Origin: Bacillota bacterium
GTDB lineage: Bacteria; Bacillota; SHA-98; UBA4971
Reading direction: 5' to 3'
Length of the DNA: 47,659 bases
Assembly: GCA_029551185.1 (NCBI GenBank)
Contig: JAKPFY010000210.1
Span: 1-47,659 of the forward strand
In this document: in pieces, positions 1-47,659 of the stretch
Numbering within the stretch: position 1 is the stretch's first letter
How the letters are laid out: each line of letters opens with the position of its first letter
Notes under the pieces: generated by a model
What the model was told of the DNA's origin: nothing
Databases searched by the model: none
The model's input: only the letters and a program-made list of their open reading frames with translations
Made by a program: the position numbers and the translations under genes

Positions 1-47
1 AAGCCGGCGATGTTCGATGCAATACGAGTAATATCCGCCTGTGCCAT
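1..47 (-). CDS. hag: Flagellin, N-terminal fragment (cut by window edge)
   Basis: Only the first 15 codons are in the window, reading MAQADITRIASNIAG. The pattern of a polar start followed by TRIxSNIAxL is the D0 helix of bacterial flagellins. The ATG at 47 follows an excellent ribosome binding site, AAGGAGGT at 63-56, with an 8-nt gap. The fliW-csrA pair just upstream is the usual neighbour of hag. The leader has a sigma-28 promoter and CsrA-type sites, both typical of flagellin. The remaining alternative is a FlgL-like paralogue, which is less likely because flgL is already present at 7.4-8.4 kb. Only the N-terminus is visible, so length and type cannot be judged. Confidence 0.8.
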   Translation of the reverse strand, partial: MAQADITRIASNIAG

Positions 48-55
48 TTTCTTTT

Positions 56-108
56 ACCTCCTTGTAGTTTCCCTGCTTACCGCAGGATGAGGATCCTTCC
101 TCATGCTG
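56..108 (-). promoter_or_regulatory. CsrA-binding sites in the hag leader
   Basis: Two sites resemble the BS1/BS2 arrangement of the Bacillus subtilis hag leader. The upstream site is a hairpin with a 6-bp stem ATGAGG/CCTCAT (104-99 with 92-87) that presents AAGGAT as a hexaloop. Three more pairs follow beyond a C-C mismatch (108-106 with 85-83). The downstream site, CTACAAGGAGGT at 67-56, contains the Shine-Dalgarno sequence and matches the CsrA consensus RUACARGGAUGU closely. A small CCTGC/GCAGG hairpin (86-82 with 76-72) lies between them. Other GGA motifs occur in the leader. Binding is inferred. Confidence 0.72.
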
Positions 109-250
109 TGCTTGCTATTTGCGGGGTACAGCTTGCCCGCATGTGGTTAGATTGTCCCTACCTTTGTCTGTAACCTCTGCATTCACCCTACCAGAATCGA
201 AAACACCCCCTTATCCAAGATAGTGGACACAATTGCCCTTTCACATAATT

Positions 251-277
251 ATATCGGCAAGTATGAAAGGAAATTTA
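251..277 (-). promoter_or_regulatory. Sigma-28 (SigD/FliA) promoter of hag
   Basis: On the minus strand the -35 element TAAA (277-274) and the -10 element GCCGATAT (258-251) are separated by exactly 15 nt. This is a perfect match to the flagellar sigma-28 consensus. It predicts a transcript start near 244 and a leader of about 197 nt before the flagellin ATG at 47. FlgM, the anti-sigma-28 factor, is encoded in the same window. Confidence 0.92.
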
Positions 278-333
278 GCGCTTGGAGGGATGACTCTGCA
301 CAGGAATACCGTGTGTTTCTTGGCAGGAATTAC

Positions 334-360
334 TCAGGTTTTGGCGAAGTTTGCCGATAC
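334..360 (+). promoter_or_regulatory. Possible sigma-28 promoter of cheW
   Basis: GCCGATAC at 353-360 matches seven of eight bases of the sigma-28 -10 element. Fifteen bases upstream lies TCAG (334-337), a poor match to TAAA. The predicted transcript start is about 50 nt before the cheW ATG. This promoter would be divergent from that of hag. The weak -35 keeps confidence low. Confidence 0.4.
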
Positions 361-418
361 TTGAGTATAGCGCCATTGGATCTACTTAACACTGTTTCGG
401 AAAAGAGGGGAGAAATAG

Positions 419-880
419 ATGTCTGCAACTGTCGATATCGGTGTACGCCGGGGAACGGAATCTGTTCAGGTAGTCGTATTTCAGATGGGCAAGGAGCTTT
501 TTGCGGTCAGTATCAGCGATGTGTGGGAAATCGTACGCATGCAACCTATTACACCTGTACCAGGTGCGCCTCACTTCGTTGAAGGTGTTGTTAATCTACG
601 AGGGCAGATAATTCCGGTAATTAACTTGGCGAAGCGCCTGGAGCTTGAGCCAAAGCCTGTAACATCGGCAACTCGTATTGTAGTCGCTCAGGTAGGCGCT
701 GATACTATAGGAATGATAGTCGATGCAGTTCAAAAGGTAACACATATACCTACAGAAGATATAGAATCGCCTGAGGGGATTGCACTTGAAGGGGAAAACC
801 TTACATATGTGGGAGGTATCGCTAAGGTAGACGGCGGATTGATAACCCTTATTGATCTTGAGGAAGTTCTTTCTCTTTAA
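419..880 (+). CDS. cheW: Chemotaxis coupling protein CheW
   Basis: This is a 153-residue single-domain CheW protein, the adaptor that couples the kinase CheA to chemoreceptors in the polar array. Family marks include the segment VFQMGKELFAVSISDVWEIV near residues 20-40, then VPGAPHFVEGVVNLRGQIIPVINL near 57-80, the most conserved part of CheW. The C-terminal third has the expected alternating strands. A ribosome binding site (GAGGGGAG) lies just upstream of the ATG. The gene runs against all other flagellar and chemotaxis genes here. Its last 32 bases overlap the 3' end of csrA in a tail-to-tail fashion. It is separated from cheA by more than 4 kb and has its own upstream region shared with hag. 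Confidence 0.95.
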   Translation: MSATVDIGVRRGTESVQVVVFQMGKELFAVSISDVWEIVRMQPITPVPGAPHFVEGVVNLRGQIIPVINLAKRLELEPKPVTSATRIVVAQVGADTIGMIVDAVQKVTHIPTEDIESPEGIALEGENLTYVGGIAKVDGGLITLIDLEEVLSL

Positions 881-1112
881 GCCAAGCCTTGGAAAGAGCG
901 CTAAGATCACCGGCCGTAACAACTGACGCTGCCTGGTTTTCTCGTTTTATCTCTTCATATATTTCCTCACGGAATATCTTATACTTGGCAGGAGCAGTGA
1001 TGCCGAGTGTTACGTAAGGTCTGCCTGATCTTGTGCTTACAGAAACAACTGTCACTTTGATATCGTCATTGATGACGATGCTTTCACCGCTGCGTCGAGT
1101 TAGTACCAGCAC
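849..1112 (-). CDS. csrA: Carbon storage regulator CsrA
   Basis: CsrA is a small dimeric RNA-binding protein that blocks translation by covering GGA motifs near ribosome binding sites. In many flagellated bacteria its main target is hag mRNA. The protein begins MLVLTRRSGESIVI, the invariant CsrA N-terminus. For that reason the GTG at 1112 is chosen over an upstream in-frame start at 1178 that would add 22 unrelated residues. The conserved GITAP segment and the IFREEIYEEI helix are present. At 87 residues it is slightly longer than most, with an acidic, lysine-containing tail. The start overlaps the end of fliW by 29 nt, suggesting translational coupling. Its 3' end overlaps cheW on the other strand. 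Confidence 0.95.
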   Translation of the reverse strand: MLVLTRRSGESIVINDDIKVTVVSVSTRSGRPYVTLGITAPAKYKIFREEIYEEIKRENQAASVVTAGDLSALSKAWLKEKELPQDQ

Positions 1113-1515
1113 CTGATACCCCAGCCTTTCTATTGCGGACACACTCCGGGAAAAGATGAGCCTTAAGAGGGTAATCACCGTCTCTTAGCAGCACTTGTTT
1201 CATCCGCCCTGATTCTTCACATACCACTATCGGAGCAAAGCAGTTTCCAGTCGCCCATAGAGGGTCGCAGGGCACAGTGACAATTACGAGCAATCTCGTT
1301 TCAGACACCGAATCTACCCCAATAGCTTCCAAATCTTCACGAGGTATTTCCGGCAGGTAGTCTTCCCAAAACAATCCGGGTTCAGCCACGATAAAACGGA
1401 GGTCGGCATCTACAGCCTCAAGCCACATAAATGGGCCGGGCTCTTCCGCCTCAACCAGCCGGTAATTGTGTATGTTTTCAAACCCCAGTAACCCTTCAAT
1501 ACAGATGAATTCCAT
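1084..1515 (-). CDS. fliW: Flagellar assembly factor FliW
   Basis: FliW binds CsrA and free flagellin. When flagellin is secreted, FliW is released and sequesters CsrA, which restores hag translation. The GLLGFE, FMWLEAVD and FIVAEP segments and the LLVIVTVPxxxxxATGNxFAPIVV core match the family. ATG 1515 has a GGGCGGAG ribosome binding site 4 nt upstream. An alternative TTG at 1554 would add 13 residues that do not look like FliW and would overlap the stop codon of the upstream gene. With the ATG start the protein (143 residues) lacks the usual first beta-strand of about 15-17 residues. It has about 20 extra residues at the C-terminus, where it overlaps csrA. Confidence 0.88.
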   Translation of the reverse strand: MEFICIEGLLGFENIHNYRLVEAEEPGPFMWLEAVDADLRFIVAEPGLFWEDYLPEIPREDLEAIGVDSVSETRLLVIVTVPCDPLWATGNCFAPIVVCEESGRMKQVLLRDGDYPLKAHLFPECVRNRKAGVSGAGTNSTQR

Positions 1516-1550
1516 TATACTCCGCCCCTTGCGCCGATTTACGCTAAGAG

Positions 1551-2456
1551 TCAAACAATACCTACAATAAGTCTGGTTTGATGTTCAGGTTGACAGAGGT
1601 CAATTTCTTCGGAAGTCTCTATTAAAGAGTCACCTTCTTTTTTTACTACTCGCACTGTTGGCCTGGTAAGAAGTCCTGCTGAAATTCGTGATACAACAGC
1701 CAGCTCCCCTGTGGAAAGCCGTACTGTCGCCCCTTCCGGGAACGGGGTAACACATGAAAGCATTACCCTGACTACATCCTTATCCAGTTCAAACCCGGCA
1801 AGGCTCATCATGTACTCCACTGCCTCCGCCGGACTTATCGTTTTGTATAGATATGATTTGTGAAGAAGGGAGCTGTAAACATCTGCGCACGCAACTATCC
1901 GCGAATATAAGTGTATGTCAGAACCTCGGAAACCCCTGGGAAACCCGGTGCCGTCCATCCGTTCGTGATGCTGAGAGACTATCGCTTTGACAAACGCGGA
2001 TATCCTTGGGTGTTGCCTGAGCACCTTAACGCCTAGCTCAGGGTGGGAACGGTACCGTAAGATATCATCTTCGGAAAGACCTTCCCCTTCTATATGGGTT
2101 GGGGGAATATTGATCAAGGCCATTCCAATATCATGGAGAAAGGCACCTACACCAATATCGCTGATACGGTTAACATTCTCCATACACATAGCAGCAGCTA
2201 TTGAAAAAACAGCTACATCATATGGGTGCGCATATTCATATTCATCCATTGTTGAAATGAGGGTCCAAGATACAAGAGGCTCAGGGAGGGCTTCAATATC
2301 TTCACGTATCCCCCGGACAATTTCCAGCAAATCCTCGTACGGAGGTTCAACCGTAGGCGCCGCGACCCGTCTTAACTCATCTGTCAGATCCATCATTAAT
2401 CTAAAGGCGCGGTCACGTATGGCTCCGGAAACAGCCCCTTTGGGTTCGCTCGTCAA
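1551..2456 (-). CDS. HD-GYP domain protein (probable c-di-GMP phosphodiesterase)
   Basis: The central region carries the HD-GYP signature: HPYD, then LHDIG, a metal-binding histidine in SHPELG, then HHERMDGTGFPRG and the ACADVYSSLL helix. HD-GYP enzymes hydrolyse cyclic di-GMP to pGpG or GMP. The N-terminal 90 residues are helical with no recognised sensory domain, and there is no signal peptide. The C-terminal part, about 70 residues, is rich in strands and often follows HD-GYP domains. The start is taken at TTG 2456 because GAGGTGAT lies 7 nt upstream. A GTG at 2483 is open in frame but has no ribosome binding site. The gene sits between cheR and fliW, so the enzyme may adjust c-di-GMP in step with motility. 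Catalysis is inferred from the motifs. Confidence 0.85.
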   Translation of the reverse strand: MTSEPKGAVSGAIRDRAFRLMMDLTDELRRVAAPTVEPPYEDLLEIVRGIREDIEALPEPLVSWTLISTMDEYEYAHPYDVAVFSIAAAMCMENVNRISDIGVGAFLHDIGMALINIPPTHIEGEGLSEDDILRYRSHPELGVKVLRQHPRISAFVKAIVSQHHERMDGTGFPRGFRGSDIHLYSRIVACADVYSSLLHKSYLYKTISPAEAVEYMMSLAGFELDKDVVRVMLSCVTPFPEGATVRLSTGELAVVSRISAGLLTRPTVRVVKKEGDSLIETSEEIDLCQPEHQTRLIVGIV

Positions 2457-2490
2457 TAATATCACCTCATAGAAATACTTCACTTATGAA

Positions 2491-3300
2491 TTACACTTTG
2501 CGATAAAAAAACGGAAGAATCAACTGAAAACCATAAAGAGGTGCTGACATCAGAGTCTCAGTTCCCCCGATAAAGAGAACTCCTCCGGGAGAAAGGCTTT
2601 CATAAAACCCCTTAAAAACCTTGGATTTAGCCTCTTCCGTAAAGTAAATCATAACATTTCTGCAAACGATAAGATCAAAGTCTGTGTCGTATGGGTCAGA
2701 CAGTAAATTATGTGCTTTGTACTCTACCATCTGCCTGACAGAAGGGCACAATATAAACCTGTCTTCCTGTTTAATAAAGTATTTCGACAGAAGAGACGGC
2801 TTCACCTCCTTGACGTCATCTTCAGTATATACGCCGTCTTCCGCAATCTGAAGCACCGTCTTATTAACGTCAGTACCCAAGATATAATGCCTTGTTAAAG
2901 GAGTCAGCTCTTTCAGGATTATGGCAATACTATACGGCTCCTGCCCTGCTGAACACCCGGCTGACCATATTCTCAGAGTCTTGCGGGTCGCAAGCAGTTC
3001 CGGCAATATTTTAGTTTGTAAGTCATTAAATCTCTCAACGTTTCGAAAAAAATTAGAAACATTGATTGTCAGAAAATCCACAAGTTCATTTAACATTGCA
3101 GAGTCTTTCTGGAGAGTTCTCCAGTATTCATTTAGGCTTGTATGCCCGGACTTGGCTAAAGCAGCGCTCAAACGACGCTGAACTTGTTTCTCCTTATAAC
3201 ACGAAAGGTCGAGCCCACTGGCTTCCATAAGTCTGTCTTGAAACACTTTGAATTCCATATCTTCCACGTTTTGCACGTTTCTTGCAGCTCCTGATCGCAT
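2491..3300 (-). CDS. cheR: Chemotaxis protein methyltransferase CheR
   Basis: CheR methylates glutamate side chains of chemoreceptors with S-adenosylmethionine, working against CheB in adaptation. The N-terminal helical domain (about residues 10-75) is followed by the SAM-binding domain with WSAGCSAGQEPYSIAI, the family's GxxxGxEPYS motif, and LIVCRNVMIYF. The C-terminus ends in GGTETL and a short hydrophobic tail. The start is uncertain: ATG 3300 is used. TTG 3318 would overlap cheB by 17 nt, and ATG 3258 would start just before the conserved helix. The gene follows cheB with no gap, as a translationally linked adaptation pair. Confidence 0.95.
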   Translation of the reverse strand: MRSGAARNVQNVEDMEFKVFQDRLMEASGLDLSCYKEKQVQRRLSAALAKSGHTSLNEYWRTLQKDSAMLNELVDFLTINVSNFFRNVERFNDLQTKILPELLATRKTLRIWSAGCSAGQEPYSIAIILKELTPLTRHYILGTDVNKTVLQIAEDGVYTEDDVKEVKPSLLSKYFIKQEDRFILCPSVRQMVEYKAHNLLSDPYDTDFDLIVCRNVMIYFTEEAKSKVFKGFYESLSPGGVLFIGGTETLMSAPLYGFQLILPFFYRKV

Positions 3301-3301
3301 A

Positions 3302-4375
3302 TTATTTAATTTCGTCAATACTTCTTATAATGGCTTCCCCTACTTCATCGAGGGGCACTATCACATCTGCCAGTCCTCTTTCAATTACAGCCTTAGGCAT
3401 TCCGTAAATAACACATGTGGACTCATGCTCTGCTATGGTCTTGCCTCCTGAAGCCTTAATTGCGGCCATGCCTTCGGCTCCGTCTCTACCCATCCCGGTG
3501 AGCACTACACCAATTAGCTTATTGCCATAGACGTCTGCCGCTGACTCCATGGTATTGTCAATAGCAGGCCTCACACCGTTCCGCGGTGGAGCACCGGAAA
3601 GACGCACCTTCCCATTTGCTTTAACAACCATATGGTATCCGCCCGGTGCAACAAGAGCCTTGCCCTTTTCAATCCCATCGCCTTCATCAGCTTCTTTAAC
3701 CTCAATTTGGCATGCATTATTAAGCCTTTTTGCAAGCGACTTTGTAAATCCTGCAGGCATATGCTGAACAACAAGGAGCCCTGCGGGAATATCCGCAGGC
3801 AGAACCGGAAGGACCCTGCTAAGAGCTGACGGCCCCCCTGTGGATGTGCCTATTACCACTACAGCGTTACCATGTTCCCATCTGCGGGGCGGAGATTCCC
3901 CGAGCGTTTTCAACTGACTGAGGTTCATTACAGTCTTTTCAGACTGATATCGGGCCTTCTGCGGCCGCAGCCTGGCTTTTGCTGCCAGTTTGACTTTTTT
4001 TATAAGCATATCGCGGATCTCATCTACACTCAATACAATAGAACCTGACGGTTTAGGCACAAATTCTACAGCGCCTATTTCCAAAGCCTCAAGAGTAATA
4101 TCAGCGCCTTCCTGTGTCAACGCACTTAACATAACAACAGGAGTAGGAATTTCTCTCATTATGATCTTCAAGGCTTCCAGGCCGTCCATTACAGGCATCT
4201 CAACATCCAATGTTATGACATCCGGTTTCAGGCTTCGGGCTTTCTCAACTCCTATCGCGCCGTTTCTTGCTACATCCACAACTGTTATGTCCGGATCCGC
4301 ATTTAGCATATCCGAGATTATTTTCCTCGTAAAAGCGGAATCATCAACAACTAACACCCTAATAGGACTTGACAC
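3302..4375 (-). CDS. cheB: Protein-glutamate methylesterase/deamidase CheB
   Basis: CheB removes receptor methyl groups and deamidates receptor glutamines once phosphorylated by CheA. Residues 1-125 form a receiver domain with the acidic pair D11-D12 and phospho-acceptor D57 in TLDVEMPVMDG. Residues from about 165 form the esterase domain with S178 in GTSTGGPSAL, H205 in QHMPAGFT and D298 in TGMGRDGAEG, the expected catalytic triad. The linker is lysine/arginine-rich. It starts at GTG 4375, 18 nt after the cheY stop. Full-length at 357 residues. Confidence 0.97.
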   Translation of the reverse strand: MSSPIRVLVVDDSAFTRKIISDMLNADPDITVVDVARNGAIGVEKARSLKPDVITLDVEMPVMDGLEALKIIMREIPTPVVMLSALTQEGADITLEALEIGAVEFVPKPSGSIVLSVDEIRDMLIKKVKLAAKARLRPQKARYQSEKTVMNLSQLKTLGESPPRRWEHGNAVVVIGTSTGGPSALSRVLPVLPADIPAGLLVVQHMPAGFTKSLAKRLNNACQIEVKEADEGDGIEKGKALVAPGGYHMVVKANGKVRLSGAPPRNGVRPAIDNTMESAADVYGNKLIGVVLTGMGRDGAEGMAAIKASGGKTIAEHESTCVIYGMPKAVIERGLADVIVPLDEVGEAIIRSIDEIK

Positions 4376-4393
4376 CTACATAAACCCCTTACA

Positions 4394-4753
4394 CTATTTT
4401 TCTACAAGCCTCTTTACGGATGCCAGGACTTTCTCCGGATCAAGAGGTTTCAGCAAATAGTCATTTGCTCCTGCCTTTATCGCCTCAAGCACAAGGGATT
4501 GCTGCCCTACAGCAGTGCACATTACCACCTTCGCTTTAGGATCTATGCGTTTGATTTCCTTAAGCGCAGCTATTCCATCCATTACAGGCATGGTAATATC
4601 CAAGAGGACTATGTCAGGGGAGATTTCGCAGAATTTCAGGACAGCCTCTTTGCCGTCCTGAGCTTCTTCAACTTCATATCCGTTTTCCTCCAGCAGTTTT
4701 CGTGTTCTTAACCTAATGAAAGCAGCGTCATCAACCACAAGCGCAAGAGGCAC
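4394..4753 (-). CDS. cheY: Chemotaxis response regulator CheY
   Basis: A 119-residue single receiver domain, the diffusible signal that links CheA to the flagellar motor switch. Key residues are D8 and D9, phospho-acceptor D52 in VLLDITMPVMDG, T80 and K102 in LLKPLD. All are in the usual CheY positions. No output domain is attached. The start GTG 4753 follows a G6 ribosome binding tract (4767-4762) with an 8-nt gap. It lies 2 nt beyond the cheC stop, so the two are probably co-translated. This pairs the phosphatase CheC with its substrate. Confidence 0.95.
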   Translation of the reverse strand: MPLALVVDDAAFIRLRTRKLLEENGYEVEEAQDGKEAVLKFCEISPDIVLLDITMPVMDGIAALKEIKRIDPKAKVVMCTAVGQQSLVLEAIKAGANDYLLKPLDPEKVLASVKRLVEK

Positions 4754-4755
4754 TC

Positions 4756-5403
4756 TTATATCCCCCCATTCAATTCCTTGCCGCTCTTCTTAAGCGCCGC
4801 AAGAATGGTCGCCAGTGACTCATGAGTAGGAAGGATGAAAAACATGGCGTCAACGCTTTCAGCGCTATAGGAAAGCACGGTCTGAGCGACAAATGCCCGA
4901 CTACAATCCGATTGACCTGAGCCACGGAGAACCCCCTGGAGTTCCCGGGTCACAAGAGCAGAACCGTTTAACACAGGAGGACTGGGCATAGCTTTAAGTC
5001 CCGTAGCCTCAGCTAAGTAGTTCAGGAAAAACGAGCCTGCAAGGTTCCCGATTTCGCAAAGAGCGGATCCGCCAATCTCCGTAAGGTGTGAACTTGAACC
5101 GCACTCGTTGCCTAAAAGCAAGTCAATGACATAGTAAGCGCTGGCAGGAGGAAAGAATAACGCTACACAGCCTTCAATATCCCCTGACATCCCTACCTGA
5201 ACCCCAATGGAGGGTTCATCTATGTCATATGTACGTATTTTGGAAATCTCATTCCACGATATCAATAAAACTTCAGGAACACTCATACTGATTCTCTGCC
5301 CTATCATATCAGACACAACTTGCGCGACACTTTCCATGCCTTTTGCGAGTATAGCTTTTAGAAGATTAAGCTCATTATCTGTGTAATCAACGCTACGTTG
5401 GAT
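4756..5403 (-). CDS. cheC: CheC-family CheY-P phosphatase, probably started at ATC
   Basis: CheC proteins dephosphorylate CheY-P and, in some lineages, bind the receptor deamidase CheD. The phosphatase signature ExxN followed by a proline about 22 residues later is present once, in LCEIGNLAG and KAMPSPP. The first of the two usual sites, near the N-terminus, has no ExxN. The first canonical start is ATG 5337, giving 193 residues. Homology continues upstream, however: the in-frame codons read ELNLLKAILAKG directly before it, which aligns with the first CheC helix. No ATG, GTG or TTG exists in that stretch. A G6 tract (5416-5411) lies 7 nt before ATC 5403, the same spacing as neighbouring genes. 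The given coordinates assume that ATC; otherwise use 5337. Confidence 0.8.
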   Translation of the reverse strand: MQRSVDYTDNELNLLKAILAKGMESVAQVVSDMIGQRISMSVPEVLLISWNEISKIRTYDIDEPSIGVQVGMSGDIEGCVALFFPPASAYYVIDLLLGNECGSSSHLTEIGGSALCEIGNLAGSFFLNYLAEATGLKAMPSPPVLNGSALVTRELQGVLRGSGQSDCSRAFVAQTVLSYSAESVDAMFFILPTHESLATILAALKKSGKELNGGI

Positions 5404-5432
5404 AACCGCTCCCCCCTTAGACGCCGCCTTTC

Positions 5433-7433
5433 TTATGACCTGCTACGTCCTGCTGTTTTCTCAATAACCCTGGCTATGTCAAGGATAAGAGCGATTCTGC
5501 CGTCGCCAAGAACGGAAGCTCCCAGAAAGCCGGTAACCCACCTTGACAACACGCCCAGACTCTTAATGACTATTTCCTGCTCACCTAAGAGTGAATCTAC
5601 AACAATACCGACCCGCGAATCTTCATATTTCACAACGACCATTACCAGGTCGTCCTTGTTGTTTCTCTCAATATCGGTATTCCCTTGCGCAAATTCGTTT
5701 AGGTTGAATATTGGGAGAACCCGTCCCCTGAGGACAATGACTTCGCCTGTGCCTACAGACTTCACATTCGCCACAGGCACCTGAGCCACTTCCACAACTC
5801 CTGAAAGAGGAATCGCAAACCTCTGCCCGGACGCAGTCACAAGTAGCGCTCTGAAAACAGCAAGAGTCAAGGGAACTGAGATTGTGAAAGCGGTTCCCTC
5901 TCCCAGGCTTGTCTTTACCCTTACTGTGCCTCCGAGTTTCACTATGTTCGAGCGCACAATGTCAAGGCCTACACCCCTGCCTGAAACATCATCAGCTTCA
6001 ATTTCAGTGGAAAATCCCGGCTGGAAAAGGAGATCAATGGCTTCTTCTTCTGATAACGAAGCAGCCATATCGTCTGTGATAAACCCGCGTCTTACAGCTG
6101 ACTCCCGTACTCGTTTTGGGTCAATCCCTCTTCCGTCGTCCTCTACAGTAATGATCACCCGATCCTCTGCATATCCTGCAGCAAGACGAACCCGTCCGGT
6201 TGCAGGCTTATCTGCTTTAAGACGGTCTTCAGCGGATTCAATTCCATGCCCCACGGAATTTCTCAAAAGATGTATAATAGGATCCGCCACTTCATCAATT
6301 AAGGCCCTATCGAGCTCCGTATCTTCTCCTTCAACGATAAACTCTACCTGTTTACCGAGTTTTGAGGATATGTCCCTTACCATCCTGGGGAATCTCCTAA
6401 ACAAGTGGGCAAGCGGAGTCATCCTGGCTTTCATGACTTCTTCCTGAAGCTCAGTGGAGAGTCTGCTCATCTGCGCGATAACCTGCTCAAGCCCTTGAAC
6501 GAGCTCCAGTTCGAACATGTTGGTCTGACTGAGCCTACGCTGCATCTCAACAAGTCTTGCTTGCTCAATTGTCATCTCGGAAGCGATTCGGACAAGCCTG
6601 TCAAAAGCCGCTATGTCCACGCGGATAGCATGATCACTCACTTTCCCCAGTATCTTTCGGGAATCGCCCGGAGACGAACTGTCGTCTTCGTATTCTACAT
6701 CAGGCAAGTATGTTGTTGAGTCTTCCTTTAAACCAAGCTTTTCCATATCGCCGTCCGGTCGGCAATCGACGCTATCCACGTCAGGGACATCATTGATACC
6801 CCTCACAATGTCTTCTTTAGTTACAGTAGGGGCAGGATTAAAGGTCGCAAAGAAGTCGAAGCCTCTCATCTCCCCTTGTGTAACTTGGTCTGCTGACGGC
6901 TGAGACGCGACGACAGTCCCGAGTTCATCGAGAACCTGCAATACTTGAAGAGCCCTGACAGCAGGCATGGCAGTGTCTTCATAGAACTTGACGGAAATCC
7001 CGTAGAAAGGCGAAGTCGGAGACGCTTTGGCAGCTTTTGAAGTAGCGCTTTCAAGCCTTTCAAGATATGGCTTGATATCAACCTTCTCTCCTTGAAATCC
7101 CGGAGTTGTCTCAATTGCCAAATCCCTCAAAGCGTCTAATGTATCAAGGATGACATTGACCAAGCCTTGTTCCGGCAGGAGTTCACCGTCACGCAAGCGT
7201 GAAAACACATCCTCCATGGAATGAGCCAAGTCAGACATGCGGATATGCCCAATAGTACCGGCGGAACCCTTTACTGTATGGGCTATCCTAAACATATCCT
7301 GAAGCAGCTCAGAGTCTTCCCCCTCCTCCTCGAGTTTGATAATCTCCTCTTCGAGGACTTCCAGCATCTCTAAAGTCTCGTCCAAAAAGAGTTTTATATC
7401 TTCCTCGCTAAACGAATACTTGTCAGAAACCAC
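5433..7433 (-). CDS. cheA: Chemotaxis histidine kinase CheA
   Basis: CheA autophosphorylates under receptor control and passes phosphate to CheY and CheB. Domains in order: Hpt (residues 1-110) with phospho-accepting H52 in AHTVKGSAGT; a poorly conserved P2-like region (about 140-230); the dimerisation helices; an HATPase with HLLRNSVGHGIE (N box), DDGRGID (G1) and GRGVGLDIV (G2); and a C-terminal CheW-like domain from about residue 530 to the end. The length of 666 residues is normal. It starts at GTG 7433, 11 nt after the flgL stop, with a weak AGG ribosome binding site. It is part of the long leftward flagellar transcript. Confidence 0.97.
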   Translation of the reverse strand: MVSDKYSFSEEDIKLFLDETLEMLEVLEEEIIKLEEEGEDSELLQDMFRIAHTVKGSAGTIGHIRMSDLAHSMEDVFSRLRDGELLPEQGLVNVILDTLDALRDLAIETTPGFQGEKVDIKPYLERLESATSKAAKASPTSPFYGISVKFYEDTAMPAVRALQVLQVLDELGTVVASQPSADQVTQGEMRGFDFFATFNPAPTVTKEDIVRGINDVPDVDSVDCRPDGDMEKLGLKEDSTTYLPDVEYEDDSSSPGDSRKILGKVSDHAIRVDIAAFDRLVRIASEMTIEQARLVEMQRRLSQTNMFELELVQGLEQVIAQMSRLSTELQEEVMKARMTPLAHLFRRFPRMVRDISSKLGKQVEFIVEGEDTELDRALIDEVADPIIHLLRNSVGHGIESAEDRLKADKPATGRVRLAAGYAEDRVIITVEDDGRGIDPKRVRESAVRRGFITDDMAASLSEEEAIDLLFQPGFSTEIEADDVSGRGVGLDIVRSNIVKLGGTVRVKTSLGEGTAFTISVPLTLAVFRALLVTASGQRFAIPLSGVVEVAQVPVANVKSVGTGEVIVLRGRVLPIFNLNEFAQGNTDIERNNKDDLVMVVVKYEDSRVGIVVDSLLGEQEIVIKSLGVLSRWVTGFLGASVLGDGRIALILDIARVIEKTAGRSRS

Positions 7434-7444
7434 ATGACCTACTC

Positions 7445-8371
7445 CTATCTCAAATAGTCAAGAAGGGATGTTTTCATTATGTCAGAAGTGGAATAAAGAA
7501 TCGCCATATATACGGTTTTTTGCAATTGCAGCTCCACTACAGCTTTGGCGATATCCGCATCGAGAGTCTTAGACAATAGCGACTCTATCTCAACCTCGTT
7601 CTGGGTAAGTTTAGCGGAGACTCGCTGAAGATTTCTCACCTTCGCGCCGACACCGGTCACGTGATTCAAGATGTGATCCTGAACAATCGCGATAGCATCT
7701 ATGTCTTCCGCGAGGTCATCGTGGAATGTCGGGGATAAATAAGACTCGGCCACATGCTCCCTAATATCGAGCAGAGTCCGAAGCACACTGCGATTCCCGG
7801 CTTCCTCAAGATCCGTCATGAAAGCCAATTTGCCGTTAATATTAATCTGCATTGTCATACCGGGCTCTACCTCGATCTCTTTCCGACCGTCAGTGTCATC
7901 TGCCCCGTAGTAAACGATTTCTCCGTTTTCAAGAACAAAAGGTTGTGTCGTGGTGGCAAGGCCTGAGAAAATGTATCTGTCATCGTGTTTGGTATTAAGA
8001 ACTGCTATAGCTTCTTCAATGATTCTGTCAAGTTCCTGAACAAAGGATTCTTTGTCCTTGTCGGAGCGGGTTTGGTTCGCTGCGTCTAACACAAGAACAT
8101 TAGCCTGCTCAAAGAGGTCATTAAGGTTCATAAGGGATGTCTCAGTAGCAAGAAGCCAATCTCTGCCGTCAGCGACGTTCATCTTATGCTGCTCAAGACC
8201 GGATTTCAGCGCACGAAGCGCCAGGCCTCGTGATGCAGCTACAGGATCTTCCGAAGGCTTTCTTACACGTTTACCTGTAGCTATGTCTTGAGACAACTCA
8301 TTTAACTGAGAAAGCTGGTTGCCTACGCCTTTCATCATGTTGTTCAAAAGATGGTTGGTGCTTACGCGCAA
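7445..8371 (-). CDS. flgL: Flagellar hook-filament junction protein FlgL (HAP3)
   Basis: FlgL caps the hook with FlgK and seats the flagellin filament. The N-terminus MRVSTNHLLNNMMKGVGNQL and the segment SQDIATGKRVRKPSEDPVAASRGLALR are the flagellin-like D0/D1 region. The C-terminal helix ending in AILYSTSDIMKTSLLDYL is typical. TTG 8371 is chosen over ATG 8380. It gives the family N-terminus and has a G6 ribosome binding tract (8386-8381) at an 8-nt gap, whereas the ATG directly abuts that tract. The central domain contains the YIFSG motif common in FlgL. Length is about 308 residues. Confidence 0.93.
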   Translation of the reverse strand: MRVSTNHLLNNMMKGVGNQLSQLNELSQDIATGKRVRKPSEDPVAASRGLALRALKSGLEQHKMNVADGRDWLLATETSLMNLNDLFEQANVLVLDAANQTRSDKDKESFVQELDRIIEEAIAVLNTKHDDRYIFSGLATTTQPFVLENGEIVYYGADDTDGRKEIEVEPGMTMQININGKLAFMTDLEEAGNRSVLRTLLDIREHVAESYLSPTFHDDLAEDIDAIAIVQDHILNHVTGVGAKVRNLQRVSAKLTQNEVEIESLLSKTLDADIAKAVVELQLQKTVYMAILYSTSDIMKTSLLDYLR

Positions 8372-8473
8372 ATCTCTCATCCCCCCGGTAGGTTGCTACA
8401 ACCCTTCGCCATTCCTCGTCTATAAGTCAAGTCTTGCCGCAAATGATGTTCCCGGCCGCACCTGCTTCGCGTC

Positions 8474-9925
8474 TTATCGACCGACAATACCGGTTCGATT
8501 GATAATTGTATCCAGCATTTCGTCTACAACAGTAAAAAACCTGGATGCAGCCTGGTATACCTTTTGATAACGAGTAAGGTTAATTAATTCTTCATCAATG
8601 GAAACCCCTGAGACACTGTCTTTATTATTTATGCATTGCCTGTACGTAGCTTCATGAACCTCCACCATGTGAGCAGAATTTCTTGTAGCAACTCCAATCC
8701 TGGCGATGAGGTTCTGATAAAACCCGGGAATACTCTCTGTGCCGCCTTCCATGACAAGCTCTTCCTTCAGGCGGGCAATAGCAAACGCAACAGAACCGTC
8801 ACCTACATGCTGAGTTGAGGCTGCTGCAATTCGTGACAAGCTCCCTCCCACCTCAGGGTCGAATTGGGGATTAACTCTTAGAATACGCTTTTCATGATCA
8901 TAAATGAGAAAATCTATTTCGGTAGTAGGAGGATCATCAATACCATATCCTGACCTATGAATACTGTTTACCTCATTACAGAGGGTGGTAATGAATGTTT
9001 CAATATAGTTGTAGTATTCAGGCACCCGCTCATTTCTTCCCTCAAGCCTCGCAGCAAGATCCCCGCCTTTAATGTCTACAGGCCTGGCATCCCTTTTCCA
9101 TAGGATCCTGGAAATCTCTACATCAGCGGGATCCAGCTGCTCTCCGGGCAGAGAACCTGATTCATAGACCAGTTCATACGCAAAATCCTCACGGACCAGA
9201 TCCCGGGAGCCAATCTGAATTGCCACCCCTCCTCCTTCCGTCTCGAAAGCTGTTATGTTCACCAATTTCGACAGACGGGAAATGGCGATATCTCTCTTGT
9301 CTTTCAGATCGCCGGGATCATTGCCGACCGCGGTAACCTTCACGATCTCATGGTTTTGGGCTGCGATTTCTCGGGCAAGAGAATTTATCTCACTGACTTT
9401 CGCCGAAAGGTCCACATCAATATCAGAGGATAGGTCCCTGAGGCTTCTCGTGATACGGTTTACATGTGAAGCCAAGGTTTTTGACTCCTCTACAAGTGCA
9501 GCGCGGAGCGGGGTGCCTTCAGGCCTACTGGAAAGGTTGTCCCATGCCAGAAAGAACCTGGTCAAGTCTTCTCCCAGTCCCACATCGGACGGTTCTCGAA
9601 ACACGCTCTCAATCTCTGTGAGGACCTGTTCCAGGCCTTCCCAGTAACCTAAAGTCACATTCGCCTCTCGGATACGGCCTTCCAGAAACCCGTCGAATAT
9701 CCGTTTTATCTTTGCGACTTCAACCCCTGTTCCGATTGCGCCTGTCCTCGCAAAAGATGTACCTTGAGCAGCTACATAGGGAGGCGTAGCCTCAAGAATT
9801 GCCTCACGACGCACATACCCGGGATTAGCAGCGTTGGCAATGTTGTGTCCTACTACTTCCATAGCTTTTTGGTGAGCACTAAGCGCTCGTCTGGCAGTCT
9901 CAAGCGCGAGAAATGTGGAATACAT
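8474..9925 (-). CDS. flgK: Flagellar hook-associated protein FlgK (HAP1)
   Basis: FlgK forms the first junction ring between hook and filament. The N-terminus has the rod/hook/HAP motif HNIANAANPGYVRREAILEA (residues about 27-46). The C-terminus has SVSGVSIDEELINLTRYQKVYQAASRFFTVVDEMLDTIIN, the paired helix. ATG 9925 has GGGGGGAGG as ribosome binding site with a 4-nt gap. The start overlaps the flgN 3' end by 26 nt, consistent with coupling of the chaperone to its client. Length (483 residues) is normal. A 102-bp gap to flgL holds no clear promoter. Confidence 0.95.
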   Translation of the reverse strand: MYSTFLALETARRALSAHQKAMEVVGHNIANAANPGYVRREAILEATPPYVAAQGTSFARTGAIGTGVEVAKIKRIFDGFLEGRIREANVTLGYWEGLEQVLTEIESVFREPSDVGLGEDLTRFFLAWDNLSSRPEGTPLRAALVEESKTLASHVNRITRSLRDLSSDIDVDLSAKVSEINSLAREIAAQNHEIVKVTAVGNDPGDLKDKRDIAISRLSKLVNITAFETEGGGVAIQIGSRDLVREDFAYELVYESGSLPGEQLDPADVEISRILWKRDARPVDIKGGDLAARLEGRNERVPEYYNYIETFITTLCNEVNSIHRSGYGIDDPPTTEIDFLIYDHEKRILRVNPQFDPEVGGSLSRIAAASTQHVGDGSVAFAIARLKEELVMEGGTESIPGFYQNLIARIGVATRNSAHMVEVHEATYRQCINNKDSVSGVSIDEELINLTRYQKVYQAASRFFTVVDEMLDTIINRTGIVGR

Positions 9926-10406
9926 CAGGCCTCCCCCCTTTCCTCACAGTGTAAGTGTTCACTTGATCACGGCATGCTAATGTCTGTGCGGCAAAATCAA
10001 AGTAATCCAGGATATTGTTAACAAGGGCCATGTTTCCCCCGTTAAGCAAGACAAGCCTTTCAAGAGTCGGGGCTAACGCCTTCGTGATTCGTCCGTATCT
10101 TTCCTGAAGTTCCGGTCCCCCATTGTCCACAACGTGTTTAAAGGTTGCAGTCCCACGAGGAAGTCCCATAGAAGACTCCAGCTCAGCCAAGATGTTCAGC
10201 CTTGCCTCTACGCTTTCCCTTATTTCATCGACCACGGCTTCCACGTCAGACAACGCATCCGCAAGATCTTTGGCGTCCATTATTATAAGAGCCCCTTGTT
10301 TCCTCTTGGAGAAGCTTATGAGGTCATTGTATAAGTCAATTTCCCGTTCGAGGAGGTTAAGAAGCAGGTCACATTGCTCTTCGAAATCCCGGTCACGTTT
10401 TTCCAT
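9900..10406 (-). CDS. flgN: FlgN-family flagellar export chaperone
   Basis: FlgN keeps FlgK and FlgL unfolded in the cytoplasm before export. The protein is almost all helical, with heptad-like repeats such as LLLNLLEREIDLYNDLISFSKRKQGAL near the start, the family's characteristic opening. Sequence conservation in FlgN is low, so position between flgM and flgK is a large part of the case. ATG 10406 has GGAGTG 8 nt upstream; an in-frame GTG at 10442 has no better site. About 168 residues. Its 3' end overlaps the flgK start. Confidence 0.85.
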   Translation of the reverse strand: MEKRDRDFEEQCDLLLNLLEREIDLYNDLISFSKRKQGALIIMDAKDLADALSDVEAVVDEIRESVEARLNILAELESSMGLPRGTATFKHVVDNGGPELQERYGRITKALAPTLERLVLLNGGNMALVNNILDYFDFAAQTLACRDQVNTYTVRKGGRPDVFHISRA

Positions 10407-10462
10407 TGCATGTACACTCCATACTCTGTGGAAGTCACCCAAAACCAGTTGGGCTCAGGTTT

Positions 10463-10771
10463 TCAGGATTCAAGCAGTTTCTTGGCTACCATTGCCCCTG
10501 TCACTTCATACCTGCCTGATTCCAAATCAAGACGAATGCTCTCTACCTTCTCCAGACGAGCTTTAGCTATATCCTCAAGTTCTCGAAAAGCATATCGTAA
10601 ATGGAGAGCCTCATCGGATAAGGTAACTCTGTCAGAAGGAATATCTTCCTTCACACTCTCACTCTTAGCGCAAGGCGTGTCACAACGAGCGTCTTTCATA
10701 TGTGCCACTTCTCTTTGCTGCTGTATATATCTATTGAGAATCCCTTGCATTCTTTCATCAGTAATTCTCAC
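10463..10771 (-). CDS. flgM: Anti-sigma-28 factor FlgM
   Basis: FlgM holds sigma-28 inactive until the hook is finished, and is then exported. The C-terminal half matches the family: VTLSDEALHLRYAF, then RLEKVESIRLDLESGRYEV and AEKML-like VAKKLLES, the sigma-binding helices. GTG 10771 is chosen because GAGAGGTG lies about 7 nt upstream and the resulting MRITDERM start resembles other FlgM proteins. An in-frame start at 10822 adds 17 basic residues and has no ribosome binding site. The protein has 102 residues. The perfect sigma-28 promoter before hag is its logical indirect target. Confidence 0.9.
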   Translation of the reverse strand: MRITDERMQGILNRYIQQQREVAHMKDARCDTPCAKSESVKEDIPSDRVTLSDEALHLRYAFRELEDIAKARLEKVESIRLDLESGRYEVTGAMVAKKLLES

Positions 10772-10837
10772 GATATGCACCTCTCTTGGAGTCTGACTTA
10801 TTCTCTTTATTCTTGTCGGCAAGTATGGCTCTTTAGT

Positions 10838-11167
10838 TTAGTCTTGTAAATACACCTTTTTTGCGTTCAACTGATTGTATAGAGTATCCGCTATACCCAG
10901 TCCGCCACGAGAGGTTATTTGACATGCGATCTCTTGATCGAATAATTCCTGAAACACTTCTTCACCGAAGCCCCCGCTAAATAGCCCGTCTTTTGGCACG
11001 GTCTTGCGCATAGCCTTTATCACTGACTCAATGAAGATTGCTTCAAATTCCGAGCACGCCTTTTTGAGCAAAGCGTCATCAGAGGAAGAATCAGTCTTGC
11101 CCATACTTAACGTTTTGAAATTACATATGCCGGGCCTGCCCTCTTCCCATCTAACAAGAGTATTCAC
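10838..11167 (-). CDS. flgJ: Rod-binding protein, FlgJ N-terminal domain only
   Basis: The segment KKACSEFEAIFIESVIKAMRKTVPKDGLFSGGFGEEVFQELFDQEIA is the rod-binding domain of FlgJ, which caps the growing flagellar rod. The C-terminal muramidase domain found in gammaproteobacterial FlgJ is absent, as in many other phyla. Wall cleavage must therefore come from another enzyme. GTG 11167 follows the flgI stop immediately, with GAGGTG as ribosome binding site inside the end of flgI, so the pair is translationally coupled. 109 residues. Confidence 0.92.
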   Translation of the reverse strand: MNTLVRWEEGRPGICNFKTLSMGKTDSSSDDALLKKACSEFEAIFIESVIKAMRKTVPKDGLFSGGFGEEVFQELFDQEIACQITSRGGLGIADTLYNQLNAKKVYLQD

Positions 11168-12220
11168 TTAGAGCACCTCGATTTCAGCAAGTAGCGCCCC
11201 GCATGCCTTAAGTGCTTGCAGGATTGCAATAATGTCATGGGGTGTCGCCCCTATAGCGTTTAAGGCAGCCACCAGATCATCCACTGTATCTGTAGCTGCA
11301 ACAGGAACAACAGTCTCACCTGAAGTACCTGTTACACTATCCAAAGTCCCGTCCAGAACTTGGACTCTGAGATTGCCGTGGGAAACCACAGCCGGAAGAA
11401 CTCTGGAGCTTCCTCCGATAACCACTGTCCCTGTCCTTTCATTGAAAACCACCTTAGCCGGGGCATCCGCATTTATCGGAATCTCTTCTATTTTGGCAAG
11501 GAACCCCACAACATTGCCGGAGTAGTCACGTGGAATTCTTACACTGACAGCCCCTGCGTCCTCCGCTTTCGCAGTTCCTTCCCCGAAGCGCTCACATATG
11601 GCCTTCGCTACTCTGTCAGCAGTTGTGAAATCCGCATCTTTCAAGGTAAGAACAATCCTATCCCCGGACATGCCGAAATCAGAGTTGTTAAGCGCCTGTT
11701 CCACAGTGGCGCCTCCGGGGATTCTGGCGACTGTAGGATGAACCTTCACCCGCCTGTCAGCGCTGCTCCCTCCGAGAGATATTTGGCCTTGGGCAGCGGC
11801 ATATAGGTTTTCATCCGGGCCATAGAGCGGAGTCATGAGCAAAGTGCCTCCTTCAAGGCTTCGGGCGTCTCCTATAGAAGAAACAGCTACGTCAAGGCTG
11901 TCGCCGACACGCGCAAACGCAGGCAGCTTCGCTGTAACCATGACCGCAGCGACATTCCTTACTCGAAACTGATCCGGAGACACCGTGACTCCAAAACGCA
12001 TAAGCATGTTAGCTATAGACTGGACTGTAAACATGGCGCTTCCGGAGTCTCCTGTGCCTTTTAAACCTACCACTAAACCGTAGCCTATAAGATCGTTTTC
12101 TCTGACTCCTTCCACCCCGGCTATATCCTTTATTCTTGATTCCGCCAAGACGCCCCGGGTAGTCGCAAGAACCAAGGCGCAAAGGACAAAGCCTATGAAG
12201 GCTGCTTTATTGAACCTCAT
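11168..12220 (-). CDS. flgI: Flagellar P-ring protein FlgI
   Basis: FlgI forms the P ring around the rod in the peptidoglycan layer of diderm bacteria. Residues 1-26 are a clear Sec signal peptide ending VLA. The mature start SRIKDIAGVEGVRENDLIGYGLVVGL and the LVGLKGTGDSG segment are highly conserved in FlgI. The C-terminal DTVDDLVAALNAIGATPHDIIAILQALKACGAL is equally typical. Length of 350 residues is normal. ATG 12220 has AAGGAGGTGTG upstream. The presence of FlgI with FlgH is the best sign in this window for an outer membrane. Confidence 0.97.
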   Translation of the reverse strand: MRFNKAAFIGFVLCALVLATTRGVLAESRIKDIAGVEGVRENDLIGYGLVVGLKGTGDSGSAMFTVQSIANMLMRFGVTVSPDQFRVRNVAAVMVTAKLPAFARVGDSLDVAVSSIGDARSLEGGTLLMTPLYGPDENLYAAAQGQISLGGSSADRRVKVHPTVARIPGGATVEQALNNSDFGMSGDRIVLTLKDADFTTADRVAKAICERFGEGTAKAEDAGAVSVRIPRDYSGNVVGFLAKIEEIPINADAPAKVVFNERTGTVVIGGSSRVLPAVVSHGNLRVQVLDGTLDSVTGTSGETVVPVAATDTVDDLVAALNAIGATPHDIIAILQALKACGALLAEIEVL

Positions 12221-12258
12221 GCGTCACACCTCCTTGCCTTCAGCACTTAAGTGACATA

Positions 12259-12876
12259 TCAAAAGAGAAAGTTGATTATCCCTGCAAAGAATCTTTGCAG
12301 AAAACCAACGAGTCCTGTCTTTTGCTCAGCGTCCAGCATGCCTTCATATCGTATCTCAGCGCATCCTACGTGAGTGGACAAGACTGTATTATCAGCTTTT
12401 ACGTCTTCAGGCCTGACCAGGCCTGAAATGACTATATTCTGCTTTTCATTGTTGATTACAAGACCTTGTATGCCTTCTATCCTCAGCGTGCCGTCAGGCA
12501 ACACCTCAACGACCCTTGCAGTCATCTTCGCTACCAGATCGCCTGAGCGGGACGTTGCGCCTTGTCCTTTAAAGTTCGTATTCGCGTTAAGGCCGACTGC
12601 AGGTACAAACGACAACACCCCTGAACCTTCAGCCAAAGTTATGCCTGTCCCTTTCCCTGCTCCGGTTTGAGCTCTATGGCTGGCGTACGCCCGTTCTATG
12701 ATGAGAACGGTTATTAGGTCCCCCTCTTTTCCGGCTTTATGGTCGGCAAAAAGCGAATTTGAATCAAGCCGCCAAAGAGAATTATCCGCCCCTTCAGCCT
12801 GAAATCCCGGCACGAAAACGCCGATTAGCATTGTCACAACACATATAACCAGACCCAAAAACATCTTGCGAGGCAC
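12259..12876 (-). CDS. flgH: Flagellar L-ring protein FlgH
   Basis: FlgH makes the L ring in the outer membrane. The motif SLWRLDSNSLFADHKAGKEGDLITVLIIERA and the C-terminal block beginning DGTLRIEGIQGLVINNEKQNI-type followed by SGLVRPEDV match the family. In model organisms FlgH is a lipoprotein with a lipobox cysteine. Here the N-terminus is a signal peptide (hydrophobic residues 5-24) and there is no cysteine near the cleavage site, so the protein is probably not lipidated. GTG 12876 has AGGAGGTG 6 nt upstream. 205 residues. Confidence 0.95.
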   Translation of the reverse strand: MPRKMFLGLVICVVTMLIGVFVPGFQAEGADNSLWRLDSNSLFADHKAGKEGDLITVLIIERAYASHRAQTGAGKGTGITLAEGSGVLSFVPAVGLNANTNFKGQGATSRSGDLVAKMTARVVEVLPDGTLRIEGIQGLVINNEKQNIVISGLVRPEDVKADNTVLSTHVGCAEIRYEGMLDAEQKTGLVGFLQRFFAGIINFLF

Positions 12877-12911
12877 TGTACCACCTCCTGTATCAGCGAG
12901 TGAACACGATC

Positions 12912-13958
12912 CTAAATCCCCTGCACACGTTGGGAGTCAATTACCTTGGCACTCACAACCGCCCCGGAGGAAGTGTTTCTGACTCGAATCCGGTCACCGA
13001 CAGATCCTGATTCAAGAGCCTCTCCGGGAATTGCCACAATCACACCGCCTGACATTGCCTCCAGCGTTACCAGATCTCCTCGGGAAATTACAGGCAGACA
13101 TTGAATACTGCTGAACGTAACAGGTTTCCCTGCTTGAATTGTGTGTTTTGCCATCATACCGTCTACGAGCAAGGGGTCAAACACCACATCCGGGGGGACA
13201 TTAGCGAGGTCATGGACTCGAAGAGTCAGGTCATCAGGGGATATGATTTCATTCCTCCGGATGGTCCTTGTGGCGACTACTACCTCTTTCGTTACGTCCA
13301 ACCTTACTCTCACATGGAGAGTCCGAGAGACCTTGCCATTTACCACGATCTGCGCCTTCACATTGGTAGTCCCTAAAAACTTGGTAGTGGATGAGGGTTC
13401 CACTTGGACCTGAATATCGCCGTCAGGAACCAATATCCTGTCCTGGCCAGGAGCTACACTGATTCTCACATCCGTAGGATCCCACGGCATGTTCGCCTTG
13501 ACATAGTCCTCCACAGCCCGAATAATCTCATCATAATTCATTACAGCAGGCCGTGTGCTTACCGCGATAGTAACCGGTCCGGAAATCGTGATACTGTCAG
13601 GGTCATAACCTTTTTGCCTCAGTCTGATCTTCACTATCGCAAGACTCAAAGTCCTGGTTTGTCCCGGCGGAGGGGCTTTTCCCACCTCAATGGCAGACAG
13701 GCTCTCTATTACGTCTTCGGACATTCCTCTGAAAGTTGCGATATCCCCGAGGCTTATGACCGACTTTCCAACCTCCAGAGGACTTGTAATTGATATTTGC
13801 GCCCCGGGTCCGAAGATTCCGGTTTCATCTTGTGCGTCCTTTGCTATAACGGTAGATACAGGAATAAGAAAGACAAGAGCCACCGGAATGATCTTCATCA
13901 ATTTCCGGATTTGCCCCTTACATCCTATGGTTTGTTTCATAACTCTAAAATCTGACAC
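12912..13958 (-). CDS. flgA: Flagellar P-ring assembly chaperone FlgA
   Basis: FlgA is a periplasmic chaperone for P-ring assembly. After a basic leader there is a signal sequence (MKIIPVALVFLIPVSTVIA). The C-terminal half holds the SAF domain: TRTIRRNEIISPDDLTL, then KHTIQAGKPVTFSSI, and RGDLVTLEAMSGGVIVAIPGEAL, and it ends with VRNTSSGAVVSAKVIDSQRV. It starts at GTG 13958, with AAGGGA 6 nt upstream. ATG 13940 is possible but lacks a ribosome binding site. It is longer than the E. coli protein because of an extra N-terminal domain with strands, common outside Proteobacteria. Position between flgG and flgH fits. Confidence 0.93.
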   Translation of the reverse strand: MSDFRVMKQTIGCKGQIRKLMKIIPVALVFLIPVSTVIAKDAQDETGIFGPGAQISITSPLEVGKSVISLGDIATFRGMSEDVIESLSAIEVGKAPPPGQTRTLSLAIVKIRLRQKGYDPDSITISGPVTIAVSTRPAVMNYDEIIRAVEDYVKANMPWDPTDVRISVAPGQDRILVPDGDIQVQVEPSSTTKFLGTTNVKAQIVVNGKVSRTLHVRVRLDVTKEVVVATRTIRRNEIISPDDLTLRVHDLANVPPDVVFDPLLVDGMMAKHTIQAGKPVTFSSIQCLPVISRGDLVTLEAMSGGVIVAIPGEALESGSVGDRIRVRNTSSGAVVSAKVIDSQRVQGI

Positions 13959-13974
13959 TTCGCATCCCTTGCGT

Positions 13975-14763
13975 CTATCTCTTGAGGTTGTTTGCAATTG
14001 CCAACATATCATCAGAAGTTTGAATGGCTTTGGAGTTCACTTCATACGCGCGCTGCGCAATAATCATGTTCACCATCTCTTCCACCACTTTAACATTGGA
14101 CATCTCAAGAAAGCCTTGAGATATGGTTCCAAAGCCTTCGAGACCCGGTGTTCCTATTACAGGCTGTCCTGAAGCTGCGGTAGCTGCGTACAGGTTTCTG
14201 CCTATTGCAGACAGGCCGGCAGGATTTACAAATCTCGCAAGCTCAATCTTACCTATCTCCTGGGGATCGCTGTCACCTGCAAGAAGCACTGACACAGTCC
14301 CGTCCGTGCCGATGGAAAGATCGACAGCCTCAGCAGGAATGAGAACCTCCGGTTCCATTGGGAAACCGTCAGAGGTAACCATTCGTCCTTCACTGTCCCT
14401 CTTGAACGCACCATCCCTCGTAAATGCGACGGTACCGTCAGGCATTAATACCTGGAAGAAACCGTCACCTTCAATAACCAGGTCAAGAGCACCTTCAGTC
14501 TGAATAAAGTCTCCCTGGGAAAATATCCTTTGAATAGAAGCAGGCCGTGTACCGAGTCCCACCTCAATACCGGCAGGCACCCGGGCGCCTTCTGCTACAG
14601 TGGATCCTGTCATACGAAGGTTTTGATACATGAGGTCCTGAAAGTCGACTCTGCTTCTTTTGAACCCATATGTGTTGAGGTTAGCCAGGTTGTTGGCGAT
14701 AACATCCATGTTTAATTGTTTCGCCAGCATGCCTGTGGCTGCGCTCCATAATGCCCTCATCAT
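13975..14763 (-). CDS. flgG: Flagellar distal rod protein FlgG
   Basis: FlgG builds the distal rod. [37 protein letters not shown] at the start is diagnostic and distinguishes it from FlgF. The C-terminus has [39 protein letters not shown], also diagnostic. 262 residues is the standard length. Two adjacent ATG codons occur, 14763 and 14760. The second has a better gap from AGGA, so the true protein may be one residue shorter. Only about 35 nt separate the start from a strong terminator-like element just upstream. Confidence 0.97.
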
Positions 14764-14797
14764 TTCCTGATCACCGTCCGTTCAAAATGGTATCATC

Positions 14798-14866
14798 AAA
14801 AAAACAGGGATGACTAAAGCTCCGGCAGGCACTTGATGAGCCTTGCCTTTTTCGGAGAGTCATCCC
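14798..14866 (-). terminator. Intrinsic terminator or attenuator between flgF and flgG
   Basis: On the minus strand a long stacked hairpin has an outer 9-bp stem (14866-14858 with 14815-14807), a 5-bp CTCCG/CGGAG stem (14857-14853 with 14824-14820), and an inner GGCA-A-GGC/GCCTGCC stem with one bulge. It ends in TG and seven T residues (14804-14798). This is the layout of a Rho-independent terminator, yet flgG begins 35 nt later with no room for a conventional promoter. Read-through, regulated antitermination or processing is likely. The structure is seen in the sequence; its role is inferred. Confidence 0.72.
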
Positions 14867-14932
14867 AAAATGTTGCCTCAATCGTTCAGCAACTTACGGC
14901 TTCCGCACCGGCGGTCCGGCCTCTCAATTAAA

Positions 14933-15706
14933 TCAAACAACTCTCCCTACATCATTTACAGTTTTGTCCAGCGTCTGGTCGATGGCCCAAATCATCTTTT
15001 GACACGCCTCATAGGTTCGCATGCCTGTTATCATTCGCGTCATTTCTGAGATGACATCCACGTTCGACATCTCGAGAAACCCTTGGCGAACAACAAATGA
15101 ACCTGATCCGGCCGGTCTTGCGCTTCCCCGCGGGACTCTGAACAGCCCGTCCCCTACCTTCTCCGCAAGGTTACGATTATCAAGGGACACAATGCTCAAC
15201 CTGTCATGGACTCTGCCATCCACGTACACAGTGCCGTCTGCCAGGATTTCGATATCTGCGGCCTCAGGTGGAATAATAATAGGCCCGGACATGCCTAAAA
15301 GGGGCATATCATTCACGGTCATAACCATACCTGAAGTTGATAACCGGAAGGAGCCGGAACGGGTCAGCAAGTCTCCGGAAGGGCTTCTTACAACAAAGTA
15401 GCCGTCTCCTTCAATACCGAGGTCCAAGGTCCCTTGAGTCTCAATGAGCTGCCCCTGACTATGATCTGAGCCTATACTATGGACATACGCCCCGTACCCA
15501 AGAAGACCTATAGGGGTACTCTCCACTTGACCTCCCCGTCCCGACCCGGCAAGGCTTCTTACCATTTCTTGCTGAAATGAACCGGTAATTGGTATATCCC
15601 TCTTGTAGCCCGGTGTATCTACGTTAGCCAGATTCGTGGCAATTACGTCATGCCCTATGAGTCCGGCAACCATACCCGAGGTTGCAGCATATAAACTATG
15701 AACCAA
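14933..15706 (-). CDS. flgF: Flagellar proximal rod protein FlgF
   Basis: The protein starts MVHSLYAATSGMVAGLIGHDVIATNLANVDTPGYKRD, the rod-protein N-terminal helix and motif. It ends with [41 protein letters not shown]. It is the first of two FlgG-like proteins in the cluster and matches FlgF better than FlgG. TTG 15706 has GGGAGGTGAT 3-6 nt upstream. At 257 residues the length is usual. It is the first gene of the leftward flagellar block, so the promoter should lie in 15707-15860. A terminator-like element follows it. Confidence 0.93.
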   Translation of the reverse strand: MVHSLYAATSGMVAGLIGHDVIATNLANVDTPGYKRDIPITGSFQQEMVRSLAGSGRGGQVESTPIGLLGYGAYVHSIGSDHSQGQLIETQGTLDLGIEGDGYFVVRSPSGDLLTRSGSFRLSTSGMVMTVNDMPLLGMSGPIIIPPEAADIEILADGTVYVDGRVHDRLSIVSLDNRNLAEKVGDGLFRVPRGSARPAGSGSFVVRQGFLEMSNVDVISEMTRMITGMRTYEACQKMIWAIDQTLDKTVNDVGRVV

Positions 15707-15741
15707 TTTATCACCTCCCTTTGCTTTTTACTTCCTTGCAT

Positions 15742-15770
15742 CTATTCCATGTAATGAAAGAACCTGTCAA
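15742..15770 (-). promoter_or_regulatory. Candidate housekeeping promoter of the flagellar block
   Basis: A perfect -35 TTGACA (15770-15765) is followed 17 nt later by GAATAG (15747-15742), a weak -10. It lies 36 nt before the flgF start and in the only gap upstream of the leftward block. No sigma-28 or sigma-54 element was seen there. The poor -10 limits confidence. Confidence 0.38.
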
Positions 15771-15845
15771 ACTAATGCCACTCATCCGTCTTATAAATCA
15801 AGCAATTACCATGCCAGTTCCGAAAGATTCCTCGCCCAAAGCCTT

Positions 15846-15880
15846 TAAGAAAAGCTAAACGGCAGCTTATTAAGCTGCCG
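15846..15880 (-). terminator. Rho-independent terminator after folD
   Basis: A perfect 9-bp stem CGGCAGCTT/AAGCTGCCG (15860-15868 with 15872-15880) with a 3-nt loop is followed on the minus strand by a T-rich run, TTTAGCTTTTCTT. It lies 107 bp after the folD stop and separates murD-folD from the flagellar block. Confidence 0.8.
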
Positions 15881-15987
15881 CAACAGATTTTGGTAGGGTT
15901 AATTCCTGTTTTTGAATTCTTATATCGTGCGTTCAAAAATCACTTTTGACAAACCTATGCGCAAAAATTGCCGAGTTATGTGTCAAG

Positions 15988-16887
15988 TCACGACTTACAA
16001 GCACATCCGCATCCTTCTTTACGCGCTCTCCTCCATGCCGCGTCCATAGTGTTACGCATGAGCATAGCAATGGTCATAGGGCCTACGCCGCCGGGCACCG
16101 GTGTAATATGGCTTGCGATTTCCTTCGCCTCGTCGAATTTTACATCTCCGACTAATATGCGTTTACCCTCATCCGTCCTGCCAATCTCATTTACACCGAC
16201 ATCTATTACCACTGCCCCTGGCTTTATATAACTCCCATCTAACATCTCGGGCTTGCCGATTGCAGCGACGAGTATATCTGCCTCCCTGCACACGCCTGCC
16301 AAATCCACCGTACGAGAGTGACAGATGGTCACAGTCGCATGCTGGGCAAGGAGCAGCATGGCTACAGGCTTGCCTACTATGTTGCTACGCCCCACTACCA
16401 CTGCCCGCTTACCCTTAATCTCTATCCCTGTCTTCTTTATCAAACGCATAATTCCCATAGGCGTGCATGGCACGAAGGCCTCCTTGCCGACAACGAAATT
16501 CCCGACGCTTATGGGATGGAAACCATCCACGTCCTTACCGGGATCGATGGTCTCCAACACCTCGCCTTCGTCAAGGTGATCCGGCAGAGGCAGCTGCACA
16601 AGGATACCATGAATTCTTCTGTCCTGGTTTAGATTCTTGATTGCGGCAATAAGCTCTTCCTGACCGGTTGAAGCAGGCATAGCATATTCCTCTGAGCGTA
16701 TACCCAGATTTTCACACATCTTTTTCTTGTTCGCCACATAGACACGGGATGCCGGATCATCGCCGACAATAATCACAGCAAGCCCCGGAGGATAGCCGTA
16801 AGCCTTCTTGAAGTCTTCTACCTCTCCTGCCACCTCCGTTCGGACTTCCTTCGCTACAGCTCTCCCATCAATAATCGATGCAGCCAT
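15988..16887 (-). CDS. folD: Bifunctional methylenetetrahydrofolate dehydrogenase/cyclohydrolase
   Basis: FolD oxidises 5,10-methylene-THF with NADP and hydrolyses the product to 10-formyl-THF. Family motifs are the [13 protein letters not shown] helix with the catalytic Tyr/Lys pair, QLPLPDH, the PCTPMGIM segment, [13 protein letters not shown] (nucleotide-binding Rossmann loop) and the terminal [18 protein letters not shown] 16887 is used because AAGGAGG lies 9 nt upstream; an in-frame ATG at 16914 adds nine residues. About 299 residues, normal. The C-terminus ends in an unusual cysteine-rich CGCACKS tail. It is preceded closely by murD (36 nt) and is probably co-transcribed. Confidence 0.97.
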
Positions 16888-16923
16888 ATCTCGCAGGCCT
16901 CCTTCAGTTTTCATATTGCTACA

Positions 16924-18321
16924 CTAGCTTATACCCTGGACAATCTCTTTGAATCTTTCCCCCCTGGCCTTGTAGTTGCTGAAGAAATCAAAGCTGGCAC
17001 ATGCAGGCGACAGCAAAACTACATCACCCGGGGACGCTTCCAGAAATGCAGTATGGACGGCTTCCTCGAAATCCTCGGCCATTATAGTTCTTACCTTTCG
17101 CCCTGTTTCCGCCCCTGCTTTTTCTATGGAAGCCTGAATTTCCGGAGCAGTATGTCCTACAAGCACAGCAGATTTAACTCTCTTTGCGATGACTTCACCA
17201 AGGCTGTCAAAAGACAGCTTCTTGCCGGAGCCCCCGGCTATAAGAACCACCGGCGCCTCAAAAGACTTGATTCCCGCAATGGACCGACTGGGCGTGGTAG
17301 CACTGGAATCATCATAAAACTTAACACCGCGCTTTTCTGCGACAAATTGAATTCTGTGTTCCACCCCGGTAAATTCCTTCACCACACTGCGAAGATGTGC
17401 AAGATCGCATCCGGCCAGAGCTGTAACTGCAGTTACAGCCAGGATATTCTCTACATTATGTTCACCCGGCAGTCGAATGTCACAAAGACTGAGAGCCACC
17501 CCGCTTTTGCCCTCAATATCCACAATAATTTCGTTCCTCCTGACATATACTCCGTGTGGAATCTCTTCATACTTTGAAAAAAACACAAGCTCTCCGGGAC
17601 ACCTTTCTCCCATGGAGCGGGTCCATGGATTGTCCCGGTTTAGAACCGCATAATCCACAGGCAGTTGGTGCCTGAAGATGTTCTCTTTCGCTTCGGCGTA
17701 TTCTTCCATCGTTCTGTGGTGGTCGAGGTGGTTAGGAGAAACGTTCAGAATCACGCCCACATGGGGGCTCCTGCTGAGAGGCTGTAACTGAAAACTGGAA
17801 AGCTCCAGGACAACGACGGAGTCAGCAGTGATGTCAAACACTTCGGAAAGAAGGGGGTTACCGATATTTCCGCCGACGAAGACTTCTTTTCCCCCGGCCC
17901 TAAGAGTCTCTCCCACTAATGTAGTCGTTGTGGTTTTACCGTCGCTGCCGGTTATACCTATAACAGGCGCCTCACAGAGATCAAGGAACAAGCCGATTTC
18001 ATTTGACTGCCAAACCCCGGATCTCCTTGCTTGGACCAGTTCAGGCAGGTCAAGGGGCATCCCGGGGGTGGGGAAAATCATGTCAAACTCATCCAGGTTT
18101 TGAAGGTAATCTTCACCGAGCCTGAACTCAATGGGTAAACCCGCTATATCACGATACGCACCGCCAAGCTGTTTCTCTTCCTTCATGTCGCATGCCACAA
18201 CTTGAGCACCTGCTTCCACAAGGAATTGGATTACCGGAGCATTGCTTATGCCAATTCCCAAGACAGCAGCTTTCTTGCCCTGAAACTTCTTAACATACTC
18301 TCTTTGTCTTTCAGTCGCCAT
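16924..18321 (-). CDS. murD: UDP-N-acetylmuramoyl-L-alanine:D-glutamate ligase MurD
   Basis: MurD adds D-glutamate to the peptidoglycan precursor in the cytoplasm. The N-terminal Rossmann-like domain (KKAAVLGIGISNAPVIQFL) is followed by the ATP loop GITGSDGKTTTTTL, the SSFQLQ motif, NVSPNHLDHHRTMEEYAEAK, and the C-terminal DDSSATTPSRSIAGIKSF and GGSGKKLSF blocks. ATG 18321 has GGAGGG 8 nt upstream. An in-frame ATG at 18381 adds a poorly conserved basic leader. About 465 residues. Unlike the usual dcw cluster, no other mur or fts genes flank it. Confidence 0.96.
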   Translation of the reverse strand: MATERQREYVKKFQGKKAAVLGIGISNAPVIQFLVEAGAQVVACDMKEEKQLGGAYRDIAGLPIEFRLGEDYLQNLDEFDMIFPTPGMPLDLPELVQARRSGVWQSNEIGLFLDLCEAPVIGITGSDGKTTTTTLVGETLRAGGKEVFVGGNIGNPLLSEVFDITADSVVVLELSSFQLQPLSRSPHVGVILNVSPNHLDHHRTMEEYAEAKENIFRHQLPVDYAVLNRDNPWTRSMGERCPGELVFFSKYEEIPHGVYVRRNEIIVDIEGKSGVALSLCDIRLPGEHNVENILAVTAVTALAGCDLAHLRSVVKEFTGVEHRIQFVAEKRGVKFYDDSSATTPSRSIAGIKSFEAPVVLIAGGSGKKLSFDSLGEVIAKRVKSAVLVGHTAPEIQASIEKAGAETGRKVRTIMAEDFEEAVHTAFLEASPGDVVLLSPACASFDFFSNYKARGERFKEIVQGIS

Positions 18322-18516
18322 AATCCTAACCCTCCACCGAATTCCCAATCCCGAAAAACCCATGGAGCTAAACTTCTGCATTAAGTTTACAGATAATACT
18401 GCTTACTGCAAGTCGCACCTAACAATTTGCCATATTCTATAGTGTGGCTTACATCTCCTGCCTGAAAAGTTGCGCATTTTCCATGGGAACGATATACTTT
18501 AGACAAGAGCAGTCGG

Positions 18517-18540
18517 GGAACTTTTTTACTCTCGGTTCGT
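18517..18540 (+). promoter_or_regulatory. ECF-type promoter before the sigma operon
   Basis: GGAAC at 18517-18521 and CGT at 18538-18540 are 16 nt apart. This fits the ECF/SigW pattern of an AAC-containing -35 and CGT -10 at that spacing. The predicted start is about 55 nt before the sigma gene ATG. Such autoregulation is normal for ECF sigma factors. No second copy of the motif was noticed elsewhere in the window. Confidence 0.55.
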
Positions 18541-18604
18541 TTCCTTAATATGACCGGAATCTTCGGAAATAGTCAAGGATAAGGCGGAATAGGGTGGTAG
18601 AGAC

Positions 18605-19201
18605 ATGCTGAACACACAAGCTTTGGCAGGCGCCCAGTACAGAGAGAGCAACATCGAGGCTTTTGAGGAGCTGGTACGTACGTATGATCAAAAGCTCTAC
18701 CGTGTCGCTTTGAGGCTAACCGGAAACGCGGATGAAGCCAAAGACCTGGCGCAGGAGGCATTGTTCCGGGCTTACCGCTCCTTTGACAAGTTCAAGATAG
18801 GCACGTCCTTTGAGAAGTGGCTTTTTCGTATTGCGTCAAACCTATATATTGACAAACTGAGAAAACACGGTAAGTACAGATTTGAATCTCTTGATGAGCC
18901 TATTGCCACTAAAGACGGCTATATAGAGAAAACACTGCCTGACTGGACCGGAAACCCTGAAGAGATTGTTGAGCAGAATGAACTTTCGGAAAAAATCCAA
19001 GCTGCGCTTCAGTCTCTACCTATTAACTATCGTATGGCAGTGGTCTTGTATGACCTCGAGGGGTTTTCTTATGAGGAGATTAGCGGCATTCTTGATTGCT
19101 CCATTGGCACAGTAAGATCTCGCATACATAGAGGACGCAGGCTCCTCAGGAAGAAACTGGCGCCATACGTTTACCAAGAAACTGAGGTTGGAGTTGGGTG
19201 A
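18605..19201 (+). CDS. ECF sigma factor (SigW/RpoE-like)
   Basis: Region 2 spans about residues 18-85, with AFEELVRTYDQKLYRVALRLTGN and DEAKDLAQEALFRAYRSFDKF, then the WLFRIASNLYIDKLRK segment. Region 4 spans about 130-185, with LPINYRMAVVLYDLEGFSYEEISGILDCSIGTVRSRIHRGRRLLRKKL, the -35-recognising helix-turn-helix. The 198-residue length is typical. ATG 18605 has AGGGTGGT upstream. The gene overlaps the anti-sigma gene by 4 nt. The downstream genes (MucB-like, HtrA) point to an envelope-stress regulon similar to sigma-W or sigma-E. The exact group is not assigned. Confidence 0.93.
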   Translation: MLNTQALAGAQYRESNIEAFEELVRTYDQKLYRVALRLTGNADEAKDLAQEALFRAYRSFDKFKIGTSFEKWLFRIASNLYIDKLRKHGKYRFESLDEPIATKDGYIEKTLPDWTGNPEEIVEQNELSEKIQAALQSLPINYRMAVVLYDLEGFSYEEISGILDCSIGTVRSRIHRGRRLLRKKLAPYVYQETEVGVG

Positions 19202-19800
19202 TAAGGAACATGACTTGTGAAAAGGTAAGAAGCTTGCTTTCGGCTTATATCGACAGTGAACTGGATTATCAAGAACTGCGTCAAGTCGAGCTTCATCTTC
19301 TTGACTGTACATATTGTCAAGAAGAATGCCGGTCACTCAGAGCGACAAAGGATCTACTTGGAATGCTGGAATCACCTCAGCTGCCTCGAGAGTTCTGGCC
19401 GGAATTGAAGGAGCGTATCAATTCACACTCAGTGTCCGAATTTTATCGAAGACTCCTTGTGAGGGTACTTGTCCCTGCTTGTGCTTTACTGGCCTTGGCA
19501 ATTCTGCCTATTGCTTTGAGTTCAAACACCGGAGCATCAAAGGGACTGACTGAGGCTAAGACAGACTTAGTGGAGCCATACATTAGGGAATATGTTATTT
19601 CAGAATTGGATAGGCCGTTTTCAGACAAGACTTCTCTCGGATTCGTCGCCACTGCACAAGCAGTCACTATGTATTCATCTGACCTCCTCGAACCCTATGG
19701 TCACCCCACACCCCACAAGGGTGTCACACCTTCCGGCCAGACCGGACGAAAAACACAAATAGATGCATTTAAGCGCGTTATGTTTCTTTCACCTAAGTAG
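19198..19800 (+). CDS. Zinc-finger (zf-HC2) anti-sigma factor
   Basis: An N-terminal anti-sigma zinc-finger domain carries HLLDCTYCQEEC, the HxxxCxxC motif of ZAS proteins. A single transmembrane helix follows at about residues 85-105 (LVRVLVPACALLALAILPIAL). The rest is an extracytoplasmic domain of about 95 residues without recognised family. The protein should hold the ECF sigma at the membrane. GTG 19198 overlaps the sigma stop codon, so the two are coupled. An ATG four codons later is also possible. Confidence 0.88.
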   Translation: MIRNMTCEKVRSLLSAYIDSELDYQELRQVELHLLDCTYCQEECRSLRATKDLLGMLESPQLPREFWPELKERINSHSVSEFYRRLLVRVLVPACALLALAILPIALSSNTGASKGLTEAKTDLVEPYIREYVISELDRPFSDKTSLGFVATAQAVTMYSSDLLEPYGHPTPHKGVTPSGQTGRKTQIDAFKRVMFLSPK

Positions 19801-19832
19801 ATGACATTTATGTCAGAAGGTGAATTCCTGTT

Positions 19833-21005
19833 ATGGTTAAGAGACTGGCTGCTGTCACAATATTATGCTTACTAATAGCATCATCTCTTGCGACATTACA
19901 AGGACCGAGAACCGTATTCGCCTCAAAGCTTCCGTTGCCTGAAAGAAGCGGCGACATCAGTTTTTCCGACCCGGAAGTCGCGATAAGCATAATCGAGCAG
20001 GTGGCAGAGAAGAGCGGAAGCGTAAGCTATAAAGCGACAAAAACTGTGATACTGTGGCACCCGTCCGGAACAAGCGCTTGCATATCTAACATAATACACA
20101 AGGCGCCGAACTTTACCAAAACTGAATATCTGCCTTCTTCAGCGTCGGCATGCGGGTTTAGAACTGTGATATCAGACGGCAAATCAACCTGGCATTATGA
20201 GCCTTCCCTTCAGGTAGTATTCCACATGCCGGAAACATCTTCCCTTCCCGGCAATGACAAAAGTGAAGGATCCCAAAAGACAAGGGATATGCTTCTTATC
20301 AAAGCCAATTATAAGATTTCACTGGTCTCAACTGAGAACCTGGTAGGAAGGCAAGCTTATGTAATCGGGTTAGAACCCCGCTATCCCGGTAATCCGTCGC
20401 GAAGAATATGGGTGGATAAGGAGTACCCGTTTATTCTCAAGACAGAGCAATATAGACCTGATGGGACCATGTCTTCAGTGTCCTTTTACAATCAGATTGA
20501 ATTCTTCCCGGAATTGAGTGATGATCTCTTTCGGCTGGACATCCCACCTAATGTTGCCAAGGTGGAATTGCCTGTATCCGGTGACTTAATGCCTTTGGAC
20601 AGGCTGGAGAGGGAAGCGGATTTTCCTATTCCTGTGCCGGGATTCATACCGACCGGTTACGTAATCGAGGGAGGAATACTCAGTCTATATAAGACTTTCC
20701 CGGCAGCGCATATCCGCTTAACAGACGGTCTGAACACAATATCTTACTTTGTCTCACCTGGGATTATAAGGGACACCGGCGTACAAGATAATATATTAAG
20801 TATGTCAGACATCTCAGGCGCCAATATCGTTAAGTGGTCCGGAAAAGGCTATGACTTCACTCTTGTCAGCGAGGTGGACCAATTGCTTTTAGAGAAGATG
20901 GCACGATCCGTAAGCGTAGCACATGCGCCCGGCAAGCCGCCTCAAAAACCGTTTTCACAGTATTTGTCCAGGTTCTTCTATCAGTTGTTTTTGATAGATA
21001 GATAG
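19833..21005 (+). CDS. MucB/RseB-like periplasmic regulator
   Basis: The N-terminus is a signal peptide (about residues 1-30, ending VFAS). The body, about residues 45-250, resembles the MucB/RseB N-terminal fold related to lipoprotein carriers: YKATKTVILWHPSG, NFTKTEYLP, VISDGKSTWHYEPSLQVVFHMP and the segment YVIGLEPRYPGNPSRRIWVDKEYPFILKTEQY. A second domain of about 120 residues follows, opening FPIPVPGFIPTGYVIEGG. RseB-type proteins bind the anti-sigma factor and sense mislocalised lipids. Position after the anti-sigma gene supports that role. The exact ligand cannot be told. Confidence 0.8.
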   Translation: MVKRLAAVTILCLLIASSLATLQGPRTVFASKLPLPERSGDISFSDPEVAISIIEQVAEKSGSVSYKATKTVILWHPSGTSACISNIIHKAPNFTKTEYLPSSASACGFRTVISDGKSTWHYEPSLQVVFHMPETSSLPGNDKSEGSQKTRDMLLIKANYKISLVSTENLVGRQAYVIGLEPRYPGNPSRRIWVDKEYPFILKTEQYRPDGTMSSVSFYNQIEFFPELSDDLFRLDIPPNVAKVELPVSGDLMPLDRLEREADFPIPVPGFIPTGYVIEGGILSLYKTFPAAHIRLTDGLNTISYFVSPGIIRDTGVQDNILSMSDISGANIVKWSGKGYDFTLVSEVDQLLLEKMARSVSVAHAPGKPPQKPFSQYLSRFFYQLFLIDR

Positions 21006-21065
21006 ATTAATGAATAGTAAAATAAACATATGAACATCTGAGCAAAAATGAGAGGAGTGGTATCT

Positions 21066-22265
21066 ATGAGCATTAACGATTCAAATTGGAGGAAGTCATT
21101 TGGTTCATACGTTCTGGTCGCTGTAGTAAGCGTACTCATTACAGGGCTGGTATTCTTCCACTATGCAGGAGATAGCCATACATTTGCAGCAACCGGTGTA
21201 GTAACTGATGAATCCGCGTCTTCTGCTTCCGATATACAGATTGCACAGTCCAGCCTGGTCTCAGCCCAACTCCCCAGCGGGTACATGTCAAAAGACAGTA
21301 TCGCAAATGTGGCGGAACGTGTAGGCCGGGCAGTGGTCAACATCGACACAAAACGTACAATGAAAGTCTCACCTCTGCCGTTCGGGGATTTCTTCTATGA
21401 GTTTTTTGGCATACGACAACAGGACATGACCCGTGAAGTGGAGGTCCCCGCCATAGGAAGTGGGTTTATAGTCAGATCAGACGGATATGTGCTCACTAAC
21501 AATCATGTTATTGAAGGCGCGAAGGAAATCGTCGTGACTCTGGCTGACGGAAGGAAATTCAATGGAAAAACTATGGGCAGAGACCCCAGAAATGACCTTG
21601 CGATAGTAAAAATAGACGCAAAAGACCTCCCCGCTGTGCAGCTTGGCGATTCAGACAAAATAAGGCCGGGGGACTTCGCGATTGCCATCGGCAATCCCTA
21701 CGGACTGCAGCATACAGTAACAGCAGGCATAATCAGCGGGCTTGCCCGGTCTTTGGACGGAGATCCTAAGGAACCAGGCATATACATCCAGACAGATGCT
21801 GCAATTAACCGCGGCAACAGCGGTGGCCCTCTTATTGATATCGAAGGAAGGGTAGTAGGGATCAACACTGCAATCATTCCACAAGCTCAAGGGTTAGGAT
21901 TTGCCATACCGGTGAATGTGGCAAAAAGCGTAATGGATGACTTGATCAGCGGAAAGAAAATCGTATATCCATGGATAGGAGTGCAGCTGCAGAACCTTAC
22001 TCCTGAACTGGCCGAGTACTTCGGCGTGCGTGAAAAGTACGGGGCGGTAGTGGCTTACGTATACCCGAACTCTCCCGCTGAAAAAGCAGGACTGCAAGAA
22101 GGAGATATAATCCTTAGGATTGGCAACGCTCAAGTTACGAACATAACCAAACTCCAAGAAGAAGTGCGCAACAGGAAAGCCGGAGACAAAGCAGTCCTCC
22201 AGGTGTGGCGGAACAACAGTTATATGCTTATTACTGTTACCCTGGGTGAAATGCCTGACGACTAA
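21066..22265 (+). CDS. htrA: HtrA/DegP-family serine protease with PDZ domain
   Basis: A membrane anchor (about residues 14-34) leads into a trypsin-like domain and one PDZ domain. The triad is visible: H147 in LTNNHVIEGA, D177 in RDPRNDLAIVKID, S252 in RGNSGGPLID. The PDZ spans about 290-390 (YAVVAYVYPNSPAEKAGLQEGDIIL-like). HtrA degrades or refolds damaged exported proteins and is a common target of ECF envelope-stress sigmas. ATG 21066 follows AGGAG with a suitable gap; an earlier in-frame ATG at 21048 adds six residues. It is the last gene before a strong terminator. Confidence 0.95.
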   Translation: MSINDSNWRKSFGSYVLVAVVSVLITGLVFFHYAGDSHTFAATGVVTDESASSASDIQIAQSSLVSAQLPSGYMSKDSIANVAERVGRAVVNIDTKRTMKVSPLPFGDFFYEFFGIRQQDMTREVEVPAIGSGFIVRSDGYVLTNNHVIEGAKEIVVTLADGRKFNGKTMGRDPRNDLAIVKIDAKDLPAVQLGDSDKIRPGDFAIAIGNPYGLQHTVTAGIISGLARSLDGDPKEPGIYIQTDAAINRGNSGGPLIDIEGRVVGINTAIIPQAQGLGFAIPVNVAKSVMDDLISGKKIVYPWIGVQLQNLTPELAEYFGVREKYGAVVAYVYPNSPAEKAGLQEGDIILRIGNAQVTNITKLQEEVRNRKAGDKAVLQVWRNNSYMLITVTLGEMPDD

Positions 22266-22303
22266 GTGTATACCATAGGCTGTCGTTAGAAAATGCACCG
22301 CAA

Positions 22304-22344
22304 ATGACTGTCTGCACACGAATGGTGCAGGCAGTCATTTTTTT
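22304..22344 (+). terminator. Rho-independent terminator after htrA
   Basis: A 14-bp stem (22304-22317 with 22325-22338, one G-T pair) with a 7-nt loop is followed by six or more T residues. It lies 39 bp after the htrA stop and ends the stress operon. Confidence 0.92.
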
Positions 22345-22421
22345 GCAATTTTCTCAAGCAAGATGCAAATATGATAGTATAGTATAGTTAAGAGAAGTAA
22401 AAGAAGGAGGCCGCTCCCACT

Positions 22422-22613
22422 ATGTCAAATGTCAAACGTCTCTACAGAAGTAGATATGAAAAGAAACTAGGTGGAGTATGCGCGGGATTAGCCAGGTATT
22501 TTGAAATCGATGTAAGTCTTGTGCGCCTTATCTGGATTCTTCTCACAGTATTCTATGGTGCGGGAATTCTGGCCTATCTTCTTGCTTGGATCATCATCCC
22601 TGAAGAGCCTTGA
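22422..22613 (+). CDS. PspC-domain membrane protein
   Basis: A 63-residue protein made of one PspC domain: RLYRSRYEKKLGGVCAGLARYFEIDVSLVRLIWILLTVFYGAGILAYLLAWIIIPEEP, with the family's basic motif followed by a hydrophobic helix. PspC proteins bind or sense the inner membrane in phage-shock or envelope-stress responses; stand-alone small forms are common in Bacillota. The ribosome binding site is AGAAGGAGG, 10 nt before ATG 22422. It lies after the htrA terminator and so probably has its own promoter. A TATAG-rich repeat (22378-22389) is upstream, but no good -35 was found. Confidence 0.9.
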   Translation: MSNVKRLYRSRYEKKLGGVCAGLARYFEIDVSLVRLIWILLTVFYGAGILAYLLAWIIIPEEP

Positions 22614-22621
22614 GAGCTCGC

Positions 22622-24073
22622 CTATCCCCTGCGCCAGAAATCCGGGATGAAGAGAACTAAAACAGTAAAAAGCTCTAACCTGCCCAGCAGCATACACGCG
22701 CTGAGTACCCATTTCCCAAGAGCAGGTATGGGTTGATAAGTAAGGGTCGGACCAACCACCACAAGGCCTGGGCCTACATTGCCCAAGGTTGCTGCCACAG
22801 CGGAACAAGCGCTGACAAGATCCAAACCGAATCCGGTCATAATGATCGCTGCACCAATGAATGTAAAAATATACAAGAAGAAAAAGGCGCAAATAGTATT
22901 TTGCATACCATGCGGAACCGGGGATCCGTTTATCTTAGGCAAGGTAACAGCCCGTGGATAAATAAACTGAAAGATCTCCTTATACCCGTGTTTTAGAAGA
23001 ACAAGAATCCTGCCTACCTTGATTGCACCCGCTGTAGACCCTGCACATCCACCTATAAACATCAGAGTCATGAGGATTGCCTTGGAAAACGAAGGCCACA
23101 TATCAAAATCAACAGTAGTGAAACCTGTGGTGGTAATGATTGAAACCACCTGAAAAGCCGAATGCCGGAAAGCCTCAGCCAGACTCCGGAAATTACCGGA
23201 GACAAAAAGGTTCAGTGTCACCAAAACAGTTGCGGTTATAATCAATGACACATAGAACTTAAACTCAGCGTCATGAAAAAAGACTCTGAGACTTCTGCCA
23301 CTCAAAGCACGGAAGTAGAGGGTGAAGTTAACGCCGGCAAGGAGCATGAACACTGCAATAATCCAATGAATTCCCGGACTCGTCCATGCTCCTACACTTG
23401 CTGCCTTAGTGGAAAAGCCCCCTGTGGCCATAGTAGCGAACGCATGATTCACTGAATCAAAAAAGCCCATTCCTCCCAAACAAAGCAAGACTGTCTCGAC
23501 TACCGTAAACCCCACATAAATCAGCCAGAGGGTTTTGGCTGTTTCCTTAATCCTAGGAACAATCCTTTCAGGAAGCGGTCCCGGCACCTCTGCCTTAAAC
23601 AACCGGCTTCCCCCAATACCTGCGCCGGGCAGAACGGCAATAAACAGGACAATAATGCCCATTCCTCCCAGCCAGTGTAGAAAACTCCGCCAGAACAAAA
23701 TCCCGTTGGGTTGGGCTTCTATGTTCCCTATCACTGTAGCGCCTGTAGTCGTGAGTCCGGACATAGCCTCGAAGAAGGCGTCAGAATATGTGGGACACGC
23801 GCCTGAAATAACAAATGGCAGAGCCCCAAGGGCTGCTGCGATTACCCATCCTAAAGTCACTATGGCAAAGGATTCCTTAATGCCAGGCTCTTTACTTGTA
23901 TGTGAACCTCTCTTTATCAAAAGGCCTAATCCTACTGCGACTGCTGCGCCCAAAAAGAACGACCACGCATCGCCTTGACGGGAACAAACCGATATGGACA
24001 TGGGAATCAACATAAGCAATCCTAAAAAGACAGCCAAAGTCCCTACCATATTAAGCACAGGTTTAATATCCAA
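22622..24073 (-). CDS. trkH: Trk potassium uptake membrane subunit TrkH
   Basis: A 483-residue protein with the four pore loops of the Trk/Ktr family, each with its selectivity-filter segment: [30 protein letters not shown] and ATLGNVGPG. About ten hydrophobic helices fit the two-per-repeat topology. TrkH forms the K+ channel and is gated by the nucleotide-binding subunit TrkA. TTG 24073 has GAGGCGA about 7 nt upstream. It follows trkA by 32 nt, an operon. Its 3' end converges on pspC with an 8-bp gap. Confidence 0.95.
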
Positions 24074-24105
24074 AATGAAGTCGCCTCACAGAATCTGCAA
24101 TTATG

Positions 24106-25476
24106 CTACCTTACATACTCCTCAAGTTGTCGTGCTACAGAGGGCATGGCAAAAACCACAATACTGTCCCCCGGCAGAAGGACTGTATTCCCTCTGGGGA
24201 TGATTACTGAATCCCCCCGAATCACTGACCCGACTATCAAGCCTTTTGGAAAGTCCAAGTGCCGAAGGGGTCTGTTGCATATGCTTGCAGTGCCCGGAAG
24301 ATTTATTTCCATGACCTCAAGATTGCCTTCACCCAGAAGTGAAAGAGATACAACATTCGCCTTATGAATGAGACGTAGTATGGTGCCTGCAACAATCATC
24401 CTGGGGATAACAGCTACATCTATACCCATCTGTGACGCTATCGGTATATAATCATCCCGCTCAAGTTTAATAATGACCCTTTCTACTCCTGCATGCTTGG
24501 CCATAAAGCCTGCAAGCAAATTCGTCTGATCCTGGCCTGTTAACGCTACGAAAGCATCCAGGGATTTTATGCTATCGTCATGGAAAAGATCAGGCTTCGC
24601 TCCGTCGCCACGGATAACCAAGGCATGCCTCAACTCCCGCGCCAGATGATGACATACTTCCTCATCATGCTCGACTACTCTTACAACCGGAATGTACTTC
24701 CTATGTTGTTCCAAGTAATGAGCCAACAAGAAACCTGTCCGTCCCCCACCGAGAATCGCCACGCTCCGGATGGCATGGTCTTTTGTCCCCACGAGCCAGC
24801 CCATCTCTGTAGGGACACCGGTCTTGCCGATGATGAAAATATCGTCCCCCGCTAAAATCCGGGTGCCTCCATGGGGCACTAAGACCTCACCGTCACGGAG
24901 AATAGCTCCGATGGTGCAAGACGTGATAGCTGCCTCTGCTACAGTCATACCGGCTATCGGAGACTCATCCTGAACTTTAAACCCCAGCATTTGGACCTTT
25001 CCGTCAGCGAAGTACTCGACTTCTGTAGCAGCCGGGGCCCTAAGAAACTTAAAGACTTCATACGCTACGGCTTCTTCGGGACTGATAATCACGTCAATCC
25101 CCAACTGCTTTGTGGACAGAGCTCCGCCGGTAAGCCCTTGGTATTCAGGATTTCTTATACGTGCCACTGTTTTTTCGACCCCGAGGCGCTTGGCAGTCAT
25201 ACATGCCACCATGTTTACCTCATCACTGTCAGTCACAGCAACAAATAGATTTGAGTTTCTCAATGAGGCTTCCTCGAGGACTCTCCCGCTGGCCCCGTTC
25301 CCGTGTATGGTCATTACATCCAGGTTTTCACTTACCTCTATCAAGGCCTCTTCCCGGGAGTCAATCACTACTACGTTATGCCTGGCTTCTGCCAGCATTT
25401 TCGCGATTTGAAATCCTGTTTTCCCTGCCCCGACGATTATAACTGTCAATTCTCCACCCCTTTCCGGTCCGGACAT
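24106..25476 (-). CDS. trkA: Trk potassium uptake regulator TrkA
   Basis: Two tandem RCK-N/RCK-C units are visible. The first has IIVGAGKTGFQIAKMLAE near residue 12, and the second AILGGGRTGFLLAHYLEQ near residue 240. Each is a Rossmann domain for NAD(H) or ATP, followed by a TrkA-C domain (residues about 145-220 and 375-455). TrkA forms a ring under TrkH and gates K+ flow. ATG 25476 has AGGCGG about 5 nt upstream. TTG 25449 would give the usual short MTVIIVGAG start and has GGGGTGG at a similar distance, so the start is open. 456 residues. Confidence 0.93.
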   Translation of the reverse strand: MSGPERGGELTVIIVGAGKTGFQIAKMLAEARHNVVVIDSREEALIEVSENLDVMTIHGNGASGRVLEEASLRNSNLFVAVTDSDEVNMVACMTAKRLGVEKTVARIRNPEYQGLTGGALSTKQLGIDVIISPEEAVAYEVFKFLRAPAATEVEYFADGKVQMLGFKVQDESPIAGMTVAEAAITSCTIGAILRDGEVLVPHGGTRILAGDDIFIIGKTGVPTEMGWLVGTKDHAIRSVAILGGGRTGFLLAHYLEQHRKYIPVVRVVEHDEEVCHHLARELRHALVIRGDGAKPDLFHDDSIKSLDAFVALTGQDQTNLLAGFMAKHAGVERVIIKLERDDYIPIASQMGIDVAVIPRMIVAGTILRLIHKANVVSLSLLGEGNLEVMEINLPGTASICNRPLRHLDFPKGLIVGSVIRGDSVIIPRGNTVLLPGDSIVVFAMPSVARQLEEYVR

Positions 25477-25737
25477 ATTCTCCGCCTACAGGGAGTTTCC
25501 CTGCTACCAATCATTTTCATTGCGAGCCTTAAAACCGGTCTCCGTCAGATAATACAAGTCTGCTTGCTTTTTTACGCGTTGTCAAGGCTGCGTTTTGGAA
25601 CCGCAACGCAACTTTACGGATTGCCTTTTTGCTTTTCCTCAGAGGAAAGCTCTGCATGCTGACGAATTTTATATTACTTGTACTTTTACCGTCAGCCTGA
25701 ACCTGTTCATATGCTATCGCTTAAGGGGGGCTTTGAA

Positions 25738-26883
25738 ATGGTATACTGCGCGCGCTGCGGCCGCAAGTATCCGGGTGATACAAAGATATGGCGCTGCTCA
25801 TGTAAAGGAGAACTGGAATATCAAAGTCAGTACACATACAGTATCCCGCCTCCTGAGCGTCTTACCCTGCGTCCACATTCCATTTGGAGATATCGTGAGG
25901 CTTTACCCCACCTGGAGGATGAAGACATTGTGAGCCTGGGTGAAGGATGTACTCCTATTGTCACTGCGAAGTGGAAAGGTTTCCCGGTATGGTTTAAACT
26001 TGACTTTCTTTGTCCGACAGGCTCCTATAAAGATCGCGGCTCTTCAGTAATGATCTCCCGCTTAAAGCAAATGGGCATAACCTCAATAGTGGAAGACTCA
26101 TCAGGAAACGCAGGCGCATCAGTGGCTGCGTATGCAGCAAGAGCAGGCATGGAATGTCGGATATTCGTGGCTTCTCATACGTCGCCTGCAAAGCTTGCAC
26201 AAATCAGGGCATATGGCGCGAAAATCAAAGCTGTTGACGGCACAAGGCAAGATGTAGCTGAAGCATGTCAAAGATCCGTTGAGGAAGACCCAAGAGGCGA
26301 GACCTTATACGCAAGTCACAACTGGAACCCGTTTTTCTTGGAAGGAATGAAAACCTTAGCGTATGAAATCTGGGAGCAATGCGAAAGAAGCAAGATAATG
26401 CCGGATTGGGTGGTTGTCCCGGCCGGTTACGGAAGTTGCGCACTTGGCGCATATCGAGGGTTCCGAGACCTCCTGAACCAGGGCAGGCTGAGTCACCTTC
26501 CGCGGCTTGTCATTGTGCAAGCTGAGAACTGCGCCCCGATATACCAAGCATACTTGCACGGCGAGACACAAGTTACGCCTATTCGGGGAGGAAAGACGGT
26601 AGCTGAAGGCATCGCATGCAGCAGCCCTGTCCGAGGAAGCCAAGTTCTTGCCGCAGCAAGAGAATCAGGCGGATTTATTATGGCAGTCAGCGAAGAAGAG
26701 ATAGATAGCGCCGCGATATCCTTGGCAAGAGAGGGGCTCTTTGTGGAACCTACATCAGCAGTAGTGGCAGCTGCGTTAGGACGTTTGATTGACTCCGGGA
26801 CAATCGCGAAAAACGATGTCGCCCTTGGGATTCTTACAGGAATAGGCCTGAAAACCGGATACTATTACGAAGGACGGTCCTAA
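25738..26883 (+). CDS. thrC: Threonine synthase (PLP-dependent)
   Basis: The protein converts O-phosphohomoserine to threonine if it is a true ThrC. An N-terminal zinc ribbon (CARCGRKY then CSCKG) is typical of this class. The PLP lysine lies in TGSYKDRG. SSGNAGASVAAYAARAG is the phosphate-binding motif of fold type II. VVPAGYGSC and the SSP/EPTSA segments follow. Start ATG 25738 has a G6 ribosome binding tract (25725-25730) with a 7-nt gap; an in-frame ATG at 25678 is rejected. 381 residues. It stands alone, with no hom or thrB next to it, so a related lyase acting on another amino acid is possible. Confidence 0.85.
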   Translation: MVYCARCGRKYPGDTKIWRCSCKGELEYQSQYTYSIPPPERLTLRPHSIWRYREALPHLEDEDIVSLGEGCTPIVTAKWKGFPVWFKLDFLCPTGSYKDRGSSVMISRLKQMGITSIVEDSSGNAGASVAAYAARAGMECRIFVASHTSPAKLAQIRAYGAKIKAVDGTRQDVAEACQRSVEEDPRGETLYASHNWNPFFLEGMKTLAYEIWEQCERSKIMPDWVVVPAGYGSCALGAYRGFRDLLNQGRLSHLPRLVIVQAENCAPIYQAYLHGETQVTPIRGGKTVAEGIACSSPVRGSQVLAAARESGGFIMAVSEEEIDSAAISLAREGLFVEPTSAVVAAALGRLIDSGTIAKNDVALGILTGIGLKTGYYYEGRS

Positions 26884-26894
26884 TGCCCGTCCTT
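26870..26894 (+). terminator. Weak hairpin at the thrC end
   Basis: AAGGACGG/CCGTCCTT (26870-26877 with 26887-26894) is a perfect 8-bp stem that overlaps the stop codon. No T-run follows, so its terminator role is uncertain. Confidence 0.35.
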
Positions 26895-26964
26895 GTTCAT
26901 TCATCAACTTGGCCCGCCTTGTTTTCCCGCGGTACTACTATATTCATCCGGAATTTGACCTCAC

Positions 26965-27915
26965 TTATCCGGATTGATTCTGAAATAGCTTATACTCACT
27001 GAAACCGGCACCAAGCGGATAAGTGTTAATTACATCAATAAAAACCTCAACTACATCCGAATCAAATTGACTGCCTGCACAGCGCCTTAGTTCAGCTATA
27101 GCCTCATCGTTTGTCATTGCCGGGCGATAGGGTCTATCAGAAATCATCGCGTCAAAAGCATCCACTACAGCGATAATCCGAGATTCGACCAGAATTTCAT
27201 CTCCCTTCAGGCCGAAAGGATAACCTGTCCCATCATACCGTTCATGATGCTGTTCAATAATTGGGCCTGCATCCCTCAAAAACGTCTTCTCAATTATTGC
27301 TCTGCCTGCAGAAGGGTGTTTAGTTATCTCTTGCCATTCCTCCGGAGTTAACGGTCCCTTCTTATTCAGTATGCGATTGGGTATCCCTATCTTCCCGATA
27401 TCATGTAAAAGTGCAGCATATATCAGTAATTCGAGCCTGTCCGGGGAAAGCTTCATCTTCTCCCCTACCAGCATCGATAAACTCTGGATGCGTTCACAGT
27501 GTTCTTGGGTATGACTGTCTTTTCTCTCAACTTCCTTAGCAAGAGCGACGAGCCCCTGGATCTCGTCGCTTAACGCATGAAACACCGGTTGTGAGGACAT
27601 GTAAAGAAGTGTCACACCTGTTTCAGTTCGAAAGTACACATCTTTCATAAGACGTGTCACGGCAATATAGTCTCCTGGACTCAGGCATGTTGTCCTCCCT
27701 TTTTCATCTTTGCAAATCAACGCCCCGTCAAGAATGAAGTAGAACTCAAAACCATCCCAGTTGGGCTCAGATGATAAAGTAATATACGAGTTTGGGGCGA
27801 TGTATTGTTTCATCACCTCAATCCCATTTCCTTTTGCCAGGAGTCGGATTTCCGTCGATTTCTTCCTCGCCTGTTTAATAAAATCAGACTCCCGGCCGAT
27901 ATGGACCCCTTTCAT
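26965..27915 (-). CDS. Cupin-HD-GYP protein (probable c-di-GMP phosphodiesterase)
   Basis: Residues about 40-110 form a cupin-like sensor: GFEFYFILDGALICKDEKGRTTCLSPGDYIAV. Residues about 125-300 form an HD-GYP domain with SMLVGEKM, LHDIGKIGIPN, KHPSAG, QHHERYDGTGYPFGL and RIIAVVDAFDAMISDRPYR, complete in its metal-binding residues and more canonical than the protein at 1.6-2.5 kb. The ATG at 27915 follows a G6 tract. The gene starts 37 nt after the stop of a small secreted-protein gene, downstream of a c-di-GMP riboswitch. The enzyme may therefore feed back on its own expression. The cupin ligand is unknown. Confidence 0.88.
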   Translation of the reverse strand: MKGVHIGRESDFIKQARKKSTEIRLLAKGNGIEVMKQYIAPNSYITLSSEPNWDGFEFYFILDGALICKDEKGRTTCLSPGDYIAVTRLMKDVYFRTETGVTLLYMSSQPVFHALSDEIQGLVALAKEVERKDSHTQEHCERIQSLSMLVGEKMKLSPDRLELLIYAALLHDIGKIGIPNRILNKKGPLTPEEWQEITKHPSAGRAIIEKTFLRDAGPIIEQHHERYDGTGYPFGLKGDEILVESRIIAVVDAFDAMISDRPYRPAMTNDEAIAELRRCAGSQFDSDVVEVFIDVINTYPLGAGFSEYKLFQNQSG

Positions 27916-27952
27916 GTAACCCCCCTACCGCATGTACCACACGCTTAATGCC

Positions 27953-28321
27953 CTAGAGGCCTGCAACCCTCATTGGATCGATCGTGACTGTTATGCCACC
28001 GATTTTTACCTCTTCGTCATAGCACTCTACGTCTACACCGCGCTTTGCGCAAAATTCTATGCAGTTATCAGCGATTCTCTGAGTCTTCTCAAGCACCCAC
28101 TCAATTGCCTTGTCCACTTGCTTGGGATCCTCTGCCATCTTCTGGGCTTTCGCCACTGCCTTCCAAATCTGGTCATTAGCGTTTTCGACTTTCTTCTCAA
28201 CTAACTCATACGCAGCCTCACCCGATGGAGGCCCACCCTTGGCTTCGCACAATGCGATACCGGCAAACAACACTATTACCAGTACAGTCACTAAAGCAAC
28301 AGTCGTTCGGGATCTTCTCAT
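27953..28321 (-). CDS. Small secreted protein of unknown function under a c-di-GMP riboswitch
   Basis: A 122-residue protein with a signal peptide (MRRSRTTVALVTVLVIVLFAGIALCEA) and no standard lipobox. The mature part is mainly helical (YELVEKKVENANDQIWKAVAKAQKMAED), with three cysteines near the end and a final stretch VKIGGITVTIDPMRVAGL that looks like strands. I do not recognise the family. ATG 28321 has GGGAGG 9 nt upstream. The leader contains a GEMM riboswitch 130 nt away. It is followed by the cupin-HD-GYP gene, so the two form a likely c-di-GMP-regulated operon. A surface, adhesion or signalling role is possible but not shown. Confidence 0.75.
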   Translation of the reverse strand: MRRSRTTVALVTVLVIVLFAGIALCEAKGGPPSGEAAYELVEKKVENANDQIWKAVAKAQKMAEDPKQVDKAIEWVLEKTQRIADNCIEFCAKRGVDVECYDEEVKIGGITVTIDPMRVAGL

Positions 28322-28343
28322 GACGTCTTACCTCCCTTTACAA

Positions 28344-28444
28344 ACGTCGTATTTCCCCTCAGCCCTTATAGGCTTAATCACCTGCCGCCCGGTTGCAAGC
28401 AGGTGATTGGCGCAACGAATGAAACTGAGAGTTTCATACGACGT
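28344..28444 (-). promoter_or_regulatory. Expression platform of the c-di-GMP riboswitch
   Basis: Between riboswitch and gene a 9-bp long-range pair (ACGTCGTAT at 28344-28352 with ATACGACGT at 28436-28444) encloses two hairpins: GAAACT/AGTTTC (28421-28426 with 28430-28435) and a perfect 10-bp stem AATCACCTGC/GCAGGTGATT (28376-28385 with 28398-28407). The outer pair ends 7 nt before the ribosome binding site. No T-run follows the stems. The fold may control translation or RNA stability; the mechanism is inferred. Confidence 0.5.
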
Positions 28445-28452
28445 CTGAACCC

Positions 28453-28539
28453 ACCGGCAACCTGGCAGTCATAGGTGCGTTTCACCTTTAGACCCATGGC
28501 TTTGCGTCGCTTCCTTTCGAAAGCTTTGCCTTTATCGGT
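28453..28539 (-). ncRNA. Cyclic di-GMP-I (GEMM-I) riboswitch aptamer
   Basis: The minus strand carries the aptamer's conserved blocks in order: ACCGATAAAGGCAAAGC, a GAAA tetraloop within CTTTCGAAAGGAAGC, GACGCAAAGCC, GGGTCTAAAG, CTATGACTGCC and AGGTTGCCGG. The ends pair as ACCG/CGGT to form P1. In alignment with the Vc2 aptamer, the base corresponding to G20 is G, which favours c-di-GMP over the cGAMP-selective variants. A Rfam search (RF01051) would be decisive. Confidence 0.93.
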
Positions 28540-28583
28540 TAAGGTTTAACTGGATTATGTCATGATAGCAAATGCTGCTAATC

Positions 28584-29048
28584 TCAGTTTCGCCATACTT
28601 TTAGATTTTCCTCCTTAGATCGACCAATATTGGAAAATTTGCTCGTAATTCTCATGGCTATGGCTCGTGAATTTTTCTCGCCAGGGCACGCCTTGCGTGT
28701 AACCTCACGCACCTCGAAGGGAATAATGGCAGCATCGAGCCATTTCGCATAAAATGGCAAGCTGAGGTAATCGCGATCACCTATGAAGGTAATATTCGAA
28801 AGCCTGGGCAAAAGACTTAAATCCACGCCTATATAGCCTATAAACAGAAAGTGCCAGTTCGGCCTTGAGACTGCCACACGCACCACGAGGTCCAAGTCCA
28901 CCCAAGTAGTGACAGCTCCCCAGAATCCGATGAGCTTTCTATTCTTGGCCGCGCCGGTCTTAAGAAGCGCTGCAATCTCAATAGGGCATGGTAGATCGTA
29001 CGACAGGTCACATGTGGTGCGGTCTCTGGCGATGTAGAAAATAATCAA
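28584..29048 (-). pseudogene. Glycosyltransferase remnant
   Basis: The frame holds KLIGFWGAVTTWVDLDLV, RPNWHFLFIG and LPRLSNITFIGDRDYLSLPFYAKWLDAAIIPFEVREVTRKACP, the middle of a GT4-type glycosyltransferase (the usual form is LIGYxGA..RPDWxFVLIGP..LPNVxFLGPxPYxxLPxYLxxxDVAIIPF). The nucleotide-sugar binding motif after this segment, normally EYLAAGKPVV, is missing, and the frame turns into unrelated sequence. The N-terminal acceptor domain is reduced to about 45 residues. The only start is TTG with no ribosome binding site. It is best called a decayed or truncated gene. A C7 tract (29084-29090) lies upstream. Confidence 0.72.
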
Positions 29049-29116
29049 AACACGGCAAATAGATTATGGTGTCCACAAAGACACCCCCCCATCGGATCGG
29101 ATCGCGGAGCCGGTGC

Positions 29117-29641
29117 TCACATTGGTGTCTCAGCCGGCATCAGAGCAATTAATGTAATAATCTCGTCTTGTGTCACGATTGTCTTGATTTGAACAGGACC
29201 ACCGAACATGGGGCCGGATGGCGTATCCCAGACAGTAGCCGTCAGGAAAAGCTCAGCTTCAGCTTGCATACCTTTGCGAAATCCGACATTCGGCAAATCA
29301 GCGAAGGTCGAAACCGCAAGTTCCATTACAGTAAACCCTACCAGGCCAGAAGCCATCTTATAGGTAACCGCAAATTCAAGAGTTCCCACGATAATAACCC
29401 GGACACCTTTCCCTTTCTTTGCCGGCACAACCTGTGCCCGCACCCGGATGCCGTCCTGTGTCGGCCTAACGCATATCACCTGCTTACTTGAAGGAACTAC
29501 AGTGATAGGCGCTCGTACAAAAACGTCAGTCCAAACCGTACCTACGATCACGTCAGCCTCCACCGGCACTCCGGTAGGAATAGAAGGAGCCGCGCCGATT
29601 TTTATGATATTTTGCCGGTTAACTGCCATGGATGTAAACAT
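29117..29641 (-). CDS. Hypothetical protein, possible SPOCS (DUF3794)-like domain
   Basis: A 174-residue protein without signal peptide. The central part, near VFVRAPITVVPSSKQVICVRP and GVRVIIVGTLEFAVTYKMASG then VMELAVSTFADLPNVGF, resembles the SPOCS fold of Bacillota spore and surface proteins, which shares a GxxxxxVxYxxxxxxxxxxxxxIPFSTFIDxP pattern. The match is weak and made by eye. ATG 29641 has GGAGG 6 nt upstream; an in-frame start at 29656 adds five residues. It follows the glycosyltransferase fusion and may be its partner. If the SPOCS guess is wrong it remains an unknown beta-rich protein. Confidence 0.45.
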   Translation of the reverse strand: MFTSMAVNRQNIIKIGAAPSIPTGVPVEADVIVGTVWTDVFVRAPITVVPSSKQVICVRPTQDGIRVRAQVVPAKKGKGVRVIIVGTLEFAVTYKMASGLVGFTVMELAVSTFADLPNVGFRKGMQAEAELFLTATVWDTPSGPMFGGPVQIKTIVTQDEIITLIALMPAETPM

Positions 29642-29791
29642 AAGCCGCCTCCGCACGCAGTCCCTTCTGTAAGGTCGCAGACTTCATCCTACAACTAACT
29701 GTAAACCGACCGGTCACCGAAGAACAGCGTGCTCAAGAGAATCTACCTGTAGCTGATCCCTGCCTCAACTCCTTGCTGTTTTCAGACCCAT

Positions 29792-31843
29792 TCAAGTAAA
29801 TGTATCCTCGATTACCCTTGCCCATTGGCACTTCCACCTTTCAAGACTGAACACTTGTGACACCTCGCGCGCCGTATTCCCCAAACGCAAGCGCTGTTCC
29901 TGATCATCAATGAGTTCACAAAGGACATTGATCAGATTCTGCACTGTAGGTTTGATAAGGCGGCCGTTATAGCCGTCTATGATAAGATCTGAAAGTCCCC
30001 CTATAGTGCCTGCGATCACGGCACATCCTGCTCCCATTGCCTCGAGACAGGCAAGGGAAGTCCCTTCTGTTGACTTCGATGGGATGAGGGCGATATCCAT
30101 ATTACGGTATACCCACGGCATCAACCCCGGCGGGCGCCAGTAAAAAAAGATCCTGCGGTTTTCGCTTGCCCATCTTACCATGTGACTTTCAAGGGCATCG
30201 TCATGCGCCCGACCGACAAAATGAAACTCCACATTATCATATTCCTTTATCAGCACCTCAGCGGCTTTCGCCGCCTCGTTAATCCCGCGTACTGATGTGA
30301 GACGCCTTGGAAACACAATTCTCACCCGTTCATGTATATCAGGATCGGGAAGAGAACGATACGCAGCGAGATCTACAAAGTTAGGGATATACTCAAACTT
30401 CTGGTTAAAGCCAGGCCACGTAGCAGTCACCCACTGGATCGTAGCAGTATCCACAGAGACAACCTTCCGGACAGCTGCGAGAGCGGTGAACAACCTGCGG
30501 CGCCACTCGCGTCTTGCTTCGCCTCCGCCGAGTGTGGCCTCAAAAGTGGGGTAATCCCAGTAAATACCGTGGGATACACTTATGCTTTTCTCCAACGCCT
30601 GAGGGTACGCAAGAAAAGTGATGAAGTATATTGCGTAGTCTATACCGGTGGCGCGTTCGTGAAAAGAGTGATTAAGGCGGGGCGCTGTCTGGAATTGGGC
30701 ATCCGATTCAGGTATTGACCGCACTGGTACTCCGGGAATGATCTCCCGCTCCCATCCTGTCCCGGCTTGCCACCATTCAACCTCGAACCCCATGTCTACG
30801 AGGAGCTTAGTAAGCTCTGTTCCGTATCGCTCCGCGCCACCATATATTACACGGTTCCCGTCAGAGCTGAAGTGATTTGTTGTGAGCACCCCTACCCGTC
30901 GCTTGGTTCGTCTTGACTGTCGGGACCGGTATCCCCTGCTTGTTTCAGTTGCTTCAGGCGTTGCAGACATTTCTGCTGTCCTCTGCATCTCAGCAGTAAG
31001 AACTAATCCGGGATCCGAACAGGCTTTAGCGCTGCCCGCCTTGCCTGTTGCAGCAAACAGCGAAGTGTACGGAAGCAGCTTCGAGTCATACCACTCCTCC
31101 AACTTAATATCCTGACGCGGTGCCATAATGCTTTCGGTGTGTTTCGATGGAGCACCTCGTACCTGGATTTCCTTGGCCCTGTAGAGCTCGTATTTCGACC
31201 GGTGCTCATCAGCATTGGCCCAGCCCAGATGTTTTACGCGTATATCCGAGTGGAACGTCAAGAGAGGGCCCTGATATTCAATAGGCCACCGCCCAACATG
31301 AATAGGCAAGTCAGGCCACGTAACCCGCTTACCCGGCATGTAGCGCACAAGAAGCCGGACGAATCGGTTCCAGGGGTTCCACTGGCCGTCTACTCTGTAA
31401 TGCGCAAGAGATCCCCAAAAGTCAAAAAGTCGGAATCCCAGGGCATCATATTCTTCCTGATTAATAAGATCTCGCACTTCGTTGTGTATTCTGGGTTCGA
31501 AAAGCTCATCAGCGTCTATTGCCAAAATCCAGTCAGGGTCTGTCTCTTCCACCATATCCCAGAGCTTTGCTCTAAGCTTCCCCTCATGCTTAATGAACAT
31601 AGGCAGAGGATTTCTTTCAAACCTGACAACCTTATGACAGCTTGTGCAGATAGAAGCGGTGTCATCATCAGATGCGTCGTCCAGAACGACGATCTCGTCT
31701 ACCCACAGCAAAAGATCCGCAAGAACCGGTCGAAGATACCTGCCTGCTTCATTTCCAACAACCATCATAGCAGTTAATTTGTTGCCTGATGATTTCCGGA
31801 TAGGCATTGTGCTTTCAGTGTTTCCTACTGAGTCTTCTCTCAT
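29792..31843 (-). CDS. GT2-GT4 glycosyltransferase fusion
   Basis: Two glycosyltransferases are joined in one 683-residue chain. Domain 1 (about residues 25-260) is GT-A, family 2 type: AMMVVGNEAGRYLRPVLADLL, VVLDDASDDDT and DWILAIDADELFE, the metal-binding DAD. A linker (about 265-325) is rich in Ser, Thr, Ala and Arg. Domain 2 (about 330-683) is GT-B, family 4 type: GGAERYGTELTKLLVDMGFEVEWW, the sugar-nucleotide EX7E motif in STEGTSLACLEAMGAG and a Rossmann half IVFPRRLTSVRGINEAAKAAEVL. ATG 31843 has GGAGGTG 5 nt upstream. No signal peptide or membrane segment is seen. The acceptor is unknown; flanking genes suggest a surface protein. Confidence 0.88.
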   Translation of the reverse strand: MREDSVGNTESTMPIRKSSGNKLTAMMVVGNEAGRYLRPVLADLLLWVDEIVVLDDASDDDTASICTSCHKVVRFERNPLPMFIKHEGKLRAKLWDMVEETDPDWILAIDADELFEPRIHNEVRDLINQEEYDALGFRLFDFWGSLAHYRVDGQWNPWNRFVRLLVRYMPGKRVTWPDLPIHVGRWPIEYQGPLLTFHSDIRVKHLGWANADEHRSKYELYRAKEIQVRGAPSKHTESIMAPRQDIKLEEWYDSKLLPYTSLFAATGKAGSAKACSDPGLVLTAEMQRTAEMSATPEATETSRGYRSRQSRRTKRRVGVLTTNHFSSDGNRVIYGGAERYGTELTKLLVDMGFEVEWWQAGTGWEREIIPGVPVRSIPESDAQFQTAPRLNHSFHERATGIDYAIYFITFLAYPQALEKSISVSHGIYWDYPTFEATLGGGEARREWRRRLFTALAAVRKVVSVDTATIQWVTATWPGFNQKFEYIPNFVDLAAYRSLPDPDIHERVRIVFPRRLTSVRGINEAAKAAEVLIKEYDNVEFHFVGRAHDDALESHMVRWASENRRIFFYWRPPGLMPWVYRNMDIALIPSKSTEGTSLACLEAMGAGCAVIAGTIGGLSDLIIDGYNGRLIKPTVQNLINVLCELIDDQEQRLRLGNTAREVSQVFSLERWKCQWARVIEDTFT

Positions 31844-31895
31844 CGCTGCACCTCCGCGTTCCCTCATTACCTTACCTTCTTCTCATAGAGCTACA

Positions 31896-31930
31896 GAGCA
31901 GGGCCGCGCCGATCTTGCACGGCCCTGCTC
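31896..31930. repeat. Perfect 11-bp inverted repeat between two genes
   Basis: GAGCAGGGCCG (31896-31906) and CGGCCCTGCTC (31920-31930) form a stem with a 13-nt loop. It lies between the camelysin-like gene and the glycosyltransferase. No T-run follows on either strand, so it may be an RNA stabiliser or processing site that gives the first gene more product. Confidence 0.7.
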
Positions 31931-31970
31931 GATCATCTATCCCCTTTCATTTCGACCGGCTTAGGTACGA

Positions 31971-32435
31971 TCATACCTGGGTTGCCACGAACACAAAGTC
32001 GACAGAGAGGTCCTTGTTCTGAACCAGGTTGCCGGCATTCGGATCCAGCCCCACGGTAATAGTGACTTCCTGGACCGAAGCAAGTGGCAGTGAACGACCG
32101 GCTGTTGGCTCGTCTACAAGGTTTCTGAGCGGCCCTGTATAAAGAGGGGCGGTAAGCGGCGGGCTTGCCTCCACACTCGCATTGAGCGCGCCTGCCAAAA
32201 CATGTGCCATACTTGCAGTCGTTGGCGGGATAGCTGCCCAGTCCGCCGAAACAAAGTAAAGGCAATCCACATCGCCTACATTTGACACAGCGACCGTGCC
32301 TACGACTGAGGCGCCCGGCAAAAGCGCGGGTGATGCAAGCACTGAGTCCTCAGGTGATATGGCTATGCTTACTGTAGCAGTAAGCACCTGGTTATCTGTA
32401 TTGACAGCACCTCCGGTGAACGTAAATGACGGCAT
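31971..32435 (-). CDS. Camelysin/TasA-like protein without signal peptide
   Basis: The 154-residue protein resembles the camelysin/TasA (CalY, peptidase M73) fold: SVLASPALLPGASVVGTVAVSNVGDVDCLYFVSADW, and the C-terminal VTITVGLDPNAGNLVQNKDLSVDFVFVATQV, whose GNxxQ and FxFxATQ endings are typical. Members are fibre or surface proteins that normally carry a signal peptide. None is present here, and MPSFTFTGGAVNTDN is the first sequence after ATG 32435, which has AAGGAGGAG 7 nt upstream. It could be assembled inside a mother cell, as with spore-coat proteins, or exported by another route. I infer; no enzyme motif is seen. Confidence 0.7.
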   Translation of the reverse strand: MPSFTFTGGAVNTDNQVLTATVSIAISPEDSVLASPALLPGASVVGTVAVSNVGDVDCLYFVSADWAAIPPTTASMAHVLAGALNASVEASPPLTAPLYTGPLRNLVDEPTAGRSLPLASVQEVTITVGLDPNAGNLVQNKDLSVDFVFVATQV

Positions 32436-32815
32436 CCGGATCTCCTCCTTCAGGACGTCGGGGACGCGGCAATAATTGCGGAAATGCATATCTTGCTGCC
32501 TTCAGCAGGTCTAATCTAAACTTGCCTGCTCATGACATGGATGTATCAGCACACACAGAGTGTAATCCGAGCGTAATTCCTCGCATTATATGACTGTGCT
32601 TGATACCGTTCTCCTGCTTATTTGCAAACACGTATTGCCGCGCATGAAGACACATAGATAAGAAACTCCGCAACCGCTGTCCTTTCTACCTCATCTTATG
32701 CGGCCCGCCTAATGAGTGTGATGGACTTACCTGTCTTGCGTTGGTGAGTAACCGGTGGACAAAGGTGTAGTCGAATAGTTATCATTTCAAAGGATAGTAT
32801 CCGTAGCACGTAAGT
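32436..32815. other. 380-bp intergenic region before the camelysin-like gene
   Basis: No gene is visible. On the minus strand, CATATAAT at 32592-32585 could serve as a -10. As CATA-N3-T with AAC 15 nt upstream it could also fit a sporulation sigma-K-type promoter, but the match is loose. No -35 TTGACA is suitably placed. The tRNA-Thr 3' end abuts at 32816. A direct repeat of the tRNA 3' end was sought in this region and not found. Confidence 0.3.
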
Positions 32816-32890
32816 TGGAGCCGGCGGTGGGAATTGAACCCACAACCTGCGCATTACGAGTGCGCCGCTCTACCATTGAGCTACGCCGGC
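32816..32890 (-). tRNA. tRNA-Thr (anticodon CGT)
   Basis: A complete cloverleaf on the minus strand: acceptor stem GCCGGCG/CGCCGGC, D arm AGCTCAATGGTAGAGC, anticodon loop CTCGTAA with CGT at 32858-32856, and a T arm with GGTTCAATTCC. CCA is encoded at the 3' end. It reads ACG threonine codons. Upstream lies a terminator for the MFS gene, so the tRNA must have its own promoter, not identified. Confidence 0.98.
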
Positions 32891-32896
32891 CTGAGG

Positions 32897-32931
32897 AATT
32901 AAAAGCGAGGTGCCGGAGTTCAGCCGGCACC
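32897..32931 (-). terminator. Rho-independent terminator between the MFS gene and tRNA-Thr
   Basis: An 8-bp stem GGTGCCGG/CCGGCACC (32909-32916 with 32924-32931) with a 7-nt loop is followed on the minus strand by TCGCTTTTAATT. It would stop leftward transcripts from the MFS gene before the tRNA. A second bipartite hairpin lies closer to the MFS stop (about 33008-33051) without a T-run. Confidence 0.6.
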
Positions 32932-33059
32932 GTCAGTATAACACGATGAAACTCCTATGTAAAGGCAGTCCCGCCCGCTGTTCGCAACCCCTCGTTCTCG
33001 TATTTAGCCTATGGATGAGCCTTTCGCCACAAGGCTCGTTCTCATAGCCTTCGGGAAGT

Positions 33060-34301
33060 CTAAGCAGCATGAGCGCCAGATGATACGTTCGGCGCTTCCC
33101 CCTTGTTAACATTCATCATAAACGTGAAGGCCACTACTAAACTGACAAATGCACACGGAAACAGAGCCTGATTGCCAAGGGCATCCATAAACCACCCGAA
33201 CAACGGTGGCGCAGCAATAGCTGCGAGGGATGAGAAAAAGTAGTAAAGGCCGGTATACGCCCCTGTTTGGGCGCTGCTTGTCATATCCACCACCATAGGG
33301 TAAGAATTGATATTTACTAAGGCCCAAAATAGTCCCCCTATAAGAAGAAGCGCTTGTAAAGTGATGCCTGGGTTGGCAAACCGAAGAGCAATAATAACAA
33401 GGCCAAGACCCGAGACACCAACAAGAATAGTCTTCTTCCGGCCAATAGCTGTAGCGAGAAATCCGCTGGGGATAGCAAAAACGAGAAATGACAGTGAGAA
33501 GAATCCCAAGGAAAATGCTGCCTGGTCAGGTGTCATCCCCCAAACTTCAACCCCGTACAAGGTAAAGAGCGCTTCAATCCCACACCAGCCTACGAACCAG
33601 AAAAAGATCGCAAGAAGCATGTTCCTTGCGCTTTTATCCTTGTCTGTCCATACCTCAGTCATTGCCTGAACAATACCTACACTCTTATCCTGACCGGGTT
33701 CTACAGTCTGTGATTCCCGGATAGTAAGAAAGAGCACAGCGACAATAAGCACCATCAAGACAGCTGTCACAAGAAACGGGAAGGCAGGATCCATACGGTA
33801 AAGGCTTGAAAACACAAAGAACGCCAAGAGCGCCCCTAAACCGCCCATGAAATTAATGATTCCGTTTGCCTTGCTTCTCAGAGACGACGGAGTTATATCA
33901 GGCATAAGCGCAACTGTAGGCGCCCTAAACACTGTCATAGCCAGATTCATGATACCCACGGCGATAATTATGGAAACCAGCGAAAACCTTGCATATGGAA
34001 TCAGCGCGAAAGCCACTGCAGCCACAGGCACGCCCACCAGAAGATAAGGCATTCTCCGTCCGAATCGCGTCCATGTCGAGTCGCTCTTCGCGCCGAAATA
34101 CGGCTGAAGCGTAATAGCTGCGATATTGTCTAATGTCATGATAAAGCCTACAAGTGTCGTACGGTAAGCGGTGTCCTTAAGAAGTTCCGCAAGGAAAATC
34201 GGAACATACGAATTATAGATGGACCAGCTAAGGGTAATGCCGAGGAATCCCAGACCTAACACAAACGTTTTCCTGTAATCCAACTTAACCTCGTTATTCA
34301 C
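33060..34301 (-). CDS. MFS transporter, probable sugar/polyol carrier
   Basis: A 413-residue major-facilitator protein with about twelve hydrophobic helices. The loop between helices 2 and 3 has GAKSDSTWTRFGRRMPYLLVG, the pattern of GPH/sucrose-type carriers (D...GRRxPYxxxG). A central cytoplasmic loop follows helix 6. GTG 34301 has GGAGGGG about 7 nt upstream, and the gene starts 1 nt after the stop of the GDPD gene, so the two are translated together. The substrate is not clear. Glycerophosphodiesters or their polyol product fit the partner enzyme. Confidence 0.85.
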   Translation of the reverse strand: MNNEVKLDYRKTFVLGLGFLGITLSWSIYNSYVPIFLAELLKDTAYRTTLVGFIMTLDNIAAITLQPYFGAKSDSTWTRFGRRMPYLLVGVPVAAVAFALIPYARFSLVSIIIAVGIMNLAMTVFRAPTVALMPDITPSSLRSKANGIINFMGGLGALLAFFVFSSLYRMDPAFPFLVTAVLMVLIVAVLFLTIRESQTVEPGQDKSVGIVQAMTEVWTDKDKSARNMLLAIFFWFVGWCGIEALFTLYGVEVWGMTPDQAAFSLGFFSLSFLVFAIPSGFLATAIGRKKTILVGVSGLGLVIIALRFANPGITLQALLLIGGLFWALVNINSYPMVVDMTSSAQTGAYTGLYYFFSSLAAIAAPPLFGWFMDALGNQALFPCAFVSLVVAFTFMMNVNKGEAPNVSSGAHAA

Positions 34302-34302
34302 C

Positions 34303-35046
34303 TTACCACCCCTCCTTCACGAGATTAATCATTTCTCCGGGACAATTCGTAATTACAGCATCCACACCTGAGGTAACCATCATCTTCATGTCATCTGCCC
34401 TATCGACAGTCCACACGTTAACAGACAGCCCTGCATCGTGCGCACCACGGACAATTTCAGGTGTCACCAGATAGAATGCAGGATGCAGAGCGTCGGCAGG
34501 CACATGACTTGCGTATATCCACGGTTCAACTAATCCTTCCATATACAGAATGCCGGTCCTTACCTTAGGTTCAACGCCTTTTACCATTCTAAGAGAATAA
34601 TGATTGAATGAGGATATGATCGTCTTGTCAAGGATATCAAACTCACTCAACACTTCGATAACTTTGCGCTCAATGTGAGGATAAATAACCATACCGCTCT
34701 TCAGCTCTATGTTTATCAACTTGCTCCTGTCTGCGATAAGCCCAAGGACTTCCCTCAGCGTAGGAATTCTTTCTCCTTTAAACCTGATGTCAAACCAAGA
34801 ACCGGCGTCAAGAGCCGTAAGCTCACTCCGCGTCATGTCCCTTACCCATCCTGAGCCATTCGTGGTCCTTGTCACAGTCTCATCATGGATTACTACGACC
34901 TCCCCGTCTTTTGACATGTGCACATCAAACTCAAACCCGTCAGCACCTGTCTCAAGGCCTCGATTAAATGCTGCAAGTGTGTTTTCCGGAGCTTCTGACG
35001 ACGCTCCCCGGTGGGCAATAACCAACGGTCTTAATTCTCCACCCAT
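34303..35046 (-). CDS. Glycerophosphodiester phosphodiesterase (GDPD)
   Basis: The enzyme splits glycerophosphodiesters to sn-glycerol 3-phosphate and an alcohol. Motifs match the family: VIAHRGASSEAPENTLAAF, FEFDVHMSKDGEVVVIHD with the metal-binding Glu/Asp and His, and LINIELKSG. The C-terminus has VNVWTVDRADDMKMMVTSGVDAVITNCP. There is no signal peptide, so it should act in the cytoplasm after uptake. ATG 35046 has GGAGGG 7 nt upstream; an in-frame start at 35085 is rejected. About 247 residues, typical of cytosolic UgpQ-type enzymes. It forms an operon with the MFS gene. Confidence 0.93.
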   Translation of the reverse strand: MGGELRPLVIAHRGASSEAPENTLAAFNRGLETGADGFEFDVHMSKDGEVVVIHDETVTRTTNGSGWVRDMTRSELTALDAGSWFDIRFKGERIPTLREVLGLIADRSKLINIELKSGMVIYPHIERKVIEVLSEFDILDKTIISSFNHYSLRMVKGVEPKVRTGILYMEGLVEPWIYASHVPADALHPAFYLVTPEIVRGAHDAGLSVNVWTVDRADDMKMMVTSGVDAVITNCPGEMINLVKEGW

Positions 35047-35559
35047 ACCGCAACCCTCCAGCCTCGTTTGAGAGTAACCAATCATTCAATAACACTTGCA
35101 GAGATTCCTCCATATTCTTGTATCTGTTTGTCGGTACTTGAATGAGGACTGTGTCATGTGGCAAGATCAGTCTTTGTCATACAGACTCAGGAATCTCGAC
35201 GTGTGAATCATTCTATATACCCCGCTGAATTCCTCTACACCGAGACCCTCACACCTAAGACGCGAAGCCTCTTAAGCCGTCCCGTCTGCATGCATTCATC
35301 TGTTTGTACAAAACACAAGTAAACCTGTTTAAGACCAAGAAGAGGGCTTGATACAATAATATTACAATGACCTCAATTTATGTAAACTTATACTACATCT
35401 TGGAAGGATTTTTTCAGTGTGCGCCGAATTAAAACAGTATTAGTCGTACTGGGAAATATAATAAGACAAGACAACAGTTGGGGGGGGTATGGAGCCACAA
35501 CGAATCTATCAGCCAGCTTAACCGACTACATGTAAACAACTTAAAAGGAGGAAGCCGTC
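35047..35559. other. 513-bp divergent intergenic region
   Basis: No gene is seen. A possible rightward promoter for the BMP operon is ATGACC at 35367-35372 and TATACT at 35389-35394, 16 nt apart. A run of eight G residues lies at 35480-35487. No purine or other known riboswitch pattern was recognised in the 165-nt leader that would result. AT-rich sequence spans 35300-35470. Promoters for the leftward GDPD gene are not clear. Confidence 0.35.
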
Positions 35560-36648
35560 GTGAAATTCCGAAGGTGGACTGTTTTGGTTTGCGTGATCAC
35601 CATGTTGTCAGTGCTTACTCTTGGGATTAGTGGGATATCAGCAGCCTCGGACAAGATGAAGGTCGGTTTTATCTATTCCAGTCCTGTCGGAGATATGGGA
35701 TGGGCTTATGAACACAACAGAGGCAGACTGCACCTCATGGAGAAATTGCCTTACGTTGAGACTGTTTACGTAGAGAATGTACCGGAATCAAGTGACGCTG
35801 AGAGAGTTTTGACCCAACTGGCAGAAGCAGGCTGCAAGGTTATCTTCGCTTGCAGCTTTGGCTACATGGATTTCGTCCACTCCGTCGCCACACGCTATCC
35901 AGATGTAATCTTCATGCATAATACAGGATTTAAAACCGCAGAAAATGTCGGTATATACTTCGGTAGAATATATCAAGCAAGATATCTTACAGGTATGGTT
36001 GCAGGAAAAATGACAGAATCCAATCTTATCGGATATGTTGCCGCTATGCCCATTCCTGAAGTAGTCAGAGGTATTAACGCGTTTACTCTCGGGGTACGAA
36101 GCGTGAATCCCAAAGCCAAAGTGAAAGTCGTTTGGACAAACACCTGGTATGACCCAGCCAGAGAAAAGGATGCTGCGAAGAGCCTCATCGAGGCAGGTTG
36201 CGATGTCATTGCTCAGCACCAAAACAGCCCTGCCCCTCAGCAAGCTGCAGGAGAAGCAGGGGTATACGGCATTGGTTATAACACTGACATGAGGCAATTC
36301 GCACCTAACGCCGTGCTTACCAACCCAGTATGGAACTGGGGCCCGTTCTATGTGGACTGTGTTGAGGCAGTACGCAACGGAACCTGGAAGTCCCCGTATG
36401 ACTATTGGGGTGGTTTGGAGGATGCAGTAGTCGATATTGGCCCGTACGGCCCGATGGTTCCGGAAGATGTCAAAGAACTTGTCATCAAAAAGAAGAGCGA
36501 AATAGCTCAAGGTAAGTTCAAAGTATTCGAAGGGCCAATTAAAGACAATAAGGGCGTAGAAAGGGTAAAACCGGGGCAAGTAATGACTGATCAAGAGCTT
36601 CTCAGCTTCGACTGGTTCGTCGAAGGAGTAGAAGGTACGCTCAACTAA
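35560..36648 (+). CDS. BMP-family ABC transporter substrate-binding protein
   Basis: A 362-residue exported binding protein of the BMP/PnrA family, whose members bind nucleosides. The signal peptide ends near GISGISAASD; no lipobox cysteine is present, so it is probably free in the periplasm, in keeping with a diderm cell. Family segments include VGFIYSSPVGDMGWAYEHNRG, GCKVIFACSFGYMDFV and IGYVAAMPIPEVVRGINAFTLGV. GTG 35560 has AAGGAGG 8 nt upstream. It heads an operon of ATPase and two permeases, the order seen in nupABC/yufNOPQ-type systems. Confidence 0.9.
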   Translation: MKFRRWTVLVCVITMLSVLTLGISGISAASDKMKVGFIYSSPVGDMGWAYEHNRGRLHLMEKLPYVETVYVENVPESSDAERVLTQLAEAGCKVIFACSFGYMDFVHSVATRYPDVIFMHNTGFKTAENVGIYFGRIYQARYLTGMVAGKMTESNLIGYVAAMPIPEVVRGINAFTLGVRSVNPKAKVKVVWTNTWYDPAREKDAAKSLIEAGCDVIAQHQNSPAPQQAAGEAGVYGIGYNTDMRQFAPNAVLTNPVWNWGPFYVDCVEAVRNGTWKSPYDYWGGLEDAVVDIGPYGPMVPEDVKELVIKKKSEIAQGKFKVFEGPIKDNKGVERVKPGQVMTDQELLSFDWFVEGVEGTLN

Positions 36649-36701
36649 GAAATCACTGCAAGATTACTCTGCAACCATTTCTTTGTGAGCTGCCATGACT
36701 A

Positions 36702-36732
36702 GGGAAGGCCGACGATGCCTGTCGGCCTTCCC
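36702..36732. repeat. Perfect 12-bp inverted repeat between binding protein and ATPase genes
   Basis: GGGAAGGCCGAC (36702-36713) and GTCGGCCTTCCC (36721-36732) form a stem with a 7-nt loop, followed only by TTTC. Such stems after binding-protein genes often act as partial terminators or mRNA stabilisers that give more binding protein than membrane parts. Confidence 0.75.
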
Positions 36733-36753
36733 TTTCAACGTGGAGGGTGGCAA

Positions 36754-38295
36754 ATGCCTCAAAATGAAAATAATATCATTGAAATGCATGGAATTACTAA
36801 ACGCTTCCCTGGTGTGCTGGCCAATGAGAACATAAACTTTAGTGTAAGTTGCGGTGAAATCCATGCGCTGCTCGGTGAAAACGGGGCTGGAAAGAGTACT
36901 CTTATGAACATCCTGTCCGGACTTTACAAGCCTGATGAAGGAGATATTTTCGTAAAAGGCAAAAGGATACAGATCGGCTCGCCGAGACATGCGATAGAAG
37001 CAGGAATCGGCATGGTCCACCAGCATTTTCGTCTGGTGGAGAATTTTTCTGTAGCTGAAAACATAACCCTGGGGATGTCAACTCCCCGATTCCGCTTAGA
37101 TATGACTGCTATTGAAGACGAAGTCGCAACTCTATCCAAAAAATACGGCCTTCAACTGGATCCCCGGGCGGAAATCTGGCAGTTGTCCGTAGGAGAGCAA
37201 CAGCGGGTTGAGATTGTAAAGATGCTGTATCGCGGGGCTGACGTCCTCATCCTTGATGAACCCACAGCAGTGCTTACCCCTCAGGAAGCACGGGAACTCT
37301 TCGCCACACTTGACCGTATGAAAGCAACAGGACGATCCATAATATTCATCACCCATAAACTGGATGAAGTAATGCACGTTGCAGACAGGGTAACAGTACT
37401 CCGTGGAGGCCGCGTGGCAGCGACCGTGAACAAGAAGGATGTAACATCAAGACAGCTGGCCAGCCTTATGGTAGGCAAGGAACATTCTGCAACTCTTCCG
37501 GAGAAGGACTCGCTTCATTCAGAACCTGTCCTTACGCTTTCCGGTGTCACCGCTTACGGGGATCGCGGGACTATAGCACTGGACGGGGTTTCTCTTCAGG
37601 TCAGGGCAGGAGAGATCCTGGGAATTGCCGGTGTCGCCGGAAACGGACAACGAGAACTCACCGAAGTCATCACAGGTCTCAGAAGAACGCACTCTGGAAC
37701 CATATCCCTTCACGGACAAAACATAACCAACAAGACTCCGCTTGAGATCATAGACAGCGGAGTAAGCTATGTCCCTGAAGACAGGTATGGAACAGGCATG
37801 GCGCCGAATTTGAGCATCGTGGACAATATTATCTTAAAGTCGTATCGCTCACCTGTCATGTCCAAAGGACCTTTTATAGACTATGACGCTGCCAAACGTC
37901 ACGCAAAAGAATTGGTGGAGCGTTTTCAAGTGAAAACCGCTGGAATCCACAGCGCTGCCCGCTTACTGTCCGGGGGCAATGCCCAGAAATTACTCTTGGG
38001 ACGAGAAATCTCGTCAGATCCGAAGCTATTGGTAGCGGCTTATCCTACAAGGGGCCTTGATATCGGCGCTGCGGAGGCTATCAGAAGCATCCTTGTTAAC
38101 CAACGTAACCAGGGGGTGGCGATTCTCCTGATATCTGAGGACCTGGACGAACTGATTCGCTTATCTGACAGGATAGCGATAATGTTTGCAGGAAAGATCA
38201 TGGGAACGCTAAACCGCGATGAATGGAATATTGAACACATTGGACTGTTAATGGCAGGCGTCCTGGACGTCCAAGACGAGGAGGCGCTGACATGA
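36754..38295 (+). CDS. Nucleoside-type ABC transporter ATP-binding protein (two ABC domains)
   Basis: A 513-residue double ATPase as in RbsA, MglA and YufO/NupA. The first unit has the Walker A LLGENGAGKSTL, signature LSVGEQQRVEIVKML, and Walker B DVLILDEPTAVLTP. The second unit has the modified loop GVAGNGQRELTE and signature LSGGNAQKLLLGREI; the degenerate second Walker A is normal for the family. ATG 36754 has GGAGG 8 nt upstream; an in-frame ATG at 36715 would add 13 residues and lies inside the inverted repeat. The 3' end overlaps the next permease by 4 nt. Confidence 0.95.
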   Translation: MPQNENNIIEMHGITKRFPGVLANENINFSVSCGEIHALLGENGAGKSTLMNILSGLYKPDEGDIFVKGKRIQIGSPRHAIEAGIGMVHQHFRLVENFSVAENITLGMSTPRFRLDMTAIEDEVATLSKKYGLQLDPRAEIWQLSVGEQQRVEIVKMLYRGADVLILDEPTAVLTPQEARELFATLDRMKATGRSIIFITHKLDEVMHVADRVTVLRGGRVAATVNKKDVTSRQLASLMVGKEHSATLPEKDSLHSEPVLTLSGVTAYGDRGTIALDGVSLQVRAGEILGIAGVAGNGQRELTEVITGLRRTHSGTISLHGQNITNKTPLEIIDSGVSYVPEDRYGTGMAPNLSIVDNIILKSYRSPVMSKGPFIDYDAAKRHAKELVERFQVKTAGIHSAARLLSGGNAQKLLLGREISSDPKLLVAAYPTRGLDIGAAEAIRSILVNQRNQGVAILLISEDLDELIRLSDRIAIMFAGKIMGTLNRDEWNIEHIGLLMAGVLDVQDEEALT

Positions 38296-39461
38296 CGCAT
38301 GAAACTACCGTAACCGACGGGCGAGCGCAAACTACACAAGGACGCAAGTTTAAGATCCGGGTTGAGAGGAGGCTTGATACCCCTGCTTGGTGGAATATAT
38401 TAGTGCCGGTTGTATCTATTGCTCTCGCTCTGCTCTTTGGCGCGATCTTTCTTAAGATGACAGGATATTCACCAATTAAAGTATATGCGATAATGTTTAA
38501 AGACACTTTCGGAACCAAGTACGGTATAACTGAGACTTTGGTGAAAGCATCCCCCCTGCTGCTTTCGGCGGTTGGCGTGTCGATTGCCTTCAGGATGCAG
38601 CTTTGGAATATAGGAGCGGAAGGCCAGATTTACGTGGGAGCTCTGGCTGCGTCTTGGGTAGCGCTGACATTTACCGGCTTACCTGCATATATAATGATTC
38701 CGGCAATGGTTTTGGCAGCTGCCTTGGCAGGCGGTCTGTGGGCATTTCTTGGTTCAGCGCCCAGAGCTATCTGGGGTGTAAACGAAATCATTACCACACT
38801 TATGCTGAACTACATTGCCATATTCTGCGTAGAGTACTTTGTTTACGGGCCTTGGAGAGATCCGTTATCGTTTCTGTTTCCTCTCAGCCCTATGTTTCCA
38901 AAGAGTGCATGGCTCCCATGCTTCGGTAATACCAGGATTCACTTGGGGCTTGTTTTCGGTGTTGTCTCTGCCCTTGCAGTGGGACTTTTGTTATCGAGAA
39001 CTAAGTGGGGTTACGAAATCCGCGTTATAGGCGAGAACCCTGACGCTGCACGTTACTCAGGTATGAGCATTTCTCGGAACATCATTCTTGTCATGATCCT
39101 TAGCGGAGCAATATCAGGTATTGCAGGAATGTGTGAGGTATCAGGAATTATTCATAGACTCCAGGCTCAAGTTTCAGCAGGCTATGGCTATACGGCAATC
39201 ATCATTGCCTGGCTGGCTAAGCTTCACCCTATAGGCATAATTATCGTGTCGCTCCTTTTCGGGGGCCTTCTCGTGGCCGGGTATTCAGTGCAGATCTATG
39301 GGATTCCTGCAGATATCGCCACAATGCTCCAAGGTTCTCTGTTGTTTTTTGTGCTCGGCGTGGAAGCTCTTGCGCGATACAGAATCAGAATCATCCGCAG
39401 TTCACCTAAACCTGTACAAGCACAACAAGCTGCCGACGATGTGGCCCGGGAAATCACGTAA
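38292..39461 (+). CDS. ABC transporter permease (NupP/YufP-like)
   Basis: A 389-residue membrane protein of the branched-chain/ribose permease class. A long basic N-terminal leader precedes the first helix near residue 35. The region IAFRMQLWNIGAEGQIYVGALAASW is conserved in nucleoside permeases. IRVIGENPDAARYSGMSISRNIILVMILSGAISGIAGM is the cytoplasmic coupling helix. The ATG overlaps the ATPase stop codon as ATGA. Followed 36 nt later by a second permease. Confidence 0.92.
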   Translation: MTHETTVTDGRAQTTQGRKFKIRVERRLDTPAWWNILVPVVSIALALLFGAIFLKMTGYSPIKVYAIMFKDTFGTKYGITETLVKASPLLLSAVGVSIAFRMQLWNIGAEGQIYVGALAASWVALTFTGLPAYIMIPAMVLAAALAGGLWAFLGSAPRAIWGVNEIITTLMLNYIAIFCVEYFVYGPWRDPLSFLFPLSPMFPKSAWLPCFGNTRIHLGLVFGVVSALAVGLLLSRTKWGYEIRVIGENPDAARYSGMSISRNIILVMILSGAISGIAGMCEVSGIIHRLQAQVSAGYGYTAIIIAWLAKLHPIGIIIVSLLFGGLLVAGYSVQIYGIPADIATMLQGSLLFFVLGVEALARYRIRIIRSSPKPVQAQQAADDVAREIT

Positions 39462-39497
39462 ACCGGCCTCTGCAGATGATTCAGGAGGTAATTACAC

Positions 39498-40433
39498 ATG
39501 ACGCAAACTACTGTCGGATTTATCACTGCAGTGCTTGCTGCTGCAGTTCAAGCCGGTACGCCACTATTGTATGCCGCGCTCGGGGAGATTCTTACTGAAC
39601 GTGTCGGCATAATAAACTTGAGCGTGGAAGGAATAATGCTGGTGGGAGCAGTCAGCGGCTTCCTTGCTACAGTTGCCACGAAGAATCTTGCAGTCGGGAT
39701 ACTTGGGGCTGCTATTGCCGGAGGCATCATTGCAGCTATACACGCTTTCCTCTCAGTATCGCTCAAGGTAAACCAGGTAGTAAGCGGGCTGTCGCTGTCC
39801 CTGTTCGCTACAGGCGTAAGCGGTTATCTGGGGAAACCGATAATCGGCGTGCCGGCGCCTGTGAGTTTCAAACCCTATCCTATTCCCGGTCTTTCAAAGA
39901 TACCCGTTTTGGGGCAGATGTTTTTCAAGCATAACCTGTTAGTATACGGCTCCTATTTTCTTGTGGCATTTCTCTGGTACTTCCTATACAAGACCAGGCC
40001 GGGCCTGCACATGCGATCAGTGGGTGAGAGTCCGCGAACTGCTGACTCCCTTGGAATAAACGTAAATGCTGTCCAATATGCCTACACAATTATCGGTGGA
40101 GCGTTATCAGGTATCGCAGGGGCATATCTTTCCCTGGCCTATGCACCCAGCTGGATCGAACAAATGACTGCAGGACGCGGATGGATAGCTATTGCCCTCG
40201 TCATATTCGCTGTATGGAATCCTCTTCGGGCAATGGTAGGAGCGTACCTGTTCGGCGGAATTGAAGCCCTTGGGTTCAGAATACAGGTGGTAGGCGCAAC
40301 GATCTCTCCTATTGTGCTGAAGATGATGCCTTACATCTTTACTATTGCTGTGTTAATAATCACAACAGCACGTTCAGCGACTTACAAAACCGAAGCCCCT
40401 CAAGCTCTCGGTGTTCCCTATGAGCGTGAATAA
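39498..40433 (+). CDS. ABC transporter permease (NupQ-like)
   Basis: A 311-residue permease that begins with GTPLLYAALGEILTERVGIINLSVEGIMLVGA, the highly conserved second-permease opening of nucleoside-type systems. The coupling segment MRSVGESPRTADSLGINVNAVQYAYTIIGGALSGIAGAYLSL is clear. About nine hydrophobic helices. ATG 39498 has AGGAGG upstream with an 8-nt gap. It is the last gene of the operon and ends 32 nt before a 15-bp inverted repeat. Confidence 0.93.
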   Translation: MTQTTVGFITAVLAAAVQAGTPLLYAALGEILTERVGIINLSVEGIMLVGAVSGFLATVATKNLAVGILGAAIAGGIIAAIHAFLSVSLKVNQVVSGLSLSLFATGVSGYLGKPIIGVPAPVSFKPYPIPGLSKIPVLGQMFFKHNLLVYGSYFLVAFLWYFLYKTRPGLHMRSVGESPRTADSLGINVNAVQYAYTIIGGALSGIAGAYLSLAYAPSWIEQMTAGRGWIAIALVIFAVWNPLRAMVGAYLFGGIEALGFRIQVVGATISPIVLKMMPYIFTIAVLIITTARSATYKTEAPQALGVPYERE

Positions 40434-40464
40434 GGGCAATGCAAGCCGACAAGTTTATGGATGA

Positions 40465-40514
40465 AGGCTCAATGGGCAGCGATCGCTTCTTCAAGAACTC
40501 TGCCCATTGAGCCT
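40465..40514. terminator. Perfect 15-bp inverted repeat between convergent genes
   Basis: Arms at 40465-40479 and 40500-40514 pair without mismatch around a 20-nt loop. The left arm contains the stop codon of the leftward phosphodiesterase gene; the right arm encodes its last residues. It is placed to end rightward transcripts from the permease gene and may work in both directions, but lacks a clear T-run. Confidence 0.6.
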
Positions 40515-42001
40515 GCCGGCTTTCTCACGCCTAATAAGTGTGATATGGTTGGCGCCACATCAATAATAGCTGCAGGCTCATCCACTACAACGCCTTCTTT
40601 TATTCCGGCCCCACTAAGGAGCATGAAAACCCGACGTGATGACTCATCACCGGAGTTGTGTTGACCCCCTGCCCTTAAGCGAAGATTGCCGGGACTGAAG
40701 TGGCAAGGAGGTTTCGCCCAAATAAAGAGGGAGCCTAAATCCGGGTGAGCGCCTGCCTTTGCCAGCTCATGCAGGGACATATACCCTCCGAAATACGGCT
40801 TCTTCTTTAATGCGTCAATAATCTCGTTGTACTCAGGCAAAGTGATATCCCACCTGAAATAGAATTGCAAGGAGAGATCCCCTCCTACCAAGACTATGTC
40901 TGTACACGGAGAAGCTTCTTCACCCTCAGAAAGAATTTCCGCAGTGTAGCCCAACTCACCCAGCGTCTCCAGGACATCAGGCAGGCTTGTCTCCCCTTTG
41001 AAATAAGACATCCCGTGATCACTCGTAAGGATAATCGCAGATTGATCCAGGATTCCTAAGTCATTTAGCGCATCTACAAGAAGCCCCAGTTCTGAATCCA
41101 TATACGCGAGTTTACGAACGAGTCTGTCTCTCCATGCCTCGTAGTTGAGGGCAAGGGAAAAGCCGTAATTTATCCCTAAATTGTGGCCGGTCGCATCCAA
41201 GTCGTCAGCATATATTGCCAAGAACCTAGGAATTTCAGGGACAACCACGGATTGCCCGCCACAGGCCTTAACCGGTGCCTGCTTGAGAATCTTTATGGCT
41301 TCAGTGACTCGCTCATGCCATGATCCGGAAGGCTGAACATATAGATGACGAGGATCGTTAGGCCATGTCCCACGCCCTTCAAGCGCAAACTGCTGGACAG
41401 AAGCAGATGGAAGGCCGCTTTCGGCTACCACCTCCGCAATTGTCTCAGATGAGTTTTCCCTGTTCATTTGCTCAACTACATTCTCAGAAGGATCGTAGTA
41501 GAGGTGGGTATTGCCATGAACTGCCGGCCAGGCGCCGGTAACTATGCTCGTTTGCATAGGGACTGTTGTCCCGGGGAATCCGCAATACGCATTTGTAAAC
41601 AGGGCGCCTCTTGAGGCAAGGTAATTCAGGACAGGAGTCCCGGGCCCGCCTGGGCTGTTGGCCCACTCATAATACCGATAAGCAAATCCATCCCAATTTA
41701 TGTATATTACATAGGTGGCACAGGGTTCACTTTTGACTCCATCCCTTATCATTGGTTTAACCGGTTCCTTCCGGCTTCCCTCCCCCGGCTGTTCCTTGAA
41801 CTCAACGCTGTAGTCTCCTACTCGGGCGCTATGACTTGCCACGCCATCATTATTCACCGGGCCGTGTCCACTCGCATAAGACGAATACGCAGGAATAGAA
41901 CCTTGGCTGCTGAACCCTATACCCGGTTTTATACCGGTTAGGATCACACCGATTATGAGCATGAAAAGCGCAATAGAAAGTTCCGATGTTTTCTTCCTCA
42001 A
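40469..42001 (-). CDS. Exported type I phosphodiesterase/nucleotide pyrophosphatase (alkaline phosphatase superfamily)
   Basis: A 510-residue protein with an N-terminal signal or anchor (residues about 8-30). It has a low-complexity stretch to about residue 95, then the alkaline-phosphatase-superfamily core. Metal-site motifs are visible: YINWDGF near the start of the core; the threonine nucleophile in FPGTTVPMQTSIVTGAWPAVHG; DDLDATGHNLG; TSDHGM; and the last histidine in GGQHNSGDESSRR. These fit phosphodiesterases of the nucleotide pyrophosphatase/type I group. TTG 42001 has AGGAGG about 7 nt upstream. It probably releases phosphate esters or nucleosides outside the cell for the neighbouring transporters. 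Confidence 0.85.
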   Translation of the reverse strand: MRKKTSELSIALFMLIIGVILTGIKPGIGFSSQGSIPAYSSYASGHGPVNNDGVASHSARVGDYSVEFKEQPGEGSRKEPVKPMIRDGVKSEPCATYVIYINWDGFAYRYYEWANSPGGPGTPVLNYLASRGALFTNAYCGFPGTTVPMQTSIVTGAWPAVHGNTHLYYDPSENVVEQMNRENSSETIAEVVAESGLPSASVQQFALEGRGTWPNDPRHLYVQPSGSWHERVTEAIKILKQAPVKACGGQSVVVPEIPRFLAIYADDLDATGHNLGINYGFSLALNYEAWRDRLVRKLAYMDSELGLLVDALNDLGILDQSAIILTSDHGMSYFKGETSLPDVLETLGELGYTAEILSEGEEASPCTDIVLVGGDLSLQFYFRWDITLPEYNEIIDALKKKPYFGGYMSLHELAKAGAHPDLGSLFIWAKPPCHFSPGNLRLRAGGQHNSGDESSRRVFMLLSGAGIKEGVVVDEPAAIIDVAPTISHLLGVRKPAGSMGRVLEEAIAAH

Positions 42002-42201
42002 CGACTGTCCTCCTAAATGAGAAATTAAGTGACGACATGAAATATGAAGTCTTCAAATGCGAATTCGACAGGGCGCTCCGGGTAACCTTGTTTTATGCGG
42101 TGTTAATACCTGGTTAAGCCGGCAATTAGAAGGCAGTCTCCCATTCAGTAGGAGAGAAAAGGTTAAAGGCACCTTACGTCGAAGTTATAGAATTACTAAA
42201 T

Positions 42202-42230
42202 CCGCGCATTAAGACATCAATCATGCGCGG
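42202..42230. promoter_or_regulatory. Possible operator upstream of the Gfo/Idh operon
   Basis: CCGCGCAT (42202-42209) and ATGCGCGG (42223-42230) form a perfect 8-bp inverted repeat with a 13-nt spacer. It lies about 40 bp before the first Gfo/Idh start, in the divergent region with the phosphodiesterase gene. It could be a regulator site or an RNA hairpin. No regulator gene is in the window. Confidence 0.35.
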
Positions 42231-42271
42231 CATCGGCGCCAATAGACTGACAATCAGAGGAGGTTCGCAAG

Positions 42272-43255
42272 GTGCATCAAGTGGCTATTTGGGGCGCAGG
42301 TTCAATGGGAAGAATGCATGCTGATTGCTACAGGCAGTGCGATGAAGCCGAAGTGAAGTATGTTATTGACCATGACATGGAAAAAGCGCGTAATATTGCG
42401 GCTTTGTGCGGAGCCATACCTCAAGTCCATCCGGACGCAGCACTCGAAGACCCCAAAGTCGATATAGTTGATGTATGTCTCCCTACATACCTCCACAGAG
42501 AGTGTGTAGAAAAAGCTGCGCACGCAGGTAAACACGTTTTCTGTGAAAAACCCATTGCCCTTACCCCGAATGATGCTAAGGCAATGACAGAGACATGCAA
42601 ACAAAACAATGTGAAATTTGGAATCGGCCATGTGCTCCGTTATTTTCCAGAGTATGAAATGGCTCATGACATGATAACCTCAGGGAGACTCGGAGAGATC
42701 GGCGTAGTTCGAATGTCCCGCACAGGGCCTTTCCCTAAAGGCTGGGGAAACTGGTACCTAGACGACAAACGCAGCGGCAGTCTCCTTTTGGACCTATCTA
42801 TACATGACTTTGACTTCCTCGCTTGGTGCTTCGGTGATGTAGAACGTGTATTTGCTCGCAGCGTGCGACATGATAGGCCTCTTGAATATGCAGTGGCTAT
42901 TATCCGCATGAAATGCGGCGTAATCGCCCATGTTGAAGGAAGCTGGGCTCATCCTGCTCAGTTCTCTTATAAATTCGAGGTGTGTGGCAGTCTTGGGATG
43001 ATAGAGTCAGACAGCCGCAAAACGCAGCCTCTTACAGTCTTAACCGGAGATGTGAATACAGGTAAGCAAGGAGTAGCAGTCCCTGAAAGCCCTCTTAAGG
43101 ATAAGCACCCATATCTCAGAGAAATCCGCGAGTTTTTGGCTTTTGTGGACGGTGAAACAATACCCCGAGTGACTCCTGACGATGCCCTGCGCGCCCTGGA
43201 AATAAGCCTTGCCGCGCTTAAGTCAGCGAAAACCGAAGAGGTGGTGCAGCTATGA
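42272..43255 (+). CDS. Gfo/Idh/MocA-family oxidoreductase (first copy)
   Basis: A 327-residue NAD(P)-dependent sugar or polyol dehydrogenase. The Rossmann start VAIWGAGSMGRMHADCY is followed by VDVCLPTYLHRECVEKAAHAGKHVFCEKPIAL, with the catalytic EKP motif. The C-terminal half includes LDLSIHDFDFLAWCFGD with the conserved DxxxHDxD region. GTG 42272 has GAGGAGG 8 nt upstream. It overlaps the next gene by 4 nt. The substrate is unknown; inositol and related polyols are common. Confidence 0.9.
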   Translation: MHQVAIWGAGSMGRMHADCYRQCDEAEVKYVIDHDMEKARNIAALCGAIPQVHPDAALEDPKVDIVDVCLPTYLHRECVEKAAHAGKHVFCEKPIALTPNDAKAMTETCKQNNVKFGIGHVLRYFPEYEMAHDMITSGRLGEIGVVRMSRTGPFPKGWGNWYLDDKRSGSLLLDLSIHDFDFLAWCFGDVERVFARSVRHDRPLEYAVAIIRMKCGVIAHVEGSWAHPAQFSYKFEVCGSLGMIESDSRKTQPLTVLTGDVNTGKQGVAVPESPLKDKHPYLREIREFLAFVDGETIPRVTPDDALRALEISLAALKSAKTEEVVQL

Positions 43256-44277
43256 CTCAAAAAGGACTTGCCGGAAAGAACAGGATACGCTTCGGCATCA
43301 TAAGTTTCGCTCATATGCACGCAGCGAGTTACGCTCGCGCGCTCAGTGAGATTCCCGGTGCGGAGCTGATTGGAATCTATGATGACAACGCTAATCGCGG
43401 CCTTTCGGCAGCAGCCATGCATAACACCGATTACTATGATTCTCTCTCAGACCTTTTGGATGCTGATATCCATGCAGTTATTGTGTGTTCCGAAAATATA
43501 AAGCACAGAGATGAAGTTATCCAAGCAGCTAAGGCAGGTAAACATATCCTATGCGAAAAACCTATAGCAACTACCTCCGAAGACGCAATAGCAATGATAG
43601 AAGAGTGCGAGCGTGAAGGGGTAATTCTTGCCACTGCATTTCCGGTTAGACATGCGCCACCGGTCTTAAGGACCAAAGAACTCATTGACTCCGGTGCGAT
43701 AGGACGGGTAATAGCAGTATGCGCCACTAATCACGGTAGGATGCCAGGGGGTTGGTTTATTGACCGGAAGTTGTCAGGCGGCGGGGCAGTGCTTGATCAT
43801 ACCGTCCATGTAGCGGATCTTCTCAGGTGGTTCTTGAATGATGAGGTCAAAACCGTTTATGCGGAAGTCGACACAAGGATGCATGATATTGATATTGATG
43901 ATTGTGGTATGCTCCTGATGGAGTTTCGTAATGGGGTTTTTGCGACCCTTGACCCCAGTTGGTCCAGGCCGACGGCTTACCCCACATGGGGAGATGTCAC
44001 TATGGAAATCGTAGGGACCGAAGGGGTGATATCCTTAGACGTATTCGCGCAGGTCTTAGTCGAAGCCAACGACTCCGGTCCGAAAGTCCTATACAGAAAC
44101 TGGGGGGACAATATGGATCTCCTCCTCGTTCAGGACTTCGTCTACGCTATCCGCCAAGGTCAAAAACCTGCGGCCTGCGGCTTTGACGGACTGAAGGCAC
44201 TGGAAGTTGCCATTGCAGCATATGAGTCAGCGGCAAAGGGCAGGCCTGTTCAGCTGAACTTAGGACAGAGTCATTGA
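43252..44277 (+). CDS. Gfo/Idh/MocA-family oxidoreductase (second copy)
   Basis: A 341-residue paralogue: FGIISFAHMHAASYARAL in the nucleotide-binding region, AVIVCSENIKHRDEVIQAAKAGKHILCEKPIAT with EKP, and GGAVLDHTVHVADLLRWF in the catalytic domain. The ATGA overlap with the first copy implies coupled translation. Tandem Gfo/Idh genes often carry out successive oxidation and reduction steps in conversion of a polyol or sugar. It ends 39 bp before the convergent ABC gene, with no strong terminator visible. Confidence 0.9.
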   Translation: MTQKGLAGKNRIRFGIISFAHMHAASYARALSEIPGAELIGIYDDNANRGLSAAAMHNTDYYDSLSDLLDADIHAVIVCSENIKHRDEVIQAAKAGKHILCEKPIATTSEDAIAMIEECEREGVILATAFPVRHAPPVLRTKELIDSGAIGRVIAVCATNHGRMPGGWFIDRKLSGGGAVLDHTVHVADLLRWFLNDEVKTVYAEVDTRMHDIDIDDCGMLLMEFRNGVFATLDPSWSRPTAYPTWGDVTMEIVGTEGVISLDVFAQVLVEANDSGPKVLYRNWGDNMDLLLVQDFVYAIRQGQKPAACGFDGLKALEVAIAAYESAAKGRPVQLNLGQSH

Positions 44278-44316
44278 TAATATATGCTCCCTTTTTTGCA
44301 TGTACCGTGAAACTTT

Positions 44317-45414
44317 TCAGTTCATAACCTTGCGCAAAAGATAGATGCTGCGGGTCTTGAGATTAATCCCGACTTCACTCCCGCGAGAAAACATATTTCG
44401 CTCTTGGGGATCAGGGATTTCCGCTGTGACATTCGTGCCAAAGAGGTCCACCTCATATAATACGTGGGATCCAAAGTATGCCGCGTGAATGATTCTTGCC
44501 GGAAAGGTTCCTTTTCCAGGTGGCACAATATCCACTGTCTCAGAACGCACCACCAGTTCAACTTTGTCCCCGGGAGCAATATCGGGAACCTTCTCAAACG
44601 GAAGCACCGCGTCTAATACCTGTACATTCACTTGGTCCCCGTCAAGAGACATGACAGTGCCATCAAGAAATGTGGTCTTGCTTCCCATGAAGTCAGCGAC
44701 AAACCTATTTGCCGGCCGAGCATAGACATCTTGAGGTGTCCCAATCTGCTCAATTCGACCATGGTTCATCACTGCAATCCGGTCAGAAAGGCTCATCGCC
44801 TCTTCTTGGTCATGCGTCACGTACATGCTTGTCATGTTCAGAGCCTGTTGTATCTTTCTGATCTCAATCCTCATCTGAGCTCGAAGTCTGGCATCGAGAT
44901 TTGAAAGAGGCTCATCTAAAAGAAGGACTTTAGGTTCTACAACGAGCGCCCTTGCCAAGGCTACACGTTGCTGTTGACCGCCTGACAATGAACCGGGCGG
45001 CCGTTCCTCCATGCCTTCCAGACCCACCAGACTAAGAGCATGACGCGTCTTTGCTGATATAGTGCAGGCGTCCATTTTTCGCATGCGAAGCCCGTACGCT
45101 ACGTTTTCAAATACTGTCAAGTGGGGAAACAAAGCATAGCTTTGGAACACCATGGCGGTATCGCGTCTGTGTGGCGGGACATCGTTTATTACCTTGCCGT
45201 CTAATAAGATTCTGCCGTAAGTAGGTGTCTCGAACCCACCTACCATGCGCAGAGTAGTCGTCTTGCCGCATCCTGACGGACCTAAGAGAGTCAGGAGTTC
45301 GCCTTGGATAAGCCGGAGTGAGACTCCGTTCACTGCTACAATGCTGTCAGACGCGGCCTCTCTATGTCCAAAAATCTTCGTAACATCTATTAGCTCTACG
45401 CTGTACCGATCCAT
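44317..45414 (-). CDS. AfuC/PotA-type ABC transporter ATP-binding protein
   Basis: A 365-residue ATPase with Walker A TLLGPSGCGKTTTLRMV, Q-loop FQSYALFPHLTVFENV, signature LSGGQQQRVALARAL, Walker B VLLLDEPLSNLD and the H-loop in VTHDQEEAMSLSDRI. A C-terminal TOBE domain follows from about residue 250. It is similar to FbpC/AfuC/PotA. ATG 45414 has a G7 tract (45428-45422) 7 nt upstream and lies inside the permease 3' end (19-nt overlap). An in-frame ATG at 45474 would overlap more. Confidence 0.93.
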   Translation of the reverse strand: MDRYSVELIDVTKIFGHREAASDSIVAVNGVSLRLIQGELLTLLGPSGCGKTTTLRMVGGFETPTYGRILLDGKVINDVPPHRRDTAMVFQSYALFPHLTVFENVAYGLRMRKMDACTISAKTRHALSLVGLEGMEERPPGSLSGGQQQRVALARALVVEPKVLLLDEPLSNLDARLRAQMRIEIRKIQQALNMTSMYVTHDQEEAMSLSDRIAVMNHGRIEQIGTPQDVYARPANRFVADFMGSKTTFLDGTVMSLDGDQVNVQVLDAVLPFEKVPDIAPGDKVELVVRSETVDIVPPGKGTFPARIIHAAYFGSHVLYEVDLFGTNVTAEIPDPQERNMFSRGSEVGINLKTRSIYLLRKVMN

Positions 45415-47156
45415 GGCTCTGCCCCCCCTGAAATAGCCGGTTTCTTCGAAACTTCCTGTGGGCCGCGTTTCCACGGCTGATACACCAGAAGATTTATGAT
45501 TCCTATTGCAGCCATTACCATCCCGACAATAACAACACAGAAAGCGGCTGCCTGAGCAAGATCCGAATTTTCAACGGATCCTAACACAGCAACGGTTATC
45601 AACTTCCACCTGCCTGATACGACAAACACTATTGCGCTAATGGCTGTCACGCATCTGACAAAGCTGAAAACCAATCCTGAAAAGAAAGCAGGCGCAATCA
45701 GAGGCAAGGTAATCTTTCTGAATGTAGTCCCGCTATCCGCCCCAAGGTCACATGAAGCTTCTTCAATAGATGGATCGATCTGTTGAAGAGCAGCTATGCC
45801 CGATTGAATTCCGGTAGGCATATTCCTGAAAATAAACAGGATTATTATGATAGACGCAGTCCCGGTAAGCAGTATAGGCGGTTGGTTAAAAGCAAGGATA
45901 TATCCTATACCGACAACTGTCCCCGGAACCGCGAAAGATAACATAGAAACAAGCTCCAGAGCCTGTCTGCCGAAGAATTGCTTTCTCACAACAAGAAAAG
46001 CAATTATCATGGCAAGAAGACCGGTTATGGGAGTAGCTACAGTAGCCAGGAATAAGGTATCTTTAATATACTCCCCCGCCACCTGGAAAACATGGCGGTA
46101 ATTCGCAAGGGTGAAATCATAATTAACGCCCCATAGGGTCATAAACGAACCCACAAATGCGGTTCCGTAGAAAAGGAGGATTATGGCGGTAAGAACCACA
46201 CAAACAATTAAAGCTGCAGTCTTCACCCAAGGCTCATTTCGGCTGATCCGTTGTCCGGAAGGCTTGCCTGTAACTGTCACATATGATCTTTTGCTGACCC
46301 AGTACTTCTGGACAAAGAACGCAATGAGTGACGGAACCAGCAAAATGACTGCAAGGCCTGCTCCCCCCGGAAGGTCATAAAGCCCCGTGATACGCAGGTA
46401 TGCCTGAACAGCCAAGACTTGGTAGTCGCCTGATAGGATTATGGGATTGCCGAAATCCGCAAGGGATTCAATAAAGATTAGAAGCAGCGCGGAAGCGATT
46501 CCCGGGATGGCAAGCGGCAGTGTAACCGTTCGAAACACTTGCCACCAAGACGCTCCCAGGTCACGGGCTGCATCCTCGATTGAAGAATCAATAGCTTGCA
46601 ATACGCCGGACAAAACCAGGTATGCGGTTGGGAAGTAAGCGAGAGTTTCTACTATTACCAATCCTCTGAGACCGTATATTTTGAAGTTTACCAGCCCGCC
46701 CAGAAAGTGTTTTGTGATAAGACCATTGTTTCCAAACAGCATAATTGTGGCGAGAGACATGATAAAAGGGGGTGAGATCATGGGAAACATAGCCACTGCT
46801 TTAAAAAAGCCTTTCAGCGGCACATCCACTCTTGTAGTGCAATACGCGAATATGAACCCGATAATTGTGCCAAGAACTGCGACAATAACTCCTAAACGAA
46901 TACTGTTAACTAAAGGACGACGGTTGTAGCTTTTGGCTAATAGGTTCCTGTACACCTCCAAACCAATAGTCCCGTCGCTTTGCATGAGACTTGTTTTAAG
47001 CACTGAATACAACGGATAAAGAACAAATAGCACAAGAGCTGCTGCAATAGCTATAATAACAAACACTACGAGAGGTTCTTTGAGGACCATGGACTGTGAC
47101 CGTCTGTTTAGAGGACGCCCGAGTTCTGCTTCTTGGCGTATCAAGAGACTCACCAT
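45396..47156 (-). CDS. AfuB/FbpB-type ABC transporter permease (fused duplicated)
   Basis: A 586-residue permease with two transmembrane halves. Each has an EAA loop that contacts the ATPase: EDAARDLGASWWQVFRTVTLPLAIPG near residue 195 and EEASCDLGADSGTTFRKITLPLIAPA near residue 480. About twelve hydrophobic helices are visible. This fused form is seen in FbpB/AfuB iron, sugar-phosphate and phosphonate transporters. ATG 47156 has AGGAAG upstream. It follows the binding-protein gene by 90 bp. Confidence 0.92.
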   Translation of the reverse strand: MVSLLIRQEAELGRPLNRRSQSMVLKEPLVVFVIIAIAAALVLFVLYPLYSVLKTSLMQSDGTIGLEVYRNLLAKSYNRRPLVNSIRLGVIVAVLGTIIGFIFAYCTTRVDVPLKGFFKAVAMFPMISPPFIMSLATIMLFGNNGLITKHFLGGLVNFKIYGLRGLVIVETLAYFPTAYLVLSGVLQAIDSSIEDAARDLGASWWQVFRTVTLPLAIPGIASALLLIFIESLADFGNPIILSGDYQVLAVQAYLRITGLYDLPGGAGLAVILLVPSLIAFFVQKYWVSKRSYVTVTGKPSGQRISRNEPWVKTAALIVCVVLTAIILLFYGTAFVGSFMTLWGVNYDFTLANYRHVFQVAGEYIKDTLFLATVATPITGLLAMIIAFLVVRKQFFGRQALELVSMLSFAVPGTVVGIGYILAFNQPPILLTGTASIIIILFIFRNMPTGIQSGIAALQQIDPSIEEASCDLGADSGTTFRKITLPLIAPAFFSGLVFSFVRCVTAISAIVFVVSGRWKLITVAVLGSVENSDLAQAAAFCVVIVGMVMAAIGIINLLVYQPWKRGPQEVSKKPAISGGAEPWIGTA

Positions 47157-47246
47157 CCTAAACTTCCTGCCGGAGGAGAGCGGGGAAAATAAAGCGCCTT
47201 GCCCTCCCCCGACAAAGGTAGAGACTCACTCAATCGTATGTGTTTT

Positions 47247-47659
47247 CTACTTATTCGTTAGTTCTCTCCACTTCTCATTCAGACGGTTTTGATTCTCTCC
47301 TGCCCAAACATCATCATAAGCAATTAAATTGACCTGCTCTCTGGTAACCGCTCCTTCCGCAACCTTAGCCTTAGGATTCAACGGTATACGGAACCACTCC
47401 TGAAACAGATCCTGGCATTCTGTGGACATGCACCAGTCGATAAACGCTTTGCCTTCTTTCGGTTCAGGGCCGCCTTTGACCAACGCTATGCCGCCTATTT
47501 CAAACCCGGTCCCTTCTGACGGCATTGTCAGCGCAATTGGATATCCTTTAGAAATCCCCTTAGCCATCACATCATGGGAAAAAGCTACTCCTATAGCGAT
47601 CTCTCCGAGGCCGGCTTGGGTAACACACGCTGAACCTGACGTGTTGTAGTGGTGTACGT
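47247..47659 (-). CDS. AfuA-like ABC transporter substrate-binding protein (C-terminal part, cut by window edge)
   Basis: The open frame continues to the right edge; 136 codons of the C-terminal half are present. The visible part opens VHHYNTSGSACVTQAGLGEIAIGVAFSHDV and goes on with GYPIALTMPSEGTGFEIGGIALVKGG and KAFIDWCMSTECQDLFQEW. These are typical of AfuA/FbpA-type binding proteins used for ferric iron, sugar phosphates or 2-aminoethylphosphonate. The stop is at 47247. The residues that would settle the ligand lie partly outside the window. Confidence 0.88.
   Translation of the reverse strand, partial: VHHYNTSGSACVTQAGLGEIAIGVAFSHDVMAKGISKGYPIALTMPSEGTGFEIGGIALVKGGPEPKEGKAFIDWCMSTECQDLFQEWFRIPLNPKAKVAEGAVTREQVNLIAYDDVWAGENQNRLNEKWRELTNK

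Follow-up and report, generated by a model that had tools for sequence, protein, structure and literature searches.

The window analyzed here is a 47,659-nt stretch of DNA that makes up the whole of contig C21 in a 2.66-Mb draft genome, which the collection scan related to uncultured Bacillota MAGs such as UBA5449, UBA4981 and AS08sgBPME_304. On the minus strand a c-di-GMP-I (GEMM-I) aptamer is followed first by the gene of a small exported protein and then by that of a cupin-HD-GYP protein (Table 1). The Rfam search matched the aptamer to RF01051 with 87.1 bits against a gathering cut-off of 35 (E 5.7e-16) and over the full model, positions 1-87; we concluded with near certainty that it is a genuine, complete c-di-GMP-I aptamer. 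The order aptamer, small gene and HD-GYP gene is kept in four sister species of the same genus (G003, G004, G005, and G006), and the score together with this conserved arrangement excludes chance. An earlier note on this DNA had described a full GEMM-I aptamer, a secreted-protein gene and a cupin-HD-GYP gene in this succession, and all three were recovered here.

Table 1. Coordinates of the genes and leader features of the riboswitch unit in the window
Feature	Position	Strand	Remark
Conserved upstream block CAAATTTTCCAATATTGGTCGATCTAAGGAGGAAAATC...ATGGCGAA	28585..28640	-	Shared by the whole genus, even by the aptamer-less member
c-di-GMP-I aptamer	28453-28540	-	Full RF01051 match
GACGUC, first copy	28440..28445	-	Candidate switching strand, able to pair with the start-codon GACGUC
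Candidate anti-Shine-Dalgarno, A-C-Y-Y-C-C type	28427..28432	-	93% of cells paired, five orthologues
Conserved hairpin AUCACCUGC...GCAGGUGAU	28377..28407	-	Without U-tract; retained in the aptamer-less relative too
Shine-Dalgarno and second GACGUC copy	28322..28335	-	Immediately 5' of ATG
Exported (pro)peptide or small secreted protein, 122 aa	27953..28321	-	Begins 131 nt 3' of the aptamer
Tail TIDPMRVAGL, candidate mature signal	27956..27985	-	D-P-x-x-V-x-x type tail
Cupin-HD-GYP protein, 316 aa	26965..27915	-	37-nt gap after the small gene

The small exported protein and the cupin-HD-GYP protein

The small protein is predicted to be laid out as a signal sequence, a helical hairpin, a C-terminal beta-hairpin and a tail ending in ...GGITVTIDPMRVAGL. 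Export of small proteins was judged by our own criterion, in which a hydrophobic core follows a charged start and small residues stand at the cleavage site. The small proteins gave no family above cut-off in Pfam and NCBIfam searches, and Foldseek with the predicted structure returned no match at E < 0.001. The long form in the window is predicted to be folded, with pLDDT > 90 over the mature part. Tails of the D-P-x-x-V-x-x type are common to otherwise dissimilar partners in several Bacillota families, and the tail in the window is a candidate for the mature signal; extra constraint on it relative to the rest of the protein was not found in the window genus.

In the 316-aa protein the cupin spans approximately residues 13-107 and the HD-GYP domain approximately residues 126-288. 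The latter was matched by Pfam HD_5 (PF13487) at E 1.9e-39, the family profile matched PDB 4mcw at E 1e-54, and H171, D172, H200, H223, H224, D228, G229, G231, Y232, P233, and D252 are invariant in the alignment of 37 homologous sequences. With this intact motif, the protein should be a c-di-GMP phosphodiesterase. The full HD-GYP motif is shared with the enzymes PmGH (4mcw) and PA4781 (4r8z), whereas the sensor is a cupin in place of the receiver, PAS or GAF domain of known HD-GYP phosphodiesterases; the extra metal ligand of the tri-nuclear HD-GYP enzyme seems to be missing, as judged from residue offset and not from superposition. By sequence the N-terminal domain is a weak cupin match under the cut-off (Cupin_3, E 0.012). 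The AF2 model (pLDDT 87.8) gave Foldseek matches to HD-GYP structures and cupins, and the N-terminal double-stranded beta-helix matched the ectoine synthase and TM1459 cupins with a target TM of 0.68-0.75. None of the histidines in the cupin domain is conserved among the 37 homologues, i.e., the cupin is without metal ligands; this makes a metal enzyme improbable, and that the domain senses a ligand is a fair guess. Two variants of the enzyme were observed in relatives. The HD-GYP protein of one sister species (L121, ∼1237-2187) is without three residues including the otherwise invariant His139, by sequencing error or activity loss, and at L211 (943-3230) two cupin-HD-GYP genes flank a single small exported ORF, the second copy reading HDLGM with loss of the HDxGK lysine.

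The leader RNA and its genomic context

The selectivity position of the window aptamer (RF01051 model position 11) is G. This position is G11 in Cd1 and G20 in Vc2, and is described as a selectivity factor between cyclic dinucleotides (PMC9262584), so that c-di-GMP, rather than cGAMP, is the likely ligand. The P1 stem carries a compensatory change from A-U to G-C among orthologues. Downstream (3') of the aptamer the leader contains, in order, GACGUC, a pyrimidine-rich anti-Shine-Dalgarno, a strong hairpin, the Shine-Dalgarno, a second GACGUC and ATG. The first GACGUC is invariant in all five aptamer-bearing orthologues and missing from the aptamer-less one, and does not covary. A helix of GACGUC:GACGUC and anti-Shine-Dalgarno:Shine-Dalgarno is able to form in 5/5 aptamer-bearing leaders; its variation across the five orthologues was not above that of shuffles in the covariation analysis. 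No terminator-like site was found in the window leader. Control is probably translational, given the sequestering helix and the lack of a terminator, while its sign is not given by folding: equilibrium RNA folding left the Shine-Dalgarno mostly closed with or without a forced aptamer, and in 4/5 orthologues it was mostly sequestered regardless of the aptamer. Since its exposure hardly depended on the aptamer and there was no terminator, folding was dropped as the decider of ON vs. OFF in the window. The hairpin loop GCAACC (28391-28396) is complementary to GGUUGC in the 3' part of the aptamer, and this pairing is a possible anti-aptamer by analogy with the antiterminator of Cd1, which unfolds the ligand pocket (PMC9262584). 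The window leader and Cd1 of Clostridioides difficile are alike in a complete aptamer above the gathering score with the c-di-GMP-type G; the platform appears translational here, whereas that of Cd1 is a terminator.

A fifth, diverged related species (G001) has kept the upstream block and the hairpin along with both genes; the aptamer was not found in it and both GACGUC copies are gone. This joint loss, a single comparison with a diverged relative, is compatible with the GACGUC pair taking part in switching. The upstream block, of which the window has one copy, is probably a promoter or an upstream leader element; a genome-wide repeat or sigma motif was rejected as there was no enrichment in the genome.

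The small gene and the HD-GYP gene likely share a common transcript, because the gap between them is too short for a second promoter and the order is the same in the four sister species. In sister species the riboswitch unit begins 170-350 nt behind a tRNA gene. The tRNA of the window (32819-32890) lies 4.3 kb off the unit, separated from it by a gene for a two-domain glycosyltransferase and by ORFs without assignment, and 28660-32890 is probably an island inserted behind the tRNA. The genome has three c-di-GMP-I aptamers. The two others (L005, G000:C56, 2463-2555 and 13893-13941) flank a Tad/Flp pilus operon; one precedes the operon and the other is truncated where the contig ends. Three GGDEF domains were found, therefore c-di-GMP synthesis is expected in the host, and genes for oligopeptide-binding proteins are present as well.

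Recurrence of the gene pair and of the riboswitch

The small-protein profile identified genuine relatives from further families of the phylum (L074, L075, L076, L077, L078, and L048/L073). At L074, L075, L076, and L078 a cupin-HD-GYP gene is the next gene after the small one; no riboswitch at these four loci reached the Rfam threshold. The small protein occurs in 12 of 398 sampled genomes of the phylum, a count that leaves out six marginal matches overlapping long ORFs, and all 12 are among the 15 genomes with a cupin-HD-GYP protein (hypergeometric 1.6e-20 over the 398 genomes, uncorrected for relatedness). The three genomes without a small-protein match have other small ORFs: at L210 and L211 the HD-GYP gene adjoins genes for other small exported proteins, with VAYIDPPAVYDFD or LTVDPPRLYY at the C-terminus, and L207 has a 79-aa exported ORF.

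Full-length homologues (35-45% identical) turned up by the collection scan came from Bacillus, Metabacillus, Cytobacillus, Pontibacillus, Alicyclobacillus, Cohnella, and other genera; most cupin-HD-GYP homologues of Bacilli are 293-345 aa long. By one rule applied throughout, an ORF at these loci counted as exported if it was 24-135 aa long, started between -20 and +40 nt relative to the stop, and had a basic N-terminus and a hydrophobic core free of charges. Such an ORF lies ≤40 nt downstream of 44/60 Bacilli cupin-HD-GYP-type genes vs. 0/202 other long ORFs at the same loci (Fisher 7e-37, for loci that are not phylogenetically independent). Some of the pairs overlap by ATGA. Most Bacilli partners are ∼95-114 aa long and end in YIW..V.G..VL.IDPP.P.., and shorter ones were found in Alicyclobacillus (46-57 aa, one of 84 aa), Salipaludibacillus (45 and 51 aa), and Pontibacillus (28, 30, and 48 aa, with the tails VPVPLF, VPIPLFN, and VPVTLFN). 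The 28-57-aa partners in these three genera retain little except the export signal and the C-terminal tail. The tiny ORFs are under purifying selection (omega 0.06 and 0.10; 7 synonymous/1 nonsynonymous and 8 synonymous/3 nonsynonymous changes in the last 14 codons), and many have a good Shine-Dalgarno before them; the substitution pattern indicates that they are real genes. Many cupin-HD-GYP proteins of Planococcaceae are without a partner, and the gene order of the pair differs among lineages while the pair persists. In Halobacillus (L132, 4450-5157) a second, longer exported protein ending in WIDPVRVIGGFH was seen near the pair. We concluded with very high confidence that the exported protein and the cupin-HD-GYP protein form a recurrent gene pair in Bacillota.

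A c-di-GMP riboswitch stands 5' of the small gene in four lineages, i.e., the window genus, L048/L073, L207, and L149; L149, from Cohnella, is the sole Bacilli locus at which one was found. The HD-GYP gene is upstream of the riboswitch at L048/L072/L073. L207 has two tandem c-di-GMP-I aptamers before the small gene and a convergent HD-GYP gene, and at L149 a c-di-GMP-I-GGC aptamer (RF03167) lies between an upstream HD-GYP gene and the small gene. The aptamer could also control the HD-GYP gene only in the genus of the window. Since the HD-GYP gene is upstream or convergent in the three other lineages, gene order indicates that what the riboswitch recurrently targets is the secreted protein and not the phosphodiesterase. 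By eye, the L149 aptamer (4007-4133) is directly followed by a run of 12 T and a terminator arm seems to overlap its 3' strand, and L149 is likely an ON switch. At L207 (361-848), where the tandem aptamers precede the 79-aa ORF, the Shine-Dalgarno appears by eye to lie inside the predicted P1 stem, and L207 is likely an OFF switch.

Possible peptide control of the phosphodiesterase

We give an even chance to the reading that c-di-GMP governs how much exported (pro)peptide is made, and that this (pro)peptide probably regulates its partner phosphodiesterase. Binding of c-di-GMP to the leader RNA would alter translation of the exported protein, and the amount of the phosphodiesterase may shift too through co-transcription. 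A C-terminal fragment of the exported protein would be released outside the cell, re-enter through the oligopeptide permease and bind the cupin domain, by which the activity of the HD-GYP phosphodiesterase would be set; the outcome would be a coupling of cell density to the c-di-GMP level. Peptide sensing is our inference, and so are the activity of the enzyme, the processing and re-import of the peptide, its binding to the cupin and the sign of control. This peptide-receptor reading is favored because of the conserved order, the pairing across Bacillota, the tiny signal-plus-tail ORFs and the riboswitches in four lineages, and the cupin fold without conserved histidine and the GGDEF and oligopeptide-binding genes of the host also count for it. 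The predicted fold of the long forms counts against it, since a mere precursor needs no fold, as do the lack of extra tail constraint in the genus, the partnerless Planococcaceae, the varying gene order, the lack of predicted ligand-dependent exposure of the Shine-Dalgarno, and an unspecific tail correlation. Tail-cupin co-evolution was rejected as not specific, with partial correlations of 0.18 for the cupin and 0.23 for the HD domain. More tentatively, the pairs may represent a Bacillota-wide peptide signaling in which the cytosolic receptor itself is a c-di-GMP phosphodiesterase and c-di-GMP riboswitches have been repeatedly recruited to the peptide precursor.

The predicted compact fold of the long form and the hairpin YIW..V.G..VL.IDP conserved in Bacilli would also suit a folded extracellular or cell-wall protein, i.e., a surface or biofilm factor made on c-di-GMP, with a phosphodiesterase that resets c-di-GMP without sensing the protein; the Tad pilus operon behind another c-di-GMP-I riboswitch of the same genome points the same way. 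We consider this unlikely, though worth serious attention: the 28-57-aa partners are too small for the fold, yet they are kept beside the phosphodiesterase under purifying selection. The earlier note had proposed a feedback circuit through which c-di-GMP determines how much of its degrading enzyme is made; as weighed here, the secreted protein would be a passenger in it. The riboswitch, the short gap and the gene order allow this in the window genus; in three other lineages, however, the riboswitch precedes the small gene alone, and one sister species retains both genes without the aptamer. Enzyme feedback is improbable on these grounds, and we ranked it below the exported protein as the regulated product because the possible control of the HD-GYP gene is confined to the window genus. 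The same note spoke of an unknown secreted effector. A secreted protein is indeed predicted, and it emerges as the constant companion of the cupin-HD-GYP proteins, in many cases shrunk to a tiny precursor of an exported peptide; the second signal suggested for the cupin may be the exported peptide itself. A membrane microprotein, whose uncleaved N-terminal segment stays in the membrane and recruits or tunes the HD-GYP enzyme, would match the smallest forms (28-30 aa), in which a Lys-rich start and a hydrophobic core are followed by a short tail, but it is very improbable, as the positive N-terminus predicts that the conserved tail is outside the cell, away from the enzyme, and most forms have a cleavage site of the A-x-A type (by eye). 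Adjacency by chance or shared ancestry alone has a negligible probability: pairs in related species are not independent, but the 202 control ORFs gave no exported neighbor and the pair persists though its order differs between lineages.

The peptide quorum sensing known from Bacillota works through receptors with TPRs. RRNPP systems are defined by a small precursor of 10-100 aa exported through Sec, a cytosolic receptor of 250-500 aa, adjacent genes and TPRs (PMC10075063). The pairs described here resemble Rap-Phr, NprR-NprX, PlcR-PapR, and AimR-AimP in adjacent genes that may overlap (37-nt gap in the window, 44/60 in Bacilli), in a small precursor with a predicted export signal and a conserved C-terminal tail, and in receptor size (∼300 aa and cytosolic in RRNPP, 316 aa here and inside the defined range). 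The TPRs are absent and in their place are an N-terminal metal-less cupin and an HD-GYP output, so the pair is not an RRNPP system by membership. Unlike RRNPP, the precursor is sometimes longer than 100 aa (122 aa in the window and 28-114 aa in Bacilli vs. the RRNPP propeptide range of 10-100 aa; PMC10075063), possibly folded and sometimes encoded upstream. By analogy, the pair may work like RRNPP, the cupin sensing the peptide and the HD-GYP domain giving the output. RpfR-type quorum-sensing phosphodiesterases would follow the same logic if the phosphodiesterase here is directly regulated by a cell-cell signal; they bind the DSF fatty acid through a PAS domain, whereas the signal chemistry, the sensor fold and the catalytic domain are different here.

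The aptamer and the HD-GYP protein are new members of known families. Among the open-access papers searched, we found none describing the cupin-HD-GYP and peptide pair. It would be new, if true, for a phosphodiesterase to serve as the cytosolic receptor for an exported peptide, and peptide quorum sensing and c-di-GMP would then be linked by one protein; a ligand would be given to the cupin-HD-GYP proteins and a function to their small unannotated neighbors. Should cupin-HD-GYP proteins sense exported peptides, these peptides would directly control c-di-GMP turnover across many bacilli and clostridia, among them cultivable genera. Even without peptide sensing, the recurring c-di-GMP riboswitches place an uncharacterized exported family in c-di-GMP physiology.
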